Under the pieces are notes generated by a model that searched no databases, was not told the origin of the DNA, and saw nothing but the letters and a program-made list of their open reading frames with translations. A stretch of 52,685 nucleotides of DNA from Chloroflexota bacterium (GTDB lineage Bacteria; Chloroflexota; UBA11872; VXOZ01): positions 1 through 52,685 of the forward strand of contig JAAXIC010000048.1 in NCBI GenBank assembly GCA_012270555.1, in the 5' to 3' direction. Below, piece after piece: positions 1 through 52,685 of this stretch. The position numbers were made by a program, and so were the translations under genes. How positions within the stretch are numbered: position 1 is the stretch's first letter; every line of letters begins with the position of its first letter.

Positions 1-218
1 GAATTAGTCAACATTTACAATTCCGAGTGCCTCTTCGCACGCCTGCAGTCTTCTCAAGCCACCCCTGTGTTCTTTGCGGTCTACCACTTAACGGCGCACG
101 TGGATTCGCGCGCTCCGTTGCTTCCTCCGGATATTCCAAGGGAGGTAGCAGCACGCGGCAACCATGCTCCATAATATGAGAGACCATTTTCAATGCGATG
201 TAGAGAGGAGCGAACCAC

Positions 219-1289
219 ATGAACAACGGCAAGTTGCGGGTAGGCATTATCGGCGCGGGCGGCGCCGCAAGAGGCGCCCATGTCCCAGGCTATCGCAGTA
301 CCGGGAGGGCTGACGTTCTCGCTGTCTGTGACGTGAATGCGGATGCGGCGCGGTCGTTCGCCGAAACTCTGGAACTATCCAGTCATTACGGCAGCGTGGA
401 AGAAATGCTGGCGCAGGAAGACCTGGACGTGGTGAGCATTTGTACCTCGAATGACGCCCATCATCCCGCCGCGATGGCAGCCATCGCGCGCGGTCTCCAT
501 GTCTTTTGCGAGAAGCCGCTGGCGATGAACTTTGCGGAGGCGGTAGAAATGCATGATGCCGCGGAAGCCAAAGGGGTGGTAAACGGCATAAACTTCACCT
601 ACCGCACGACTCCCGCCGCCCGTTACATTAAGGAACTCGCGGATGAAGCAATCTTTGGTGATGTCAAGCAATTCAACATTGAGTACTATCAAAGCTACTC
701 TGTGCAGCCGGGTCGTGGTCTGGAGTGGCGCTTCCAAAAGAAGCTAACCGGTACGGGCGCGCTGGCTGATTTAGGTTCCCATGCTACCGACCTAGCAATG
801 TGGCTGAATGGCGGCATTACCGGCGCGCGGGGCCAGATGGCGACCTTTATCCATGAACGCCCGCTGTTGGACGGGTCCGGCATGGGCACCGTGGACGTGG
901 ACGACGTCACGACGTTTCTCGCTAGGTACGAGAACGGTGCAACGGGAGTCGTCGATGCGACTCGCCTCGCCACCGGCCGCTCAAATCACCAACGCATATC
1001 GATTTACGGGGACAAGGGTTCCTTGGTCTTTCAAAACGGCCCCGAGGGCCGCATTGAGGTAGCCGTGGAGCCATTTAGCAAAGACGGCTCCGCTGTGCCC
1101 GTGCCCGTGCCTTCACGCCTTGCGGCGAGCCCGTCCTCGCACGTACCCGCCTTCGTCAACACGATCCTCGACGGCGCGCCCGTAGACTTCCCCACGTTTG
1201 CAGACGGGCTCCGCGTGCAGGAAGTCCTCGAAGCCGCGGAGGTTTCCCACACTGAAGACCGCTGGGTGTCACTGCCGCTTCCGAGGTGA
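219..1289 (+). CDS. Gfo/Idh/MocA-family NAD(P)-dependent oxidoreductase
   Basis: This is probably a cytosolic dehydrogenase acting on a sugar, inositol or similar polyol. The N-terminal Rossmann fold shows a GIIGAGGAARGAH dinucleotide loop at residues 9-21 and an acidic residue (D38) after strand 2, which in this family usually favours NAD. The family EKP motif is at residues 98-100, and a later G-x-H-x-x-D motif (GSHATD) supplies the usual catalytic-domain His and Asp. The 356-residue length is normal. The ATG is preceded by AGAGGAG with a 9-base gap, which fixes the start. The next gene is convergent, so this one is transcribed alone within the window. The substrate cannot be read from the sequence. 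Confidence 0.9.
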   Translation: MNNGKLRVGIIGAGGAARGAHVPGYRSTGRADVLAVCDVNADAARSFAETLELSSHYGSVEEMLAQEDLDVVSICTSNDAHHPAAMAAIARGLHVFCEKPLAMNFAEAVEMHDAAEAKGVVNGINFTYRTTPAARYIKELADEAIFGDVKQFNIEYYQSYSVQPGRGLEWRFQKKLTGTGALADLGSHATDLAMWLNGGITGARGQMATFIHERPLLDGSGMGTVDVDDVTTFLARYENGATGVVDATRLATGRSNHQRISIYGDKGSLVFQNGPEGRIEVAVEPFSKDGSAVPVPVPSRLAASPSSHVPAFVNTILDGAPVDFPTFADGLRVQEVLEAAEVSHTEDRWVSLPLPR

Positions 1290-1365
1290 GTGCCTGCGCG
1301 AATGAATGACGAATCTCTGCTCGCCACCTACTTTGAACGCACGACGCCAACAGCGGCTGTGGCTA

Positions 1366-2787
1366 CTACCACTGATTTGGGAGGGTTTGGCGCTCCAAGA
1401 TAAAGCCAAGGAGCGAGTGCAGTTCGCTTAAAGTCTCTGTAACTGGGGCATGTTCCCCATTCATCATCTTGCGGTAGTAGTGCGCAATTACCGGATTGTA
1501 GAGTGGGAACGTGGCGGCAATTGGCAGCGAGCGCTGCGAATCCAGGCCGCGTAGCAGCGTATCGCTGTAGTGTGACTCGACTTGGCTGGACGCGATAACG
1601 CTGGCCAGCACCGGCAGCGCGCTTTCGCTTGCGAGCACGTGCTCCTGTACCTCGGGGCGCATGGCCCAAGTCACGAACTCCCACGCGGCATCGATCTGTT
1701 GCGCGCCGGTAATGATCGCCAGGCCCTCATACGTTGCCAACGTCCGGCTTTCGCCCGCTCCAACGGGAAAGAGCGATCTCGCCTGCCACGCGACGTCCGC
1801 CGACCGCAACCGAAACATGTCACCGGCATTGCCGAGGAACATCGCCAGCCTGTGTGTGGCAAACTGCTGCACATATGTATCTGAGCTAAGGCTTTCTGGG
1901 CGCGGGGCAAGGCGCGTTGAGTGCCGCCAATCCTGCAGGGTCTGGTACGTGTTCTCTACCTCCGGCAAAGCAAGCGTGCTGACATTGCTGTCTACGTCGA
2001 GCACGTCGCCTCCACCGCTCCAGAGCCACGGCAGCGACTGGAACCAGGAATCCGGGAAACCAATTCCTCCTTGAACCACACGATTATCGGGTCCACCCTG
2101 CGTGAGACCGAGGGCGGCTTTCTGCACCGTCTCAAGAGTCCAACGCTCTCGCGCAGGGAGCGCAGCCAGCCCATTCTGCCGCAGCATCCCTACATTGATA
2201 AAGAGGAATCGAGGGTTCTGTCGCCAAGGCAGACTGTAATAGTCCCCCAAACCGGGCCGCCTCGCTTCAGGATAGTAGCGAAAGGCTCTCAGCGCGGCCG
2301 CCGGTTTGTCGCTGGCAACATCATCGCCTAAGGAACGATTGACAAAGGCTTGGATATTGACGTACAGATTGCGCTCCACCCAGTGCGGGAAACACGTGTC
2401 CTGAATTAAGGCAACCTCAGGCGGCAGGCCCGCCGCAGCCGCTACGGCGACGGCCTCTTCGACGGGGCGTTGATAGAACTCCTGGCGCAGGCGAAGGTGC
2501 GGCAAGTCCATTTCGAGTTGCTGCCGTATGGCAAACCAGAGTCGCCGCTCTAGCGGATCATCCCACGCAAAGTGCCAAAGCTCCACGGGATCCCTCACCA
2601 CCGGCGCTGCAACCGGGGCGGGTACGCTGCGCACGACATCCTCAAAAGACGGCGGGTGGCTAAAGGCCTGCGGCGCCGGCGGCGGAACCGGCTTAACGGC
2701 AGTCTCTTCCGGCGGGCCGCAGGTGAGGAGAAGGGCCGGCAAGCCCAGTGAAGCAGCGAGAAAGTGACGACGAGTAACGCGCGGCAT
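1366..2787 (-). CDS. Extracellular solute-binding lipoprotein, Tat-type signal (ABC sugar-binding-like)
   Basis: This 473-residue protein looks like a family-1 extracellular solute-binding protein that captures a sugar or oligosaccharide for an ABC importer. The N terminus has a twin-arginine motif (TRRHFLAA, residues 5-12), a hydrophobic stretch and a lipobox ending in LLLTC at C23, so it is probably exported folded and lipid-anchored. C-terminal features such as LATYEGLAIITGAQ and AAWEFVTWAM are typical of this family. No permease or ATPase gene lies next to it, so it is an orphan binding protein here. The divergently transcribed esterase is on the same strand about 290 bases upstream. The start is the ATG before the Tat signal. 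No strong ribosome binding site is visible. Confidence 0.85.
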   Translation of the reverse strand: MPRVTRRHFLAASLGLPALLLTCGPPEETAVKPVPPPAPQAFSHPPSFEDVVRSVPAPVAAPVVRDPVELWHFAWDDPLERRLWFAIRQQLEMDLPHLRLRQEFYQRPVEEAVAVAAAAGLPPEVALIQDTCFPHWVERNLYVNIQAFVNRSLGDDVASDKPAAALRAFRYYPEARRPGLGDYYSLPWRQNPRFLFINVGMLRQNGLAALPARERWTLETVQKAALGLTQGGPDNRVVQGGIGFPDSWFQSLPWLWSGGGDVLDVDSNVSTLALPEVENTYQTLQDWRHSTRLAPRPESLSSDTYVQQFATHRLAMFLGNAGDMFRLRSADVAWQARSLFPVGAGESRTLATYEGLAIITGAQQIDAAWEFVTWAMRPEVQEHVLASESALPVLASVIASSQVESHYSDTLLRGLDSQRSLPIAATFPLYNPVIAHYYRKMMNGEHAPVTETLSELHSLLGFILERQTLPNQW

Positions 2788-2990
2788 GATTCTTGGGAAA
2801 ACGGGACGTAGTCCGGCGAATCCATACGGATCAAGCGGAAGTGGGGAGGTATCTCCCTACAAGTTTACCACGAATGAGGCAAATTGAGTCCTGCTGCTCG
2901 CCTTCGCTTGCAGAGCAGTTACGGTCGCAAGTCCTTTTAAAGGCGGACCTTTAAGAGCCTGTTTACAATCTTCTTGTCTGGGCGCGTAAC

Positions 2991-3041
2991 GTTCACCCTG
3001 AGCACTTCGACAGGCTCAGTACAGGCTTGTCGAAGGGTGAA
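2991..3041. repeat. Palindromic intergenic repeat (family D, copy 1)
   Basis: Outer arms TTCACCCT (2992-2999) and AGGGTGAA (3034-3041) pair perfectly. Inside them CTTCGACA (3005-3012) pairs with TGTCGAAG (3028-3035), so two alternative hairpins share bases. It lies just downstream of the esterase stop codon. A related copy is at 35591-35652; both contain CTTCG[A/T]CAGGCTCA. It looks like a REP-type element, and there is no T-run that would make it an intrinsic terminator. Confidence 0.75.
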
Positions 3042-3077
3042 GGGGACCGTGAAGAGTTGGCGAATCGCCCAAAAGCG

Positions 3078-5198
3078 TTACTGCCGCTGCGCCCATGACA
3101 CGAGGGCAGCGATAGCTTCCGAACGCGTCGCCCGTGTCCGTAGCTCCAGAGATTCGCGCCCATCGAGTTGGTTGAACATACGGTCAGCGATAGCAAAGGT
3201 GGCTTCAGCGTCGTTCTCTGCAACCGCCTCCCCCACCGCGTCCACCGGACTGACTATGGCGGTCGGACGTGGCGCTAACGCGCCTACCAAGCTGGGCAAG
3301 TCGTAGTGCAAGAGCACACCGGGCAGGAAGCTGCTCGCCGGCACGGTGTAGTCGCCTGCGCGTGTGATGTGACGATAGGAGGCGAGTATCTCGTACGTTG
3401 CTACTGCACCAATGCGCTCGTCGAGCGCGGCGGCGTGCAGCGCGACGAGGCCGCCGCCTCTTTGGCCAAGCGCCGCAATCCGATTCTTGTCCACGTCGGC
3501 ACGCTCCGCAATCTGATCGACACACCGAATCGTGTCGGCGACACGCAGAGTCAAGGGCCATTCGCCCAAGAAGTACCCCATATATGCCAGGCGGGAGTCC
3601 GCCCCAAGCAGAGCGACGTCATCAGGACGATATACGGTTTCCGGCTTCCAACGGGTCTCACCCCAACCGCGTACGTCGATGGCAAAGACCATGTTTCCGG
3701 CACGCGCCAACTCAGCAGGTATGCCGTTCTCACCGGCTTCCATGTCTTTCCCGCGATCGTGGATGTAGATTAATGCGGGATGCGGGCCCTCAGACGGCGG
3801 ATGGAAAACCAACCCGGGCACCGGCAGATCGACTTCACTTTCGAAATACACTTCCTCGACGTGCAGTCCGCCAACTTCGCGAGTTCCCACTGATTGCATG
3901 GCACTGGCAGCGGGCTTCTCGTTGTACGCAAGGACTGCTCGTGCTGCATCGCGAATACTCTTCCTGAATTGCTCCGCGTCTTCTTGGGTATCCAGTGCTG
4001 GGACTGCAGGTGCGAGTTCCTGAACTCGCTTCTCATTCAAAGAAACGACAGTCTCATTCCGGTCAGTCAAGAGCGTTTGCCCTGACGGCGTGCACCAGAG
4101 AGTTTCAGGCGACTCGATCGAAAAGGGGGCTTCGGTAACCGGTCTGGGCTCATCCTTCAGCCAACGATTGAACCATGCGTACATTCCCTCGCGCATGGGC
4201 TGGTTGTAGTCGTGGTGGGCCGGCGCCTCAAACAGGTTTGCCCGCTCCGGCACGCCTAGTGCCGTATAGCAATCGAGCACGTCAGCGTAAACATCGCGCG
4301 CGCCGATGAGTGGAAAGAAATCGTAGGTCGTACACGTTATCTGCATTGGCAGCGGCGCGCGGCTCATCAAGAGGTCCGCCATATCCATATCATTGGGATA
4401 ACTGCCAACCGGATCCTGGCACGGGTCGCCAATCTGTCCTTTCGAGTGCATACGCTCATAGGTGGCGGTCGAGCATACCGGCACTGCCGCCTTGATGCGA
4501 TCGTCGAAGGCCGTGATGAACATCGTGAACGTACCGCCGCCTGACGCGCCGGTGCAGCCGATGCGACTCGAGTCTACGTCGTCTCGCGTTTCCAAGTAAT
4601 CCAGCATCCGCACGCCGTCCCACACCATGTGATTGATGACCGTCTGGCCCGTCAGCCAGCACGGCAGACAGGCGCCGGCGTGCTGCTCGGTGCTGCTCTC
4701 TACCGGATTTGTGCCTGTGGCAGTATCCCAGTGCTGGCTGCGCTCGCCTTGCCCGATAGGATCGTAGACGAGCGCAACATAGCCGTGCCGGGCGAGGCCG
4801 ATGCCCCGTGCTTGCACCACATCTTGCGCTTTGCCGTCGGCCCAGTGCCCCAGGGGATTGAGGACGGCCGGCAACGGCTCCCTGATTTCAGGCGGGCGGT
4901 AAAGATTGACCGTTACCGGAAAATCCGGCTGGCTCTCGATAAGCAACTTCTCAACGACATAGCCGTCACGCTGGAGGATGTCCACCAATTGCGGGTTGAG
5001 CGGGGTCTTTTCAGGAAACGCACCCAGCGAAAGGCGAAAGTGCTTGCGCACCGCCTGCATATGCGCTTGCCAATCCTCAGCCGAATTGAAAGAGCGCAGC
5101 TTGCGCTTGCGCCGCCAATTGTGCTCCCGCGCCTGCCGCAGAAGATAGCCAAAATAGGCCTCATCGGCCCCGTTGACGCGTCCGCTCAAAACTGCCAT
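3078..5198 (-). CDS. Two-domain alpha/beta hydrolase (acetyl-xylan-esterase-like), second domain degenerate
   Basis: This 706-residue protein carries two alpha/beta-hydrolase domains, roughly residues 90-350 and 440-700. The first looks active: a nucleophile elbow GASGGG with S219 and a candidate catalytic His in the EAPAHHDY stretch (H328/H329). It resembles acetyl-xylan esterases and other large carbohydrate esterases. The second keeps the fold landmarks (ALIYIHDRG, AIDVRGWG), but its elbow reads GQRGGG with R580 where serine is expected, so it is probably not catalytic. No signal peptide is visible. The ATG at 5198 follows AAGGAGC with good spacing. The substrate is unknown; an esterified sugar would fit the sugar-related neighbours, but that is inference. 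Confidence 0.85.
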   Translation of the reverse strand: MAVLSGRVNGADEAYFGYLLRQAREHNWRRKRKLRSFNSAEDWQAHMQAVRKHFRLSLGAFPEKTPLNPQLVDILQRDGYVVEKLLIESQPDFPVTVNLYRPPEIREPLPAVLNPLGHWADGKAQDVVQARGIGLARHGYVALVYDPIGQGERSQHWDTATGTNPVESSTEQHAGACLPCWLTGQTVINHMVWDGVRMLDYLETRDDVDSSRIGCTGASGGGTFTMFITAFDDRIKAAVPVCSTATYERMHSKGQIGDPCQDPVGSYPNDMDMADLLMSRAPLPMQITCTTYDFFPLIGARDVYADVLDCYTALGVPERANLFEAPAHHDYNQPMREGMYAWFNRWLKDEPRPVTEAPFSIESPETLWCTPSGQTLLTDRNETVVSLNEKRVQELAPAVPALDTQEDAEQFRKSIRDAARAVLAYNEKPAASAMQSVGTREVGGLHVEEVYFESEVDLPVPGLVFHPPSEGPHPALIYIHDRGKDMEAGENGIPAELARAGNMVFAIDVRGWGETRWKPETVYRPDDVALLGADSRLAYMGYFLGEWPLTLRVADTIRCVDQIAERADVDKNRIAALGQRGGGLVALHAAALDERIGAVATYEILASYRHITRAGDYTVPASSFLPGVLLHYDLPSLVGALAPRPTAIVSPVDAVGEAVAENDAEATFAIADRMFNQLDGRESLELRTRATRSEAIAALVSWAQRQ

Positions 5199-5285
5199 CA
5201 GGAAGCTCCTTCTCTACACTGCCACTAGATTTCAATGTGATTGTCCTGGGTCCGTACTCGCTGAAAGGAGGTACAGAACACACAC

Positions 5286-6635
5286 ATGTGCGCTAACCTC
5301 TCTACGTTGCCGTGCCCTGAGAATACAACGGCTTGGTCGCACAGAGCAAAGTGTGATAGTATGCGTCCCGTCATGACGAGACCTCTCCCCGGCGACATTC
5401 GCGCCTTTGTTGAACGTGAAGCCTCTGCGGTTGCGGACTGGCTGTTTGCGTTCTGTGCCCAAGAGAGCAAACTCGGTTTCGAGGCGGCTACGCGCGCCGA
5501 GGTTATAAGTGCCTTTCAGGGTCTAAACCTCGCGATTGAGGAAGTGCCCTACCCGCCCGACATTGATCAGAATCCGCATCACGTTCCGGTGCCGGATCTG
5601 GACCAGTATCCAGACCACGTGCGCGCCAATGTGCTTGCCACGCGGGCCGGCGATGGGGGCGGACGCAGCCTCATCCTTCAGACCCATCTCGACGTCGTTC
5701 CGGAAAGCGAAGGCCAGCGCTACGAGCGCATCCAAGACCCTGAGCGTGGAGAGGTCCTCTACGCACGCGGCAGCAACGATGCGAAAGGGCAGGTAGCGGC
5801 TCTCCTGCTCGTAATGCGTGCCTTGGCGCACTTCGACATTTCACTGCAGGGGGACCTGGAACTTCAGCTTGTCACCGAAGAAGAGGTCGGCGGCAACGGC
5901 GCCCTCGCCTTTATTCACGCCGGACACCGCGCCGACGGCGTGGTGGTCATGGAACCTTCCCTCGCACAGATTCATCCCGCCAATCGCGGCGCGCTCTGGT
6001 TCCAAATCGGCATAGAAGGCGTCAGCATGCACATGGGGCGCATGCACGAAGGGGTCAGCGCAATCGACAAGGGTATCTCCCTCATTGCCAGTTTCAAGGA
6101 ATACGAAAAAGAACTCGTCGCGATGAGCAAGGGATATCGCGGCTTCGAACGCTACGATCATCCCGTGCAACTGAATGTTGGCATTTTTCAGGGCGGCCAC
6201 TGGCCCAGCGCTGTAGCGGGCGAGGCCGTCATTGAAGGCGGCGTCGGCTTCTTACCGAACAAAGCCATGGATGACGTGCGCGCCGACTTGGAGCGCATTG
6301 TCGCGACCCATCCCGATGAGTGGATTCGGAATCACACTACCATCCAATTCAACAAGCTGCGCAACGATTCTTTTGAGATACCCTACGATCACCCGCTACC
6401 CACCACGCTCCACGCTGCCGTGCACGATGCGGGATTGGAGAGCGAGGTGTTCGGCTGGAATGTCTCTTGCGATGCTCGGCTCTATGCCCGCGTTGGCGGG
6501 CTGCCGGTCGTTGTGTTCGGGCCGGGCGACCTGGCCACTGCGCACGGACCACATGAGCACTTTGCGGTGGCGGACATGATCGATGCCGCCTGCGCATTGA
6601 CACAATTCGTACAGCAGTGGTGCGGGGTTCGCTAG
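5286..6635 (+). CDS. M20-family metallopeptidase (ArgE/DapE/dipeptidase-like)
   Basis: This is a two-zinc amidohydrolase or peptidase of family M20, probably cytosolic, cleaving an N-acylated amino acid or dipeptide. Visible sites are QTHLDVVP (H134 and D136), YARGSNDAKG (D165, bridging metal ligand), TEEEVGG (catalytic and metal glutamates E199/E200), VMEPS (E223) and the late GPGDLATAHGPHEHF histidines. A perfect AAAGGAGGT lies 13 bases before the ATG at 5286, a slightly long spacing. In-frame ATGs at 5361 and 5373 would remove about 25-29 residues that do not look like the family N terminus, so the true start is uncertain. It is divergent from the esterase. Confidence 0.9.
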   Translation: MCANLSTLPCPENTTAWSHRAKCDSMRPVMTRPLPGDIRAFVEREASAVADWLFAFCAQESKLGFEAATRAEVISAFQGLNLAIEEVPYPPDIDQNPHHVPVPDLDQYPDHVRANVLATRAGDGGGRSLILQTHLDVVPESEGQRYERIQDPERGEVLYARGSNDAKGQVAALLLVMRALAHFDISLQGDLELQLVTEEEVGGNGALAFIHAGHRADGVVVMEPSLAQIHPANRGALWFQIGIEGVSMHMGRMHEGVSAIDKGISLIASFKEYEKELVAMSKGYRGFERYDHPVQLNVGIFQGGHWPSAVAGEAVIEGGVGFLPNKAMDDVRADLERIVATHPDEWIRNHTTIQFNKLRNDSFEIPYDHPLPTTLHAAVHDAGLESEVFGWNVSCDARLYARVGGLPVVVFGPGDLATAHGPHEHFAVADMIDAACALTQFVQQWCGVR

Positions 6636-6675
6636 GCAACGTCGCATCTTCCCTCCAATCTCAAGCGCGCCCGGA

Positions 6676-7329
6676 TTGAGTGACATGTCACCCGTGGAAC
6701 AAAACAGTGGAGACAGCCGCAGGATCTGGGAAGCGTTGGCCTTCATTCTCCATCGCGTCTACGAACCGCTTGAAGAAGCCGAGGCTGAGTGGGCAATCAT
6801 TGGCAGCGCAGCCTCAGCGCTGCAGGATATTGCGGTCAGTCCCAACGAATTGCGCATACTCAGCGCGCCCGATGCATTTGATATTTGGTCCACACACCTT
6901 TGGGACTGGCTTGATGAGGAACCGGACAATCGGAATCCCAATCATGCCAGGCTCACACTCACCGTAGAACACGCACCGGCCACCATTTTTGTGCGTGAGC
7001 CCCAAGAAAATGAACAGGGTATACTGCTAGAGGGCGTGGGCGGAACTCTGTGGGGTGTGGTTGGTAGGGTGCGCTTTCAGAATTGGCTCGTACCGGTAGT
7101 GCCGCTCGAAGTGCAATTTGCATCCACGGTGGGACGGATGACACGCAATCCAACTCAACGAGCGTGGCAGCAATTGGCTGACAAGATGGCAAGGGCGCTG
7201 TATGCCAATGGATACTACCGTGAGCTCATCGAGGAAGCGCTGAGCCCCTATGGAGCACAAGCCGGCAACGTTGCACTTGACTTGATTCGTGCTCACGCGC
7301 CGCCCCGTACGTTGCGGTCGTCAGGGTAA
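6676..7329 (+). CDS. Hypothetical protein, possible nucleotidyltransferase-like fold
   Basis: I do not recognise this 217-residue soluble protein with confidence. Residues about 33-60 (WAIIGSAASALQ, then an ELRILSAP strand) resemble the start of nucleotidyltransferase-fold proteins that position a G-[GS] turn before an acidic strand. The expected D-x-D pair is not clear, so an enzymatic role is not supported. The C-terminal part is helical. The start may be TTG at 6676 or ATG at 6685. It sits 40 bases after the M20 gene on the same strand and may be co-transcribed with it. Confidence 0.6.
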   Translation: MSDMSPVEQNSGDSRRIWEALAFILHRVYEPLEEAEAEWAIIGSAASALQDIAVSPNELRILSAPDAFDIWSTHLWDWLDEEPDNRNPNHARLTLTVEHAPATIFVREPQENEQGILLEGVGGTLWGVVGRVRFQNWLVPVVPLEVQFASTVGRMTRNPTQRAWQQLADKMARALYANGYYRELIEEALSPYGAQAGNVALDLIRAHAPPRTLRSSG

Positions 7330-7475
7330 TGGCAGAGCTTCTGGCCTGTTCCGCACGAAGTGCGCGGTAAAATCTTGCAAAAACAGCCGGCTAATAGTCT
7401 TTTGGCCTTGATTCGGAATCCGAGTGTGGCTCTAGACTGACCAGCGAGCACAGATACTTAGGAGGAAGTACTCCC

Positions 7476-8558
7476 ATGGCAGATCCTATACGCATCGGCG
7501 TAATCGGCACCGGCGTATTCGGCATAAGTCACCTGCGGGTTTTCCAGCAGGCTGAGAAAGCCGGCCGCACTGTCCTTGTGGCCGCCTGCTCGTCCGGCCG
7601 CGACCCGGCCCGGGACGCGGAGCGCAAGGAAGAGTTCGGTATTCCCATCTATACCGATTGGAAAGAGATGCTCGATAAGGAGTCACTGGATGCCGTAACC
7701 ATCGTGACGCCCGATCATCTGCATCGTGAGATGACCGTAGAAGCCGCCAACCGGGGTCTGCATGTCCTTGTCGAAAAACCGTTGGACGTTACCACCGCCG
7801 GCTGTCGGGAAATGGTGGACGCCTGCAAGTCTAACAGCGTGTTTCTTCAGGTGGACTTCCACAAACGCTATGATCCCTATCATTTGGCGCTTGAACGGCA
7901 ATGCAACGACGGGACGCTCGGCGAAGTGCTCTACGGCTACGTGCACATGGAAGACAAGATCGTCGTGCCCCGCGACTGGTTTCCCCACTGGGCGGGATCA
8001 ACCAGCCCGGCATGGTTCCTTGGGGTGCACTTCTACGACCTCGTGCGCTGGTGCATTAAGAAAGAAGCCACCAGAGTCTACGCTACGGGTATCAAGAAGA
8101 AGCTCGTTTCGCACGGTATCGATACCTATGACGCCATTCAAGCCAAAGTGGAGTTCGAGGGTGGGGCCAGTGTTTTCTTCGATACCGGCTGGGTATTGCC
8201 TGACACCTTTGAAGCCATCGTAAATCAGTCCATCCGCCTTGTCGGTACAGACGGTTTTGCCGAGGTCGACAGCCAGAATCGCGGCATGGAGGCCGCCAGC
8301 TACAAGGACGGCATGCGGACGTACAATGAAGCCTTCATGCGCGAGGAAGAGGACAAGAACGGGAATGTCGTCTACCGCGGCTATGGGTACGAGAGTATTC
8401 TCGACTTCGTCGACAACCTTGAGTTTCTGCAGGAGGGCGGCACCATCGAGCAGTTGGAGGGCCGCTACCCCAGTGGCGAAGACGCATTGGAAGTAACCCG
8501 CATTGCCGAGGCAGTCCACCAGAGCATCGATAGCGGCGCGATTGTCAACCTAAGGTGA
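7476..8558 (+). CDS. Gfo/Idh/MocA-family NAD(P)-dependent oxidoreductase
   Basis: This is a second member of the sugar/inositol dehydrogenase family, 360 residues. The Rossmann loop GVIGTGVFGISHL is at residues 8-20, and the VEKPLDV motif is present. A G-x-H-x-x-D motif (GVHFYD) in the substrate domain gives the expected His and Asp. A good ribosome binding site (TAGGAGG) precedes the ATG. The next gene begins 12 bases after the stop, so the pair 7476-9140 is probably one transcript. It is only distantly similar to the gene at 219, so it is not a recent duplicate. Confidence 0.92.
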   Translation: MADPIRIGVIGTGVFGISHLRVFQQAEKAGRTVLVAACSSGRDPARDAERKEEFGIPIYTDWKEMLDKESLDAVTIVTPDHLHREMTVEAANRGLHVLVEKPLDVTTAGCREMVDACKSNSVFLQVDFHKRYDPYHLALERQCNDGTLGEVLYGYVHMEDKIVVPRDWFPHWAGSTSPAWFLGVHFYDLVRWCIKKEATRVYATGIKKKLVSHGIDTYDAIQAKVEFEGGASVFFDTGWVLPDTFEAIVNQSIRLVGTDGFAEVDSQNRGMEAASYKDGMRTYNEAFMREEEDKNGNVVYRGYGYESILDFVDNLEFLQEGGTIEQLEGRYPSGEDALEVTRIAEAVHQSIDSGAIVNLR

Positions 8559-8570
8559 GCGTAGCAGGGC

Positions 8571-9140
8571 ATGGAGCAACTCTTCCCCGGTTTCTACTGT
8601 TGGAGCGCGCCGTATCGTCCCGGACGTGAGGCGTACAGTGTCTGGGTGGAAGGCAATAACGAAAATGTGCTCATCGACCCCCATACGCCGGAGGAAGGTC
8701 TGAGCCGGTTCAGCCATCCAAGCAAGGCGATTATCGTCTTGCTGACCACGGCCAACCATGAGCGCGATGCGTATTCCATCAAACTGGGGTTGCGCGCGGA
8801 AATCTGGGCCCCGGAAGCGGCGCTAAACGACATGGACATGGTGCCTGATCGGGTGTACAGCAGTGACGATGAGCTCCCGTGCGGCATTCAGGCGTATCAC
8901 CTCGAGGGTTCGCACTCTGATGGGGAAACTGCCCTGCTTGTGCCGTCCGGCCCCGGCGTGCTCGTGATAGGGGATGGGCTGGTCGCGCATCCCAATGACG
9001 CGTGGCGTGTATTCGTGTCCCATGAACGTGCCGCCCTGCAGCCTTTGAAGAACCTGGCGTTCGATGCAATTGTCACGTCCCACGGTGCGCCGGTGCTCGC
9101 GGGAGGGGCGGCTGGACTGCGTACATTCTTGGAGGCGTAG
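8571..9140 (+). CDS. MBL-fold-like protein with degenerate metal motif
   Basis: This 189-residue protein follows the layout of small metallo-beta-lactamase-fold hydrolases: an N-terminal strand pair with VLIDPH, a region where HxHxDH normally stands, a GDGLV strand and a late SHGAPV motif. In place of HxHxDH it reads TTANHERDAY, which keeps one His and one Asp, so classical two-zinc hydrolysis is doubtful. The GSHSDGET stretch matches the His that often follows the core motif. It may act on, or sense, a product of the upstream oxidoreductase. Its start is 12 bases after the previous stop, with only a weak ribosome binding site. Confidence 0.65.
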   Translation: MEQLFPGFYCWSAPYRPGREAYSVWVEGNNENVLIDPHTPEEGLSRFSHPSKAIIVLLTTANHERDAYSIKLGLRAEIWAPEAALNDMDMVPDRVYSSDDELPCGIQAYHLEGSHSDGETALLVPSGPGVLVIGDGLVAHPNDAWRVFVSHERAALQPLKNLAFDAIVTSHGAPVLAGGAAGLRTFLEA

Positions 9141-9188
9141 CGCCTGGTATTCTTGCCCTGCCCTAAGAAGGGATAAACTATACTAACA

Positions 9189-9216
9189 TTGCTAATTTCT
9201 CTAACCTTGCTATAAT
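9189..9216 (+). promoter_or_regulatory. Sigma-70-type promoter for a leaderless AAA ATPase gene
   Basis: A -35 box TTGCTA (9189-9194), a 16-base spacer and a perfect -10 box TATAAT (9211-9216) stand directly before the gene. The expected start of transcription, about 7 bases after the -10 box, falls on the ATG at 9223. No Shine-Dalgarno sequence lies between them. Confidence 0.65.
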
Positions 9217-9222
9217 ACGCGC

Positions 9223-10413
9223 ATGGATCCGATACAAAACCCATACGCCCCCGGAGCGGGTACACGGCCGCCGGAACTTGCGGGCCGTGAGGAAATTCGC
9301 GAGACCACGCTGATCGCGCTAGAGCGCATCCGCCGCGGACGCCCCAGTAAGAGCATCATCATGGTCGGTTTGCGAGGTGTCGGCAAGACAGTGTTGCTCA
9401 ACCGCATTCAAGAAGACGCCGGGGAGCGCGGCTTTTACACGGCTGCTGTCGAAGCGCCGGAGCATCGTTCGCTGCCAGCGGCAATAGCGCCCCATCTGCG
9501 GCGAATAGTGCTGAGACTGTCGCGAACAGAGGCGTCACGGGAACTCGCGCAACGCGCCCTGCACGGGCTTGCCGGGTTTGTAAGCGCGCTTAAGGTGAAG
9601 TATCAAGACATCGAAGTTGGCCTAGATTTTTCGCCGGAACCCGGCTTAGCGGACAGCGGAGACCTGGAGGCGGATCTGCAGGACATTTTTGGAGTTGTAG
9701 GAAACGCCGCCAAAGCGGCCGGTTCCTGTGTGGCGCTCTTCGTTGACGAGATTCAGTACGTAAAAGAACCGGAGTTGGCGGCATTGATCATTGCCCTGCA
9801 CCACACGTCCCAAGGCCAATTGCCCGTAACCCTTATTGGGGCCGGGCTGCCCCAGGTGCGCGGCCGCACCAGCAAAGCCAAGTCTTACGCAGAGAGGCTT
9901 TTCGATTTCCCCGAGATTGCAGCACTTTCACCCACGGACGCCAAGCGGGCAATGCAAAAGCCAGCGCAAGCAGAAGGCGTGACGTTTACTGACGACGCGC
10001 TCGATGCCATCGTCTCCCAGACGCAAGGATACCCCTATTTCTTGCAGGAGTGGGGCAAGCACGTGTGGGACGCGGCTGATTCCTCTCCCATTAGCGCGAG
10101 TGTGGTAGACGTTGCCGCCAAGCAAGCTATCGCGAGCCTGGACCGGAGTTTCTTTCGCGTTAGATTTGATAGACTAACACCGTCGGAGCGGCAGTACCTC
10201 CGAGCGATGGCTGATCTGGGTCCAGGACCGCATCGTTCCGGCGCGATCGCCCAGAAACTCGGCCGCGTCGTTTCATCGCTCGCGCCGACACGCAGCAATC
10301 TCATCAGCAAAGGCATGGTGTGGAGCCCGGGCCATGGAGATACTGACTTTACTGTGCCGATGTTCGATGAATTCATAATGCGCACCATGCCCGCAGACAG
10401 CGGTGATTGCTAG
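9223..10413 (+). CDS. AAA ATPase (Orc1/AAA_16-like) with C-terminal winged-helix region
   Basis: This 396-residue P-loop ATPase has Walker A GLRGVGKT (residues 49-56) and Walker B ALFVDEIQ (D175, E176). The arginine-rich region after residue 210 and the C-terminal 80 residues (LTPSERQYLRAMADLG, then GAIAQKLGR) look like an AAA lid followed by a winged-helix DNA-binding domain. Relatives are annotated as Orc1-like or MalT-like ATPases of unknown job, often DNA-associated. Transcription appears to begin at the ATG. It stands alone and no partner gene is obvious. A role in DNA-linked regulation or defence would be speculation. Confidence 0.85.
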   Translation: MDPIQNPYAPGAGTRPPELAGREEIRETTLIALERIRRGRPSKSIIMVGLRGVGKTVLLNRIQEDAGERGFYTAAVEAPEHRSLPAAIAPHLRRIVLRLSRTEASRELAQRALHGLAGFVSALKVKYQDIEVGLDFSPEPGLADSGDLEADLQDIFGVVGNAAKAAGSCVALFVDEIQYVKEPELAALIIALHHTSQGQLPVTLIGAGLPQVRGRTSKAKSYAERLFDFPEIAALSPTDAKRAMQKPAQAEGVTFTDDALDAIVSQTQGYPYFLQEWGKHVWDAADSSPISASVVDVAAKQAIASLDRSFFRVRFDRLTPSERQYLRAMADLGPGPHRSGAIAQKLGRVVSSLAPTRSNLISKGMVWSPGHGDTDFTVPMFDEFIMRTMPADSGDC

Positions 10414-10507
10414 CGTTGTTGCTGATTTGCACGTCGACACTTCACCGCAAGTCTTCTGGAAAGAAGAGTAGGCAACAAGTGATGCCCGAACGTTCAAGAG
10501 TGGGCAA

Positions 10508-10538
10508 GCATACGCAGTCTGAAGCAAGACGCGTATGC
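10508..10538. other. Hairpin in the leader of the aminotransferase gene
   Basis: Arms GCATACGC (10508-10515) and GCGTATGC (10531-10538) pair perfectly. A bulged A is followed by four more pairs (GTCT with AGAC) around a GAAGCA loop, giving 12 pairs in all. It ends about 20 bases before the ribosome binding site of the next gene and has no T-run. It could be an mRNA stability or regulatory hairpin. Confidence 0.5.
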
Positions 10539-10570
10539 GTCACTGAACGACTTTCATAGGAGGAAAATCG

Positions 10571-11920
10571 ATGAAAACGAGCACTCGATTACGCGGCCCA
10601 ATTATCAACACCGAGTTGCCCGGCCCGCGCTCGCGTGAGATCAAGGAAATCTCGGAGCAGTACGAGCCCAACGCGTCCAGCGAGCAGGTGCCAATTGTCT
10701 GGAAACACGCCGAAGGCGTGTGGGCCACGGACATGGACGATAATACGTTTCTGGATTTCACCAGCGGCGTGCTCGTCGCCAACGCGGGACACAGCCATCC
10801 GCGTCTCGTGCGCGCCATGCAGGAACAGGCGGAGCGCGCCGTAAACACATACGACTTTCTCAATGAGTGGCGTCCACAGTTGGCAAAGAAGCTCGTGGAC
10901 ATTACGCCGCCAAATCTCTCCCGCGCGATTGTGCTCTCCACGGGAGCCGAAACGATTGAAACGGCTATGAAGATCGCGCGGCTTTACACCGGCAAGCACG
11001 AGATTGTCGCCTTCCACGGCGCGTTTCACGGCCGGACCTTCGGGGCGATGTCGGTAAACGGCAAGCGATCCAGCCCCGGCATCAAGGGCTTTGGGCCGTT
11101 CATGCCCGGAGTCGTCTTCGCACCGTTCCCCTATCCCTATCGCAGCATCCTCTGCCGCGGCAATGAAGACGAGTGCAGCGAACGCTGTTTTGAGTACTTC
11201 AAGTGGATCATCGAAACCGAATCCGAGAAAGACATCGCCGCAGTGCTGGTTGAGACGTATCAGGGTGCAGCCGGTTCCATCATCGCACCCAAAGATTGGT
11301 TGCAGATGATCGCGCAATGGTGCAAAGAGAACGGCGCCGTGCTCATCATCGACGAGGTACAGGCCTCATTCGGGCGCACCGGCAAGCTCTTTGGCTTCGA
11401 GCATTACGACATCGAGCCGAATCTCCTCTGCCTCGGCAAGGGTATCTCTTCCACCGTGCCGGTCTCTGCGGTCGTGGGAGAAGAGGATATCATGAGCGTA
11501 CTGACACCGGGGTCAGTCTCGAGCACGCACGGCGGCAACGCCTTTTCCAGCCGCGTCGCCCTGGAGAACATCAACATAATCCTGGAAGAGAATCTCTCTG
11601 AAAATGCGGCCCGCATCGGCGCAATACTCGACGCCCGCTTCCGCGAAATGCAAAGCAAGTACCCGTCCATCGGCGACGTGCGCGGACTTGGCTTGGTCTT
11701 CGGAATCGAGTTCGTCAAAGACCCGGAGACCCGCGAACCCGCTCCCGAGTTGACACAGGCCGTCATCAACGAAGCCTTCAAACGCGGACTGGTAATGATC
11801 GCGCCCATTGGCTTCTATGGCAACGCAATTCGTGTCGCCCCACCATTGGTGATTACCGAAGAAGAGGCGTTGTTGGGAGCGGATATACTCGAAGAGGCAA
11901 TTGCGGCTGCCGTCGGCTAG
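10571..11920 (+). CDS. Class-III PLP aminotransferase (4-aminobutyrate aminotransferase-like)
   Basis: This 449-residue enzyme moves the terminal amino group of an omega-amino acid to an oxo acid using pyridoxal phosphate. Sequence support: the phosphate-site STGAET motif (residues 123-128), the HGAFHGRT block, LIIDEVQASFGRTGK with the cofactor-binding D261, and the Schiff-base lysine K290 in CLGKGIS. QASFG stands where relatives usually have QTGFG, and VETYQGAAG replaces the common EPxQGEGG, so the substrate may not be GABA; a branched or dialkyl amino acid is possible. A strong TAGGAGG site precedes the ATG. A 12-pair hairpin lies in the leader. Confidence 0.9.
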   Translation: MKTSTRLRGPIINTELPGPRSREIKEISEQYEPNASSEQVPIVWKHAEGVWATDMDDNTFLDFTSGVLVANAGHSHPRLVRAMQEQAERAVNTYDFLNEWRPQLAKKLVDITPPNLSRAIVLSTGAETIETAMKIARLYTGKHEIVAFHGAFHGRTFGAMSVNGKRSSPGIKGFGPFMPGVVFAPFPYPYRSILCRGNEDECSERCFEYFKWIIETESEKDIAAVLVETYQGAAGSIIAPKDWLQMIAQWCKENGAVLIIDEVQASFGRTGKLFGFEHYDIEPNLLCLGKGISSTVPVSAVVGEEDIMSVLTPGSVSSTHGGNAFSSRVALENINIILEENLSENAARIGAILDARFREMQSKYPSIGDVRGLGLVFGIEFVKDPETREPAPELTQAVINEAFKRGLVMIAPIGFYGNAIRVAPPLVITEEEALLGADILEEAIAAAVG

Positions 11921-12002
11921 TGTCTCTTGACGAGGCCTGTAAGGGAGCTACGAGCCTTTTGCGCAACTTGCGTTGCTAGACTGTAGAGAAGGGTAAGAAA
12001 GA

Positions 12003-12425
12003 GTGTCAGAACTATTAGTAACCGAGCTGAATTACTTGGCGATTCTGGTCGCAGGTGTCTCCAACATGGTCTTAGGTTTCCTCTGGTACGGGCCGATCTT
12101 TGGCAAGCCTTGGATGGCACTCATTGGCAAGACTGAAGAAGACTTGAACCCAAACCCGATAGTCTATCTCGTCTCGTTCTTGCTTTCGCTCTTGATGGCA
12201 GTCGTGCTGTCGATCTTCATTCATCACGTGGACGCCAGCATTCAGGCCATGAGCCTCGTCCTCGGTCTCCTGGTGGCTCTGCTCGCTTGGGTCGGTTTCG
12301 TCGGACCGGCCACGTTTCAGAACAACCTGTATTCGGGCATCTCGAAGAAGCTCTTCGCCATTGATTACGGGTACGTGCTCATTGCTTTACTCATCCAGGG
12401 CGCGATCATTGGCGTGTGGCGTTGA
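12003..12425 (+). CDS. DUF1761-family integral membrane protein
   Basis: This 140-residue protein has four predicted membrane helices (about residues 10-30, 55-75, 83-100 and 115-138) and the family pattern NxxxVLGFLWYGPIFGK near the N terminus. Members of DUF1761 have no established function. It begins with GTG. The preceding gene ends 82 bases upstream. No partner gene is indicated. Confidence 0.85.
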   Translation: MSELLVTELNYLAILVAGVSNMVLGFLWYGPIFGKPWMALIGKTEEDLNPNPIVYLVSFLLSLLMAVVLSIFIHHVDASIQAMSLVLGLLVALLAWVGFVGPATFQNNLYSGISKKLFAIDYGYVLIALLIQGAIIGVWR

Positions 12426-12662
12426 AGTATGGCAGAACCGCGGTTCGACCACCTTTACTGCTCAGTAAGCCCCCGGATCGCTATCGGGCACAGTTCTACA
12501 ACGAGAGTCCAGGGATCCTCAGTAGGCTTTAGCCGACAGGCTAGCGCCATTGTGCTGAAATGTGCGTATTAGGTACGGGTAGTCTAGCCAATGGGCGAGG
12601 TTCGAATCAATCGTGGATTGCTGAGCACGGTACTCTACGGGATCAATCGGAGTGGATAAACC

Positions 12663-14351
12663 GTGGCCAAGTTGAGTGGAGGCGAAGCCCTCGTTAAGTC
12701 TCTCGTCCGGGAAGGGGTCGAAGTCGTCTTTGGAATCCCAGGCATACACATGTCCGAGATTATCGCCGCGCTGCGGGACGAGCCGAAGATTCGTATGGTC
12801 ACGACCCGCAATGAAGCGGGCGCGGCTCACATGGCCGACGGCTATGCGCGCGCTTCCGGTAAACCGGGTATAGTCCTGACGGTTCCCGGCGCGGGTCTTT
12901 ACAATGCTGCCACTGGCCTTGCCACGGCATACGCCCGCTCTTCGCCCGTGCTTGTCATTGCCGCCCAGGTCCCGCGCCCCCAAATCGGCAAGAACCTCGA
13001 AGTCTATCATGAAGTTTCCGACCAGCCCTCCGTGGTTCGACCCGTGACCAAGTGGCAGCGGCTGGTGCTTCGGCCGCGGGAAATCCCGGACGCTGTGTGC
13101 GAAGCGTTCAGACAGATGCGTACCGGCCGTCCCCGTCCCGTGCTCCTCGAGATCCCGCCCGAGGCAGGGGTGGAGCGAGAAGAGGTCGCATTGCGGAATC
13201 CGGCTCAGTATTCCCGCATTGTGCCGAGCCAAGAACACCTGCGAAAAGCTGCCCAGGTCATCGCGCACTCTCGCCTGCCCTTGATTTTCGCTGGCGGCGG
13301 AGTGGGACTATCAGGCGCGGAAGAGGCCCTCCTCGCGCTCGTTGAAGCAACAAACATACCCGTGATCACGTCCAGTGGCGGCAAGGGAGCTATCCCGGAC
13401 CGCCATCCGCTCTGTTACGGCGCGTGCCTCAGTCCCGCTGGGGAAAGACCCGAGATGAATCAACTCTTTGAGGTGATGCAGTCTGCTGACGTCGTAATCG
13501 GCATTGGCACACGTTTTTCGCTGGGCAATCCGGCCGGCGAGGCGTCCACGTTGGTGAACATCAACATTGACGACTCCGAACTCACGAAAGTTCAATCCAA
13601 TACTATTCCCTTGCATGGCGATGCCAAGGCAACCGTTGAAGCGCTGCTCCCTTTCCTCATTGAGGCCGGGGCGGGGAATCGCACATCGCCCGTTGAAGCC
13701 GTGAGCGCGGCACGCCGCCTGATCGCCTATCACGACATTCGACTTAAGGAACCGCAATATCCGATTCTGGACGCAATGCGAAACAGCATTCCGGAAGACA
13801 CGTTCGTCGTTTGGGATAGCACGAAGTTTGGCTACTACGCTCGCACCCACTATCAGGTGAACTATCCCAAAACATTCATAGATTCCGGCTACTCATTCAA
13901 CCTCGGCTTTTCCTTCCCAGCTGCGCTCGGCGTGAAAGTGGCTGAACCCAACCGTCCCGTGGTTAGCGTCATTGGAGACGGCGGGTTCATGTTCAACTCC
14001 CCCGAACTATCCACGGCGGTCAGTTATGGGATCAACACAACAACCATCGTCTTTCGAGACGACTCCTACGGCAACGTTGCCTATGATCTGGACGAGTTCT
14101 TTGCTGGAATCTACGAAACCGACCTGTTAAACCCGGACCTCGTCAAGTTTACCGAGTCGTTTGGCGCGGTCGGCATGCGGGCGGACGACCCCATGGAGCT
14201 GGCAACGCTGCTTCCGCTTGCTTTGGACTGCCAAGCGCCGGTGATCATTGACGTACCTGTTGGAGACATGCCGCTGCCGCGCGCCAAGTTACAGGCGCAC
14301 TTGCCATCTGTGCCCTGGGTGGTTCCCCAAGAAGGCCTGATAGAGTCTTAA
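12663..14351 (+). CDS. Thiamine-diphosphate-dependent enzyme (acetolactate synthase / benzoylformate decarboxylase-like)
   Basis: This 562-residue enzyme has the three-domain plan of the ThDP oxidase/decarboxylase family: an N-terminal PYR domain with the catalytic glutamate E51 (TTRNEAGAAHMADGYAR), a middle domain, and a C-terminal PP domain. The metal and cofactor motif starts at GDG (residues 438-440), but the expected NN pair is R465-D466 (RDDSYG), so an aspartate stands at the metal-ligand position usually held by asparagine. It could be a 2-oxoacid decarboxylase, an acyloin lyase or an acetolactate-synthase-like enzyme. No regulatory subunit gene is adjacent, so a biosynthetic IlvB role is unlikely. 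It starts at GTG. Confidence 0.87.
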   Translation: MAKLSGGEALVKSLVREGVEVVFGIPGIHMSEIIAALRDEPKIRMVTTRNEAGAAHMADGYARASGKPGIVLTVPGAGLYNAATGLATAYARSSPVLVIAAQVPRPQIGKNLEVYHEVSDQPSVVRPVTKWQRLVLRPREIPDAVCEAFRQMRTGRPRPVLLEIPPEAGVEREEVALRNPAQYSRIVPSQEHLRKAAQVIAHSRLPLIFAGGGVGLSGAEEALLALVEATNIPVITSSGGKGAIPDRHPLCYGACLSPAGERPEMNQLFEVMQSADVVIGIGTRFSLGNPAGEASTLVNINIDDSELTKVQSNTIPLHGDAKATVEALLPFLIEAGAGNRTSPVEAVSAARRLIAYHDIRLKEPQYPILDAMRNSIPEDTFVVWDSTKFGYYARTHYQVNYPKTFIDSGYSFNLGFSFPAALGVKVAEPNRPVVSVIGDGGFMFNSPELSTAVSYGINTTTIVFRDDSYGNVAYDLDEFFAGIYETDLLNPDLVKFTESFGAVGMRADDPMELATLLPLALDCQAPVIIDVPVGDMPLPRAKLQAHLPSVPWVVPQEGLIES

Positions 14352-14570
14352 AATACTGTCTCCAGGCGGTGACAAAGTGTCTTTGCAATAGGCACTGTTC
14401 ATCGGCGATGTCAGAATGAGGATAGGGCAGGGAGACAAGTGGGCGGCCTTTACGTATGGGCTGTGGCATTCGCGGTTTTCGGTGACCTCTACCTTTGGCC
14501 TATCTCACTTTGGCGGTGCATTGTCGGGCAAGTCGACGCCGGTCTGCAAACCATGACCTACCCTCAGAGG

Positions 14571-16115
14571 CTACTCCCGCAGCGCTCTCATGGCCAAAGG
14601 AATCTCATTGAGAAGGTCAGAGGCCAAGAGTCCGCTTTCACCTAAGCGTGACCGCACCCGTTCGCCGGTCTCACCATGAATGAACGCGCTCGCAACCGCC
14701 GCCTGCGGCGGTGAGACTCCCTGCGCAAGCAGTCCGACCGTGATGCCGGCGAGTACGTCGCCGGTGCCGGCGGTTGCTAGGGCTGGATTACGGTGGGGGT
14801 TAATCCAAGTTGAGCCGTCCGGCGCGGCGGTAATGCTGGGCGCTCCTTTGGCGAGCATGACAACTCCCCATTCGGCCGCGCATTGCGGCGCCAATTCCAG
14901 CCTGTCGTCGTCTACGGCTGCGGCCGGTTGCTGGAGCAGGCGTCCAAGCTCACCGGCGTGCGGCGTGAGGATGGTGTTCGCTGGTAGAGCTCCTTCCAAT
15001 TCCAAGCCAGCGAGCGCATTGATGCCATCGGCGTCAAGCACAAGAGGCGGGGTGTCTGAAGCAGCGCGCAGACTATCCACGAGCGCCCTAACGAAAGCGA
15101 ATGTCTCCGGTTCATCGCCCAGTCCGCAGCCGACAAGTATGGCTCGATACCTTGGCAACACACTTTGCACCGGCTCTAGGGAATCAGGAATGAGGTGACC
15201 CTCCGTATCCGGCAGCGCCAAGAACGTGCATTCTGACGCTTTCGCGGCCACCAGCGGGTGGATAGACGCGGGGAGAGCTAGTGTAACCAGGCCGGCGCCC
15301 GCCCGCGCCGCCGCCGCAGCGCTCAAGTAGGCTGCCCCGACATAGCGTGAAGATCCGGCCACAACGAGCACCCGGCCGAAAGTCCCTTTGTGCGCTCCCC
15401 CCGGACGCGAAGGCAAGAGTCCCTGAACCAATGAAGCCGTGGAGCGTTGGAGCGTCAGAGGATCCGCCCACTCTGGCGGCAGACCTATGTCGGCGACATA
15501 CACATCGCCGGCAAAGTCAACGCCCCTACCCACATAGCAGCCGGGTTTAGCAAGACCGGTGGCTATCGTAAAATTAGCCCGGAACGCGTGCGCATCCCCT
15601 TCCCCGGTATCCGCGTTGATCCCGCTGGGAATGTCCACCGCCACGCGCAGTGCATCCGATGCTAGCGACCGCTGCAAGGCGGTGAGCACTTCAAGGACGC
15701 CGCCACGCAGCGGCGGCGTCGCACCGATTCCAAGCAAAGCGTCCACTACGCAATCCGCACTCGTCAGCCATTCTTCAAGTTGGGAGGCGCTCTCGGCCTC
15801 CCCGTGGACCGCTACCGGGATGTCTACAGACTGTACACGCGTGAGATTGGCGTCATCAGAGCGCGCGCGCGTCAGGTATACGTACGGCTGAATTCCAGCG
15901 CGGTAGAGATGATAGGCAACCACCAAGCCGTCCCCACCGTTGTTGCCTGATCCGGCGAGAATCAGTACTTGTGCACCCGGCCTGAGTTGCCCCTTCTCTC
16001 TGAGAATCGCGGCAATGTTGTAGCCTGCCAACTCCATCAGGGTGCGCTCATCCATGCCGATGGCAACGGCACCGGACTCAAGCCGACGCATGGTTTCGGT
16101 TTGGACTAGCTTCAC
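14571..16115 (-). CDS. nnr: Bifunctional NAD(P)H-hydrate epimerase / ADP-dependent NAD(P)H-hydrate dehydratase
   Basis: This cytosolic repair enzyme restores hydrated NADH and NADPH. The N-terminal epimerase domain (about residues 1-215) has the GSGNNGGDGLVVA loop and a DALLGIG motif. The C-terminal kinase-like dehydratase domain (about 225-510) shows HKGTFGRVLVVAGS, ILTPHAGELGRLL and the anion-hole motif NPALATAGTGDVLAG. At 514 residues it matches other Nnr fusions. The GTG at 16115 is preferred over a GTG at 16142: it follows GAGGAG at good spacing and gives the usual MKLVQTETMRRLE-type start. AcpS lies upstream on the same strand, a neighbour pair seen in many bacteria, but here a 319-base repeat-rich gap separates them. 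Confidence 0.95.
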   Translation of the reverse strand: MKLVQTETMRRLESGAVAIGMDERTLMELAGYNIAAILREKGQLRPGAQVLILAGSGNNGGDGLVVAYHLYRAGIQPYVYLTRARSDDANLTRVQSVDIPVAVHGEAESASQLEEWLTSADCVVDALLGIGATPPLRGGVLEVLTALQRSLASDALRVAVDIPSGINADTGEGDAHAFRANFTIATGLAKPGCYVGRGVDFAGDVYVADIGLPPEWADPLTLQRSTASLVQGLLPSRPGGAHKGTFGRVLVVAGSSRYVGAAYLSAAAAARAGAGLVTLALPASIHPLVAAKASECTFLALPDTEGHLIPDSLEPVQSVLPRYRAILVGCGLGDEPETFAFVRALVDSLRAASDTPPLVLDADGINALAGLELEGALPANTILTPHAGELGRLLQQPAAAVDDDRLELAPQCAAEWGVVMLAKGAPSITAAPDGSTWINPHRNPALATAGTGDVLAGITVGLLAQGVSPPQAAVASAFIHGETGERVRSRLGESGLLASDLLNEIPLAMRALRE

Positions 16116-16230
16116 CCTATCGCTCCTCAGTGCCCGCTCCACGAGATTCCAATCGCATGAAGGGCATTGAGGCTAAAGCCCCAATGTTGTCGCACTAAAC
16201 AAAATGGCAATGAACACCGCGCCTCACGTC

Positions 16231-16253
16231 ACCGGTAGCGTAGGTTTGCAACC
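16231..16253. repeat. Short repeat family C, copy 1
   Basis: The first 18 bases (ACCGGTAGCGTAGGTTTG) recur exactly, in reverse orientation, at 48493-48510. It abuts family B. Copy 2 (48306-48332) shares the AGGTTTGCAACC core. Confidence 0.7.
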
Positions 16254-16276
16254 CCGTATCGAGTACGGGGCAGGCT
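16252..16276. repeat. 25-base palindromic repeat, family B copy 1
   Basis: Arms CCCCGTA and TACGGGG surround a TCGAG loop, followed by CAGGCT. All 25 bases recur perfectly in reverse complement at 45132-45156. Confidence 0.8.
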
Positions 16277-16307
16277 CTGCGCCCGCCTGTCGACACGCTG
16301 CCATTTC

Positions 16308-16340
16308 CCTCACCCCGGCCCTCTCCCCAGGGAGAGGGGG
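16308..16340. repeat. CCCTCTCCC palindromic repeat, family A copy 1
   Basis: CCCTCTCCC (16319-16327) and GGGAGAGGG (16330-16338) form a perfect 9-base stem with a 2-base loop, next to a CCCTCACCCC-type tail. The same unit occurs at 32218-32254 and 45107-45165, always between genes. Confidence 0.75.
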
Positions 16341-16434
16341 CAGAGCGTACCCAGTGAGCATACCGCCTTGATCTTAATGCGACAGCATTGGGCTAAAGCC
16401 CTCACAGCCGGTCGCACGGCCGCCCCACTCTTCT

Positions 16435-17280
16435 CTATGTTGCCACGACAACCGCCACCGCGTATTCGCGGCTATGGCTCAGGCTGACGTCAAAATGCCG
16501 CAAATTGAGCGCGCGGGCGCGGGCAGCCGCGGCGCCATGCAGGTAGACCAATGGCTTACCGCGCATGTCGGGCAAGACTTCCATTTCCCGCCAACGAATG
16601 CCCCAGATGCCGGTACCCAGCGCTTTAGAAATGGCCTCTTTCGCCGCAAAGCGCGCGGCCAGTTCCGGCACGCGTCCGCGGTAGAGCGTCTGCTCAGCTT
16701 CGGTATAGACCCTGCGGAGGAAACGCTCGCCATAGCGGTCAACAACGCGCGCGATGCGTGGAATCTCAATTATGTCCACTCCCGTTGTCGCGCCCCCGCC
16801 GGTTGGTAACAGGCTGTCATCTCCCGTTCCGGCTGGCGCGGGGCGAAGCAGACCCGTACCCTGGGCGGTGCAAGCAAGGATCTCTTGCGCCATGGACTCG
16901 CAATTGTTACTGTCAGCAGCGATGAGCACGGCACGCCGAAAGAGGCCCTGAGAGCGTCTGGGCCTGCGCAAGAGGAAGAGGTAAAGGGGAACGGCTATCT
17001 GATCGAATGCGGCCAGAAAGGAGGACACGTCCTCTAGTCTAGGCAGGACAACGACGCTCGTTCCGCCGTGCGCGGCGATCCTCTGGGCGCTTGCCGCCAG
17101 CGTCCCGGCGAGCCACAACGCCTCTGGCACTCCTTCATTTATGTCAGCGGCAGGCGAGGTTTGGTTTTCGATGGGAAGAAAGTAGTCCTCTCTCAAGACG
17201 GCAACCTGGGGCAAGTGGCTCGCAAGCGCCCGGCCCACCTGCGTCCCTACCGCAGCATTCCCGGCCAAGATGATAATCAT
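16435..17280 (-). CDS. acpS: Holo-ACP synthase fused to an N-terminal degenerate P-loop (kinase-like) domain
   Basis: The C-terminal part (residues 167-281) is a complete AcpS, which transfers 4'-phosphopantetheine from CoA to acyl carrier protein. It has GVDIIEIPRI with the Mg ligand D169, AARFAAKEAISKALG with E214, and a SLSHSREYAVAVVV end. The first 160 residues are extra. IIILAGNAAVGTQVG looks like a Walker A loop that lost its lysine (GNAAVGT), followed by an LREDYF strand as in nucleoside kinases, so a dead kinase-like domain is likely. AcpS alone is about 120 residues. The ATG overlaps the stop of the preceding FecR-like gene (ATGA), so the two are translationally coupled. Confidence 0.88.
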   Translation of the reverse strand: MIIILAGNAAVGTQVGRALASHLPQVAVLREDYFLPIENQTSPAADINEGVPEALWLAGTLAASAQRIAAHGGTSVVVLPRLEDVSSFLAAFDQIAVPLYLFLLRRPRRSQGLFRRAVLIAADSNNCESMAQEILACTAQGTGLLRPAPAGTGDDSLLPTGGGATTGVDIIEIPRIARVVDRYGERFLRRVYTEAEQTLYRGRVPELAARFAAKEAISKALGTGIWGIRWREMEVLPDMRGKPLVYLHGAAAARARALNLRHFDVSLSHSREYAVAVVVAT

Positions 17281-18491
17281 TCTCCAACCAGGCTTACGTA
17301 TTGAACGACGCCTTCGTAGGAACGGCCGGAAGCCACGACCTCAATGGTACGAATAGAGATGGGACGTTGCGCCAGTTGCAGGATGTTTTGTTCGTAGGTG
17401 TACCACGCATCTTGCTCGATCTGTGTTGCATTCACTGTGAGGTACTCAGCTTCAGTAGGCACGTAATAGTAGAAGCCGTGGAACCATTCTCTCTCTTCGC
17501 CATTTATGTCGCGGTAGCTAATGCGGACAATTACCGGATACTCGGATCCCTGCCGACCCCCACCGGGTAAGCTCTGTTGTATCACCTTGATGCGTGCCCT
17601 GAGGACTAGTTCCTCGAAGTCCCACACGTCACGGTTAATCTGCTGGATTAAGACGGTCTCGCCGTGACCTTCACCCTCGCGTTTCAGATGCACGCCATCC
17701 TGCTCAAAAGCAACGGTGCCCGACGGCGCCTCTATGGACCGATCTTCTTCCGTCCAATAGGTTCGTAATGTTGGCTCCGGTGCCGCGAAGTCTCCCACCT
17801 GGACCAGGTCCTGCGCCGCCGGCAGGGGCGCCGTTGGCAGTTGACCGTCTTCCGTCGTGACCCGTTCCCAAGCCGAGAGCGAGAGGACCCGATCACCATC
17901 GGTTACTACCGCGTTGCCCAAACGCGCGGCAAGCGAACTACGCGCATCCTCGATGACCTCCACGGCATAACTGCCCTCCAATAGATCAGCAGAAAATGTC
18001 GGGGTGCGCACGTGAAAGACGCGGTTCTCCGGAGATCTTACCGGGGACACTGCAATGCGGCTCTTACCTGCGACCTGCTCGATGACGATTTGCATCTTCT
18101 CAGGTTGATAGCGCACGAGATTGGAAGCAGCCAGCGTCACGCTGCTATTGGGATACAATTGAACGGTGCTGTCATCCGGCAACACCAGGAACGCGCGAGA
18201 ATTTTCATCAGTCCTAATGCTGTCGCCCGGATTCAATACTGTCTTGTCAAAGCGCACTACCCAGCTTGGGGAGCCCGCCGCATGCACATACACTTCTTGG
18301 CCGCTGATCACGCGCACGGGCACCGACACATCCTGGCGAATACTCTCGATGATCAACCGCAGTGCGTGCGGAAAGGAGAAGACGAGGGCTAAGAAGATAA
18401 GAAAGCTTACAACCAGTGTCGCCCACGCCAGACGCTGCAAGCCTCGATACGTTTGGCTTGGCGTCACCGGGGTGACCGTATCCTGTTGCAT
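17277..18491 (-). CDS. Single-pass membrane protein with FecR-like domain
   Basis: This protein of about 404 residues has one transmembrane helix near the N terminus (ATLVVSFLIFLALVFSF) with the rest outside the membrane. The region following it (VYVHAAGS, LNPGDSIRT, LPDDSTVQLYPNS) matches the FecR beta-solenoid domain. In FecR proteins that domain often senses signals for an ECF sigma factor, but no sigma gene is adjacent. The C-terminal half is a beta-rich domain of unknown role. The ATG at 18491, one base after the acylphosphatase stop, is preferred over an upstream TTG at 18518. The protein overlaps the acpS fusion by 4 bases. Confidence 0.8.
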   Translation of the reverse strand: MQQDTVTPVTPSQTYRGLQRLAWATLVVSFLIFLALVFSFPHALRLIIESIRQDVSVPVRVISGQEVYVHAAGSPSWVVRFDKTVLNPGDSIRTDENSRAFLVLPDDSTVQLYPNSSVTLAASNLVRYQPEKMQIVIEQVAGKSRIAVSPVRSPENRVFHVRTPTFSADLLEGSYAVEVIEDARSSLAARLGNAVVTDGDRVLSLSAWERVTTEDGQLPTAPLPAAQDLVQVGDFAAPEPTLRTYWTEEDRSIEAPSGTVAFEQDGVHLKREGEGHGETVLIQQINRDVWDFEELVLRARIKVIQQSLPGGGRQGSEYPVIVRISYRDINGEEREWFHGFYYYVPTEAEYLTVNATQIEQDAWYTYEQNILQLAQRPISIRTIEVVASGRSYEGVVQYVSLVGE

Positions 18492-18492
18492 G

Positions 18493-18786
18493 TCACTGCC
18501 TGATCTGAAACTCGGCAAAGGCCCCAGAAATCGGTTCCCAGCTTGTGTCGACGGACTCCACTCTGCTCATGAAAGGCCCATCGCCAAGCCGCTTCAAGAA
18601 CATCCGTAGCGCGTCAGTCGGCCCTTCGGCGAGAACTTCCACGCTCCCGTCAAAATCAACGTTGCGGACGTACCCCACCAGTCCCAGGCTTATCGCGGCG
18701 CGATGAGCAAACTGGCGGTACCCAACACCTTGCACCCTGCCGTACACACGCGCTCGTAGTTGCTGTCGATCAGAGGGTTTGCCCAT
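18493..18786 (-). CDS. acyP: Acylphosphatase
   Basis: This 97-residue enzyme hydrolyses acyl phosphates. It has the phosphate-binding GRVQGVGYRQF loop with the catalytic R24 and the partner N42 in YVRNVDFDGSVEV. Length and motif spacing are standard. It sits between the MetE-like gene and the FecR-like gene in a tightly packed minus-strand run. Confidence 0.95.
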   Translation of the reverse strand: MGKPSDRQQLRARVYGRVQGVGYRQFAHRAAISLGLVGYVRNVDFDGSVEVLAEGPTDALRMFLKRLGDGPFMSRVESVDTSWEPISGAFAEFQIRQ

Positions 18787-18823
18787 GCTACCCTCAGGCT
18801 AGCTTGATGCAAATTGAAACGAC

Positions 18824-19804
18824 CTACGCGTTGTCTAAGCCGAGTTCCTGGCGCACTTCGCCGACCGCCTCCACGATGACGGCAAGCTTGGCTTGCGCTT
18901 CATCCACCGTGCGCGTCTTGAGGCCGCAGTCGGGATCGATGTACAGCCGGTCCGCAGGAACGACTTGCAAGCCTTTGTAAATACCGGCCTTAACCTGTTC
19001 CTTGTCCTCGATTACGTGGCTGTGGACGTCTACGACACCCATGGCCAGTTTCTTCGTAAACGGCGCCCGAGAGCTAAAGAGATCGAGAAGGTCAAAGTCG
19101 CTATTGGCCATCTCCAAGTCAATCACATCCACCGGAATCTCCAGCATCTTGGGATAGATGGCCTCAAAGTCGCCATAGCAGATGTGTGTGCCGGTCGTTG
19201 CCTCTATGCCGTCAACTACCACGGCCATTGCGCGTATGGCCAGCGGCAGGTCTTCCGGCCGCGTAGAAACCGCCGGCTCGTCCACTTGAATGTACTGCGC
19301 CCCGGCCTTCTCAAGGTCCACCACCTCTTCGTGGAGCACCTCTGCCATGGCAAGCACGAACTCTTCCTGAGTATCGTAGTAATTGTTGTATGACCACTCC
19401 GCCATCGTGTATGGGCCAGTAATCATGCCCTTGACGGGCCGATCCGTCAGACTCTGGGCAAACTGCCACCAGTCGAGGGTGAAAGACTTCACCCGCTTCA
19501 GCGGCCCCACCGCGATTGGCTTTCGGTAATAGCGATTGCCATACGAGCGCACCAGACCGCTGATCTCCATGCCTGCCATTGTCTCGGCAAAGAAAGTGGC
19601 CATATCGCCCCGGTACATCTCGGAGTCTACGACTATGTCGAGCCCCAGTTCGTTCTGAAAGTCGACCCAAAACTCAGTGTACTTGCGTTCTAACGCCACC
19701 AATTCCTCGTGGGACAGCCTGCCGCGCGCAAAATCCGTGCGCGCTTTGGCAAGCGCCGGCGGCTTCGGCAAACTCCCAACTTGGGTTGTCCATAGACCTT
19801 CCAT
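18824..19804 (-). CDS. MetE C-terminal-like methyltransferase (zinc-binding, core-MetE type)
   Basis: This 326-residue single barrel equals the C-terminal catalytic half of cobalamin-independent methionine synthase. All four zinc ligands are present: H207 and C209 (THICYGD), E231 (DLEMAN) and C293 (DPDCGLKTR). The substrate-binding aspartate stands in IQVDEPA. The N-terminal substrate barrel of full MetE is absent, so it belongs to the short core-MetE group, some of which take methyl groups from corrinoid proteins or unusual donors rather than methyltetrahydrofolate. The ATG at 19804 starts 2 bases after the stop of the upstream zinc-less paralogue, so the two are made together. Confidence 0.87.
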   Translation of the reverse strand: MEGLWTTQVGSLPKPPALAKARTDFARGRLSHEELVALERKYTEFWVDFQNELGLDIVVDSEMYRGDMATFFAETMAGMEISGLVRSYGNRYYRKPIAVGPLKRVKSFTLDWWQFAQSLTDRPVKGMITGPYTMAEWSYNNYYDTQEEFVLAMAEVLHEEVVDLEKAGAQYIQVDEPAVSTRPEDLPLAIRAMAVVVDGIEATTGTHICYGDFEAIYPKMLEIPVDVIDLEMANSDFDLLDLFSSRAPFTKKLAMGVVDVHSHVIEDKEQVKAGIYKGLQVVPADRLYIDPDCGLKTRTVDEAQAKLAVIVEAVGEVRQELGLDNA

Positions 19805-19806
19805 CG

Positions 19807-20787
19807 TTATGCGACAGCCTCCTGAGCTTTCTTGACAGCACGAACCATGTTCTCTAGCTTGTCGTACGCCGTTTCTCTCGGCAGGAACTCCAAGCCGGTA
19901 TTCGGGCTGATGGCTAAGCGGTTCTTGGGAACGTGTTGTGTTACCCATTGCGCAGTTCCCAAGACCGCATCTTCAGATTCCATGCGCACATTGCGCGCGT
20001 CGATGATGCCTAGCATCAGATCTCTATCGTCGGGAAACTCCGGTACAAGCGCGGCATTCTGCTTGCCGTGCACCATGTCCAATCCGAAACCCTGGAACGG
20101 CAACGCGAAGAAGTCGGGCAGCCCGACCGCATCGCCAAAATCGGTGCGCAGCAACGTCGTGGTACCTACACCATCCATGAGCACGTCCATGGCTTCTTGG
20201 AATAGCCCCCAGTCATCCTTGTAGCGGTGCCAGACGATAGCCGGTTCATCGACTTGAATCAGCGGGGCGTCCGTTGCCGCCAAGGCCTTCATCTCCTGAT
20301 TCAAGGCCTGGGCCGTGTCCAAAACGAGGGTCTTGAGGTCAGTGTACACGCCAAGCAATGACAGCTTGGCAATGGTGTAAGGCCCGGTGACCACCGGCTT
20401 CACGGGCTTGGAGGCGTGCTGGCAGGCAAACGCGTAATCGCGCACAAGGATCGGCTCTTGCCATGCAACGCGCGCAGTTGCTTCCGGTTGGCGGTAGAAG
20501 GTGTTCGTGTCGAAGTAACGAATAAGACCGCCGATTTCATAGCCCTTGAGACTGCCGGCGATATATGTCACCGGATCTTGCCAGCGAATCTGACCGTCCG
20601 TGATCACGTCAATGCCGGCACGTTCCTGCTCGCCAATCACCTCGACCGTTACTTCATCTGCCGCTGCGGCAAGCTCGTCTGCCGTAATCCGCCCTCTGTC
20701 AAAGGAGCTTATGGCACGGCGTAATGTCTGCCCGCCGGGCCGATTGGCAATTTTTGGATAGTTCCCTGGGACCGTACTGATCATCAA
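19807..20787 (-). CDS. MetE-like barrel paralogue lacking all zinc ligands
   Basis: This gene is clearly homologous to the next one downstream and has the same length, 326 residues. The shared landmarks are VTGPYTIAKLSL and IQVDEPA. Every zinc ligand is replaced: His to R214, Cys to D216 (RTDFGD), Glu to V239 and Cys to T297 (SPNTGLE). It therefore cannot hold the catalytic zinc but keeps the substrate-binding loop. It is transcribed first, so the order zinc-less then zinc-containing matches the N-to-C order of the two barrels in full MetE. It may be a structural or methyl-donor partner; this is inference. A strong AGGAG site precedes the ATG. Confidence 0.83.
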   Translation of the reverse strand: MMISTVPGNYPKIANRPGGQTLRRAISSFDRGRITADELAAAADEVTVEVIGEQERAGIDVITDGQIRWQDPVTYIAGSLKGYEIGGLIRYFDTNTFYRQPEATARVAWQEPILVRDYAFACQHASKPVKPVVTGPYTIAKLSLLGVYTDLKTLVLDTAQALNQEMKALAATDAPLIQVDEPAIVWHRYKDDWGLFQEAMDVLMDGVGTTTLLRTDFGDAVGLPDFFALPFQGFGLDMVHGKQNAALVPEFPDDRDLMLGIIDARNVRMESEDAVLGTAQWVTQHVPKNRLAISPNTGLEFLPRETAYDKLENMVRAVKKAQEAVA

Positions 20788-21232
20788 CTGCTCCTGTGGT
20801 AAACTCCGTTTTTCTTCAGATTATATGGTATGGTACCCCGTCCCAAATTTCAAAGCCGATGAGCATTGACCTACTCCGGCACTCGCTTCATAGGTGAGCA
20901 AATGACGCCTCAACTCTCTAAGAATCGCGTCATTATCGGCCACCTGGTGACTACTAGAATCAAGTAACCGGGACCGGAATTCTACCGCTTTGGAGAGGCA
21001 AGCAAAGCGCAGATTCGTTGAGTCTACCATCGAGTGACAGCAGTTGCCCTCTAAGTTATGCTATGAACACAACAAGGCTACCGCTCACAGCGTTCTTGCC
21101 GTAGCAACAATAAACACCCTAGCAACCAGCTTAGAGACCAACTCAAGAGTCTGCTTGCAAGCCTCGGCTGCGTAGTGACCGCCGGGCTTTGTTGGCGTGC
21201 CAACGGCGATCTATAGAAAGGACCACCCTCCC
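20788..21232. other. Intergenic region between divergent genes
   Basis: This 445-base gap divides the minus-strand MetE-like operon from the plus-strand enolase-superfamily gene. Apart from the candidate minus-strand promoter near 20820 I see no gene, repeat, tRNA or recognisable riboswitch. Confidence 0.5.
20820..20846 (-). promoter_or_regulatory. Candidate promoter for the MetE-like operon
   Basis: Read on the minus strand, a perfect TATAAT (20825-20820) is preceded by TTGGGA (20846-20841) with a 15-base spacer. That leaves a short leader of about 25-30 bases before an AGGAG site and the ATG at 20787. The -35 box and the spacing are weak. Confidence 0.45.
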
Positions 21233-22378
21233 GTGCGGATTACCGACGTTGAGACCTATGTCCTCGGAGACAACTGGCGCAACATCGTCTTCGTGCGCGT
21301 GCTTACCGATGAAGGTCTGTATGGGATTGGCGAAGCAACTATCCAGAACCGCGATGAGGCTGTCGTCGCCTACCTCCATGGGGCTAAGAGTCGGCATATC
21401 GTCGGGAGCGACCCCTTCAACATCGAAGACCTGTGGCTCCGCATGTATCGTGATGACTTCTGGCGGGGCGGGCCCGTTGCCAATACTGCACTGAGCGCAG
21501 TCGAAATCGCCTGCTGGGACATTGTAGGGAAAGCGCTGGAAACGCCGGTGTACAGGCTCTTGGGCGGTCAATGCCACGAACGCATCAAGGCGTACGCTAA
21601 TGGCTGGTACACCGGAGATCGGACTCCCGAGGACTTTGCCCAGCGAGCAAAAACAGTGGTTCGCAAAGGCTACAAGGCCCTCAAGGTTGATCCGTTTGGC
21701 GCGGGCACGTACGAAATGGAAACCGCAGAGAAGCGCAAGTCAATCGAACTGGTGGAAGCCATACGCGCTGCCGTCGGGCCGGACATCGAGATCTTCATTG
21801 AAATGCACGGACGCTTCAGCCCGGCAACCGCAATCGAAATCGCCCGCGAGCTCGAACCCTTCAAGCCCGGCTGGGTAGAAGAGCCGGTACCGCCGGAAGA
21901 CCAAGATGCGCTGGAACGGGCGGCGCGGGACATCCACGTTCCTGTTGCCACGGGAGAAAGGCTATTCACGCGATTTGAGTACGCTCGGTTCTTTAGGCGC
22001 AACGTCGTAGACATCGTCCAGCCGGACATTATCCATGCCGGCGGCATTATGGAACTCAAGAAAATCGCCGCTATGGCTGACGCCCACTATGTAATGGTGG
22101 CGCCGCACTGTTCCAATGGGCCCGTCTGCACGGCTGCCAGCGTACACTTCGACTTCTGCACCACCAACGTGAAAATACAAGAGTGCTTTGACGACTTTGC
22201 GCCGGATTTCGTGCGTGAGGCCGTGATCGGCTTTCCACGGGTTAAAGACGGATACTTCTATCCGCCGGAGGCGTCCGGCCTTGGCATAGACCTTAATCTC
22301 GACGTGATCAAGGAACATCCCTACCGTTTCGGCCACTTCAATCTCTTTGCAGACGACTGCCAGCGACGCGCGTATTAG
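21233..22378 (+). CDS. Enolase-superfamily dehydratase (mandelate racemase / D-galactonate dehydratase-like)
   Basis: This 381-residue enzyme abstracts the alpha proton of a carboxylate, probably a sugar acid, with the carbanion stabilised by a divalent metal. It shows K148-A-L-K151 in the catalytic-lysine region, EMHGRF (E190, H192), the glutamate ligands at WVEEP (E217) and TGERL (E242), D265 and a C-terminal base H292 in VAPHCSNGP. The H-G-R-F and APHC patterns point to the galactonate-dehydratase branch. The GTG at 21233, 11 bases after AAAGGA, gives the standard RITDVETYVLG start and is preferred over a GTG at 21197. Confidence 0.9.
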   Translation: MRITDVETYVLGDNWRNIVFVRVLTDEGLYGIGEATIQNRDEAVVAYLHGAKSRHIVGSDPFNIEDLWLRMYRDDFWRGGPVANTALSAVEIACWDIVGKALETPVYRLLGGQCHERIKAYANGWYTGDRTPEDFAQRAKTVVRKGYKALKVDPFGAGTYEMETAEKRKSIELVEAIRAAVGPDIEIFIEMHGRFSPATAIEIARELEPFKPGWVEEPVPPEDQDALERAARDIHVPVATGERLFTRFEYARFFRRNVVDIVQPDIIHAGGIMELKKIAAMADAHYVMVAPHCSNGPVCTAASVHFDFCTTNVKIQECFDDFAPDFVREAVIGFPRVKDGYFYPPEASGLGIDLNLDVIKEHPYRFGHFNLFADDCQRRAY

Positions 22379-22494
22379 CATCCATCCCTCATTCAGTTGG
22401 GCTTTGCCAATTCGTGCTGAGTACAACTCCCTGTTACTAATGGATGTAGGGTACTGGCGGGAAATATGGACACGTTTGCTTGCAGGGTTCTGCG

Positions 22495-22698
22495 ATGCCT
22501 AAAGTACGGGACGCTATTCGACTGGTAGAGCGAGACGGTTGGAAGCACGTCCGCACTCGAGGAAGTCACCGCCACTACCGTCACCCCACAAAACTCGGAA
22601 TAGTTACCATAGCGGGTAAGCTGAGTAAGGAACTTGCACCAAAGACATGGAACAGTATTCTGAAGCAGGCTAAAATCCAAGAAGGGGATCAGACGTGA
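22495..22698 (+). CDS. hicA: HicA-family toxin (mRNA interferase)
   Basis: This 67-residue protein matches HicA, a ribosome-dependent mRNA endonuclease toxin with a dsRNA-binding fold. The catalytic His is in TRGSHRHYRHP (H25). The family ending TIAGKLSKELAPKT followed by a lysine-rich tail is present. hicB follows, overlapping by 4 bases, the usual toxin-antitoxin order. Confidence 0.93.
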   Translation: MPKVRDAIRLVERDGWKHVRTRGSHRHYRHPTKLGIVTIAGKLSKELAPKTWNSILKQAKIQEGDQT

Positions 22699-22901
22699 AG
22701 TATGCCATCGTCATTGAGAAAACCTGTAACGGCTACTCAGCATACGTACCCGACGTACCAGGTTGTGTCGCCGCCGCGGATACGCGGGAAGAAGCGGATG
22801 ATTTGATTCGAGAGGCTGTCGCTCATCATGTTGCATTGCTCCGTGAGCACGGCGAACCGGTGCCAGAACCACAAGCCACTACTGGACTGGTCGAGGTGTA
22901 G
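22695..22901 (+). CDS. hicB: HicB-family antitoxin
   Basis: This 68-residue protein has the HicB fold signature: IVIEKTCNGYSAYVPDVPGCVAAADTREEA at the start and an acidic helix (EEADDLIREAV). It neutralises the HicA toxin. No separate DNA-binding domain is seen, so this is the short form. Its GTG overlaps the hicA stop (GTGA), which couples translation. Confidence 0.93.
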   Translation: MKYAIVIEKTCNGYSAYVPDVPGCVAAADTREEADDLIREAVAHHVALLREHGEPVPEPQATTGLVEV

Positions 22902-22970
22902 GCACGCTTTTAGCAGACGTACCCAGGCGCTCCAGGGTTGAAGGGGAAGCATGCCTGGAGAGAGTGGAGC

Positions 22971-23393
22971 ATGACTATCAACACGGACTTCCTCACGCGT
23001 TGTATCCTGACCTTGGAGAGCGCGTTCGCGCAGTTGCAGCAGCATGAAGTGGACAGTGTTGCTTACGACATCTTTCGCGCCGCATGCGTTAAAGAGTTTG
23101 AGTTAGTCCTGGAGCAGAGCGGCAGTCTGCTGGGCAAACGGCTCGGACCCTATTTCGCTAGCAACCGGCAGGCCGATCAGCTTACCTTCAAGGACCGCTT
23201 TCGCCATGCGGCGAAGCACGGGTTACTCTCCGTCGAGGGTTGCGAACGCTGGCTCGGGTACAGAGATGCCCGCAACGACACGGCGCACCGCTACGGCGCG
23301 GGATTTGCTGAGGCAACACTCAAGCTGCTGCCCACCTTCATCGTCGACGCCAAGGAACTGGCGCAAGTCATTGCAGAGGGATCGGATGACTGA
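22971..23393 (+). CDS. hepT: HepT-like toxin (nucleotidyltransferase substrate-binding, HI0074 type)
   Basis: This 140-residue all-helical protein carries the R-x4-H-x-Y motif RNDTAHRY (R101, H106, Y108) that defines HepT/HI0074 proteins, some of which are RNases held inactive by the partner. The gene order hepT then mntA and the overlap with the next gene fit this toxin-antitoxin type. The ATG at 22971 follows GGAGAG; a TTG 33 bases earlier is less likely. Confidence 0.87.
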   Translation: MTINTDFLTRCILTLESAFAQLQQHEVDSVAYDIFRAACVKEFELVLEQSGSLLGKRLGPYFASNRQADQLTFKDRFRHAAKHGLLSVEGCERWLGYRDARNDTAHRYGAGFAEATLKLLPTFIVDAKELAQVIAEGSDD

Positions 23394-23736
23394 ACGTCTG
23401 GACTTGCCTTGCCGCTACCGCCGGCAAATCGAAGCGCTGTTGCGCACGTGCCTGCCCGGGGTAGAGGCATGGGCCTACGGCAGTCGCGTCAACGTCGTCT
23501 GCGACGAAGTCGGTAGAAGTCACCCAGGCAGCGATCTCGACCTAGCGCTGCGCTCGGCAAACCTGGAACCGATACCGGACGCCTTGCTCCGGGAGTTTAA
23601 CATGGCGCTGGAACGGTCAAATATCCCCATCCTAGTTCAGGCGCACGACTGGGCACGTTTGCCGGAGAGCTTCCACCGCGAAATCAACCGCAAACACGTG
23701 GTCCTACACGTGGAGCAAAGCGATTCCGACGAGTGA
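23386..23736 (+). CDS. mntA: MntA-like nucleotidyltransferase antitoxin
   Basis: This 116-residue minimal nucleotidyltransferase has the GS (G32, S33) and D-x-D (D50, D52) motifs, with PGSDLDLAL typical of the family. In known MNT-HepT systems the MNT adds AMP to the HepT tyrosine and blocks its RNase. It overlaps hepT by 8 bases, so the two are made together. The GS-to-DxD stretch is longer than in most relatives. Confidence 0.87.
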   Translation: MTERLDLPCRYRRQIEALLRTCLPGVEAWAYGSRVNVVCDEVGRSHPGSDLDLALRSANLEPIPDALLREFNMALERSNIPILVQAHDWARLPESFHREINRKHVVLHVEQSDSDE

Positions 23737-23887
23737 ACGGGCTGTTCCTTTTCAACAAAGCCCTGAACGCGGATTTTGGGTTAGCGCGGTTGAGGGCATA
23801 GACAGGGTGAGAAAGCAAGCAGGCTGTTAGAATCACGTGGAGCGGTGCTGCTAGAGTGAAATCCTTGGTACAGCGGAGGTAATGCCA

Positions 23888-25060
23888 ATGGCCTACGACC
23901 TGATATTGCGCAACGGCGACATCATAGAACCCAGCGAAGGCCGCCGTTTCACTGGCGACATCGGCGTTGCCGACGGCAAAATCACTGCCGTGACGGAGGG
24001 CACGCTTGCAGGCACCGGCGCACAGGAAATAGACGTCGCCGGGCACATCGTCACGCCCGGCCTGGTGGACCTGCACGGCCACTGCTACTGGGGCGTGGGC
24101 GGCACCGGCCTTGATCCGGACCTGGTAGGCGCGCACCATGGCGTAACCACCTGGATCGATCCCGGCAGCAGTGGTGCCGCGACCTTCCCCGCTTTCAAGC
24201 GTTTCATCATCGAGCAGTCGCAGGTGCGCGTGGTCCCCTTGCTCAATCTCAGCGCCAAGGGTCTTGTGCATTGCCAGGAGGTAGGCGAGCTTAACGATAT
24301 TCGTTACATCGACTCCGATCTCACTGCCGCCACCATTGAGCGTCACCGCGACCTCATTGCCGGCATCAAGGTCCGCGCCGGCCGCTCCAGCACCGGACAA
24401 ATGGGCATGATCCCGCCGTGGATAGCTCGCGAACTGTGCGATCAGCTCTCACTTCCTCTCATGGTGCATATCTCCAACGTCGCGCCGACCTTGCAGGAGT
24501 TGCTGCCGATACTGCGCGCCGGCGACATCGTGACTCACTGCTTCCACGGCAAGGTGGGCGGGGTTCTGATGCGCGGTCGTGTGCGCGACGAGGTCTGGGC
24601 CGCGCGCGAGCGCGGCGTGCTGTTCGACATTGGTCACGGCAACAGTAGTTTCTCATTCCCGGTTACCGAGGCTGCACTGGAACAGGGCTTTCCGCCCGAT
24701 TCCATCAGCACGGACTTGCACCAGGTAAGTATCCGCAGCACCGCCAAGAGCTTTCCGCACATAATGTCCAAGTTTCTGGCTCTCGGCATGGATATCGAGA
24801 CGGTTGTGCGCATGAGCACGCTCACACCTGCACAGTCGGTACACCGCGACCATCTCTGCGGCAGCCTGCGCGTTGGCGCCCCCGCCGACATTGCGGTCTT
24901 CAGCATCAATACCGGCCACGTCACCTTCCAAGACCCGCAGGGAGTGGAGCGTGACGGCGCCGAGTGGGTGGAAAACACCCATACCATCGCCAAGGGTGTG
25001 CTTCTTGATCGCAGCCGCGATCCGCTCGCTGACAAACCGTTCCCTATGGATACGATTTGA
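23888..25060 (+). CDS. Amidohydrolase-superfamily deacetylase (D-aminoacylase/dihydroorotase-like)
   Basis: This 390-residue TIM-barrel metallohydrolase has the binuclear-metal ligands expected: HGH (LHGHCYWG), a carboxylated lysine (AGIKVRAG), HIS (MVHISN), HCFHG and STDLH. It resembles Atu3266-type deacetylases that cleave N-acetyl or O-acetyl groups from small hydroxy or amino acids. The start is ATG at 23888: GGAGGT is 7 bases upstream, whereas the ATG at 23882 would be only one base from it. It lies just ahead of sbcD but probably is functionally unrelated. Confidence 0.85.
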   Translation: MAYDLILRNGDIIEPSEGRRFTGDIGVADGKITAVTEGTLAGTGAQEIDVAGHIVTPGLVDLHGHCYWGVGGTGLDPDLVGAHHGVTTWIDPGSSGAATFPAFKRFIIEQSQVRVVPLLNLSAKGLVHCQEVGELNDIRYIDSDLTAATIERHRDLIAGIKVRAGRSSTGQMGMIPPWIARELCDQLSLPLMVHISNVAPTLQELLPILRAGDIVTHCFHGKVGGVLMRGRVRDEVWAARERGVLFDIGHGNSSFSFPVTEAALEQGFPPDSISTDLHQVSIRSTAKSFPHIMSKFLALGMDIETVVRMSTLTPAQSVHRDHLCGSLRVGAPADIAVFSINTGHVTFQDPQGVERDGAEWVENTHTIAKGVLLDRSRDPLADKPFPMDTI

Positions 25061-25124
25061 GTGCACAGCCAAGGCTTCTGCGCAGTGGAGTAACTCACCG
25101 TGGCTCCGCCTCAGGAGAAATGCC

Positions 25125-26447
25125 ATGCAAATCAAGTTCCTCCATGCCGCCGACATACATCTTGGCTATCAGCAGTACGGCCTCGAGCAGCGCTACGACG
25201 ATTTCAGCGACGCCTTCCGGTGGGTCATAGACACCGCGCTGAAGGAACGCGTTGACTTTCTCTTGCTAGCGGGCGACCTCTTCGAGAAGCGCACCCTCGA
25301 CCCCCGCACGCTCCTCATCGCCGTCACCGAGTTTGAACGGCTCAGAGAAGCGCGTATCCCCGTCGTTGCCATCGAGGGGAATCACGAGCGCACCTACGGC
25401 GATAATCTCTCCTGGATGGAATACCTCAATCAGAGCGGCCTGCTCCACTTGCTGGATTGCGCGCGCCGCGACCAAGGTTGGCAACCTCAGCCGTGGAACC
25501 AAGCGGAGCGCACCGGCGGTTACGTGGATCTTGCCGGCGCACGCATCTATGGTCTCAAGTACCAAGGCGCGCAGACCGGCGCGGCGCTCAGCGAGATTGG
25601 CTCTGCAATTGCCGCCGCTCAGCAACCTGCTGCTGAATTTTCCATCTTTCTTGCGCACACGTCTGTGGAGGGATACTACGACCAGGGGCACCCTTTTGCG
25701 CGCCAGCAAGACCTCGCTTCTCTCCGGCAGTGCGTGGATTACCTCGCCCTTGGGCATGTACATGCGCCATATCCAGATTCGCTTGGGCAGGAAGAGTGGT
25801 TCTTCAATCCCGGTTGCCCGGAAACCTGGAGCAGCGAAGAGTGGCAGTACCAAAGCAAAGGCGCAATGTTCGTAGAGGTGGACACCGAGGTGGCGCCGAA
25901 CTTCAAGGCTACGCCACGCAACTATCCTTATCGCCGTCCCTTCATGCGTATCCGGCAAGAATTGGATGCCTGCCCTACGCCGAGCGCGCTCCTGCGCCTA
26001 CTCGAAGAGAAGATACGGCGTGAACCAATGCCAGATTCTCCAAAGGCCCCTGTAGTTGAGATCGTCCTCACCGGCGTCGCCCGTTTCTCCCGCACGGAAA
26101 TCGACACGGCAGCTATCGAGCAACTGGCAAAGAAGCACATCAATCCGCTGCTCGTGCGCGTGCGGTCAACCTTGCAGGAAGCCCCTGCGAGCGTGGTGGA
26201 AGACGGGAGTGCCCTGCCGCGAGAAGTCTTGGAACGAACAGTCTTTGAAAACCTCATCCGGGCCGATGATCGCTTTGCCGCATCGGCGAGTGATGTGGCG
26301 CAAATCGCTGTGCTTCTCAAGCAGATGGTCCTCGACGGGGTCACAGCCAACGAGATTGCAGACGAAGTACATAGCCGCCTGCGGGCGCAAGGCGGTCTCT
26401 CTGGTACCGGCCTGAAAAACGCGGAACCGCCAAGAAACTCGGAATAA
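25125..26447 (+). CDS. sbcD: Mre11/SbcD-type DNA exonuclease
   Basis: This 440-residue calcineurin-like nuclease opens and trims DNA double-strand ends together with SbcC. It has the phosphoesterase ligands D10-x-H12 (ADIHLG), D51 (LLAGDLFEK), GNHE (N86, H87), HTSVEG and GHVHAP, and a C-terminal SbcC-binding region. It begins at ATG 25125, 6 bases after AGGAGA; an earlier reading frame with no ribosome binding site is not used. The next gene, sbcC, starts 6 bases after its stop. Confidence 0.93.
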   Translation: MQIKFLHAADIHLGYQQYGLEQRYDDFSDAFRWVIDTALKERVDFLLLAGDLFEKRTLDPRTLLIAVTEFERLREARIPVVAIEGNHERTYGDNLSWMEYLNQSGLLHLLDCARRDQGWQPQPWNQAERTGGYVDLAGARIYGLKYQGAQTGAALSEIGSAIAAAQQPAAEFSIFLAHTSVEGYYDQGHPFARQQDLASLRQCVDYLALGHVHAPYPDSLGQEEWFFNPGCPETWSSEEWQYQSKGAMFVEVDTEVAPNFKATPRNYPYRRPFMRIRQELDACPTPSALLRLLEEKIRREPMPDSPKAPVVEIVLTGVARFSRTEIDTAAIEQLAKKHINPLLVRVRSTLQEAPASVVEDGSALPREVLERTVFENLIRADDRFAASASDVAQIAVLLKQMVLDGVTANEIADEVHSRLRAQGGLSGTGLKNAEPPRNSE

Positions 26448-26453
26448 CTGCTG

Positions 26454-29366
26454 ATGCGCATCACCGAGGTCTCGCTCAAGAACATCAAGAGCTATCAGGA
26501 TTTCACTATCCGTTTTCCCCAGGGTACGATTGCCATCTCCGGGCCGAACGGGGCCGGCAAGAGCACTATTCTGGAAGCCATCGGCTTTGCGCTCTTCGAC
26601 TTCCTGCCGTACCGCAACCAACGTGAGTTCATGCGGCACAATGCCTTGGAGGCTGACGTGCGTGTGACTTTCCTGTCGCGGCTCGATGAGTGCCCGTACC
26701 AGGCGGTGCGCACGCTCAAGCGCGCTACCGGCACCGATTCAGTCACGTCCTCTTACTACGTTTACAGCCTCGATGCCGGGGGGCGCGTGGCTCAGCAGAA
26801 GCAAGACGTGCAAGACTTTCTGCGCTCGCACATTGGCCTAGACGACTACGCTGACTTGGGGCGCGTATTCGACAACGTCCTCGGTGTACCACAGGGACGC
26901 TTGACCGCCGATTTCCTGCTCACTCCCGCCCAGCGCAAAGGCACGTTTGATCCGTTGCTGCGGGTTGACGCGTATCGCCGCGTCTATGAGAAGCTGCGGG
27001 ACGTCCTGGATGCGCTCCAGGGAAACGTCTCGGATCAGGAGCGGCGCGTCTCCTCATTGGAACCTGAAGCGGCGCGTTTGCCGGACGTGGTTGCGGCACT
27101 CGCTGAGTTCGAGAAGCAACAGGCGGTCGCTGCGGAAGAAACCCGCACCCTAGTCACGGCGCAAGCGCGTTTGCAGGAAGACTTGCAGCGCCTGGAAGCC
27201 CAGCGCCGGACTCTTGAACAACAACGCGATCTTGCCAAACGCCTCGCGCAACAACAACAGCATTTGCAAAGTCGCCTCGAAGCTGAGCAAGCCCACGTCA
27301 CTGCGGCAATGGAAGCCGTTACGCTCACCAAGAACGCCGCTCCGGGGTACGCCGCCTACCGCAAGGCGCAAGAGGAACTTGCCACACTTGAGGAGGAACG
27401 CAAGTCTGCCGAAGCGCTTCAAGAGATCAGGCACACCGTGGAGAGAAAACTTGTGGCCTTGCAGACCCGTCAGGCAGCCCTTGAGAAAGCCGCGGAAGAA
27501 GCAAGCACTGCGGCGGCGCAAAGAGAATCCCTCATGCCGCGGGTTGCTGAGCAGGAACGCTTGGAAGCGGTAGTGCAGGAGTTCAGTCTCAATCTCGACT
27601 ACGCGCGCCAGCATGGAGCGCAGGTTACGCATGTGTTGGCGAGAGTTGCAGCCAATGAGGACGATGTCCGGCTGACACATGCCGCGGTTGACCTGCCGGG
27701 GAACGCCAGCCAATCTGCCGCGTATGCCCGCAGTCAGCTTGGCAAGCAGTACGAGCACCTGCGGGATGTTGGTCCTTGGCTTGAGCAACGGTCTGATCTG
27801 CATACGCGCTACCTGCAAGCGCAGGCGGCGCGCAATGAGACCGCAGCCGCAGTCGCGCACTGCGAGTCATTTATCGATGCCGCGTCCCAGCTTACCGAAC
27901 AAGAGCAGCAATTGCAGTTCGTGCGGGACAAGATAAGCGCATTTGAAGCGCAGCGACGCTTCAATCAAGATTCACAAGCGATGGCCGCTGACGGTCTATG
28001 CCCCTTCTTCAAAGACTTCTGCCCGAAAGTGGAAGATGGCCATAGCCTTACCCCGGTCATAGCCGGTCTGATTCGTGACTATACGGATCAGGGGGAGCAA
28101 GCGTTGGCAGAGCGGCAGCAACTCGAACAAGACGTCGCTCAGGCCAGGGCGGCCCAGCAGCAAGTCGACCGCTTACAAGACTTAGCGCCTCACCTGCGCC
28201 AGGTGGAGGAAGAACTCCGCGCCATTGAGCAGCACATGCGTGAACTGACGCAGCGCGTCGACGAACGCCTGCAAGGTACGTGGTCGGCGCAGGTTATTGC
28301 AGAGGTGCTTGCTCAGCTCGAAGCAAAGGAGGATGCACTGAGACAGGAGTTTGCAGATCTGGGGAATCCGCGTCAGATCGCGGATCGCCTGTACGGCCCC
28401 GCGAGCGAGTATGAACAACGCGCAGATGCACTTGCTGCGGTGAAGCACGAACGTCAATTGATCGAAGAGGAACGAGCAGAGATTACCGAACGCCTTGCCC
28501 CATTTGTCGATCTCGACCGAAGGATGGCCGAGCAGCGCCAAACGGCAGACTCCCACCGAGAAGACTTTGAACGATACCTCCAGCACGAGAGTGCAGCCGC
28601 CGACCTTCCGCGACGCAAAGAAGTGGTAGCTGCGCTTATGGACGAATTGGAGGAAAGTAATCGAGCGGTCGCAGATTCCCAGCGAATCCTCACCGAGTGC
28701 GAGGAGACCTGGGACCCGACCGTACTGACCGGCGTACAAGCAAACGTGAACAAGACTCAAAGTGAGTTAGGCGCAGCGCACGAGCGTATTCGCTCTCTGA
28801 GCGAGCAAATCACACACACCAAACAAGAAGTAGCTGCGTTGGAACAGAAGGCGCGAGAACTAGCGGAAGCCAAACAAGCGCTGGTAGAGGCGCAAGAGGT
28901 GCACTCGGTGACCGGCTTCTTGCGCAATGTCATCCGCGACGCCGGCCCGCACATCACGCGGCACCTGATCCAGCAGATTTCCGCCGAAGCCAATACGCTC
29001 TTCAGCGAGATCATGGGCGACGCCTCGGCAGAACTCTCGCTCACTGAAGACTACGACATCATCCTGGAGCAGCACGGGCACCGCCGCGCGTTTATGCAGT
29101 TGTCCGGCGGCGAACAGATGAGCGCGGCGGTTGCCGTCCGCCTGGGTCTGCTGCGGCAACTCTCCGATATCAACCTTGCCTTCTTCGATGAGCCAACCCA
29201 GAATATGGATGCAGCGCGCCGCCACAACCTGGCCGAACAGCTTGAGCGAGTAAAGGGTTTTGATCAACTCTTCGTCATCAGTCACGACGATACGTTTGAA
29301 CCGCTGGTCTCCACGGTATTGCGCGTGCGCAAAGAGAATGGTGTGAGCTCTGTGTCAGTGGAGTAG
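26454..29366 (+). CDS. sbcC: Rad50/SbcC-type ATPase
   Basis: This 970-residue SMC-like ATPase partners SbcD. The N-terminal Walker A GPNGAGKST is near residue 33, followed by a long coiled coil. A hook region near the middle has two cysteines, C516 and C523 (CPFFKDFC), spaced C-x6-C rather than the usual C-x-x-C of the zinc hook. The C-terminal signature LSGGEQ and the Walker B FFDEPT are intact. Length and layout are normal for bacterial SbcC-like proteins. The complex resects or clears DNA ends and hairpins. Confidence 0.93.
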   Translation: MRITEVSLKNIKSYQDFTIRFPQGTIAISGPNGAGKSTILEAIGFALFDFLPYRNQREFMRHNALEADVRVTFLSRLDECPYQAVRTLKRATGTDSVTSSYYVYSLDAGGRVAQQKQDVQDFLRSHIGLDDYADLGRVFDNVLGVPQGRLTADFLLTPAQRKGTFDPLLRVDAYRRVYEKLRDVLDALQGNVSDQERRVSSLEPEAARLPDVVAALAEFEKQQAVAAEETRTLVTAQARLQEDLQRLEAQRRTLEQQRDLAKRLAQQQQHLQSRLEAEQAHVTAAMEAVTLTKNAAPGYAAYRKAQEELATLEEERKSAEALQEIRHTVERKLVALQTRQAALEKAAEEASTAAAQRESLMPRVAEQERLEAVVQEFSLNLDYARQHGAQVTHVLARVAANEDDVRLTHAAVDLPGNASQSAAYARSQLGKQYEHLRDVGPWLEQRSDLHTRYLQAQAARNETAAAVAHCESFIDAASQLTEQEQQLQFVRDKISAFEAQRRFNQDSQAMAADGLCPFFKDFCPKVEDGHSLTPVIAGLIRDYTDQGEQALAERQQLEQDVAQARAAQQQVDRLQDLAPHLRQVEEELRAIEQHMRELTQRVDERLQGTWSAQVIAEVLAQLEAKEDALRQEFADLGNPRQIADRLYGPASEYEQRADALAAVKHERQLIEEERAEITERLAPFVDLDRRMAEQRQTADSHREDFERYLQHESAAADLPRRKEVVAALMDELEESNRAVADSQRILTECEETWDPTVLTGVQANVNKTQSELGAAHERIRSLSEQITHTKQEVAALEQKARELAEAKQALVEAQEVHSVTGFLRNVIRDAGPHITRHLIQQISAEANTLFSEIMGDASAELSLTEDYDIILEQHGHRRAFMQLSGGEQMSAAVAVRLGLLRQLSDINLAFFDEPTQNMDAARRHNLAEQLERVKGFDQLFVISHDDTFEPLVSTVLRVRKENGVSSVSVE

Positions 29367-29481
29367 CACAATTACCTCCCGAGCAAGATTGCCCCGCATG
29401 GATACCTCTCGCTATGGATCCTAGAACCAGAGCCGGATAAGCCGACTACAGCATCGTGATTGCGGCCCGCGTCCGACGCAT

Positions 29482-30693
29482 GTGGAGATTGCCGTGTTCT
29501 ATCGCGACAAAGTGATCAATGCGCTTGACGAAAAGCGCGCCGCCCTGGATCAACTCGATCACGAGCAGCGTGCCCGCCTCCAGGAGTTGTTGGGGGCGAG
29601 CGATGCGCTCACGGGGATGACTGCCGCCGCGCTCCGTGAGCGGCTCGCGCCGGAAAATGCGCCGGGCGCGCTGCCCACCGACGAATTCGACAGAGTACCA
29701 GGCATCCGCATCCGGTTTTCGGAAGCCTGGGACAATCTCACGGCCATGCGCCACTGGGCGTCCGGCACGCTTGCCGACGTCACCGTTTGCGCGGTTGACG
29801 GCAGCCAGTTGCCGGCAAATAAGGACTTTCCTTTGCCGGTAGCCGCTGTGCAAATTGCGTGGTTTACCAATCGACATACGGACGACGGCGCATACGAGAA
29901 GGATGCGCACGTTGAGGTGCTAACACCGCAAGAGCTTATCCAAGGCGACAGCGACGCCAGTCTCTTGGTTGCTCTGCATCGCTATGAGCTGGAGATAGCG
30001 CGGATCAACACGTTCATGCGGGAGCAGAGCGCCCGCGGCGAGCAAGCGGTGGCGCTCTTCGACGGTTCACTTACCGTAACTTTTGCCGGCGCATATCCTG
30101 ATGAAGTGCGCAACCGCTATCGCGCCGCCGCAGTAAGCATGCTGCGCACTTCGGAAGAGTGCCGAGTTCCCCTTGTGGCTTACATAGATCGCTCTCGCGC
30201 CAATGACTTTACAACGATGCTTTGCCATGTGGGCGGGATCAGTCGTTCAAATGCCTCACTGATCAGCGACACCGCAGTCTTGGATAGACCGATCGATGAC
30301 GAAGGGTTTTGGCGTTCGACCGCATTCTTGTGCCAAAGGCCGGACGTGGCAAACGAAGAGAATTATCGAGACAAGCAAGACGGCAAGAGCTACGGCAAAG
30401 AGATATGCTTCACCTACCTCAAGATCAACCACGGGCGCCCGGCTCGTCTGGAGTTCCCAAAATGGGTGCTCCGCGCCGGCATCCTCGACCGCGTGATAGA
30501 CTGGGTGCGAGCGGAGGCCATCGTGGGCGGCGGCTATCCGTATGCCATTCAAGCGGCTGACGCTGCTGCCGTGATCACTTTCCAAGACCGACAACGCTTT
30601 CTGCGCGCTTTAGAAGAGTTTGGCAGAACACACGGCATCCACACCATGCAGGCATCGTCCAAGCAGGCCAGCAAAGAGCGGCGGCGGACATAA
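29482..30693 (+). CDS. nurA: NurA-type 5'-3' DNA nuclease
   Basis: This 403-residue protein has the NurA nuclease fold. The metal ligand is D106 (CAVDGSQ), with a second conserved acid in YIDRSR and a C-terminal AIQAADAAAVITF segment. In archaea and some bacteria NurA degrades the 5' strand at DNA ends in a complex with the HerA translocase. The gene sits 115 bases after sbcC, and herA is about 1.6 kb downstream. It starts at GTG. Confidence 0.9.
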   Translation: MEIAVFYRDKVINALDEKRAALDQLDHEQRARLQELLGASDALTGMTAAALRERLAPENAPGALPTDEFDRVPGIRIRFSEAWDNLTAMRHWASGTLADVTVCAVDGSQLPANKDFPLPVAAVQIAWFTNRHTDDGAYEKDAHVEVLTPQELIQGDSDASLLVALHRYELEIARINTFMREQSARGEQAVALFDGSLTVTFAGAYPDEVRNRYRAAAVSMLRTSEECRVPLVAYIDRSRANDFTTMLCHVGGISRSNASLISDTAVLDRPIDDEGFWRSTAFLCQRPDVANEENYRDKQDGKSYGKEICFTYLKINHGRPARLEFPKWVLRAGILDRVIDWVRAEAIVGGGYPYAIQAADAAAVITFQDRQRFLRALEEFGRTHGIHTMQASSKQASKERRRT

Positions 30694-30705
30694 GAGGCAG
30701 CAGCC

Positions 30706-31302
30706 ATGCCAGTGATCGGGCGTATCGTCAAGTCCAACTCCCACACAGACTACGTCTGCCAGGTCTTTGCCCCGCGAGAAACAGCGCACGATCCGGCGCC
30801 GCAAGACTACGCCTTTGGGAGCTTTGTCAAGGCGCCAATCGACCCGGCGGATGACCGCACAGCCGTTGGCATCGTCTATGACACCATTCTCCTCAACCCG
30901 GAGTACGGCAGCCTCGGCCCCCGCCTGAACCCTCCCTCAGATCAAGCGCTGCTTGCTCCGGACTACCTGGTGGAAAAGGCGACGGCGGTCGGCATCATCA
31001 TCGTGGGGCTGCAGGAGGGCGATACGGTCAAGCACGGCGTTATCCCACTCTCGCTGCCCGTTGACGCCGAGGTTTCCAGCTTGGATGACGATGCTATCCG
31101 GCGTTTCCACTTGGTTGGAGGGAAGCTCTCTCTCGGCTATCTGCCCAATCTCATTTCGCACCAGAGTCCTCTTGTCACTGAGCTTGGGCTCAATGTCATA
31201 CGTCAGCTTCTCTCGCTCTTTCCAGAGTCTAGCGACCAGCGCCTGTTGCGCACCCTCGCCGCCCACTTCTCTTGGCAAGCCAGAGTCACGCCCTTGGGCT
31301 AA
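30706..31302 (+). CDS. HAS-barrel-like protein associated with NurA/HerA
   Basis: This 198-residue protein begins 12 bases after nurA, so it is translated with it. The first 130 residues read as beta-rich strands (VIGRIVKSNS, VGIVYDTILL) like the HAS barrel that HerA carries at its N terminus, and the rest looks helical. I do not know a named function. Its place between nurA and herA suggests a partner or clamp subunit of the end-processing machine; this is inference. Confidence 0.65.
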   Translation: MPVIGRIVKSNSHTDYVCQVFAPRETAHDPAPQDYAFGSFVKAPIDPADDRTAVGIVYDTILLNPEYGSLGPRLNPPSDQALLAPDYLVEKATAVGIIIVGLQEGDTVKHGVIPLSLPVDAEVSSLDDDAIRRFHLVGGKLSLGYLPNLISHQSPLVTELGLNVIRQLLSLFPESSDQRLLRTLAAHFSWQARVTPLG

Positions 31303-31321
31303 TTCGTTGCTCTAGTATACT
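31294..31321 (+). promoter_or_regulatory. Candidate promoter before the aldolase gene
   Basis: A TTGGGC box (31294-31299), a 16-base spacer and TATACT (31316-31321) sit at the end of the upstream gene. A GAATGAGG site precedes the ATG at 31374. It suggests the aldolase is transcribed separately from nurA. Confidence 0.4.
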
Positions 31322-31373
31322 TAGGAAGTACATCCAATCTTCCTTCCTTCAATGAGAATGAGGTACATAGCGT

Positions 31374-32147
31374 ATGCGCGAAAACCCCGTTAAGAATCTC
31401 CTCAAGGCGGGCAAACCCGCCATTGGCACCTGGCTCACGCTTGGCGATCCTCTGGCCACCGAGACTCTGGCGCACATGGACTTCGACTGGCTCAACGTTG
31501 ATATGGAGCATGGGTCCATAGACGTGCGTGAGACCCGCGCGCTCTTCCAGGTCATCAATACCACCGACGTCGTGCCGACGGCGCGCGTGCCCTGGAACGA
31601 CCACGTGTGGATCAAGCGCGTGCTCGATGCCGGCGCGTACGGCGTCGTGGTGCCGATGGTGCGCACGCGGGAGGAAGCCGAGCGCGCCGTGGCCGCCTGC
31701 CGCTATCCGCCCGCCGGCATCCGCAGCATCGGCAGCGGACGCAATCACTATGCCTTTCGCGGTACCCAGGCCGATTATCTCGACCGCGCCAACGATGAGC
31801 TCCTCGTAATCATCCAGATCGAGCATGCCGATGCCATCCGGCGGCTTGACGACATCCTCAGTGTGCCCGGCATTGACGCCGCCTTCATCGGCCCCAATGA
31901 TCTCTGCGCTTCCCTGGGCATTCCGCCCAGTACCGATAGCGAGCATCCCGATTTTGAGGCTGCCGTCAGCCAGGTTGTGACTTTTAGCCGCAAACATGGC
32001 GTCGCGCCGGGCATCCATACGAGTTCAGGTGAGGCACTGAACAAGCGGCTCGAGCAAGGCTTTCGCTACCTGGGCCTTGCCAACGATCAGCGCCTGCTCA
32101 TCAAGGGCGCAACTGATGAATTGGACGTCATCCGGCGCGAACCGTAA
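31374..32147 (+). CDS. HpcH/HpaI-family aldolase (2-oxo-3-deoxyacid type)
   Basis: This 257-residue TIM-barrel enzyme cleaves or forms a 2-oxo-3-deoxy acid, giving pyruvate and an aldehyde with a divalent metal. Motifs: VDMEHGSID with the catalytic His, ARVPWND, the metal glutamate in IQIEHAD and GPNDL. HpaI and GarL are the closest described relatives. It stands between nurA and herA with its own candidate promoter, so it looks like an insertion in an otherwise DNA-repair block. A sugar-acid substrate would fit the dehydratase and oxidoreductases elsewhere in the window. Confidence 0.9.
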   Translation: MRENPVKNLLKAGKPAIGTWLTLGDPLATETLAHMDFDWLNVDMEHGSIDVRETRALFQVINTTDVVPTARVPWNDHVWIKRVLDAGAYGVVVPMVRTREEAERAVAACRYPPAGIRSIGSGRNHYAFRGTQADYLDRANDELLVIIQIEHADAIRRLDDILSVPGIDAAFIGPNDLCASLGIPPSTDSEHPDFEAAVSQVVTFSRKHGVAPGIHTSSGEALNKRLEQGFRYLGLANDQRLLIKGATDELDVIRREP

Positions 32148-32217
32148 GTGGTAACGCGCTCTGGAAACCGTTGCATAGCCAGGGTCGGGAAGCACACAGG
32201 GTCGGAGGCGCAAAATC

Positions 32218-32254
32218 CCCTCTCCATCGAGGGAGAGGGCTAGGGTGAGGGTGA
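32218..32254. repeat. CCCTCTCC palindromic repeat, family A copy 2
   Basis: CCCTCTCC (32218-32225) pairs with GGAGAGGG (32232-32239), followed by CTAGGGTGAGGGTGA. The tail is uninterrupted here, unlike copy 3. It lies in the 185-base gap before herA. Confidence 0.75.
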
Positions 32255-32332
32255 ATCTTCGTCAATTCAGAATGCGGCACACACAGGCTTCACCCGCAGG
32301 CGCGCAGAAGTTTCAGCCGAGGATAACGATTA

Positions 32333-34222
32333 ATGATAATTGGCATTGCCAAAGGCCCCGGCGACACCCCGAACGAATACACCTTCGTCACGCCCGATAC
32401 CGAGCGGCGTGTAAAGACGAGCGAATTCGTCTATTACGAGGCGGATGTTGACGGCACGCAGCGCCAGATACTCGGGCGTGTCATTCGGCGTATCCCGTTG
32501 CGACTCTACCCTGATTCATTTCTGGCGCACCCGGAGGTGGACCCGGCGCAGATGGCGGCTTTGGTTGGCTACGCCAACACCGATGCCTTTTCAGATGAGA
32601 CTCGTGAGGAAGCCGACGCTTCGGCAGAGCTTTTTGAAATCCACGTGAGCATCATGGGCTACCACGATGCGCAGTTGAGCGCTTTCGTCAATCCGCGCAT
32701 CCCGCCGCGCATCGGCTGGAAGATATACCTTGCACCCGACGCGGCGCTGGCGGAAGTGCTCAATCGCATCGCCTTTGATTGGAACATGGGTGAAGCCAAT
32801 CCGGGCGGTGCGTACGTCGGTTCCCTGCTCTCGCGTCCGGCCTTTAGTCCGCAAGCGGACCAGCCCGATGGCGTCCCCGTGGTGCTGGACGTCCGTTCCA
32901 TTACGGCGACCCACATGGCCATCATTGCCGGTACCGGCGCGGGCAAGAGCTACTTGGCCTCGGTGCTTATCGAAGAGATGATGAAACCTATCAATCGGGC
33001 CAGTATCCTGGTGATCGATCCCCACGGGGAGTACGACACCCTCGAAGAGATCCGAAACGGGAGTCAATTCAGCGCTGGCCGCGGCGAAGGAAGCGAATAC
33101 AAGGCGGAAGTTGAGGTCGTTCCCCAAAATCAGGTTAAGATCCGTGTCTCCGATCTGACGTTTTACGACATGCGCTTTCTGCTCGGCGCGCAGTACGATC
33201 TCTCTCCGCGCATGGAATACGTCCTGCGCAGAGTCTTGGACCAAGTAGAGCGCGACCGCAAGGGCAAGTCACCTTGGACGAAGAACGACCTATTTGCAGT
33301 GTTGGAATTCATGCAGAACGCTGAGGACAAGAGGGAATCAGATCGCAATCGTCATTCCCGTGAAAGCGGGAATCCATCTGATTCCGATCTCGATGAATTT
33401 CTAGGTGCACCCGATACCGTGGGACCGCAGTCTCAACAAGAGTCACCAGAAAGAGTGGACTCTCAAGACCGGGGAACTGCGCGTGCGTTGGATTGGCGGC
33501 TCAGGAGCCTCTTCGCCGAGTCAGCGAACTTCGACAACATTGCCAGTATCAATCTACAGAGAGTTTTCCGCCCCGGGCTTTGCTCTGTATTGCAACTCAA
33601 CGAAATCGACCGCCACCAGCAGCAAGTGATTGTGGCGGTACTCCTGCGCATGGTCTGGAAGGCGCGTATGAACGCCGCGAAAGGCATTGGCGCCCCTCAG
33701 GACCGTCTTGATTATCCGGTTTTCATCTTGCTCGAAGAGGCCCATCACTTTGCACCGGCGAATGAAGACGTGGTGACGACGAATATCCTCAAGACCATTC
33801 TCGCGGAGGGCCGGAAGTTTGGCGTGGGCGTGGGCCTCATCAGCCAGCGTCCTGGCAAGCTCGACTCTGACGTGCTCTCCCAGTGCATGACGCAATTCCT
33901 GCTGCGTATCGTCAATGAATACGACCAGAGCAGTGTCGCCGCTGCGGTTGAGAGCGCCAGCCATGATCTCTTGGCAGAGTTGCCGGCCCTCTCCAAAGGC
34001 CAGGCAATCGTGGCCGGCGCCGCCGTCAACACGCCGCTCTCGATTCGAGTCCGACAACGCATCACGCGCCACGGCGGCATTGAGCCTGACGCCCCCGGCG
34101 AGTGGGCGAAGTACTTTTCGGATGAAGCGCGGCAGCGTCGCGAGGTTGATGCTTCCGGGTTGCCGGAAGGTCCGTCGCGGGGTCGCAGCAACATACTGCG
34201 TAAGAGCAGAGACTGTCGCTAG
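32333..34222 (+). CDS. herA: HerA-type DNA translocase ATPase
   Basis: This 629-residue hexameric ATPase partners NurA in DNA end resection. An N-terminal HAS barrel is followed by Walker A GTGAGKS (about residues 200-206), a long linker and Walker B ILLEEAHHF (about 464-472). Residues 334-351 (HSRESGNP and flanks) come from an inverted repeat inserted in frame, and the stretch after it (to about 390) is low-complexity, so this region is probably a surface loop. The ATG at 32333 follows GAGGAT. A repeat of family A stands upstream. Confidence 0.92.
   Translation: MIIGIAKGPGDTPNEYTFVTPDTERRVKTSEFVYYEADVDGTQRQILGRVIRRIPLRLYPDSFLAHPEVDPAQMAALVGYANTDAFSDETREEADASAELFEIHVSIMGYHDAQLSAFVNPRIPPRIGWKIYLAPDAALAEVLNRIAFDWNMGEANPGGAYVGSLLSRPAFSPQADQPDGVPVVLDVRSITATHMAIIAGTGAGKSYLASVLIEEMMKPINRASILVIDPHGEYDTLEEIRNGSQFSAGRGEGSEYKAEVEVVPQNQVKIRVSDLTFYDMRFLLGAQYDLSPRMEYVLRRVLDQVERDRKGKSPWTKNDLFAVLEFMQNAEDKRESDRNRHSRESGNPSDSDLDEFLGAPDTVGPQSQQESPERVDSQDRGTARALDWRLRSLFAESANFDNIASINLQRVFRPGLCSVLQLNEIDRHQQQVIVAVLLRMVWKARMNAAKGIGAPQDRLDYPVFILLEEAHHFAPANEDVVTTNILKTILAEGRKFGVGVGLISQRPGKLDSDVLSQCMTQFLLRIVNEYDQSSVAAAVESASHDLLAELPALSKGQAIVAGAAVNTPLSIRVRQRITRHGGIEPDAPGEWAKYFSDEARQRREVDASGLPEGPSRGRSNILRKSRDCR
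33334..33385. repeat. Palindromic repeat inserted in frame inside herA
   Basis: Outer arms GGAATCAGAT (33334-33343) and ATCTGATTCC (33376-33385) pair perfectly, and inner arms ATTCCCG (33354-33360) and CGGGAAT (33367-33373) pair around a TGAAAG loop. The core encodes HSRESGNP, a peptide commonly produced when this ATTCCCG-type repeat enters genes. The reading frame is preserved. Confidence 0.85.
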
Positions 34223-34314
34223 TACTTTCAGTTGCACCTAACCGCACACACCGGGCGAATATCCGGCTAAGTTCGCTTGCAGTCTCACTTTGCCAGAACA
34301 GAGGATTCACGCAA

Positions 34315-35370
34315 ATGCCCTTCAACTATGAATACGCGCGCCACATACGCGCAGGATTTATTGGCTGCGGCAAGCACGCCTTCCAGAGTATTCTGCCCAG
34401 CTTCCAATATGCGCCGGTAGAGTTGGTCGCCGTCTGCGACCTCATAGAGGAACGGGCCCAAATCTGCGCGCGGCAGTTCGGCGCGCTGCGTTGGTATACC
34501 GACCATGCCGCCATGCTGGCGCAAGAAGAGTTGGACGCGGTCTTTGTGGTGCTCAACCACGACGCGCAAGGACGCCCCCAGTACGCACCGGTGGCCATAG
34601 ACGTACTGCGGGCGGGCTGTCACGTCTGGATCGAAAAGCCGCCGGCCTCAACGCTGACAGAAATCGAGCAGATGCAAGAGGCACGCGATACGGCGCAAAG
34701 ATTTGTCCAGGTCGGCTTCAAGAAGCCCTTCTATCCTGCCATTCAGCACGCGAAGAAACTGATGGCCCAACCGGAGTTCGGCGCGCCTACCTCCGCCTAC
34801 GTCCACTACGCCGTGAACCTGCCGCCTGCCGAAGGACGCCCTCACAGCCGGGAAATGATGCGCTTCCTCCAAATCGGCTGCCATCCACTCTCGATCCTGC
34901 AATTCCTGCTTGGCCCGGCGCAGACGCTCTATTTTGCTGATGAAGCGCGATGGGGCAGTTCGCTCGGCGTCTTCACGTTCGCCAACGGCAGTATCGGCTG
35001 CCTCCATCAGGCCGCAGGCAAAGGCGAGAATGCGCCGTGGGATCGCGTGGAAGTGAATGGCGAAGGCGCTTCCATTGTGATCGAAAACGGCATTGACCTC
35101 ACCTACTATCCGCCTGGAGCCCCACGGTCACGGGATTCGTTTGTCAGTGACGACGCCAGCGCTCCCCGCCGCTGGCTGCCCGACTTCTCCCACGGTCGTC
35201 TCGCCAACAAGGGCCTATTCTTGCTTGGCTACGCCCCCGAGATCATCGCCTTTGCCGAAAGTGTGCTCAAAAACACCCCGCCAACCACGGCCACCCTTGA
35301 GGACGCCCACGACGTAATACGCATGTACTTAGGCTATATCCAACCCGCGGGACAGGTCATAGCCCTGTAA
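34315..35370 (+). CDS. Gfo/Idh/MocA-family oxidoreductase
   Basis: This 351-residue dehydrogenase-like protein has the Rossmann loop GFIGCGKHAFQ and the IEKPPAS form of the EKP motif. The usual G-x-H-x-x-D of the substrate domain appears as GCHPLS, so the aspartate is replaced by serine and activity on classical substrates is uncertain. It is the third family member in the window and is divergent from the others. An AGAGGA site precedes the ATG. Confidence 0.88.
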   Translation: MPFNYEYARHIRAGFIGCGKHAFQSILPSFQYAPVELVAVCDLIEERAQICARQFGALRWYTDHAAMLAQEELDAVFVVLNHDAQGRPQYAPVAIDVLRAGCHVWIEKPPASTLTEIEQMQEARDTAQRFVQVGFKKPFYPAIQHAKKLMAQPEFGAPTSAYVHYAVNLPPAEGRPHSREMMRFLQIGCHPLSILQFLLGPAQTLYFADEARWGSSLGVFTFANGSIGCLHQAAGKGENAPWDRVEVNGEGASIVIENGIDLTYYPPGAPRSRDSFVSDDASAPRRWLPDFSHGRLANKGLFLLGYAPEIIAFAESVLKNTPPTTATLEDAHDVIRMYLGYIQPAGQVIAL

Positions 35371-35497
35371 GGTTCCACTGTGCAGAAGTCGCTTTCAGAC
35401 ACGCTGCAAGCGCCGCTACGCACCAACGTATCGCCAGAGCATCGCTAAAGTTGCTGCTCTCTTTGTGCTGAATGCCAGTTTCGCGCATCTTTTGCAG

Positions 35498-35516
35498 CGC
35501 GGGGGCTTGTCCCCCG
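35498..35516. repeat. Short GC-rich hairpin
   Basis: GCGGGGG (35498-35504) pairs with CCCCCGC (35510-35516) across a CTTGT loop. A T-run is absent, so it is a repeat-type hairpin or weak bidirectional terminator. Confidence 0.55.
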
Positions 35517-35590
35517 CCTCTTCATCCCTCTCCTCAAGCTGAGTTTAGAGTCCGATTTCGGTAAACAGTCGAGTAGAGAGAAGAAGCCCG

Positions 35591-35652
35591 ATTTCCGTTC
35601 GCCATGAGCCTGACGAAGGGCTTTCACGGTTCGACAAGCTCACCGCGAACGG
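35591..35652. repeat. Palindromic intergenic repeat (family D, copy 2)
   Basis: TTCCGTTCGC (35591-35600) pairs perfectly with GCGAACGGAA (35643-35652). Inside, GAGCCTGACGAA and TTCGACAAGCTC are imperfect partners. It shares the CTTCG[A/T]CAGGCTCA core with the copy at 2991-3041. Confidence 0.75.
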
Positions 35653-35677
35653 AATCCCCAAACACAAGCGCGCTCTG

Positions 35678-36637
35678 TCACACCGGCGGCGGAATGGACG
35701 GCAGGTCGTAGTCGCGGGCTTCCAGGGCCATAATCTCCGCCATTTCCTCAGCGGTTATGGGATTACCCCCTGATGCCCGCACGTTGTCCTCCACCTCGGC
35801 AACCGTCATCGCTCCGGGAATCACGCCATGCACGCCCGGCGTTGCCAGCACGAATTGCAGCGCGGCTTGCGTCATCGTTCGCTCCTCCGTGAGAAACTTC
35901 AGCTTCTCCACGCGCGCGAGCACGGCAGCGATGAAGGCCGGAGCAAACTTGCGCCGGTCGTCATGGTCGTCGAAGACCGTCTCGCGCGTAATCGCGCCGG
36001 TAAGGAAGCCGAAATAGAAATTCTCCCGCGCGATCACGCCCACGTTTCTTGCCTGAGCCAACGGGAAAAGCTCCTGCGACGGCAGTGTGTACAACAGCCG
36101 ATAGGCCTGCTGAATGACGTCCACGTCACCCTGTTCAATGAGACGCATGGCCATAGGTATGCCCTCCTCCACCGACATGACGGAGAAACCCGTGGCGCGG
36201 ATTTTGCCCTGCTCTTTCAGGCGCACGAGCGCTCCCAGGCCGTCGTCGCGGTAGAGTTCCTCATCAGGACTGTGCAGGAAGTAGATGTCGAGATAGTCCG
36301 TGCGCAGGCGGCGCAGGCTTTGTTCGACCTCGCGCATGACCGTGGCGCCTGAATAGTCGAAGTTCTGGCGTCCGCCGGGAAACATGCCCACCTTCGTCGC
36401 CAGCACGACTTCGTGCCGCCGCCCCGCGATGGCATTGCCGACCACTTCCTCACTGCGCCCGTTACCATAGATCGGTGCCGTATCAATGTGGTTGATGCCA
36501 AGTTCCAACGCCCGCAAAAGCGCCCGCCGCGACTCCGCGTCGTCCGCGCGTCCGTAGCGGTCGCCGCCCATCCCCCACGTGCCCAATCCTACCTCCGAGA
36601 TGCGTATGTCCGTGCGCCCCAACGTCCGATATTCCAT
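35678..36637 (-). CDS. Aldo/keto reductase
   Basis: This 319-residue NADPH-dependent oxidoreductase has the catalytic tetrad D52, Y57 (IDTAPIYGNG), K82 (LATKVGMF) and H122 (YFLHSPDE). It resembles the L-glyceraldehyde-3-phosphate-reductase and sugar-dehydrogenase branches. The ATG at 36637 follows GGGAGG with a 7-base gap; upstream codons in frame are not needed. The substrate is unknown, but sugars or their derivatives fit the neighbourhood. Confidence 0.93.
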   Translation of the reverse strand: MEYRTLGRTDIRISEVGLGTWGMGGDRYGRADDAESRRALLRALELGINHIDTAPIYGNGRSEEVVGNAIAGRRHEVVLATKVGMFPGGRQNFDYSGATVMREVEQSLRRLRTDYLDIYFLHSPDEELYRDDGLGALVRLKEQGKIRATGFSVMSVEEGIPMAMRLIEQGDVDVIQQAYRLLYTLPSQELFPLAQARNVGVIARENFYFGFLTGAITRETVFDDHDDRRKFAPAFIAAVLARVEKLKFLTEERTMTQAALQFVLATPGVHGVIPGAMTVAEVEDNVRASGGNPITAEEMAEIMALEARDYDLPSIPPPV

Positions 36638-36860
36638 AGAACAGCCTCCCTGCCACAAAGCCTCTTTAATGCCTATTCTCGTACAGCATGGTTTTGCTTC
36701 CACGTGTCAAAGTGTAGTGCAATGTCACATAAAGTCACAGTCGCGAGGAAACATAACTCGACACAGTTGGACGTATCAGTCATTCGACATAGGGGCGGAC
36801 TTTCCGGTATTCTGTTGCTGGCAATTCTTGTAACTGTTAATGGTCTGGTCACCCCTCTTC

Positions 36861-38012
36861 ATGAAGATTCACGAATTTCAGGCGAAAGATATTCTGGCGG
36901 GGTATGGTTTGCCCATTCCTCCTGGCCACGTGGCGACCACGCCGGAGGAGGCACGGGCAGCGGCGGAGCGCATTGGCGGCACCGTGGTCGTGAAGGCGCA
37001 GGTGCTAGTGGGCGGGCGCGGCAAAGCCGGCGGCGTGAAGCTCGCCGCCACGCCGGATGAAGCCGCTGAGAAAGCGGCAGACATTCTGGGCATGGACATT
37101 AAGGGCATCACCGTACAGCGTGTCTTAGTCGCGCAGGCGGTGGACATTGCTACCGAAATCTACCTCGGCGTGATCCTCGACCGCACTTCCAAAGCCATCA
37201 CCATCATGGCCAGCGCGGAAGGCGGCGTGGAGATCGAGGAAGTCGCCCGTGAGACGCCGGAGAAGATTCATCGCGTGCACGTACATCCGTTGGCAGGGTA
37301 CGCCGATTACCAAGGCCGTCAACTGGCATTCGACATTGGCATACCAAAAGACTTGAGCCGAGATTTCGCGCGCATCGTCCGCACACTCGTCCAAGCGCTC
37401 AATGACAACGATGCCGAATTGGTCGAAATCAACCCGCTCGTCATCACTGAAGACGGCACGATCCAGTGCATCGATGCCAAGATCAACCTCGACGACAATG
37501 CCCTCTACCGTCACAAAGCGCTGGCGGAACTGCGCGACCATGACGAGGAAGAGCCTGCCGAACGCGCGGCCCGCGAAGCGGGACTCTCATTCGTCAAGCT
37601 CGACGGCACCATTGGTTGCGTGGTCAACGGCGCCGGTCTCGCCATGGCGACCATGGATACCATCAAGTTGAGCGGCGGCAGCCCGGCCAACTTCCTCGAT
37701 ATTGGCGGCGGGGCCCGCGCGGAGAGCGTCGAGAACGCACTGCGCATCATCCTGGACGACGAAAATGTGAACGCAGTACTTTTCAATATCTTCGGCGGCA
37801 TCACCCGCTGCGATGAAGTCGCGCGCGGCATCGTGAGCGCATTGCCGTCGCTCTCCCGCCAGGTGCCAATGGTGGTGCGTTTGGTCGGCACCAATCAGGA
37901 GGAGGGACGGGAAATCTTGCGGGAAGCGGGACTTGTAGCCGCCGACTCTATGCAAGCCGCATCGCAGGAAGTGGTGAGGGTAGCCGCTTCTCCGGAGGCG
38001 TCGGCCTTATGA
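36861..38012 (+). CDS. sucC: Succinyl-CoA ligase, beta subunit
   Basis: This 383-residue subunit binds ADP or GDP and, with SucD, converts succinyl-CoA to succinate with substrate-level phosphorylation. The ATP-grasp motif [15 protein letters not shown], the VEINPLV stretch and the NFLDIGGGA block are present. The ATG at 36861 gives the standard MKIHEFQAK start; an ATG 21 bases earlier has no family support. sucD overlaps by 4 bases. Part of the TCA cluster that extends to mdh. Confidence 0.97.
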
Positions 38013-38881
38013 GCATCCTCGTTGACGAGAACACGCGCCTTTTGGTGCAGGGCATAACCGGCCGGGAAGGCACCTTTCACACGGAGCAGATGGTGCACTA
38101 CGGCACGCAGGTCGTGGCGGGCGTTACGCCTGGACGCGGCGGGCAGGAAGCCTGCGGCGTGCCCGTATTCAATACCGTAGCCCAAGCGGTCGGCGAAACC
38201 GGCGCCAATGTCTCCATTATCTTCGTGCCGGGTCCATTCGCGCCCGACGCCATCATCGAGGCGGTAGACGCCGGGATTCCCTTTGTGGTCTGCATCAGCG
38301 AGCATATCCCCGTGCAGGACATGCTGCGCGTGCATCATTATGTAAATATTAAGGGCGCGCGCTTGCAGGGGCCCAATTGCCCTGGCCTTATTTCGCCGGG
38401 CAAGGCCAAAGTGGGCATCATGGCCGGCGATATCCACATCCCCGGTCCCGTGGGCGTCGTCAGCCGTTCCGGCACGCTGACATACGAAGTCGTTTCTCAC
38501 CTCACGGGACAGGGTGTTGGACAGTCCACCGTCGTCGGCATTGGCGGCGATCCGGTCATTGGCACCGGATTCATCGACGTGCTCCGCATGTTCGAGGCAG
38601 ACCCTGAGACGGAAGCGGTCGTCATGATTGGCGAAATCGGCGGCACCGATGAAGAGGAAGCGGCCAATTTCGTCAAAGCGCACATGACCAAACCCGTGGT
38701 TGGCTTCATCGCCGGACGCACCGCGCCGCCAGAGAAGCGCATGGGGCATGCCGGTGCCATTGTCTCCGGCGGCGTCGGCACGGCTGAGTCCAAAATTGCG
38801 GCGCTCCAGGCCGCGGGTGTAGACGTGGCAGATTTTCCCCGTGAGGCGGCGCTGTTGGCGGCCAAGCGGATTCTTTCATAA
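38009..38881 (+). CDS. sucD: Succinyl-CoA ligase, alpha subunit
   Basis: This 290-residue CoA-binding subunit carries the phosphorylated histidine H247 in [11 protein letters not shown] and the CoA-binding [14 protein letters not shown] region. Length is typical. It overlaps sucC (ATGA), so they are translated together. The product succinate would be oxidised by the downstream sdh enzyme. Confidence 0.97.
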
Positions 38882-38920
38882 GACTGGGAAAACATAACGT
38901 AGCGTAAGGGGAAACGACCG

Positions 38921-40234
38921 ATGGCACTCTCAATTGGTGCGGCGCAGCGCAACATCTCACCGCCTTTGGGCACGCACATGGCTGGGTATTACCATGTGCG
39001 ACCGGCGAGTGCGGTACATGACGATCTCTACGCGCGGGCCATGGTAATTGACGATGGCTCCACCACAATCGCGCTTGTCACGTGCGACCTTGTGTCCATC
39101 CGGGAAGAGAGCGTCGTCAATGCGCGGGAGCAAGTAGCGCAGGCAACCGCAATCCCCGGCGGCAACGTGCTCGTCTGCTGCACGCACACCCACACGGGAC
39201 CCATCACACGCGGCGACCGCAGTGCCGCCACGTTCGGTAGCATGAGCGAGACCTACATGGCGACCCTGGAAGCGCAGATTGCCGGGGCGGTGACGGAGGC
39301 CTGGGCGACCCGATCGCCGGGCACGCTGCGCATTGGCAAGTCGCAGGAGACCCGCATCGCCTTCAACCGCCGCTTCCACATGCGCGATGGCAGCGTGAAG
39401 ACCAATCCGGGCAAGGACAATCCCGACGTCATACGTCCGGTTGGCCCCATTGACCCCGACGTGTACGCGCTTCTCGCGGAATCCAACCAAGGAGATCCAA
39501 TCGGAGTGCTCGTAAACTACTCCCTGCATGCCGACACGACCGGCGGTGACCAGATCTCCGCCGACTACTCCGGTTGGATGGAAAAACACCTAAGGAACAT
39601 GTCGCCGGAGTTGGATGAGGCGGTGGTCCTCTACGCCAATGGCTTCTGCGGCGACATCAATCACGTCAACGTGAACGACCCCAATCAACTCAAGGGTTTC
39701 GAGGAGTCCGAGCGCATCGGCCGCGCGCTTGCGGAAAGCGCGACCCAGGCGCTCTCCCACTTGGAGCCGATTAAGGGCGAATCCGTGCATGCATCCCAAA
39801 AGACCGAGGCGCTGCCAGCAGTGGTTCCTACTGAGGAAGACATCGCCTGGGCGCGGGAGGCAGTCGAGGCTTCTCCGAGGGGCGGCGGTCCCGGACGAGA
39901 CGACCTGGTGAAGGCGCATCGCGATCTCGCGCTACAGGAGTTGAACAGGCAACACTTCGACACCGAAGTCCAGGTCTTGGCCGTTGGCAACGTGGCGATT
40001 ACGGCGCTGCCCGGCGAGATATTCGTCGAGCTTGGGCTTTCAATCAAGGAGCGCTCGCCGTTCGAGCACAATCTGCTGGCGGAGCTTGCCAACGGCAATT
40101 TGGGCTACATCTGTACGGAAGCAGCCTATCCGCAGGGTGCGTACGAACCCACTTCCAGCCGCGTGCTGCCAGGCTCCGGCGAGCAACTCGTGCGCGCCGC
40201 GCTCGCGTTGCAACAGGAAATTTCCACAGCCTAA
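38921..40234 (+). CDS. Neutral/alkaline ceramidase N-terminal-domain-like hydrolase
   Basis: This 437-residue protein resembles the catalytic N-terminal domain of neutral ceramidases. The zinc-binding CTHTHTGP and SLHADTT motifs and an FCGDINHVN segment are visible. True ceramidases are about 650-750 residues with a C-terminal Ig-like domain, which is missing, and no signal peptide is seen. The real substrate is unknown; relatives are widespread in bacteria that make no sphingolipids. It stands 39 bases after sucD and breaks the TCA cluster. An AAGGGG site precedes the ATG. Confidence 0.83.
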
Positions 40235-40328
40235 TCGGATTGGGATTTGTGGCAGCCGCTCCCTTTTGCTCCGGGTTACTTGCCCTCAACCGCTTGTGCG
40301 AATAGCGCTGCTGTTCGCGCCTGCTGTA

Positions 40329-40353
40329 TTGATACGCCCTGCTGGTGTATAAT
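40329..40353 (+). promoter_or_regulatory. Candidate promoter before korA
   Basis: A perfect TATAAT (40348-40353) lies in the 242-base gap before korA. A TTGATA upstream (40329-40334) is only 13 bases away, so the -35 box is doubtful and another activator may be needed. Confidence 0.35.
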
Positions 40354-40476
40354 TAGACAAGAATGTAGAATACTAAGCCAGCGCTAGTGCACAGCGATTG
40401 TAATGATGTTCCTTCGTGTGCCGCAAGCGCTGGCGAACCAGCATGGGATAGTTGCAGGAAGTAAAACTCTAGACCA

Positions 40477-42219
40477 ATGACGAGAAACGACCTAGTCATC
40501 CGCGTCGCTGGCGAGGCTGGCGAAGGCATTGTCTCGACCGGACAATTGCTTACCCAGGCGGCATTGCGAGGCGGATTTCATGTACTTACCTACTCCCAGC
40601 CGCCTTCGGAGATCAAGGGTGGGCACGCCTTCTATCAGATTAGGCTCAGCGCGGATCGCTCCTACAGTAAAGGTGATTCTGTTGACATTCTCCTCGCCTT
40701 CAACCAGGAAGCCTACGACCGCAACGCTGCCGAAACCAAGGACGACGGCCTGCTCGTATACGACCCATCGGAAGTAACACCGTCTGCCGACAGCCACTTT
40801 GTACAGGTGGAGTTCCCGCTTAACGACATCGCGAAGAACCAACTCAAATTTCCCATCGCGAAGAACGTCGTAGCCGTTGGCGCGCTGGCGGAGCTTTTCG
40901 ATCTGCCGACGAAACATCTCGACTCCCTCATCGAGGAGCGGTGGTTGCGCAAAGGCGAAGCGGTTGTGCAGAAGAACCTGGACGCGCTCCGGGCCGGCAT
41001 CGATTATGTTATCGAGCATGTCCCGCAGCGCGATAATTTTGCGCTTTACCCGGAAAAATCCCATTCCGGCGAGATTATGGTGAGTGGCAGCGAGGCGATC
41101 GGCCTGGGCGCTATTGCCGCCGGCTGCAGTTTCATGGCAGGGTATCCAATTACGCCTGCCAGCGACATCAAGGAGTTTCTGGAGATACATTTGCCGAAAA
41201 CGGGCGGCCACGCGCTGCAAGCGGAGGATGAGTTAGCGGCCATCGGCATGGTGCTGGGGGCTTCATATGCCGGTTCCAAAGCCATGACGGCGACCTCCGG
41301 TCCCGGGTTTAGCCTGATGATCGAAATGCTTGGGCTTGCCGCCATGGCTGAGCTTCCCTGCGTTATCGTTGACGCGCAGCGGGCAGGACCCTCCACCGGC
41401 ATGCCGACCCGCCACGAGCAGGGCGACCTCTACCAAGCCGCGTTTGCCGGTCACGGCGAGTGTCCGCGTATCGTGCTCGCGCCTACGTCGGTGCGAGACT
41501 GTTTCTACCAGACAGTCAACGCTTTCAATCTAGCGGAAAAATATCAGACGCCAGTCATCTTGCTCGGTGACACATTGCTCAACGTGCGTTCCGAGAGTGT
41601 TCCCCGGCCTATTCTCAATGAAGTCAAGGTTATTGACCGTCTCTTGTTCTCGGAGAACGGCAATGGAAGGATGAACGGCGAATACAACCGCTACGTGCTC
41701 ACGGAGAACGGCGTCTCACCCATGTCCATTCCCGGTCAGGAGGGCGGTCAGTACATTGCCACCGGGCTTGAGCACAACGAAGAAGGCCTGCACCGGTATG
41801 ACGAGGCGACGCACACCATCATGACCCAGAAGCGGTTCCGCAAACTTGAGCGCGCTGCTTTGGAGGCGCCGGAAGCGGACCGCTTTGGCGATCCTGAGGC
41901 TGAAGTCGGCATTCTCACCTGGGGTTCTACCGTAGGCTCCGTCATCGAGGTGATACGCCAGGCCGAACAGGAAGGCCTCAAGCTCGACATGTTGGCGCCA
42001 AGAATGCTCATGCCGCTGGCGGACCATGAGGTACGTCCCTTCATCGAGAGCAAACGCGTCATCATCATTCCGGAAGTGAACTATGTCGGTCAGTTTGCCA
42101 ACATGATCACGAGCCAGTACCCGCGCGATTACGTGCGGATCAACATTTTCGGCGGTATGCCGTTCCGCGTCGACTGGCTCCTGGAGAAGATCAGAGAGGA
42201 AGTGGCGCAGTATGTCTAG
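40477..42219 (+). CDS. korA: 2-oxoglutarate:ferredoxin oxidoreductase, fused gamma-alpha subunit
   Basis: This 580-residue subunit joins a gamma domain (residues about 1-190, start RVAGEAGEGIVSTGQLL) to an alpha domain (about 200-580, with GYPITPASDIKEFLE, ATSGPGFSLM and MPTRHEQGDL). With KorB it oxidises a 2-oxoacid, most likely 2-oxoglutarate given sucCD and sdh nearby, passing electrons to ferredoxin. The reaction can also run in the reductive direction. Its stop overlaps korB by 8 bases. No separate ferredoxin-like delta subunit is seen. Confidence 0.93.
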   Translation: MTRNDLVIRVAGEAGEGIVSTGQLLTQAALRGGFHVLTYSQPPSEIKGGHAFYQIRLSADRSYSKGDSVDILLAFNQEAYDRNAAETKDDGLLVYDPSEVTPSADSHFVQVEFPLNDIAKNQLKFPIAKNVVAVGALAELFDLPTKHLDSLIEERWLRKGEAVVQKNLDALRAGIDYVIEHVPQRDNFALYPEKSHSGEIMVSGSEAIGLGAIAAGCSFMAGYPITPASDIKEFLEIHLPKTGGHALQAEDELAAIGMVLGASYAGSKAMTATSGPGFSLMIEMLGLAAMAELPCVIVDAQRAGPSTGMPTRHEQGDLYQAAFAGHGECPRIVLAPTSVRDCFYQTVNAFNLAEKYQTPVILLGDTLLNVRSESVPRPILNEVKVIDRLLFSENGNGRMNGEYNRYVLTENGVSPMSIPGQEGGQYIATGLEHNEEGLHRYDEATHTIMTQKRFRKLERAALEAPEADRFGDPEAEVGILTWGSTVGSVIEVIRQAEQEGLKLDMLAPRMLMPLADHEVRPFIESKRVIIIPEVNYVGQFANMITSQYPRDYVRINIFGGMPFRVDWLLEKIREEVAQYV

Positions 42220-43078
42220 CGTGGTAACCGTAGAGAAGCGTAAGGTCAACGACTACAAGGGCGAGGAGCGCCCTACGTGGTGCCCCGGTTGTGGCGACTT
42301 TGGTGTCCTCAACGCCGTCTTCAAGGCGTTGAGCGAGCATAACTTCGATCCCAAGAACGTGATCATCGTCTCCGGTATCGGTTGTTCCAGTCGCCTGCCT
42401 TTCTTCACTGACGCTTACGGCTTCCATACGGTGCACGGGCGGGCAATGCCCGTGGCCGCCGGCATTCGCGCGGTGCAGCCCGACATGCCGGTATTGGCCA
42501 TGGGCGGTGATGGTGACGCTTTCGCCATTGGTGTCGGGCATCTCATCCACGCCATCCGGCGCAATCTCAACATCTGCTACGTGGTGATGGATAACGCCGT
42601 GTACGGCCTCACGAAAGGCCAAACGTCTCCCACGGCGGAGCGCGGCCTGGCGACCAAAGCCACACCGCAGGGCGCCAGCGATCCGGCGGTCAACCCGCTC
42701 TTGCTCGCTTTGGCCACCGGCTGCACTTTTGTCGCCCGCGGCTTTTCCAGCAAGCCGAAAGAGTTGGCCGACCTTATCACCCGGGGCATAGCGCATGAAG
42801 GGTTTGCCTTCATCGATACGTACAGCCCTTGCCCAACCTTCAACACAGTCAACACCTTCAAGTACTATCGAGACGCAACCGAAGACCTGCCGGCAGATTT
42901 CGATCCCTCCGACTTCAGTACCGCGCTGCAATATGCCGCCAGCGAAGACCCGCTCTACTTGGGTCTGTATTATCAGGCGGAGCAGCCAACCTTTGAGGAC
43001 CACATTAGGAACAACAAGCCGGAATTGACCAATAGCGCCATGACGGTGGTGGAGAACCTCTTCGACCAGATGAGCTAG
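42212..43078 (+). CDS. korB: 2-oxoglutarate:ferredoxin oxidoreductase, beta subunit
   Basis: This 288-residue ThDP-binding subunit has the CPGCGDFG motif, GIGCSSRLPFF, GDGDAFAIG and MDNAVYGLTKGQ, which together bind thiamine diphosphate, Mg and part of the iron-sulfur cluster. Length and motifs are typical of KorB. It overlaps korA and is followed by a strong intrinsic terminator. Confidence 0.95.
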   Translation: MSSVVTVEKRKVNDYKGEERPTWCPGCGDFGVLNAVFKALSEHNFDPKNVIIVSGIGCSSRLPFFTDAYGFHTVHGRAMPVAAGIRAVQPDMPVLAMGGDGDAFAIGVGHLIHAIRRNLNICYVVMDNAVYGLTKGQTSPTAERGLATKATPQGASDPAVNPLLLALATGCTFVARGFSSKPKELADLITRGIAHEGFAFIDTYSPCPTFNTVNTFKYYRDATEDLPADFDPSDFSTALQYAASEDPLYLGLYYQAEQPTFEDHIRNNKPELTNSAMTVVENLFDQMS

Positions 43079-43115
43079 TATCCGGTCGAGGACTCTCGGT
43101 AAATGCGACTTACAA

Positions 43116-43151
43116 GCGGACTCCGATTAGTTGGAGTTCGCTGTTTTTTTT
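43116..43151 (+). terminator. Rho-independent terminator after korB
   Basis: GCGGACTCC (43116-43124) pairs with GGAGTTCGC (43133-43141), nine pairs with one G-U, around an 8-base loop. Eight T follow (43144-43151). It separates the korAB transcript from the sdh genes. Confidence 0.85.
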
Positions 43152-43179
43152 GCCCGTGGGCGCACGCCAATGGTCTCGC

Positions 43180-43209
43180 TTAACATTCATGCCGCCTGGA
43201 TTGTATACT
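43180..43209 (+). promoter_or_regulatory. Promoter for the sdh operon
   Basis: TTAACA (43180-43185), an 18-base spacer and TATACT (43204-43209) lie between the terminator and sdhA, with about 80 bases of leader. Confidence 0.6.
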
Positions 43210-43295
43210 AGTGGCTGAGGGCTGGAGAATCGCCAACTCAGTGGTGCGTGCGGCGCCCTGCTTGGTGAGACAATTATCCAGCCTATTTTGCGGCA

Positions 43296-45038
43296 ATGAT
43301 TGCGACGGTATTGGCGCATTGGCGCCGATACGCAAGGACAGTTGCATGGGAGTTCGAAGACTTGCTTGAGCATGATGTCTTAGTGGTAGGCGCCGGTCTC
43401 GCCGGCATGCAGGCAGCGTTGCACGCGGCCAAGCAAGGCGTTAGCGTTGCCATTCTCACGAAAGTGCATCCCGTGCGCAGCCACTCGAATGCCGCGCAAG
43501 GCGGTATCAATGCCGCCATGGAAGAGGACGATCCCTGGGAAGACCACGCCTACGACACGGTCAAGGGCAGCGACTACCTGGGCGACCAGGACGCCATCGA
43601 GGTGCTCTGCAGCGAGGCTCCGGAGACGATCATCGAACTCGAGCACATGGGCGTCATCTTCAATCGGGGCTCCCGCGGCCAGATTGACCTCCGCGCCTTT
43701 GGCGGCCAGGCGCGGAAGCGCACGTGCTACGTGGCGGACATTACCGGGCAGGTGATGCTCCACGTCATTTACGAGCAGCTTATGAAGGCGGGAACCCAGG
43801 TCTATGAAGAGTGGTTCGTGACTTCTCTAGTTCGCCAGAATGACGCCGTGTGCGGTGTCATAGCCATGGACTTGCGCAGTGGCGAGCTTCACCTCATCAA
43901 GGCGAAAGCCGTAATTCTGTGTACTGGCGGCTCCGGGCGCGTCTACGAGCCCAGCAGCAATGCCCTTATCTGTACCGGTGACGGCTACGCCCAAGCCTAT
44001 CGGGTGGGCGCGCCGCTCATGGATATGGAGATGGTGCAATACCACCCCACCACGCTGCCGGGCAACGGCGCGCTTATGACCGAAGGCGCGCGCGGCGAGG
44101 GCGCGTATCTCATCAACGCCAACGGCGAGCGCTTCATGGAGCGCTACGCACCGAACATGATGGAGCTTGCTTCCAGAGACGTGGTCTCTCGCGCCGAGCA
44201 GACCGAGATCAATGAGGGCAGGGACATCAACGGCTGTGTACTGTTGGACGTTCGCCATCTCGATCGCAATACGATCATGCAAAAGCTCAGCCAGATCCGT
44301 GAGCTCGGTCTTGAGTATGAAGGCATAGACATCATAGAAGAGCCCTGCCCCGTGCGGCCCGGCATGCATTACATGATGGGTGGGATCAAGACCGACATCG
44401 AAGGCGCCACGTTCGTCAAGGGCCTCTACTCCGCGGGCGAAGCGGCCTGTGTCTCGGTGCACGGCGGCAACCGTCTCGGCGCCAATTCGTTGCTCGATAC
44501 CCTTGTCTATGGCAAGCGAGCCGGCACGTCCGCGGTGCTCTACGCGGATGGCATCTCTTCTCCCGACATCCCGGATTCGCGTTTGCAGGAAGACCGGGAG
44601 CACATCAACGGCATTTTGTCTCGCAACAGCGAACAGGGCGAGCGCGCGGCAGCGCTCCGTCTCGCCATGGGGCAGACGATGCACCAGCACGTTGGCGTCT
44701 TTCGCGAGCAGTCCGGCTTGGAAAAGGCGCAGGACACTATCGCCACTCTCAAGGAGCGCTATCGGAATGTCAGCGTTGATGACAAAGGCAAAGTCTTCAA
44801 CACCGACGTGTTGTTCGCCCTGGAAGTAGGACTCATGCTCGACGTTGCCGAGGCAATCGTGGCGAGTGCGCTGTTCCGCACCGAGAGCAGGGGCGCCCAT
44901 TACCGCACCGACTTTCCCGAGCGCAATGACGATGACTGGCTCAAGCACACCTTGGTTTTCAGCGACGAAAGTGGACCGCGCCTCGAGACTCTGCCGGTTA
45001 CAATTACGCAGTGGCAACCCGCGAGGAGAACGTACTAG
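43296..45038 (+). CDS. sdhA: Succinate dehydrogenase/fumarate reductase flavoprotein subunit
   Basis: This 580-residue subunit oxidises succinate to fumarate with covalent FAD. The dinucleotide loop VVGAGLAGMQAAL, the flavinylated His in RSHSNAAQGG, HPTTLPGNG, TEGARGEGAYL and GGNRLGANSLLD are all present. The first 25 residues are extra to the family core and the ribosome binding site is weak, so the start is a little uncertain. sdhB follows after a 161-base gap containing a repeat. Confidence 0.95.
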   Translation: MIATVLAHWRRYARTVAWEFEDLLEHDVLVVGAGLAGMQAALHAAKQGVSVAILTKVHPVRSHSNAAQGGINAAMEEDDPWEDHAYDTVKGSDYLGDQDAIEVLCSEAPETIIELEHMGVIFNRGSRGQIDLRAFGGQARKRTCYVADITGQVMLHVIYEQLMKAGTQVYEEWFVTSLVRQNDAVCGVIAMDLRSGELHLIKAKAVILCTGGSGRVYEPSSNALICTGDGYAQAYRVGAPLMDMEMVQYHPTTLPGNGALMTEGARGEGAYLINANGERFMERYAPNMMELASRDVVSRAEQTEINEGRDINGCVLLDVRHLDRNTIMQKLSQIRELGLEYEGIDIIEEPCPVRPGMHYMMGGIKTDIEGATFVKGLYSAGEAACVSVHGGNRLGANSLLDTLVYGKRAGTSAVLYADGISSPDIPDSRLQEDREHINGILSRNSEQGERAAALRLAMGQTMHQHVGVFREQSGLEKAQDTIATLKERYRNVSVDDKGKVFNTDVLFALEVGLMLDVAEAIVASALFRTESRGAHYRTDFPERNDDDWLKHTLVFSDESGPRLETLPVTITQWQPARRTY

Positions 45039-45106
45039 TATCGTTTTCAGTTGGATTCCGCAGGTCAAGAAGCTCTGGATTTCGCTGATGAGACGTTTCG
45101 TCTTGT

Positions 45107-45165
45107 CCCCTCTCCCTGGGGAGAGGGCTAGAGCCTGCCCCGTACTCGATACGGGGGTGAGGGGG
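45107..45165. repeat. Composite repeat: family A copy 3 with family B inserted
   Basis: CCCTCTCCC (45108-45116) and GGGAGAGGG (45119-45127) form a stem with a 2-base loop. The tail CTAG... is then interrupted by the 25-base family B palindrome (45132-45156), after which GGTGAGGGGGA resumes. Copy 2 of family A has the tail unbroken, which shows that B entered A. Confidence 0.75.
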
Positions 45166-45199
45166 AACACCAGAGCAGGATTAGGTTGAAAGGTACTGG

Positions 45200-46165
45200 A
45201 TGCAATTCAAGCTCAACGTGCGGCGGTACGACCCGGAGGCGGAGAACCCGGCGCCCTACTGGCGCGAATATAACGTGGATGTGCCTGAAAACGCCACGGT
45301 CCTCGACTGCCTCATTCACATTCGCGAGTATATCGACGGTACGCTGGCCGTGCGCTGTTCGTGCCGGTCGGCAATCTGCGGCTCGTGCATGATGCGCGTT
45401 AACGGCCAAGCACGCCTGGCTTGCGCTACCAAAGCCAAAGACATGCAGGAAGCGGGTGAGGCCATTACCGTTGAGCCGGGCGGCAACATGCCGGTGCTCA
45501 AAGACCTGATCGTGGACATGGATGTCTTTTGGAGCAAGATCCGGCAGGTGAAACCCTGGCTGGAGCCGGTACAGCCGATCCCTGAGCGCGAATATCTGGT
45601 GCCCAATGAGACCATCCTTGACCTCACGGTAGCCATGAACTGCGTCATGTGCGGCGCGTGCGTTTCGGATTGCACCTCGCTGGAAGTGGATAAGAACTTC
45701 ATCGGCCCGGCGGCGCTCGCCAAGGCGTACCGCTTTGTGGATGACCCGCGCGACGAGGCCCGGCAAGAGCGGCTGGAAGAACTGAGCGACTACGGCGGTG
45801 TGTATGACTGCACCCACTGCTTCTTCTGTGTCGAGGTTTGTCCGAAAGACGTTGCGCCGCTGGAGCGTATCGTGGAGATTCGCGAGCGGGCGCAGGGCGC
45901 CGGAGTTGAGAATAATGCCGGCACACGCCATGCGAAGGCGTTTGAAGGGATCATTCGCGATAGCGGGATTCTGGACGAGCCGATGCTACTGCTGAAATCC
46001 ATTGGCATGAATCCGGTCGAACAGATGAAAAATGTGCCCGGCGGCGTGCGGCTGCTGCGCGCTGGCAAGCTGCCGTTGGCCTCCGGCCCCTTCCATCACA
46101 AGATACCGGGCCACGGCAACGTGAAACGCCTCTTTGAAAAAGTAGAAGCTGGCCAAGAAGCGTAG
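45200..46165 (+). CDS. sdhB: Succinate dehydrogenase/fumarate reductase iron-sulfur subunit (type-E form)
   Basis: This 321-residue subunit carries electrons from the flavin through three clusters. The [2Fe-2S] cysteines are C55, C60, C63 and C75. The [4Fe-4S] motif is C148/C151/C154/C158. The third site is C204/C207/C210/C214: the position that holds a non-cysteine in classical enzymes with a [3Fe-4S] cluster is C207 here, so a [4Fe-4S] cluster is likely, as in type-E complexes. About 70 residues extend the C terminus beyond usual length. The product of the next gene presumably replaces the membrane anchors. Confidence 0.95.
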   Translation: MQFKLNVRRYDPEAENPAPYWREYNVDVPENATVLDCLIHIREYIDGTLAVRCSCRSAICGSCMMRVNGQARLACATKAKDMQEAGEAITVEPGGNMPVLKDLIVDMDVFWSKIRQVKPWLEPVQPIPEREYLVPNETILDLTVAMNCVMCGACVSDCTSLEVDKNFIGPAALAKAYRFVDDPRDEARQERLEELSDYGGVYDCTHCFFCVEVCPKDVAPLERIVEIRERAQGAGVENNAGTRHAKAFEGIIRDSGILDEPMLLLKSIGMNPVEQMKNVPGGVRLLRAGKLPLASGPFHHKIPGHGNVKRLFEKVEAGQEA

Positions 46166-46227
46166 ACAGCGCACGGAGCGCCGGCGGCGCGAAGTCCGCC
46201 CTGCGCACAAGGAGTGAGGTCCCCACA

Positions 46228-47118
46228 GTGAAATATGCCTTCTTTCCCGGTTGTGTCTCGCGCGGGGCGTGCCCTGAGCTCATGCAGTCCCTTACCGCTG
46301 TAGCGGATCACATCGGTATGGAACTCGAACTCATGGAGACCGCGTCCTGCACTGGGGCGGGCGTCATCAGCGAGCGCAATCAGAAACTGGCCGATGCCCT
46401 GAACGCGCGCAATTTTGCTCTGGCCGAGCAGACCGGACTGCCGCTCATGAACATCTGCAGCACGTGCCAGGGCGTGATGAGCGGGGTCAATGAGCGGCTG
46501 AAGGCCCGTCCGGAATACCTGGCTGAGATCAATGAAATGCTCGCGGAAGAAGGTTTGTCGTATTCCGGCAAGGCCGACCCGCGCAACTTCATGTGGGTGC
46601 TGGTGGAAGACTTCGGTCTGGACAACTTACGCAAGCTGGTAAAGCGGCCTCTATCGGAACTGAATGTTGCTCCCTTCTACGGCTGCTACATCTCGCGTCC
46701 CACCGACGTGCTGGGATACCACGATTTCCCCCAGCGCGGGGTCTACCTGGAGATGATTATCGAGGCCTGCGGCGCAACGCCGGTGGACTACTCCGGCAAG
46801 AAGAAGTGCTGCGGGTTCCCAATCATCACGATGAATCGCGAAAACTCTCTTACGATGGCCGGCAATCACGTGGGTGAAGCCACCGAGAAGGGCGCCGACT
46901 TCATGGTCACGCCCTGCCCGCTCTGCCACTTGAACCTGGACGCGCAGCAGCCCGACGCCGCGAGAGTGGTAAAGACGCCGCTCAACCTGCCGATACTCCA
47001 CCTTTCCCAACTCATCGGCATGGCACTGGGCATCGACGACGCGGCACTCGGCCTCAACCGCCACGTCGTCTCCACCAATCCGGTGCGCGAACGCGTCCAT
47101 GCGTTGCCGCTGGCTTAG
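46228..47118 (+). CDS. CCG-domain subunit (HdrB/SdhE-like) of succinate dehydrogenase
   Basis: This 296-residue protein has two CCG-type cysteine motifs like heterodisulfide reductase subunit B. The second is complete (C153, C194-C195, C230-x-x-C233). The first has C9, S40-C41 and C77-x-x-C80, so one cysteine of the pair is serine. In type-E succinate dehydrogenases such a subunit binds the membrane and passes electrons to quinone, replacing SdhC and SdhD, which are absent here. It starts at GTG after AAGGAG. The name SdhE should not be confused with the FAD-assembly factor. Confidence 0.88.
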   Translation: MKYAFFPGCVSRGACPELMQSLTAVADHIGMELELMETASCTGAGVISERNQKLADALNARNFALAEQTGLPLMNICSTCQGVMSGVNERLKARPEYLAEINEMLAEEGLSYSGKADPRNFMWVLVEDFGLDNLRKLVKRPLSELNVAPFYGCYISRPTDVLGYHDFPQRGVYLEMIIEACGATPVDYSGKKKCCGFPIITMNRENSLTMAGNHVGEATEKGADFMVTPCPLCHLNLDAQQPDAARVVKTPLNLPILHLSQLIGMALGIDDAALGLNRHVVSTNPVRERVHALPLA

Positions 47119-47323
47119 GAATGCCGATCGCAGACGTGAATCTTCAATCTGTAAGTGCAAGTCTGCTTTGGCCCCCGCTGGGTACATGTTTGCCCGTGCC
47201 ACACGCGCGACGCTATGCGTTGTCAACTACCAACGCTTTCACCAAAACTGTGTTTGTACCCACTAGTCATCGCGAATCCTTGAGAAACTCTGTACGCAAA
47301 ATGAAATCGGAGGATGAAATCTC

Positions 47324-48250
47324 ATGCGTAAGAAAGTAACAATCGTCGGCGCGGGCCAAGTCGGCGGTTCGTGCGCCCGGCGCCTGGCGGAACGGGATTA
47401 TGCGGATATCGTACTCATCGACATCGTCGAGGGACTGCCGCAGGGTAAAGCGCTTGACATTCAGCAAGCCGCGCCCATCGTCAACTATGACTCCAAGATC
47501 ATCGGCACCAACGACTACGCCGACACCGCCGGGTCAGACCTTATCGTCATCACCAGCGGCAGCCCGCGCAAACCCGGTATGAGCCGCGACGACTTGCTGG
47601 CCGTGAACCAGAAGGTGATTACGGCAGTAACTAGCGAGATCGTCAAGCACTCGCCCGAGTGCACAATCGTGGTTGTTACCAATCCCGTCGACGCCATGAC
47701 GCAACTCGCCTGGAAGGTGAGCGGCTTTCCCACGAATCGTGTTGTGGGTCAGGGCGGCGTGCTCGATTCTGCGCGCTACCGGACGTTTCTGGCACAGGAA
47801 CTCGGCGTTTCCATGCGCGACATCACCGGATACGTACTCGGCGGCCACGGTGACCAGATGGTCCCCCTGCCACGCTACACCAGTGTCTCCGGTAAACCTA
47901 TCACAGATTTCATCACGCCCGATAGACTGGAAAAAATAATCCAACGCACGCGCGACGGCGGGGCTGAAATCGTAAACTTGCTCAAGCTCGGCAGCGCGTA
48001 CGAAGCGCCTGGGGCTGCGCTTGTGGAGATGATCGACGCCATTCTGCTCGACCAAAAGCGAGTCTTGCCCTGCGCAGCCTATTTGGAAGGCGAATACGGC
48101 ATCAGCGGCGTCTACGTGGGCGTACTCATCCAACTCGGCGCAGGCGGTGTGGAAAGCATCGTTGAACTTGATCTTACCGCCGGGGAAAGCGCCATGCTCA
48201 ATCAGTCTGCCGATGCCGTACGCGAGTTGGTGGACGTGATGGGGATATAG
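47324..48250 (+). CDS. mdh: Malate dehydrogenase (LDH-like type)
   Basis: This 308-residue NAD-dependent enzyme interconverts malate and oxaloacetate. It has the GAGQVGGSCA dinucleotide loop, the substrate-loop PRKPGMSRDDLL whose arginine favours malate over lactate, TNPVDAMTQ and the catalytic His in GGHGDQMVPL. A strong GGAGG site precedes the ATG. It ends the TCA cluster; fumarase, citrate synthase, aconitase and isocitrate dehydrogenase genes are not in the window. Confidence 0.96.
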   Translation: MRKKVTIVGAGQVGGSCARRLAERDYADIVLIDIVEGLPQGKALDIQQAAPIVNYDSKIIGTNDYADTAGSDLIVITSGSPRKPGMSRDDLLAVNQKVITAVTSEIVKHSPECTIVVVTNPVDAMTQLAWKVSGFPTNRVVGQGGVLDSARYRTFLAQELGVSMRDITGYVLGGHGDQMVPLPRYTSVSGKPITDFITPDRLEKIIQRTRDGGAEIVNLLKLGSAYEAPGAALVEMIDAILLDQKRVLPCAAYLEGEYGISGVYVGVLIQLGAGGVESIVELDLTAGESAMLNQSADAVRELVDVMGI

Positions 48251-48305
48251 GCGGCAGCGTTTGCGCCAAATCTCGCACTAAAGAATGCAACGCTGCGCTA
48301 TCTCC

Positions 48306-48332
48306 AGTAGCGCAGGTTTGCAACCTGCGCTC
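48306..48332. repeat. Short repeat family C, copy 2
   Basis: GCGCAGGTT (48310-48318) and AACCTGCGC (48322-48330) form a perfect 9-base stem. It shares the AGGTTTGCAACC core with the copy at 16231. Confidence 0.7.
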
Positions 48333-48480
48333 AACTGACGCGGAAGCGATACGCGCGGCGTCTTCTCTCAAATGCGACCGAGGAGGCAACCGTATCCAAT
48401 CTGGGCCAGATGGGTGTCACGGGACTAGCAGTCTAACAACATTGTAATGACGGGCAGGTGTCGGCGGCAGCGCAGGGAGA

Positions 48481-48510
48481 CTGCGCAGGTTTCAAACCTA
48501 CGCTACCGGT
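48481..48510. repeat. Short repeat family C, copy 3
   Basis: GCGCAGGTTT pairs with AAACCTACGC with one mismatch. The last 18 bases match, in reverse orientation, the start of copy 1. Copies 2 and 3 occupy the 280-base gap between mdh and the LCP gene, which otherwise holds no gene. Confidence 0.7.
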
Positions 48511-48530
48511 CAATACAATTATGTTGTACC

Positions 48531-49490
48531 CTAGGGTGATGCCGTTTGCGCAACCTGCGGCGCTTCCTCAGATAGCAAGCCAATTCGCTCGTGCAAGGCC
48601 GCTCGTATGCCAACAAGATCCGGTTCGAGGACGAACACCCCATCCACGTAGTGGGCGGTTACCAGACCGGACGCCTCATCGATAGCGTAAGAGCTGATGC
48701 TCTCAGCCTCCACGCTGCCGGCAACCCTGGCCAGGAGTACCAACGTCTGCAGCGAGATGTTGGTGTTCACCGCGTGGCGGAAGTCATTGTAGAGCGCGGG
48801 TATGCGGGGTAAGGTACGCGGCGTCAGCGCCTGCGCTTTGAGCGCGTGCATTACCTGTTGCTGACGGTACATGCGCCCAAAGTCGCCGTTAGGACTGGAC
48901 TTGCGCGTCCGCGCATACTTCAATGCGGTCTCGCCGTCGAGATGTTGCACACCGGCCTTGAGCACGAACGGTTCGTAGTTGATGCCGTCCGCTGCCGGGA
49001 ACTGCATGTCGTTAATGTCATTCGGCACATTGATGGTGACACCGCCAAGCGTATCGACAATGCGGGCAAAGCCGGAAAAGTTCACCACCGCATAGTAGGG
49101 AATCTCAACATCGAGCACATCCTCAAGTTTGGTGCGCGCAAGATTGGCGCCGCCATACGCATAGGCAGCGTTGATGCGCTGCGGCTGCGGCAGCCCGTCG
49201 AGACTCACGCGCAGGTCCCGCGGCACAGACGTCACCAGCACGCGCTTGTGGTCCACGTCGATGCTGAGTATGACAATGGCATCACTGCGCCCCGACAGCG
49301 TGTCCCACGAATCCACGCCAAGCAGCAGGATGTTCACTACCTGAGGGCTCTTCTCAGCACGCTCATCAATTGGGTCCACAGCCTGATCGGACTTGGGTAC
49401 ACTGGCTACTGTTGCGCACCCCACAAGCATGCCGGTGAGTAGGCAGAGGCTAAGCACTTTCAACCAGCGTGCCGTCCGTCTTCGCTTCAT
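48531..49490 (-). CDS. LCP-family cell-wall glycopolymer ligase (LytR-CpsA-Psr), lipoprotein
   Basis: This 319-residue protein has a lipoprotein signal (LCLLTGMLVGC, C25) and an LCP domain with DSWDTLSGRSDAIVIL, SVPRDLRVSL, INAAYAYGG, FARIVDTLGGV and YARTRKSS, including the arginines that bind the lipid diphosphate. LCP enzymes transfer glycopolymers from lipid carriers to the cell wall. A surface location is likely. Repeats lie just downstream and the enolase-superfamily gene is divergent. Confidence 0.94.
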   Translation of the reverse strand: MKRRRTARWLKVLSLCLLTGMLVGCATVASVPKSDQAVDPIDERAEKSPQVVNILLLGVDSWDTLSGRSDAIVILSIDVDHKRVLVTSVPRDLRVSLDGLPQPQRINAAYAYGGANLARTKLEDVLDVEIPYYAVVNFSGFARIVDTLGGVTINVPNDINDMQFPAADGINYEPFVLKAGVQHLDGETALKYARTRKSSPNGDFGRMYRQQQVMHALKAQALTPRTLPRIPALYNDFRHAVNTNISLQTLVLLARVAGSVEAESISSYAIDEASGLVTAHYVDGVFVLEPDLVGIRAALHERIGLLSEEAPQVAQTASP

Positions 49491-49806
49491 CCGCTGATTC
49501 TCCCTTACGCGCTCTGCCGGTGGGACGAGACACTCTCTCTATCATGACCCAAAAAATGAAGGATGTCTGAGAATCTACGTTCCGCACTCGAAACTTCGCT
49601 AATGCGTAAACGTGTGAGCAGCACCCGCCTGATCACAGGCCCGCGCAGACTACGCCATACCGATTCATCTCAGGCGCTAGGCAACCCTAGCACAAACGTA
49701 CCACGAGAGCCAGTCGATCTTTCTTCATTTTAGTGCCTACAAAGATGAAACTGCACTTGGCTCGGAGTATGATTGTGCTAAGTAAGAGGCCACTAGGATC
49801 TTTAGC
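49491..49806. other. Intergenic region between divergent genes
   Basis: This 316-base gap holds no gene I can support. A TTGGCT/TAAGTA pair with a 16-base spacer just ahead of the enolase-superfamily gene is a weak promoter candidate. Nothing else is recognised. Confidence 0.4.
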
Positions 49807-51258
49807 ATGACAGTCTCCATTCAGCACATCGACCTCAACGTTCTCAACATGAAGACCCGCATGCCGTTTCGCTACGGCATTGCCTCCCTCGAATCCGTGC
49901 CCCACCTCTTTTTGCGCGTTACGGCAGACGTGAGCGGCAAGACTGCCACAGGAGTCACTGCCGAGGGATTACCGCCCAAGTGGTTTACGAAGAATCCCGA
50001 TACGTCTTTCGCGGAAGACCTGGACGAAATGCTGGCCGTCATTCAGCAGGCCGTTTCGTTCGGTTTGAATGCGCCACCGGCCGCAAGTCCGTTCGACCTC
50101 TGGCTGGGTGTGCATGAACAACAGGAGGCATGGGCGGCAGGAACCGACTATCCGCCGCTGCTGTGGGGTTTTGGCGTGAGCATGGTAGAGCGGGCCCTAA
50201 TTGACGCCTTCTGCCGCGCCACCGGTGATTCATTCGAAGCGGCACTGCGCGCGAACACGCTTGGCATTCGGCTTGAAGCTCTGCATTCTGAACTTTCCGG
50301 TAAAGTGCCCGCCGAATTTCTGCCGGAACGTGCCAACCGTACGATGACTATCCGGCACACGGTCGGCCTGGCTGATCCGCTTACGGATAGCGATGTCCCG
50401 CCGGAAGAGCGCCTGAGTGACGGCTTGCCGCAGTCCTTGGAAGCCAGTGTGCAATTCTATGGACTAACCCACCTCAAGATCAAGCTATCGGGCGATACGT
50501 CCGCGGACATCGACCGGCTGCAGCGCATCGCACAAATCATGGAAGCGCATGCGCCGGCCAACTATGCCCATACCCTTGACGGCAACGAGTTCTACACGGA
50601 AGTCGGCCCGTTTCAGCGTTTTTGGGAGACGATCCAAGCCGAACCTACGCTTCGCTCTTTCTTGGGCCGAGCCCTGTTTGTGGAGCAGCCGCTCCATCGC
50701 GACGTGGCGCTAGGAGAATCTGTGCAGGCGGACCTCCGGCAGTGGGACGAGCGCCCTCCGCTAATAATCGATGAGTCCGATGGCGAGTTGAACAGCCTCG
50801 CCGCTGCGCTCGCTTGCGGCTATGCCGGCGGCAGTCACAAGAACTGCAAGGGCGTATTTCGCGGGATCGTGAACGCCTGTTTGCTGGCGCACTATCGGCA
50901 GCGCGATCCCTCTCAAGCCTTCATCTTGAGCAGCGAGGACCTCTGCAGTGTGGGGCCGGTAGCCATGATTCAAGACCTCACGGTGGCGGCGAACTTGGGC
51001 ATCGCACACGCGGAACGCAACGGCCATCACTACTTCGCGGGGCTCAGTATGTATCCCCAGCCCGTTCAAGCGCAGGTGCTGGCAAGCCACGGTTCCTTCT
51101 ATCGCCGTCACGAGGAGGGATACCCGGCGCTCGACGTGCGCCACGGGCGTGTGGACGTATCCAGCATTGTGGACGCCCCGTTCGGCTACGGCTTTGAGCT
51201 CGATACCACGCAATTCACGCCGCTGGACGAATGGGACGTCGCCTCCTTGGATGACTGA
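49807..51258 (+). CDS. Enolase-superfamily enzyme (MLE-like subgroup)
   Basis: This 483-residue protein is about 90 residues longer than usual but has the superfamily barrel. Catalytic-type features are K224-I-K226 (LKIKLSG), the metal ligands D258 (TLDGN), E293 (FVEQPL) and D322 (IIDESD), and lysines in SHKNCKG (K345, K348), the K-x-K plus K pattern of muconate-lactonising and dipeptide-epimerase relatives. The substrate is unknown. Its ATG follows AGGAT. Confidence 0.82.
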   Translation: MTVSIQHIDLNVLNMKTRMPFRYGIASLESVPHLFLRVTADVSGKTATGVTAEGLPPKWFTKNPDTSFAEDLDEMLAVIQQAVSFGLNAPPAASPFDLWLGVHEQQEAWAAGTDYPPLLWGFGVSMVERALIDAFCRATGDSFEAALRANTLGIRLEALHSELSGKVPAEFLPERANRTMTIRHTVGLADPLTDSDVPPEERLSDGLPQSLEASVQFYGLTHLKIKLSGDTSADIDRLQRIAQIMEAHAPANYAHTLDGNEFYTEVGPFQRFWETIQAEPTLRSFLGRALFVEQPLHRDVALGESVQADLRQWDERPPLIIDESDGELNSLAAALACGYAGGSHKNCKGVFRGIVNACLLAHYRQRDPSQAFILSSEDLCSVGPVAMIQDLTVAANLGIAHAERNGHHYFAGLSMYPQPVQAQVLASHGSFYRRHEEGYPALDVRHGRVDVSSIVDAPFGYGFELDTTQFTPLDEWDVASLDD

Positions 51259-51288
51259 GCCGCGGTTGCCAAGTGCCGGTACCCTCTA

Positions 51289-51711
51289 CTAGCCGCCTTC
51301 CTGGGCGAAGACGAGGATGTGGCCGTTGCAGTCTTCGATCTCAAACTCACGCAGTCCCCACGGTTGCTTGACGGGGCCGTCCATGAATGCCGGCCGGATT
51401 GCGACACCCCTCTGCCGGTATTCTGTGTACAGTTCGGCAATATTGACACAATGGATATAGGTGTAGCCCGCATTGGTCGGCTCAGTGCCGTGGCGACGGC
51501 GATAGCCGGTGAAGCGCATGCGCTGCGGGCTCTTGCCGCCCTCGCCGCCTATTGACACCCGCGCGTGACCTCCCCGCGCCATGTCGACAAAGTCCAATGT
51601 GAAACCCAGTACATCGCGGTACCAGGCCGCCGTGGCCGGAACGTCCGCCACTTCCAATACCGGCTGCAGGCCGTAGAAGCCATATTTCTCAGGACAGATT
51701 GGGGCATTCAT
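51289..51711 (-). CDS. VOC-family (glyoxalase/bleomycin-resistance-fold) protein
   Basis: This 140-residue protein has the two beta-alpha-beta-beta-beta modules of the VOC fold, with LEVADVPATAAWYRDVLGF at the start and PWGLREFEIEDCNGHILVF at the end. The late E and N-G-H pattern fits a metal or substrate site. Members range from lyases to antibiotic-binding proteins, so no function is assigned. Confidence 0.88.
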   Translation of the reverse strand: MNAPICPEKYGFYGLQPVLEVADVPATAAWYRDVLGFTLDFVDMARGGHARVSIGGEGGKSPQRMRFTGYRRRHGTEPTNAGYTYIHCVNIAELYTEYRQRGVAIRPAFMDGPVKQPWGLREFEIEDCNGHILVFAQEGG

Positions 51712-51765
51712 CGTACCTCCTCAGGTAAGTGTGATCTCTAACCTTCAATCGCTCGAATGGATTTT

Positions 51766-52685
51766 CTACAGTTGGAACGGCTTGCCTAGCCTAATGGTCC
51801 GTTCGGCCTGGGCGTACCAGCCCTGCGGCGCGTAGTCGGACGTGTGGAGATAGCACTGCACGCGCACCTCGTCGCTGCCTGCGGTGAAGGTCAGCAGGCG
51901 GCTCATGGCGATCGTTGTGCGCCCGGCGTGGTGCCGGGCCAGGGCCGCACAGTTGATGAAGTTCACGTCCCACTTGCGCTCCACGTGCGACCGCCCGCCG
52001 TAGCGATCATCGGGGTGGGTGTGCGTATGGCCGCCGAGCCAGAGATCGGTCGCACCCGGGTGGGCCGCCAGATAGCTCTCAAACGCCTGGGCGTCGGGCG
52101 TACTGTCCACAAAGTAGAGGTAAGAAGACCCTTCCGGTCCGCCGTCGGCAAAGTAGCCGTGGTAGTGCCCGCGCCACGTGCCGTCTTCATTCTGACGGTG
52201 TCCCTCCCACGGTCCGGACGCCACGGTGGTCTCCTTCAGCATGTGGTGGTGGGCGGAGACGATGGCGCAGTCGGGGTTCGCCTCCACCTGCGCTTGCCAC
52301 CACGCGAACGTCTCGCCGGTCACCGCACCTGACGGATAACCGCCGCCCTTGGGATTGCGTCCCACGGGCGGCGGCAAGTCGTTGCGGTCGCTCATCATCA
52401 GAAAGAGCAGGTTGCCCACGCGAAAGGCGTATCGTTCCCAGGTGCCTGCCACCGGATAGGGACGCCGTGCCAGGTCGACGCCAGAGAACTGCGTATGCTC
52501 ACCTGTGGGGTCCACCCACTTGCGGAACCACCACTGGGTCGGCTCCGTGTAGAAGGTCGCGTCGTGATTGCCCGCCAGATTGTAGAAGTGTTCCCGCGGA
52601 TGCTCGCGGGACGTGCCGAACTGCCGCGCCACTTCGGCGCCCTCTTCATCGTCAGGCGACTTCTGGTTGCCGGAGAGGTCGCCAA
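51766..52685 (-). CDS. Calcineurin-like metallophosphoesterase (5' end outside the window)
   Basis: About 306 residues of a metallophosphoesterase are present. The visible ligands are GD (GDLSG) at the cut end, GNHD, the VSAHHHML histidines and a GGHTHTHP motif. The N terminus lies beyond the right edge, so it is partial. The ATG at 52632 sits inside the domain and is not the true start. It could be a phosphodiesterase or phosphatase. Confidence 0.87.
   Translation of the reverse strand, partial: GDLSGNQKSPDDEEGAEVARQFGTSREHPREHFYNLAGNHDATFYTEPTQWWFRKWVDPTGEHTQFSGVDLARRPYPVAGTWERYAFRVGNLLFLMMSDRNDLPPPVGRNPKGGGYPSGAVTGETFAWWQAQVEANPDCAIVSAHHHMLKETTVASGPWEGHRQNEDGTWRGHYHGYFADGGPEGSSYLYFVDSTPDAQAFESYLAAHPGATDLWLGGHTHTHPDDRYGGRSHVERKWDVNFINCAALARHHAGRTTIAMSRLLTFTAGSDEVRVQCYLHTSDYAPQGWYAQAERTIRLGKPFQL

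Follow-up and report, generated by a model that had tools for sequence, protein, structure and literature searches.

The window, a stretch of 52,685 nucleotides from a Chloroflexota genome, carries two adjacent genes on the minus strand, each encoding a barrel of the cobalamin-independent methionine synthase (MetE) family. The features are, in the direction of transcription:

20788..21196, minus strand: intergenic region 5' of the pair, with an AGGAG motif just before the start and without a known riboswitch.
19807..20787, minus strand: first gene, a zinc-less MetE barrel (P0002), the candidate N (folate-binding) subunit of a split MetE.
18824..19804, minus strand: second gene, a zinc-containing MetE barrel (P0001), the candidate C (catalytic) subunit of a split MetE.

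The reading frame of P0002 stops with TAA at 19807 and the ATG of P0001 follows at 19804, 2 bases further on, so that a stop codon and a change of frame separate the two. P0001 is 326 aa long, and P0002 is 325 or 326 aa according to the start chosen, either ATG at 20784 (325 codons) or TTG at 20787 (326 codons). The first-pass annotation had given both genes 326 codons, which is right for P0001 and holds for P0002 with the TTG start only. The ATG is the more plausible of the two because the AGGAG motif lies six bases ahead of it and the closest relative (locus L036) starts there. That the neighbours are homologous, as first noticed, is confirmed by BLASTP (29% identity over 315 columns, E = 2e-36; 29–30% overall). 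A small acylphosphatase-like ORF (18786-18493) lies 37 bases downstream of the pair and a mandelate-racemase-like gene lies upstream in the opposite direction, both named from sequence; no methionine gene adjoins the pair within the window. An Rfam search of 20788..21196 gave no riboswitch at the gathering threshold and, with E values up to 10, a single weak match far under its cut-off. No SAM riboswitch was found beside the pair in the Rfam search of the window, nor was any riboswitch found at the gathering threshold upstream in 16 related loci.

The metE product of E. coli MG1655 served as the residue ruler for both barrels, the zinc ligands and homocysteine contacts of MetE being taken from Price et al. 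2021 (PMC7857596). P0001 scores 262 bits against PF01717 and its H207, C209, E231 and C293, the zinc set recognized in the first-pass annotation, match H641, C643, E665 and C726 of E. coli MetE. The homocysteine-binding residues are retained as S11, E62 and D175 (E. coli S433, E484 and D599), as are the catalytic histidine, H261 (E. coli H694), and the equivalents of R515 and W561. We follow UniProt on the E. coli enzyme for its folate contacts and for the part played by His694. The residue E605 of E. coli MetE, presumably a pterin contact, has no counterpart in P0001, and it is absent also from the haloarchaeal split C subunits. The AlphaFold model of P0001, built from a 14-sequence alignment, has a pLDDT of 86.0, and that of P0002, from a 15-sequence alignment, one of 85.8. 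The top structural matches of the P0001 model are the C halves of MetE, the best being 1t7l residues 401..733 (Z 37.2).

P0002 lacks a zinc set. At the zinc-ligand columns it has R214, D216, D237 and T297; the first-pass annotation was correct in three of these and had V239 as the fourth, two residues out of register. D237 aligns with E231 of P0001, a conservative change, and an Asp at the E665 column is common to the N-domains of fused MetE and the haloarchaeal split N subunits, just as the Arg of P0002 at the H694 column is common to fused N-domains. The segments RYFDTNTFY, GLDMVHGK and GIIDARN of P0002 align with KWFNTNYHY, HVDLVHGK and GLINGRN of E. coli, and the motifs RYFDTN and IIDARN are shared with the fused N-domain. 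The columns of E. coli K20 and K117 hold basic residues in P0002: K117 is Arg in every split N subunit compared, and K20 is Arg in the bacterial split N subunits and Lys in the haloarchaeal ones. The IQVDEPA loop, said at the outset to be kept in the first gene, is indeed there and is present in both proteins. The model of P0002 best matches the N half (1..362) of Streptococcus mutans MetE 2nq5 with Z 36.2, and the N half of Candida albicans MetE (1..382) gives Z 35. C halves reach Z 34, and because these scores are so close (Z 36 versus 34) the fold comparison favours an N half only mildly. The residues of each protein are those of its own half, so the proposed correspondence of the two genes, in order, to the N- and C-terminal halves of MetE is upheld.

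The pair is like the fused enzyme of E. coli and Thermotoga maritima in its two barrels, their order, and its zinc and homocysteine residues. It differs from it in consisting of two polypeptides rather than one with a linker and in having no counterpart of E605. No single polypeptide of ~750 aa is encoded here, and the TIGR01371 score is 284 bits against a cut-off of 930.

A scan of genome contigs with P0002 as the query gave 16 loci, in Chloroflexota and in ten Omnitrophota MAGs. The genes are adjacent, N first, in all 15 of the loci whose contig extends beyond the N gene, and the zinc partner, which directly follows the N gene, is 58–62% identical outside the genus. All ten Omnitrophota MAGs have the pair with the zinc-less gene first, one of their zinc partners (L046) being broken, and in three of the Omnitrophota loci (L044, L047 and L048) ORFs resembling homoserine dehydrogenase and threonine synthase, named from sequence, lie downstream. 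When 400 Chloroflexota genomes were searched with a profile, 30 gave a strong N match, spread over nine family groups, and by HMM scoring the C gene follows the N gene in the same orientation in 30/30 of these loci, including that of the window. The pair is thus widespread in two bacterial groups, Chloroflexota and Omnitrophota, and the conservation as neighbours proposed as a check on the first reading is found throughout both sets. Haloarchaeal pairs have the same N-first order, and one of them has Mer and a gene of methanopterin synthesis close by.

Homologous tandem genes of nearly equal length could also arise if the zinc gene had recently been duplicated and the zinc-less copy were decaying. 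The chance of this is negligible. The two proteins are only 29% identical, the N-type motifs are invariant across phyla, and in a tree of all the barrels the zinc subunits and the MetE C-halves form one group with the N barrels outside it; long branches leave the deeper branching among the latter unsure. Because the zinc barrels join the MetE C-halves, apart from the N barrels, the tree implies that the N/C split is ancient and older than the bacterial groups. Purifying selection on both genes is strong: within the genus, dN/dS is 0.045–0.065 for N and 0.028–0.080 for C, values meaningful only as a low order of magnitude, as dS is saturated in several pairs. The tree and these ratios rule out a decaying copy. 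Neither decay nor lost pairing, the two outcomes that the first-pass annotation had set against its own proposal, is seen, and that proposal, a natural separated form of MetE, is supported by the conserved order and adjacency, the purifying selection and the old divergence of N and C.

The name ‘split MetE’ comes from PMC7857596, where such enzymes are described primarily from archaea (Pyrococcus furiosus PF1268/PF1269, Halobacteria and Thermoprotei) and from the bacterium Sulfobacillus sp. hq2; a full-text search found no other papers using the term, and different wording is possible. The same paper cites a complex from Pyrococcus and expects split MetE to take its methyl group from a methyl-pterin. 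The present pair resembles the archaeal systems in having separate, adjacent genes for a zinc-less N and a zinc C barrel, with N first as in the haloarchaeal loci read, and no fused MetE. It consists of a C-type zinc barrel and a zinc-less N-type barrel (Meth_synt_1), each of no more than 400 aa, and the genes are conserved together. P0002 scores 108.3 bits on PF08267 (cut-off 27) and 109.0 on PF01717, and so just misses the strict rule of Price et al. that PF08267 must outscore PF01717 (PMC7857596). Their AMET1_0515 likewise scores alike on both Pfam models, and the same shortfall is noted for it there. The differences from the archaeal systems lie in the host phyla, here Chloroflexota and Omnitrophota, and in the zinc subunits, which in the tree group with the C-halves of bacterial fused MetE and not with the haloarchaeal split C. 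Furthermore, the relatives examined here have MetF, and the genus of the window lacks both it and any recognisable Mer.

The core enzymes MesA, MesB, MesC and MesD have a zinc barrel of the same family, and the hosts of MesB, of the class Dehalococcoidia, resemble the genus of the window in the absence of MetF. Core Mes enzymes act without an N barrel, whereas here one is always encoded next door (30/30 loci).

The relatives bear on the source of the methyl group. MetF is found in 23 of 24 pair-carrying Chloroflexota outside the genus of the window, in 11 of 12 genomes of a separate check and in all ten Omnitrophota. In six genomes of the Chloroflexota family f33 (G385, G380, G268, G187, G314 and G110) the gene directly upstream of the pair is of the MetF family and ends ~30–45 bases ahead of the N gene. 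The one such protein tested comes closest to YitJ-type proteins, in their MTHFR half, under the equivalog cut-offs. The gene order MetF–MetE(N)–MetE(C) argues for 5-methyl-THF as the donor. The alternative raised in the first-pass annotation, a new partner pair for an unknown donor, finds no support in the family as a whole because most relatives have MetF, six of them in the same gene string; what stands of it concerns the genus of the window.

No MetF/MTHFR (PF02219) was found in the six genomes of this genus, five of which are at least 95% complete. An F420-type Mer was sought as a substitute and rejected: there is none above the curated score, G004 giving only sub-threshold LLM-type matches and the other five genomes no match. 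Also discarded was a corrinoid methyltransferase on contig C12, where the protein that would bind B12 resembles a regulator of the CarH type. Two of the GCV_T proteins were likewise discarded as demethylases of the LigM or DmdA type: the standalone one adjoins GcvH and reads as GcvT, and the FAD-fused one on C17 is under every demethylase cut-off. A further GCV_T protein, of 926 aa, is encoded on C9. Tetrahydrofolate one-carbon metabolism does exist in the genus, since FolD is present in 6/6 genomes and the T and H proteins of glycine cleavage occur as well. A genome of the same class with a full-length MetE (G011) is also without PF02219, and an unrecognised route to the methyl group is therefore possible in the class.

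The absence of MetF in 6/6 genomes leaves room for a second reading, that the pair, at least in this genus, methylates homocysteine from a donor other than 5-methyl-THF, such as a corrinoid protein or another carrier; the core MetE of Dehalococcoides, which also lacks MetF, takes methylcobalamin (PMC7005905). We think this unlikely. The corrinoid-using core enzymes have no N barrel, whereas it is conserved here, with basic residues identical to those of the relatives that have MetF, in some of which MetF is directly upstream, and the genus has FolD and proteins of the GcvT/GcvH type.

Other genes in the genus bear on how much methionine the pair need supply. No full-length MetE or MetH was found, but PF02574 homocysteine S-methyltransferase genes are present, and split MetE is perhaps not the sole source of methionine. 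On C17 (G000:C17:60660-64498; L091 6660-10498) one of these genes is followed by that of an FAD-GCV_T protein resembling dimethylglycine dehydrogenase, and the two are possibly a betaine route to methionine. Such a supply, with MetF absent, could also suit a methyl-salvage or demethylation enzyme which, for example, frees THF from imported 5-methyl-THF and is not the main methionine synthase of the genus. This is very improbable, as the Omnitrophota context is one of amino-acid biosynthesis, and the chemistry of the reaction would be the same anyway.

Three further loci of the genus, all outside the window, encode MetE-like proteins. One (G000:C41:70979-72987; L089 6980-8988) is another split MetE-like pair, diverged and again with N first, which is found in 6/6 genomes and is flanked by the genes of a hydrolase and an ABC solute-binding protein. 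Its function may differ from that of MetE, because its zinc subunit has lost the equivalents of R515 and of the catalytic H694 (M94 and Q270). A single MetE-like protein (G000:C24:24883-25884; L092, L005) has an in-frame TGA exactly where the HxC motif would have its zinc-binding Cys (VHL-TGA-RGN); this position is TGA in three genomes of the genus and TGT (Cys) in a fourth (see also L129, L130 and L128), and a tRNA-Sec scores above the Rfam cut-off in 5/6. From its sequence it looks like a selenocysteine protein of the MetE family, of which a literature search found no published report. A third locus (G000:C23:62609-63472; L004), on the contig of the window, encodes a single MetE-like protein of 356 aa whose zinc motif is complete and which has no N partner alongside.

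We consider it probable, at roughly 80%, that the pair in the window encodes a split methionine synthase of the cobalamin-independent type, a heterodimer of the two gene products with 5-methyl-THF as its donor. Both subunits would probably be made from one transcript and assemble as the two halves do in fused MetE. The zinc barrel would hold homocysteine as the zinc thiolate and perform the methyl transfer, and the zinc-less barrel, as the N subunit, would help to hold the polyglutamyl tail of the methyl-pterin. A more tentative suggestion, which we think has perhaps one chance in a few, is that the split MetE of this sponge-type Chloroflexota genus has been cut loose from MetF and draws its methyl group from an undescribed source, whether an unrecognised methylene-THF reductase, scavenged 5-methyl-THF or another donor.

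These loci turn split MetE, so far an archaeal curiosity, into an enzyme that is regular in bacteria of two phyla. Within the genus of the window a methionine synthase persists without MetF, which is a small puzzle.
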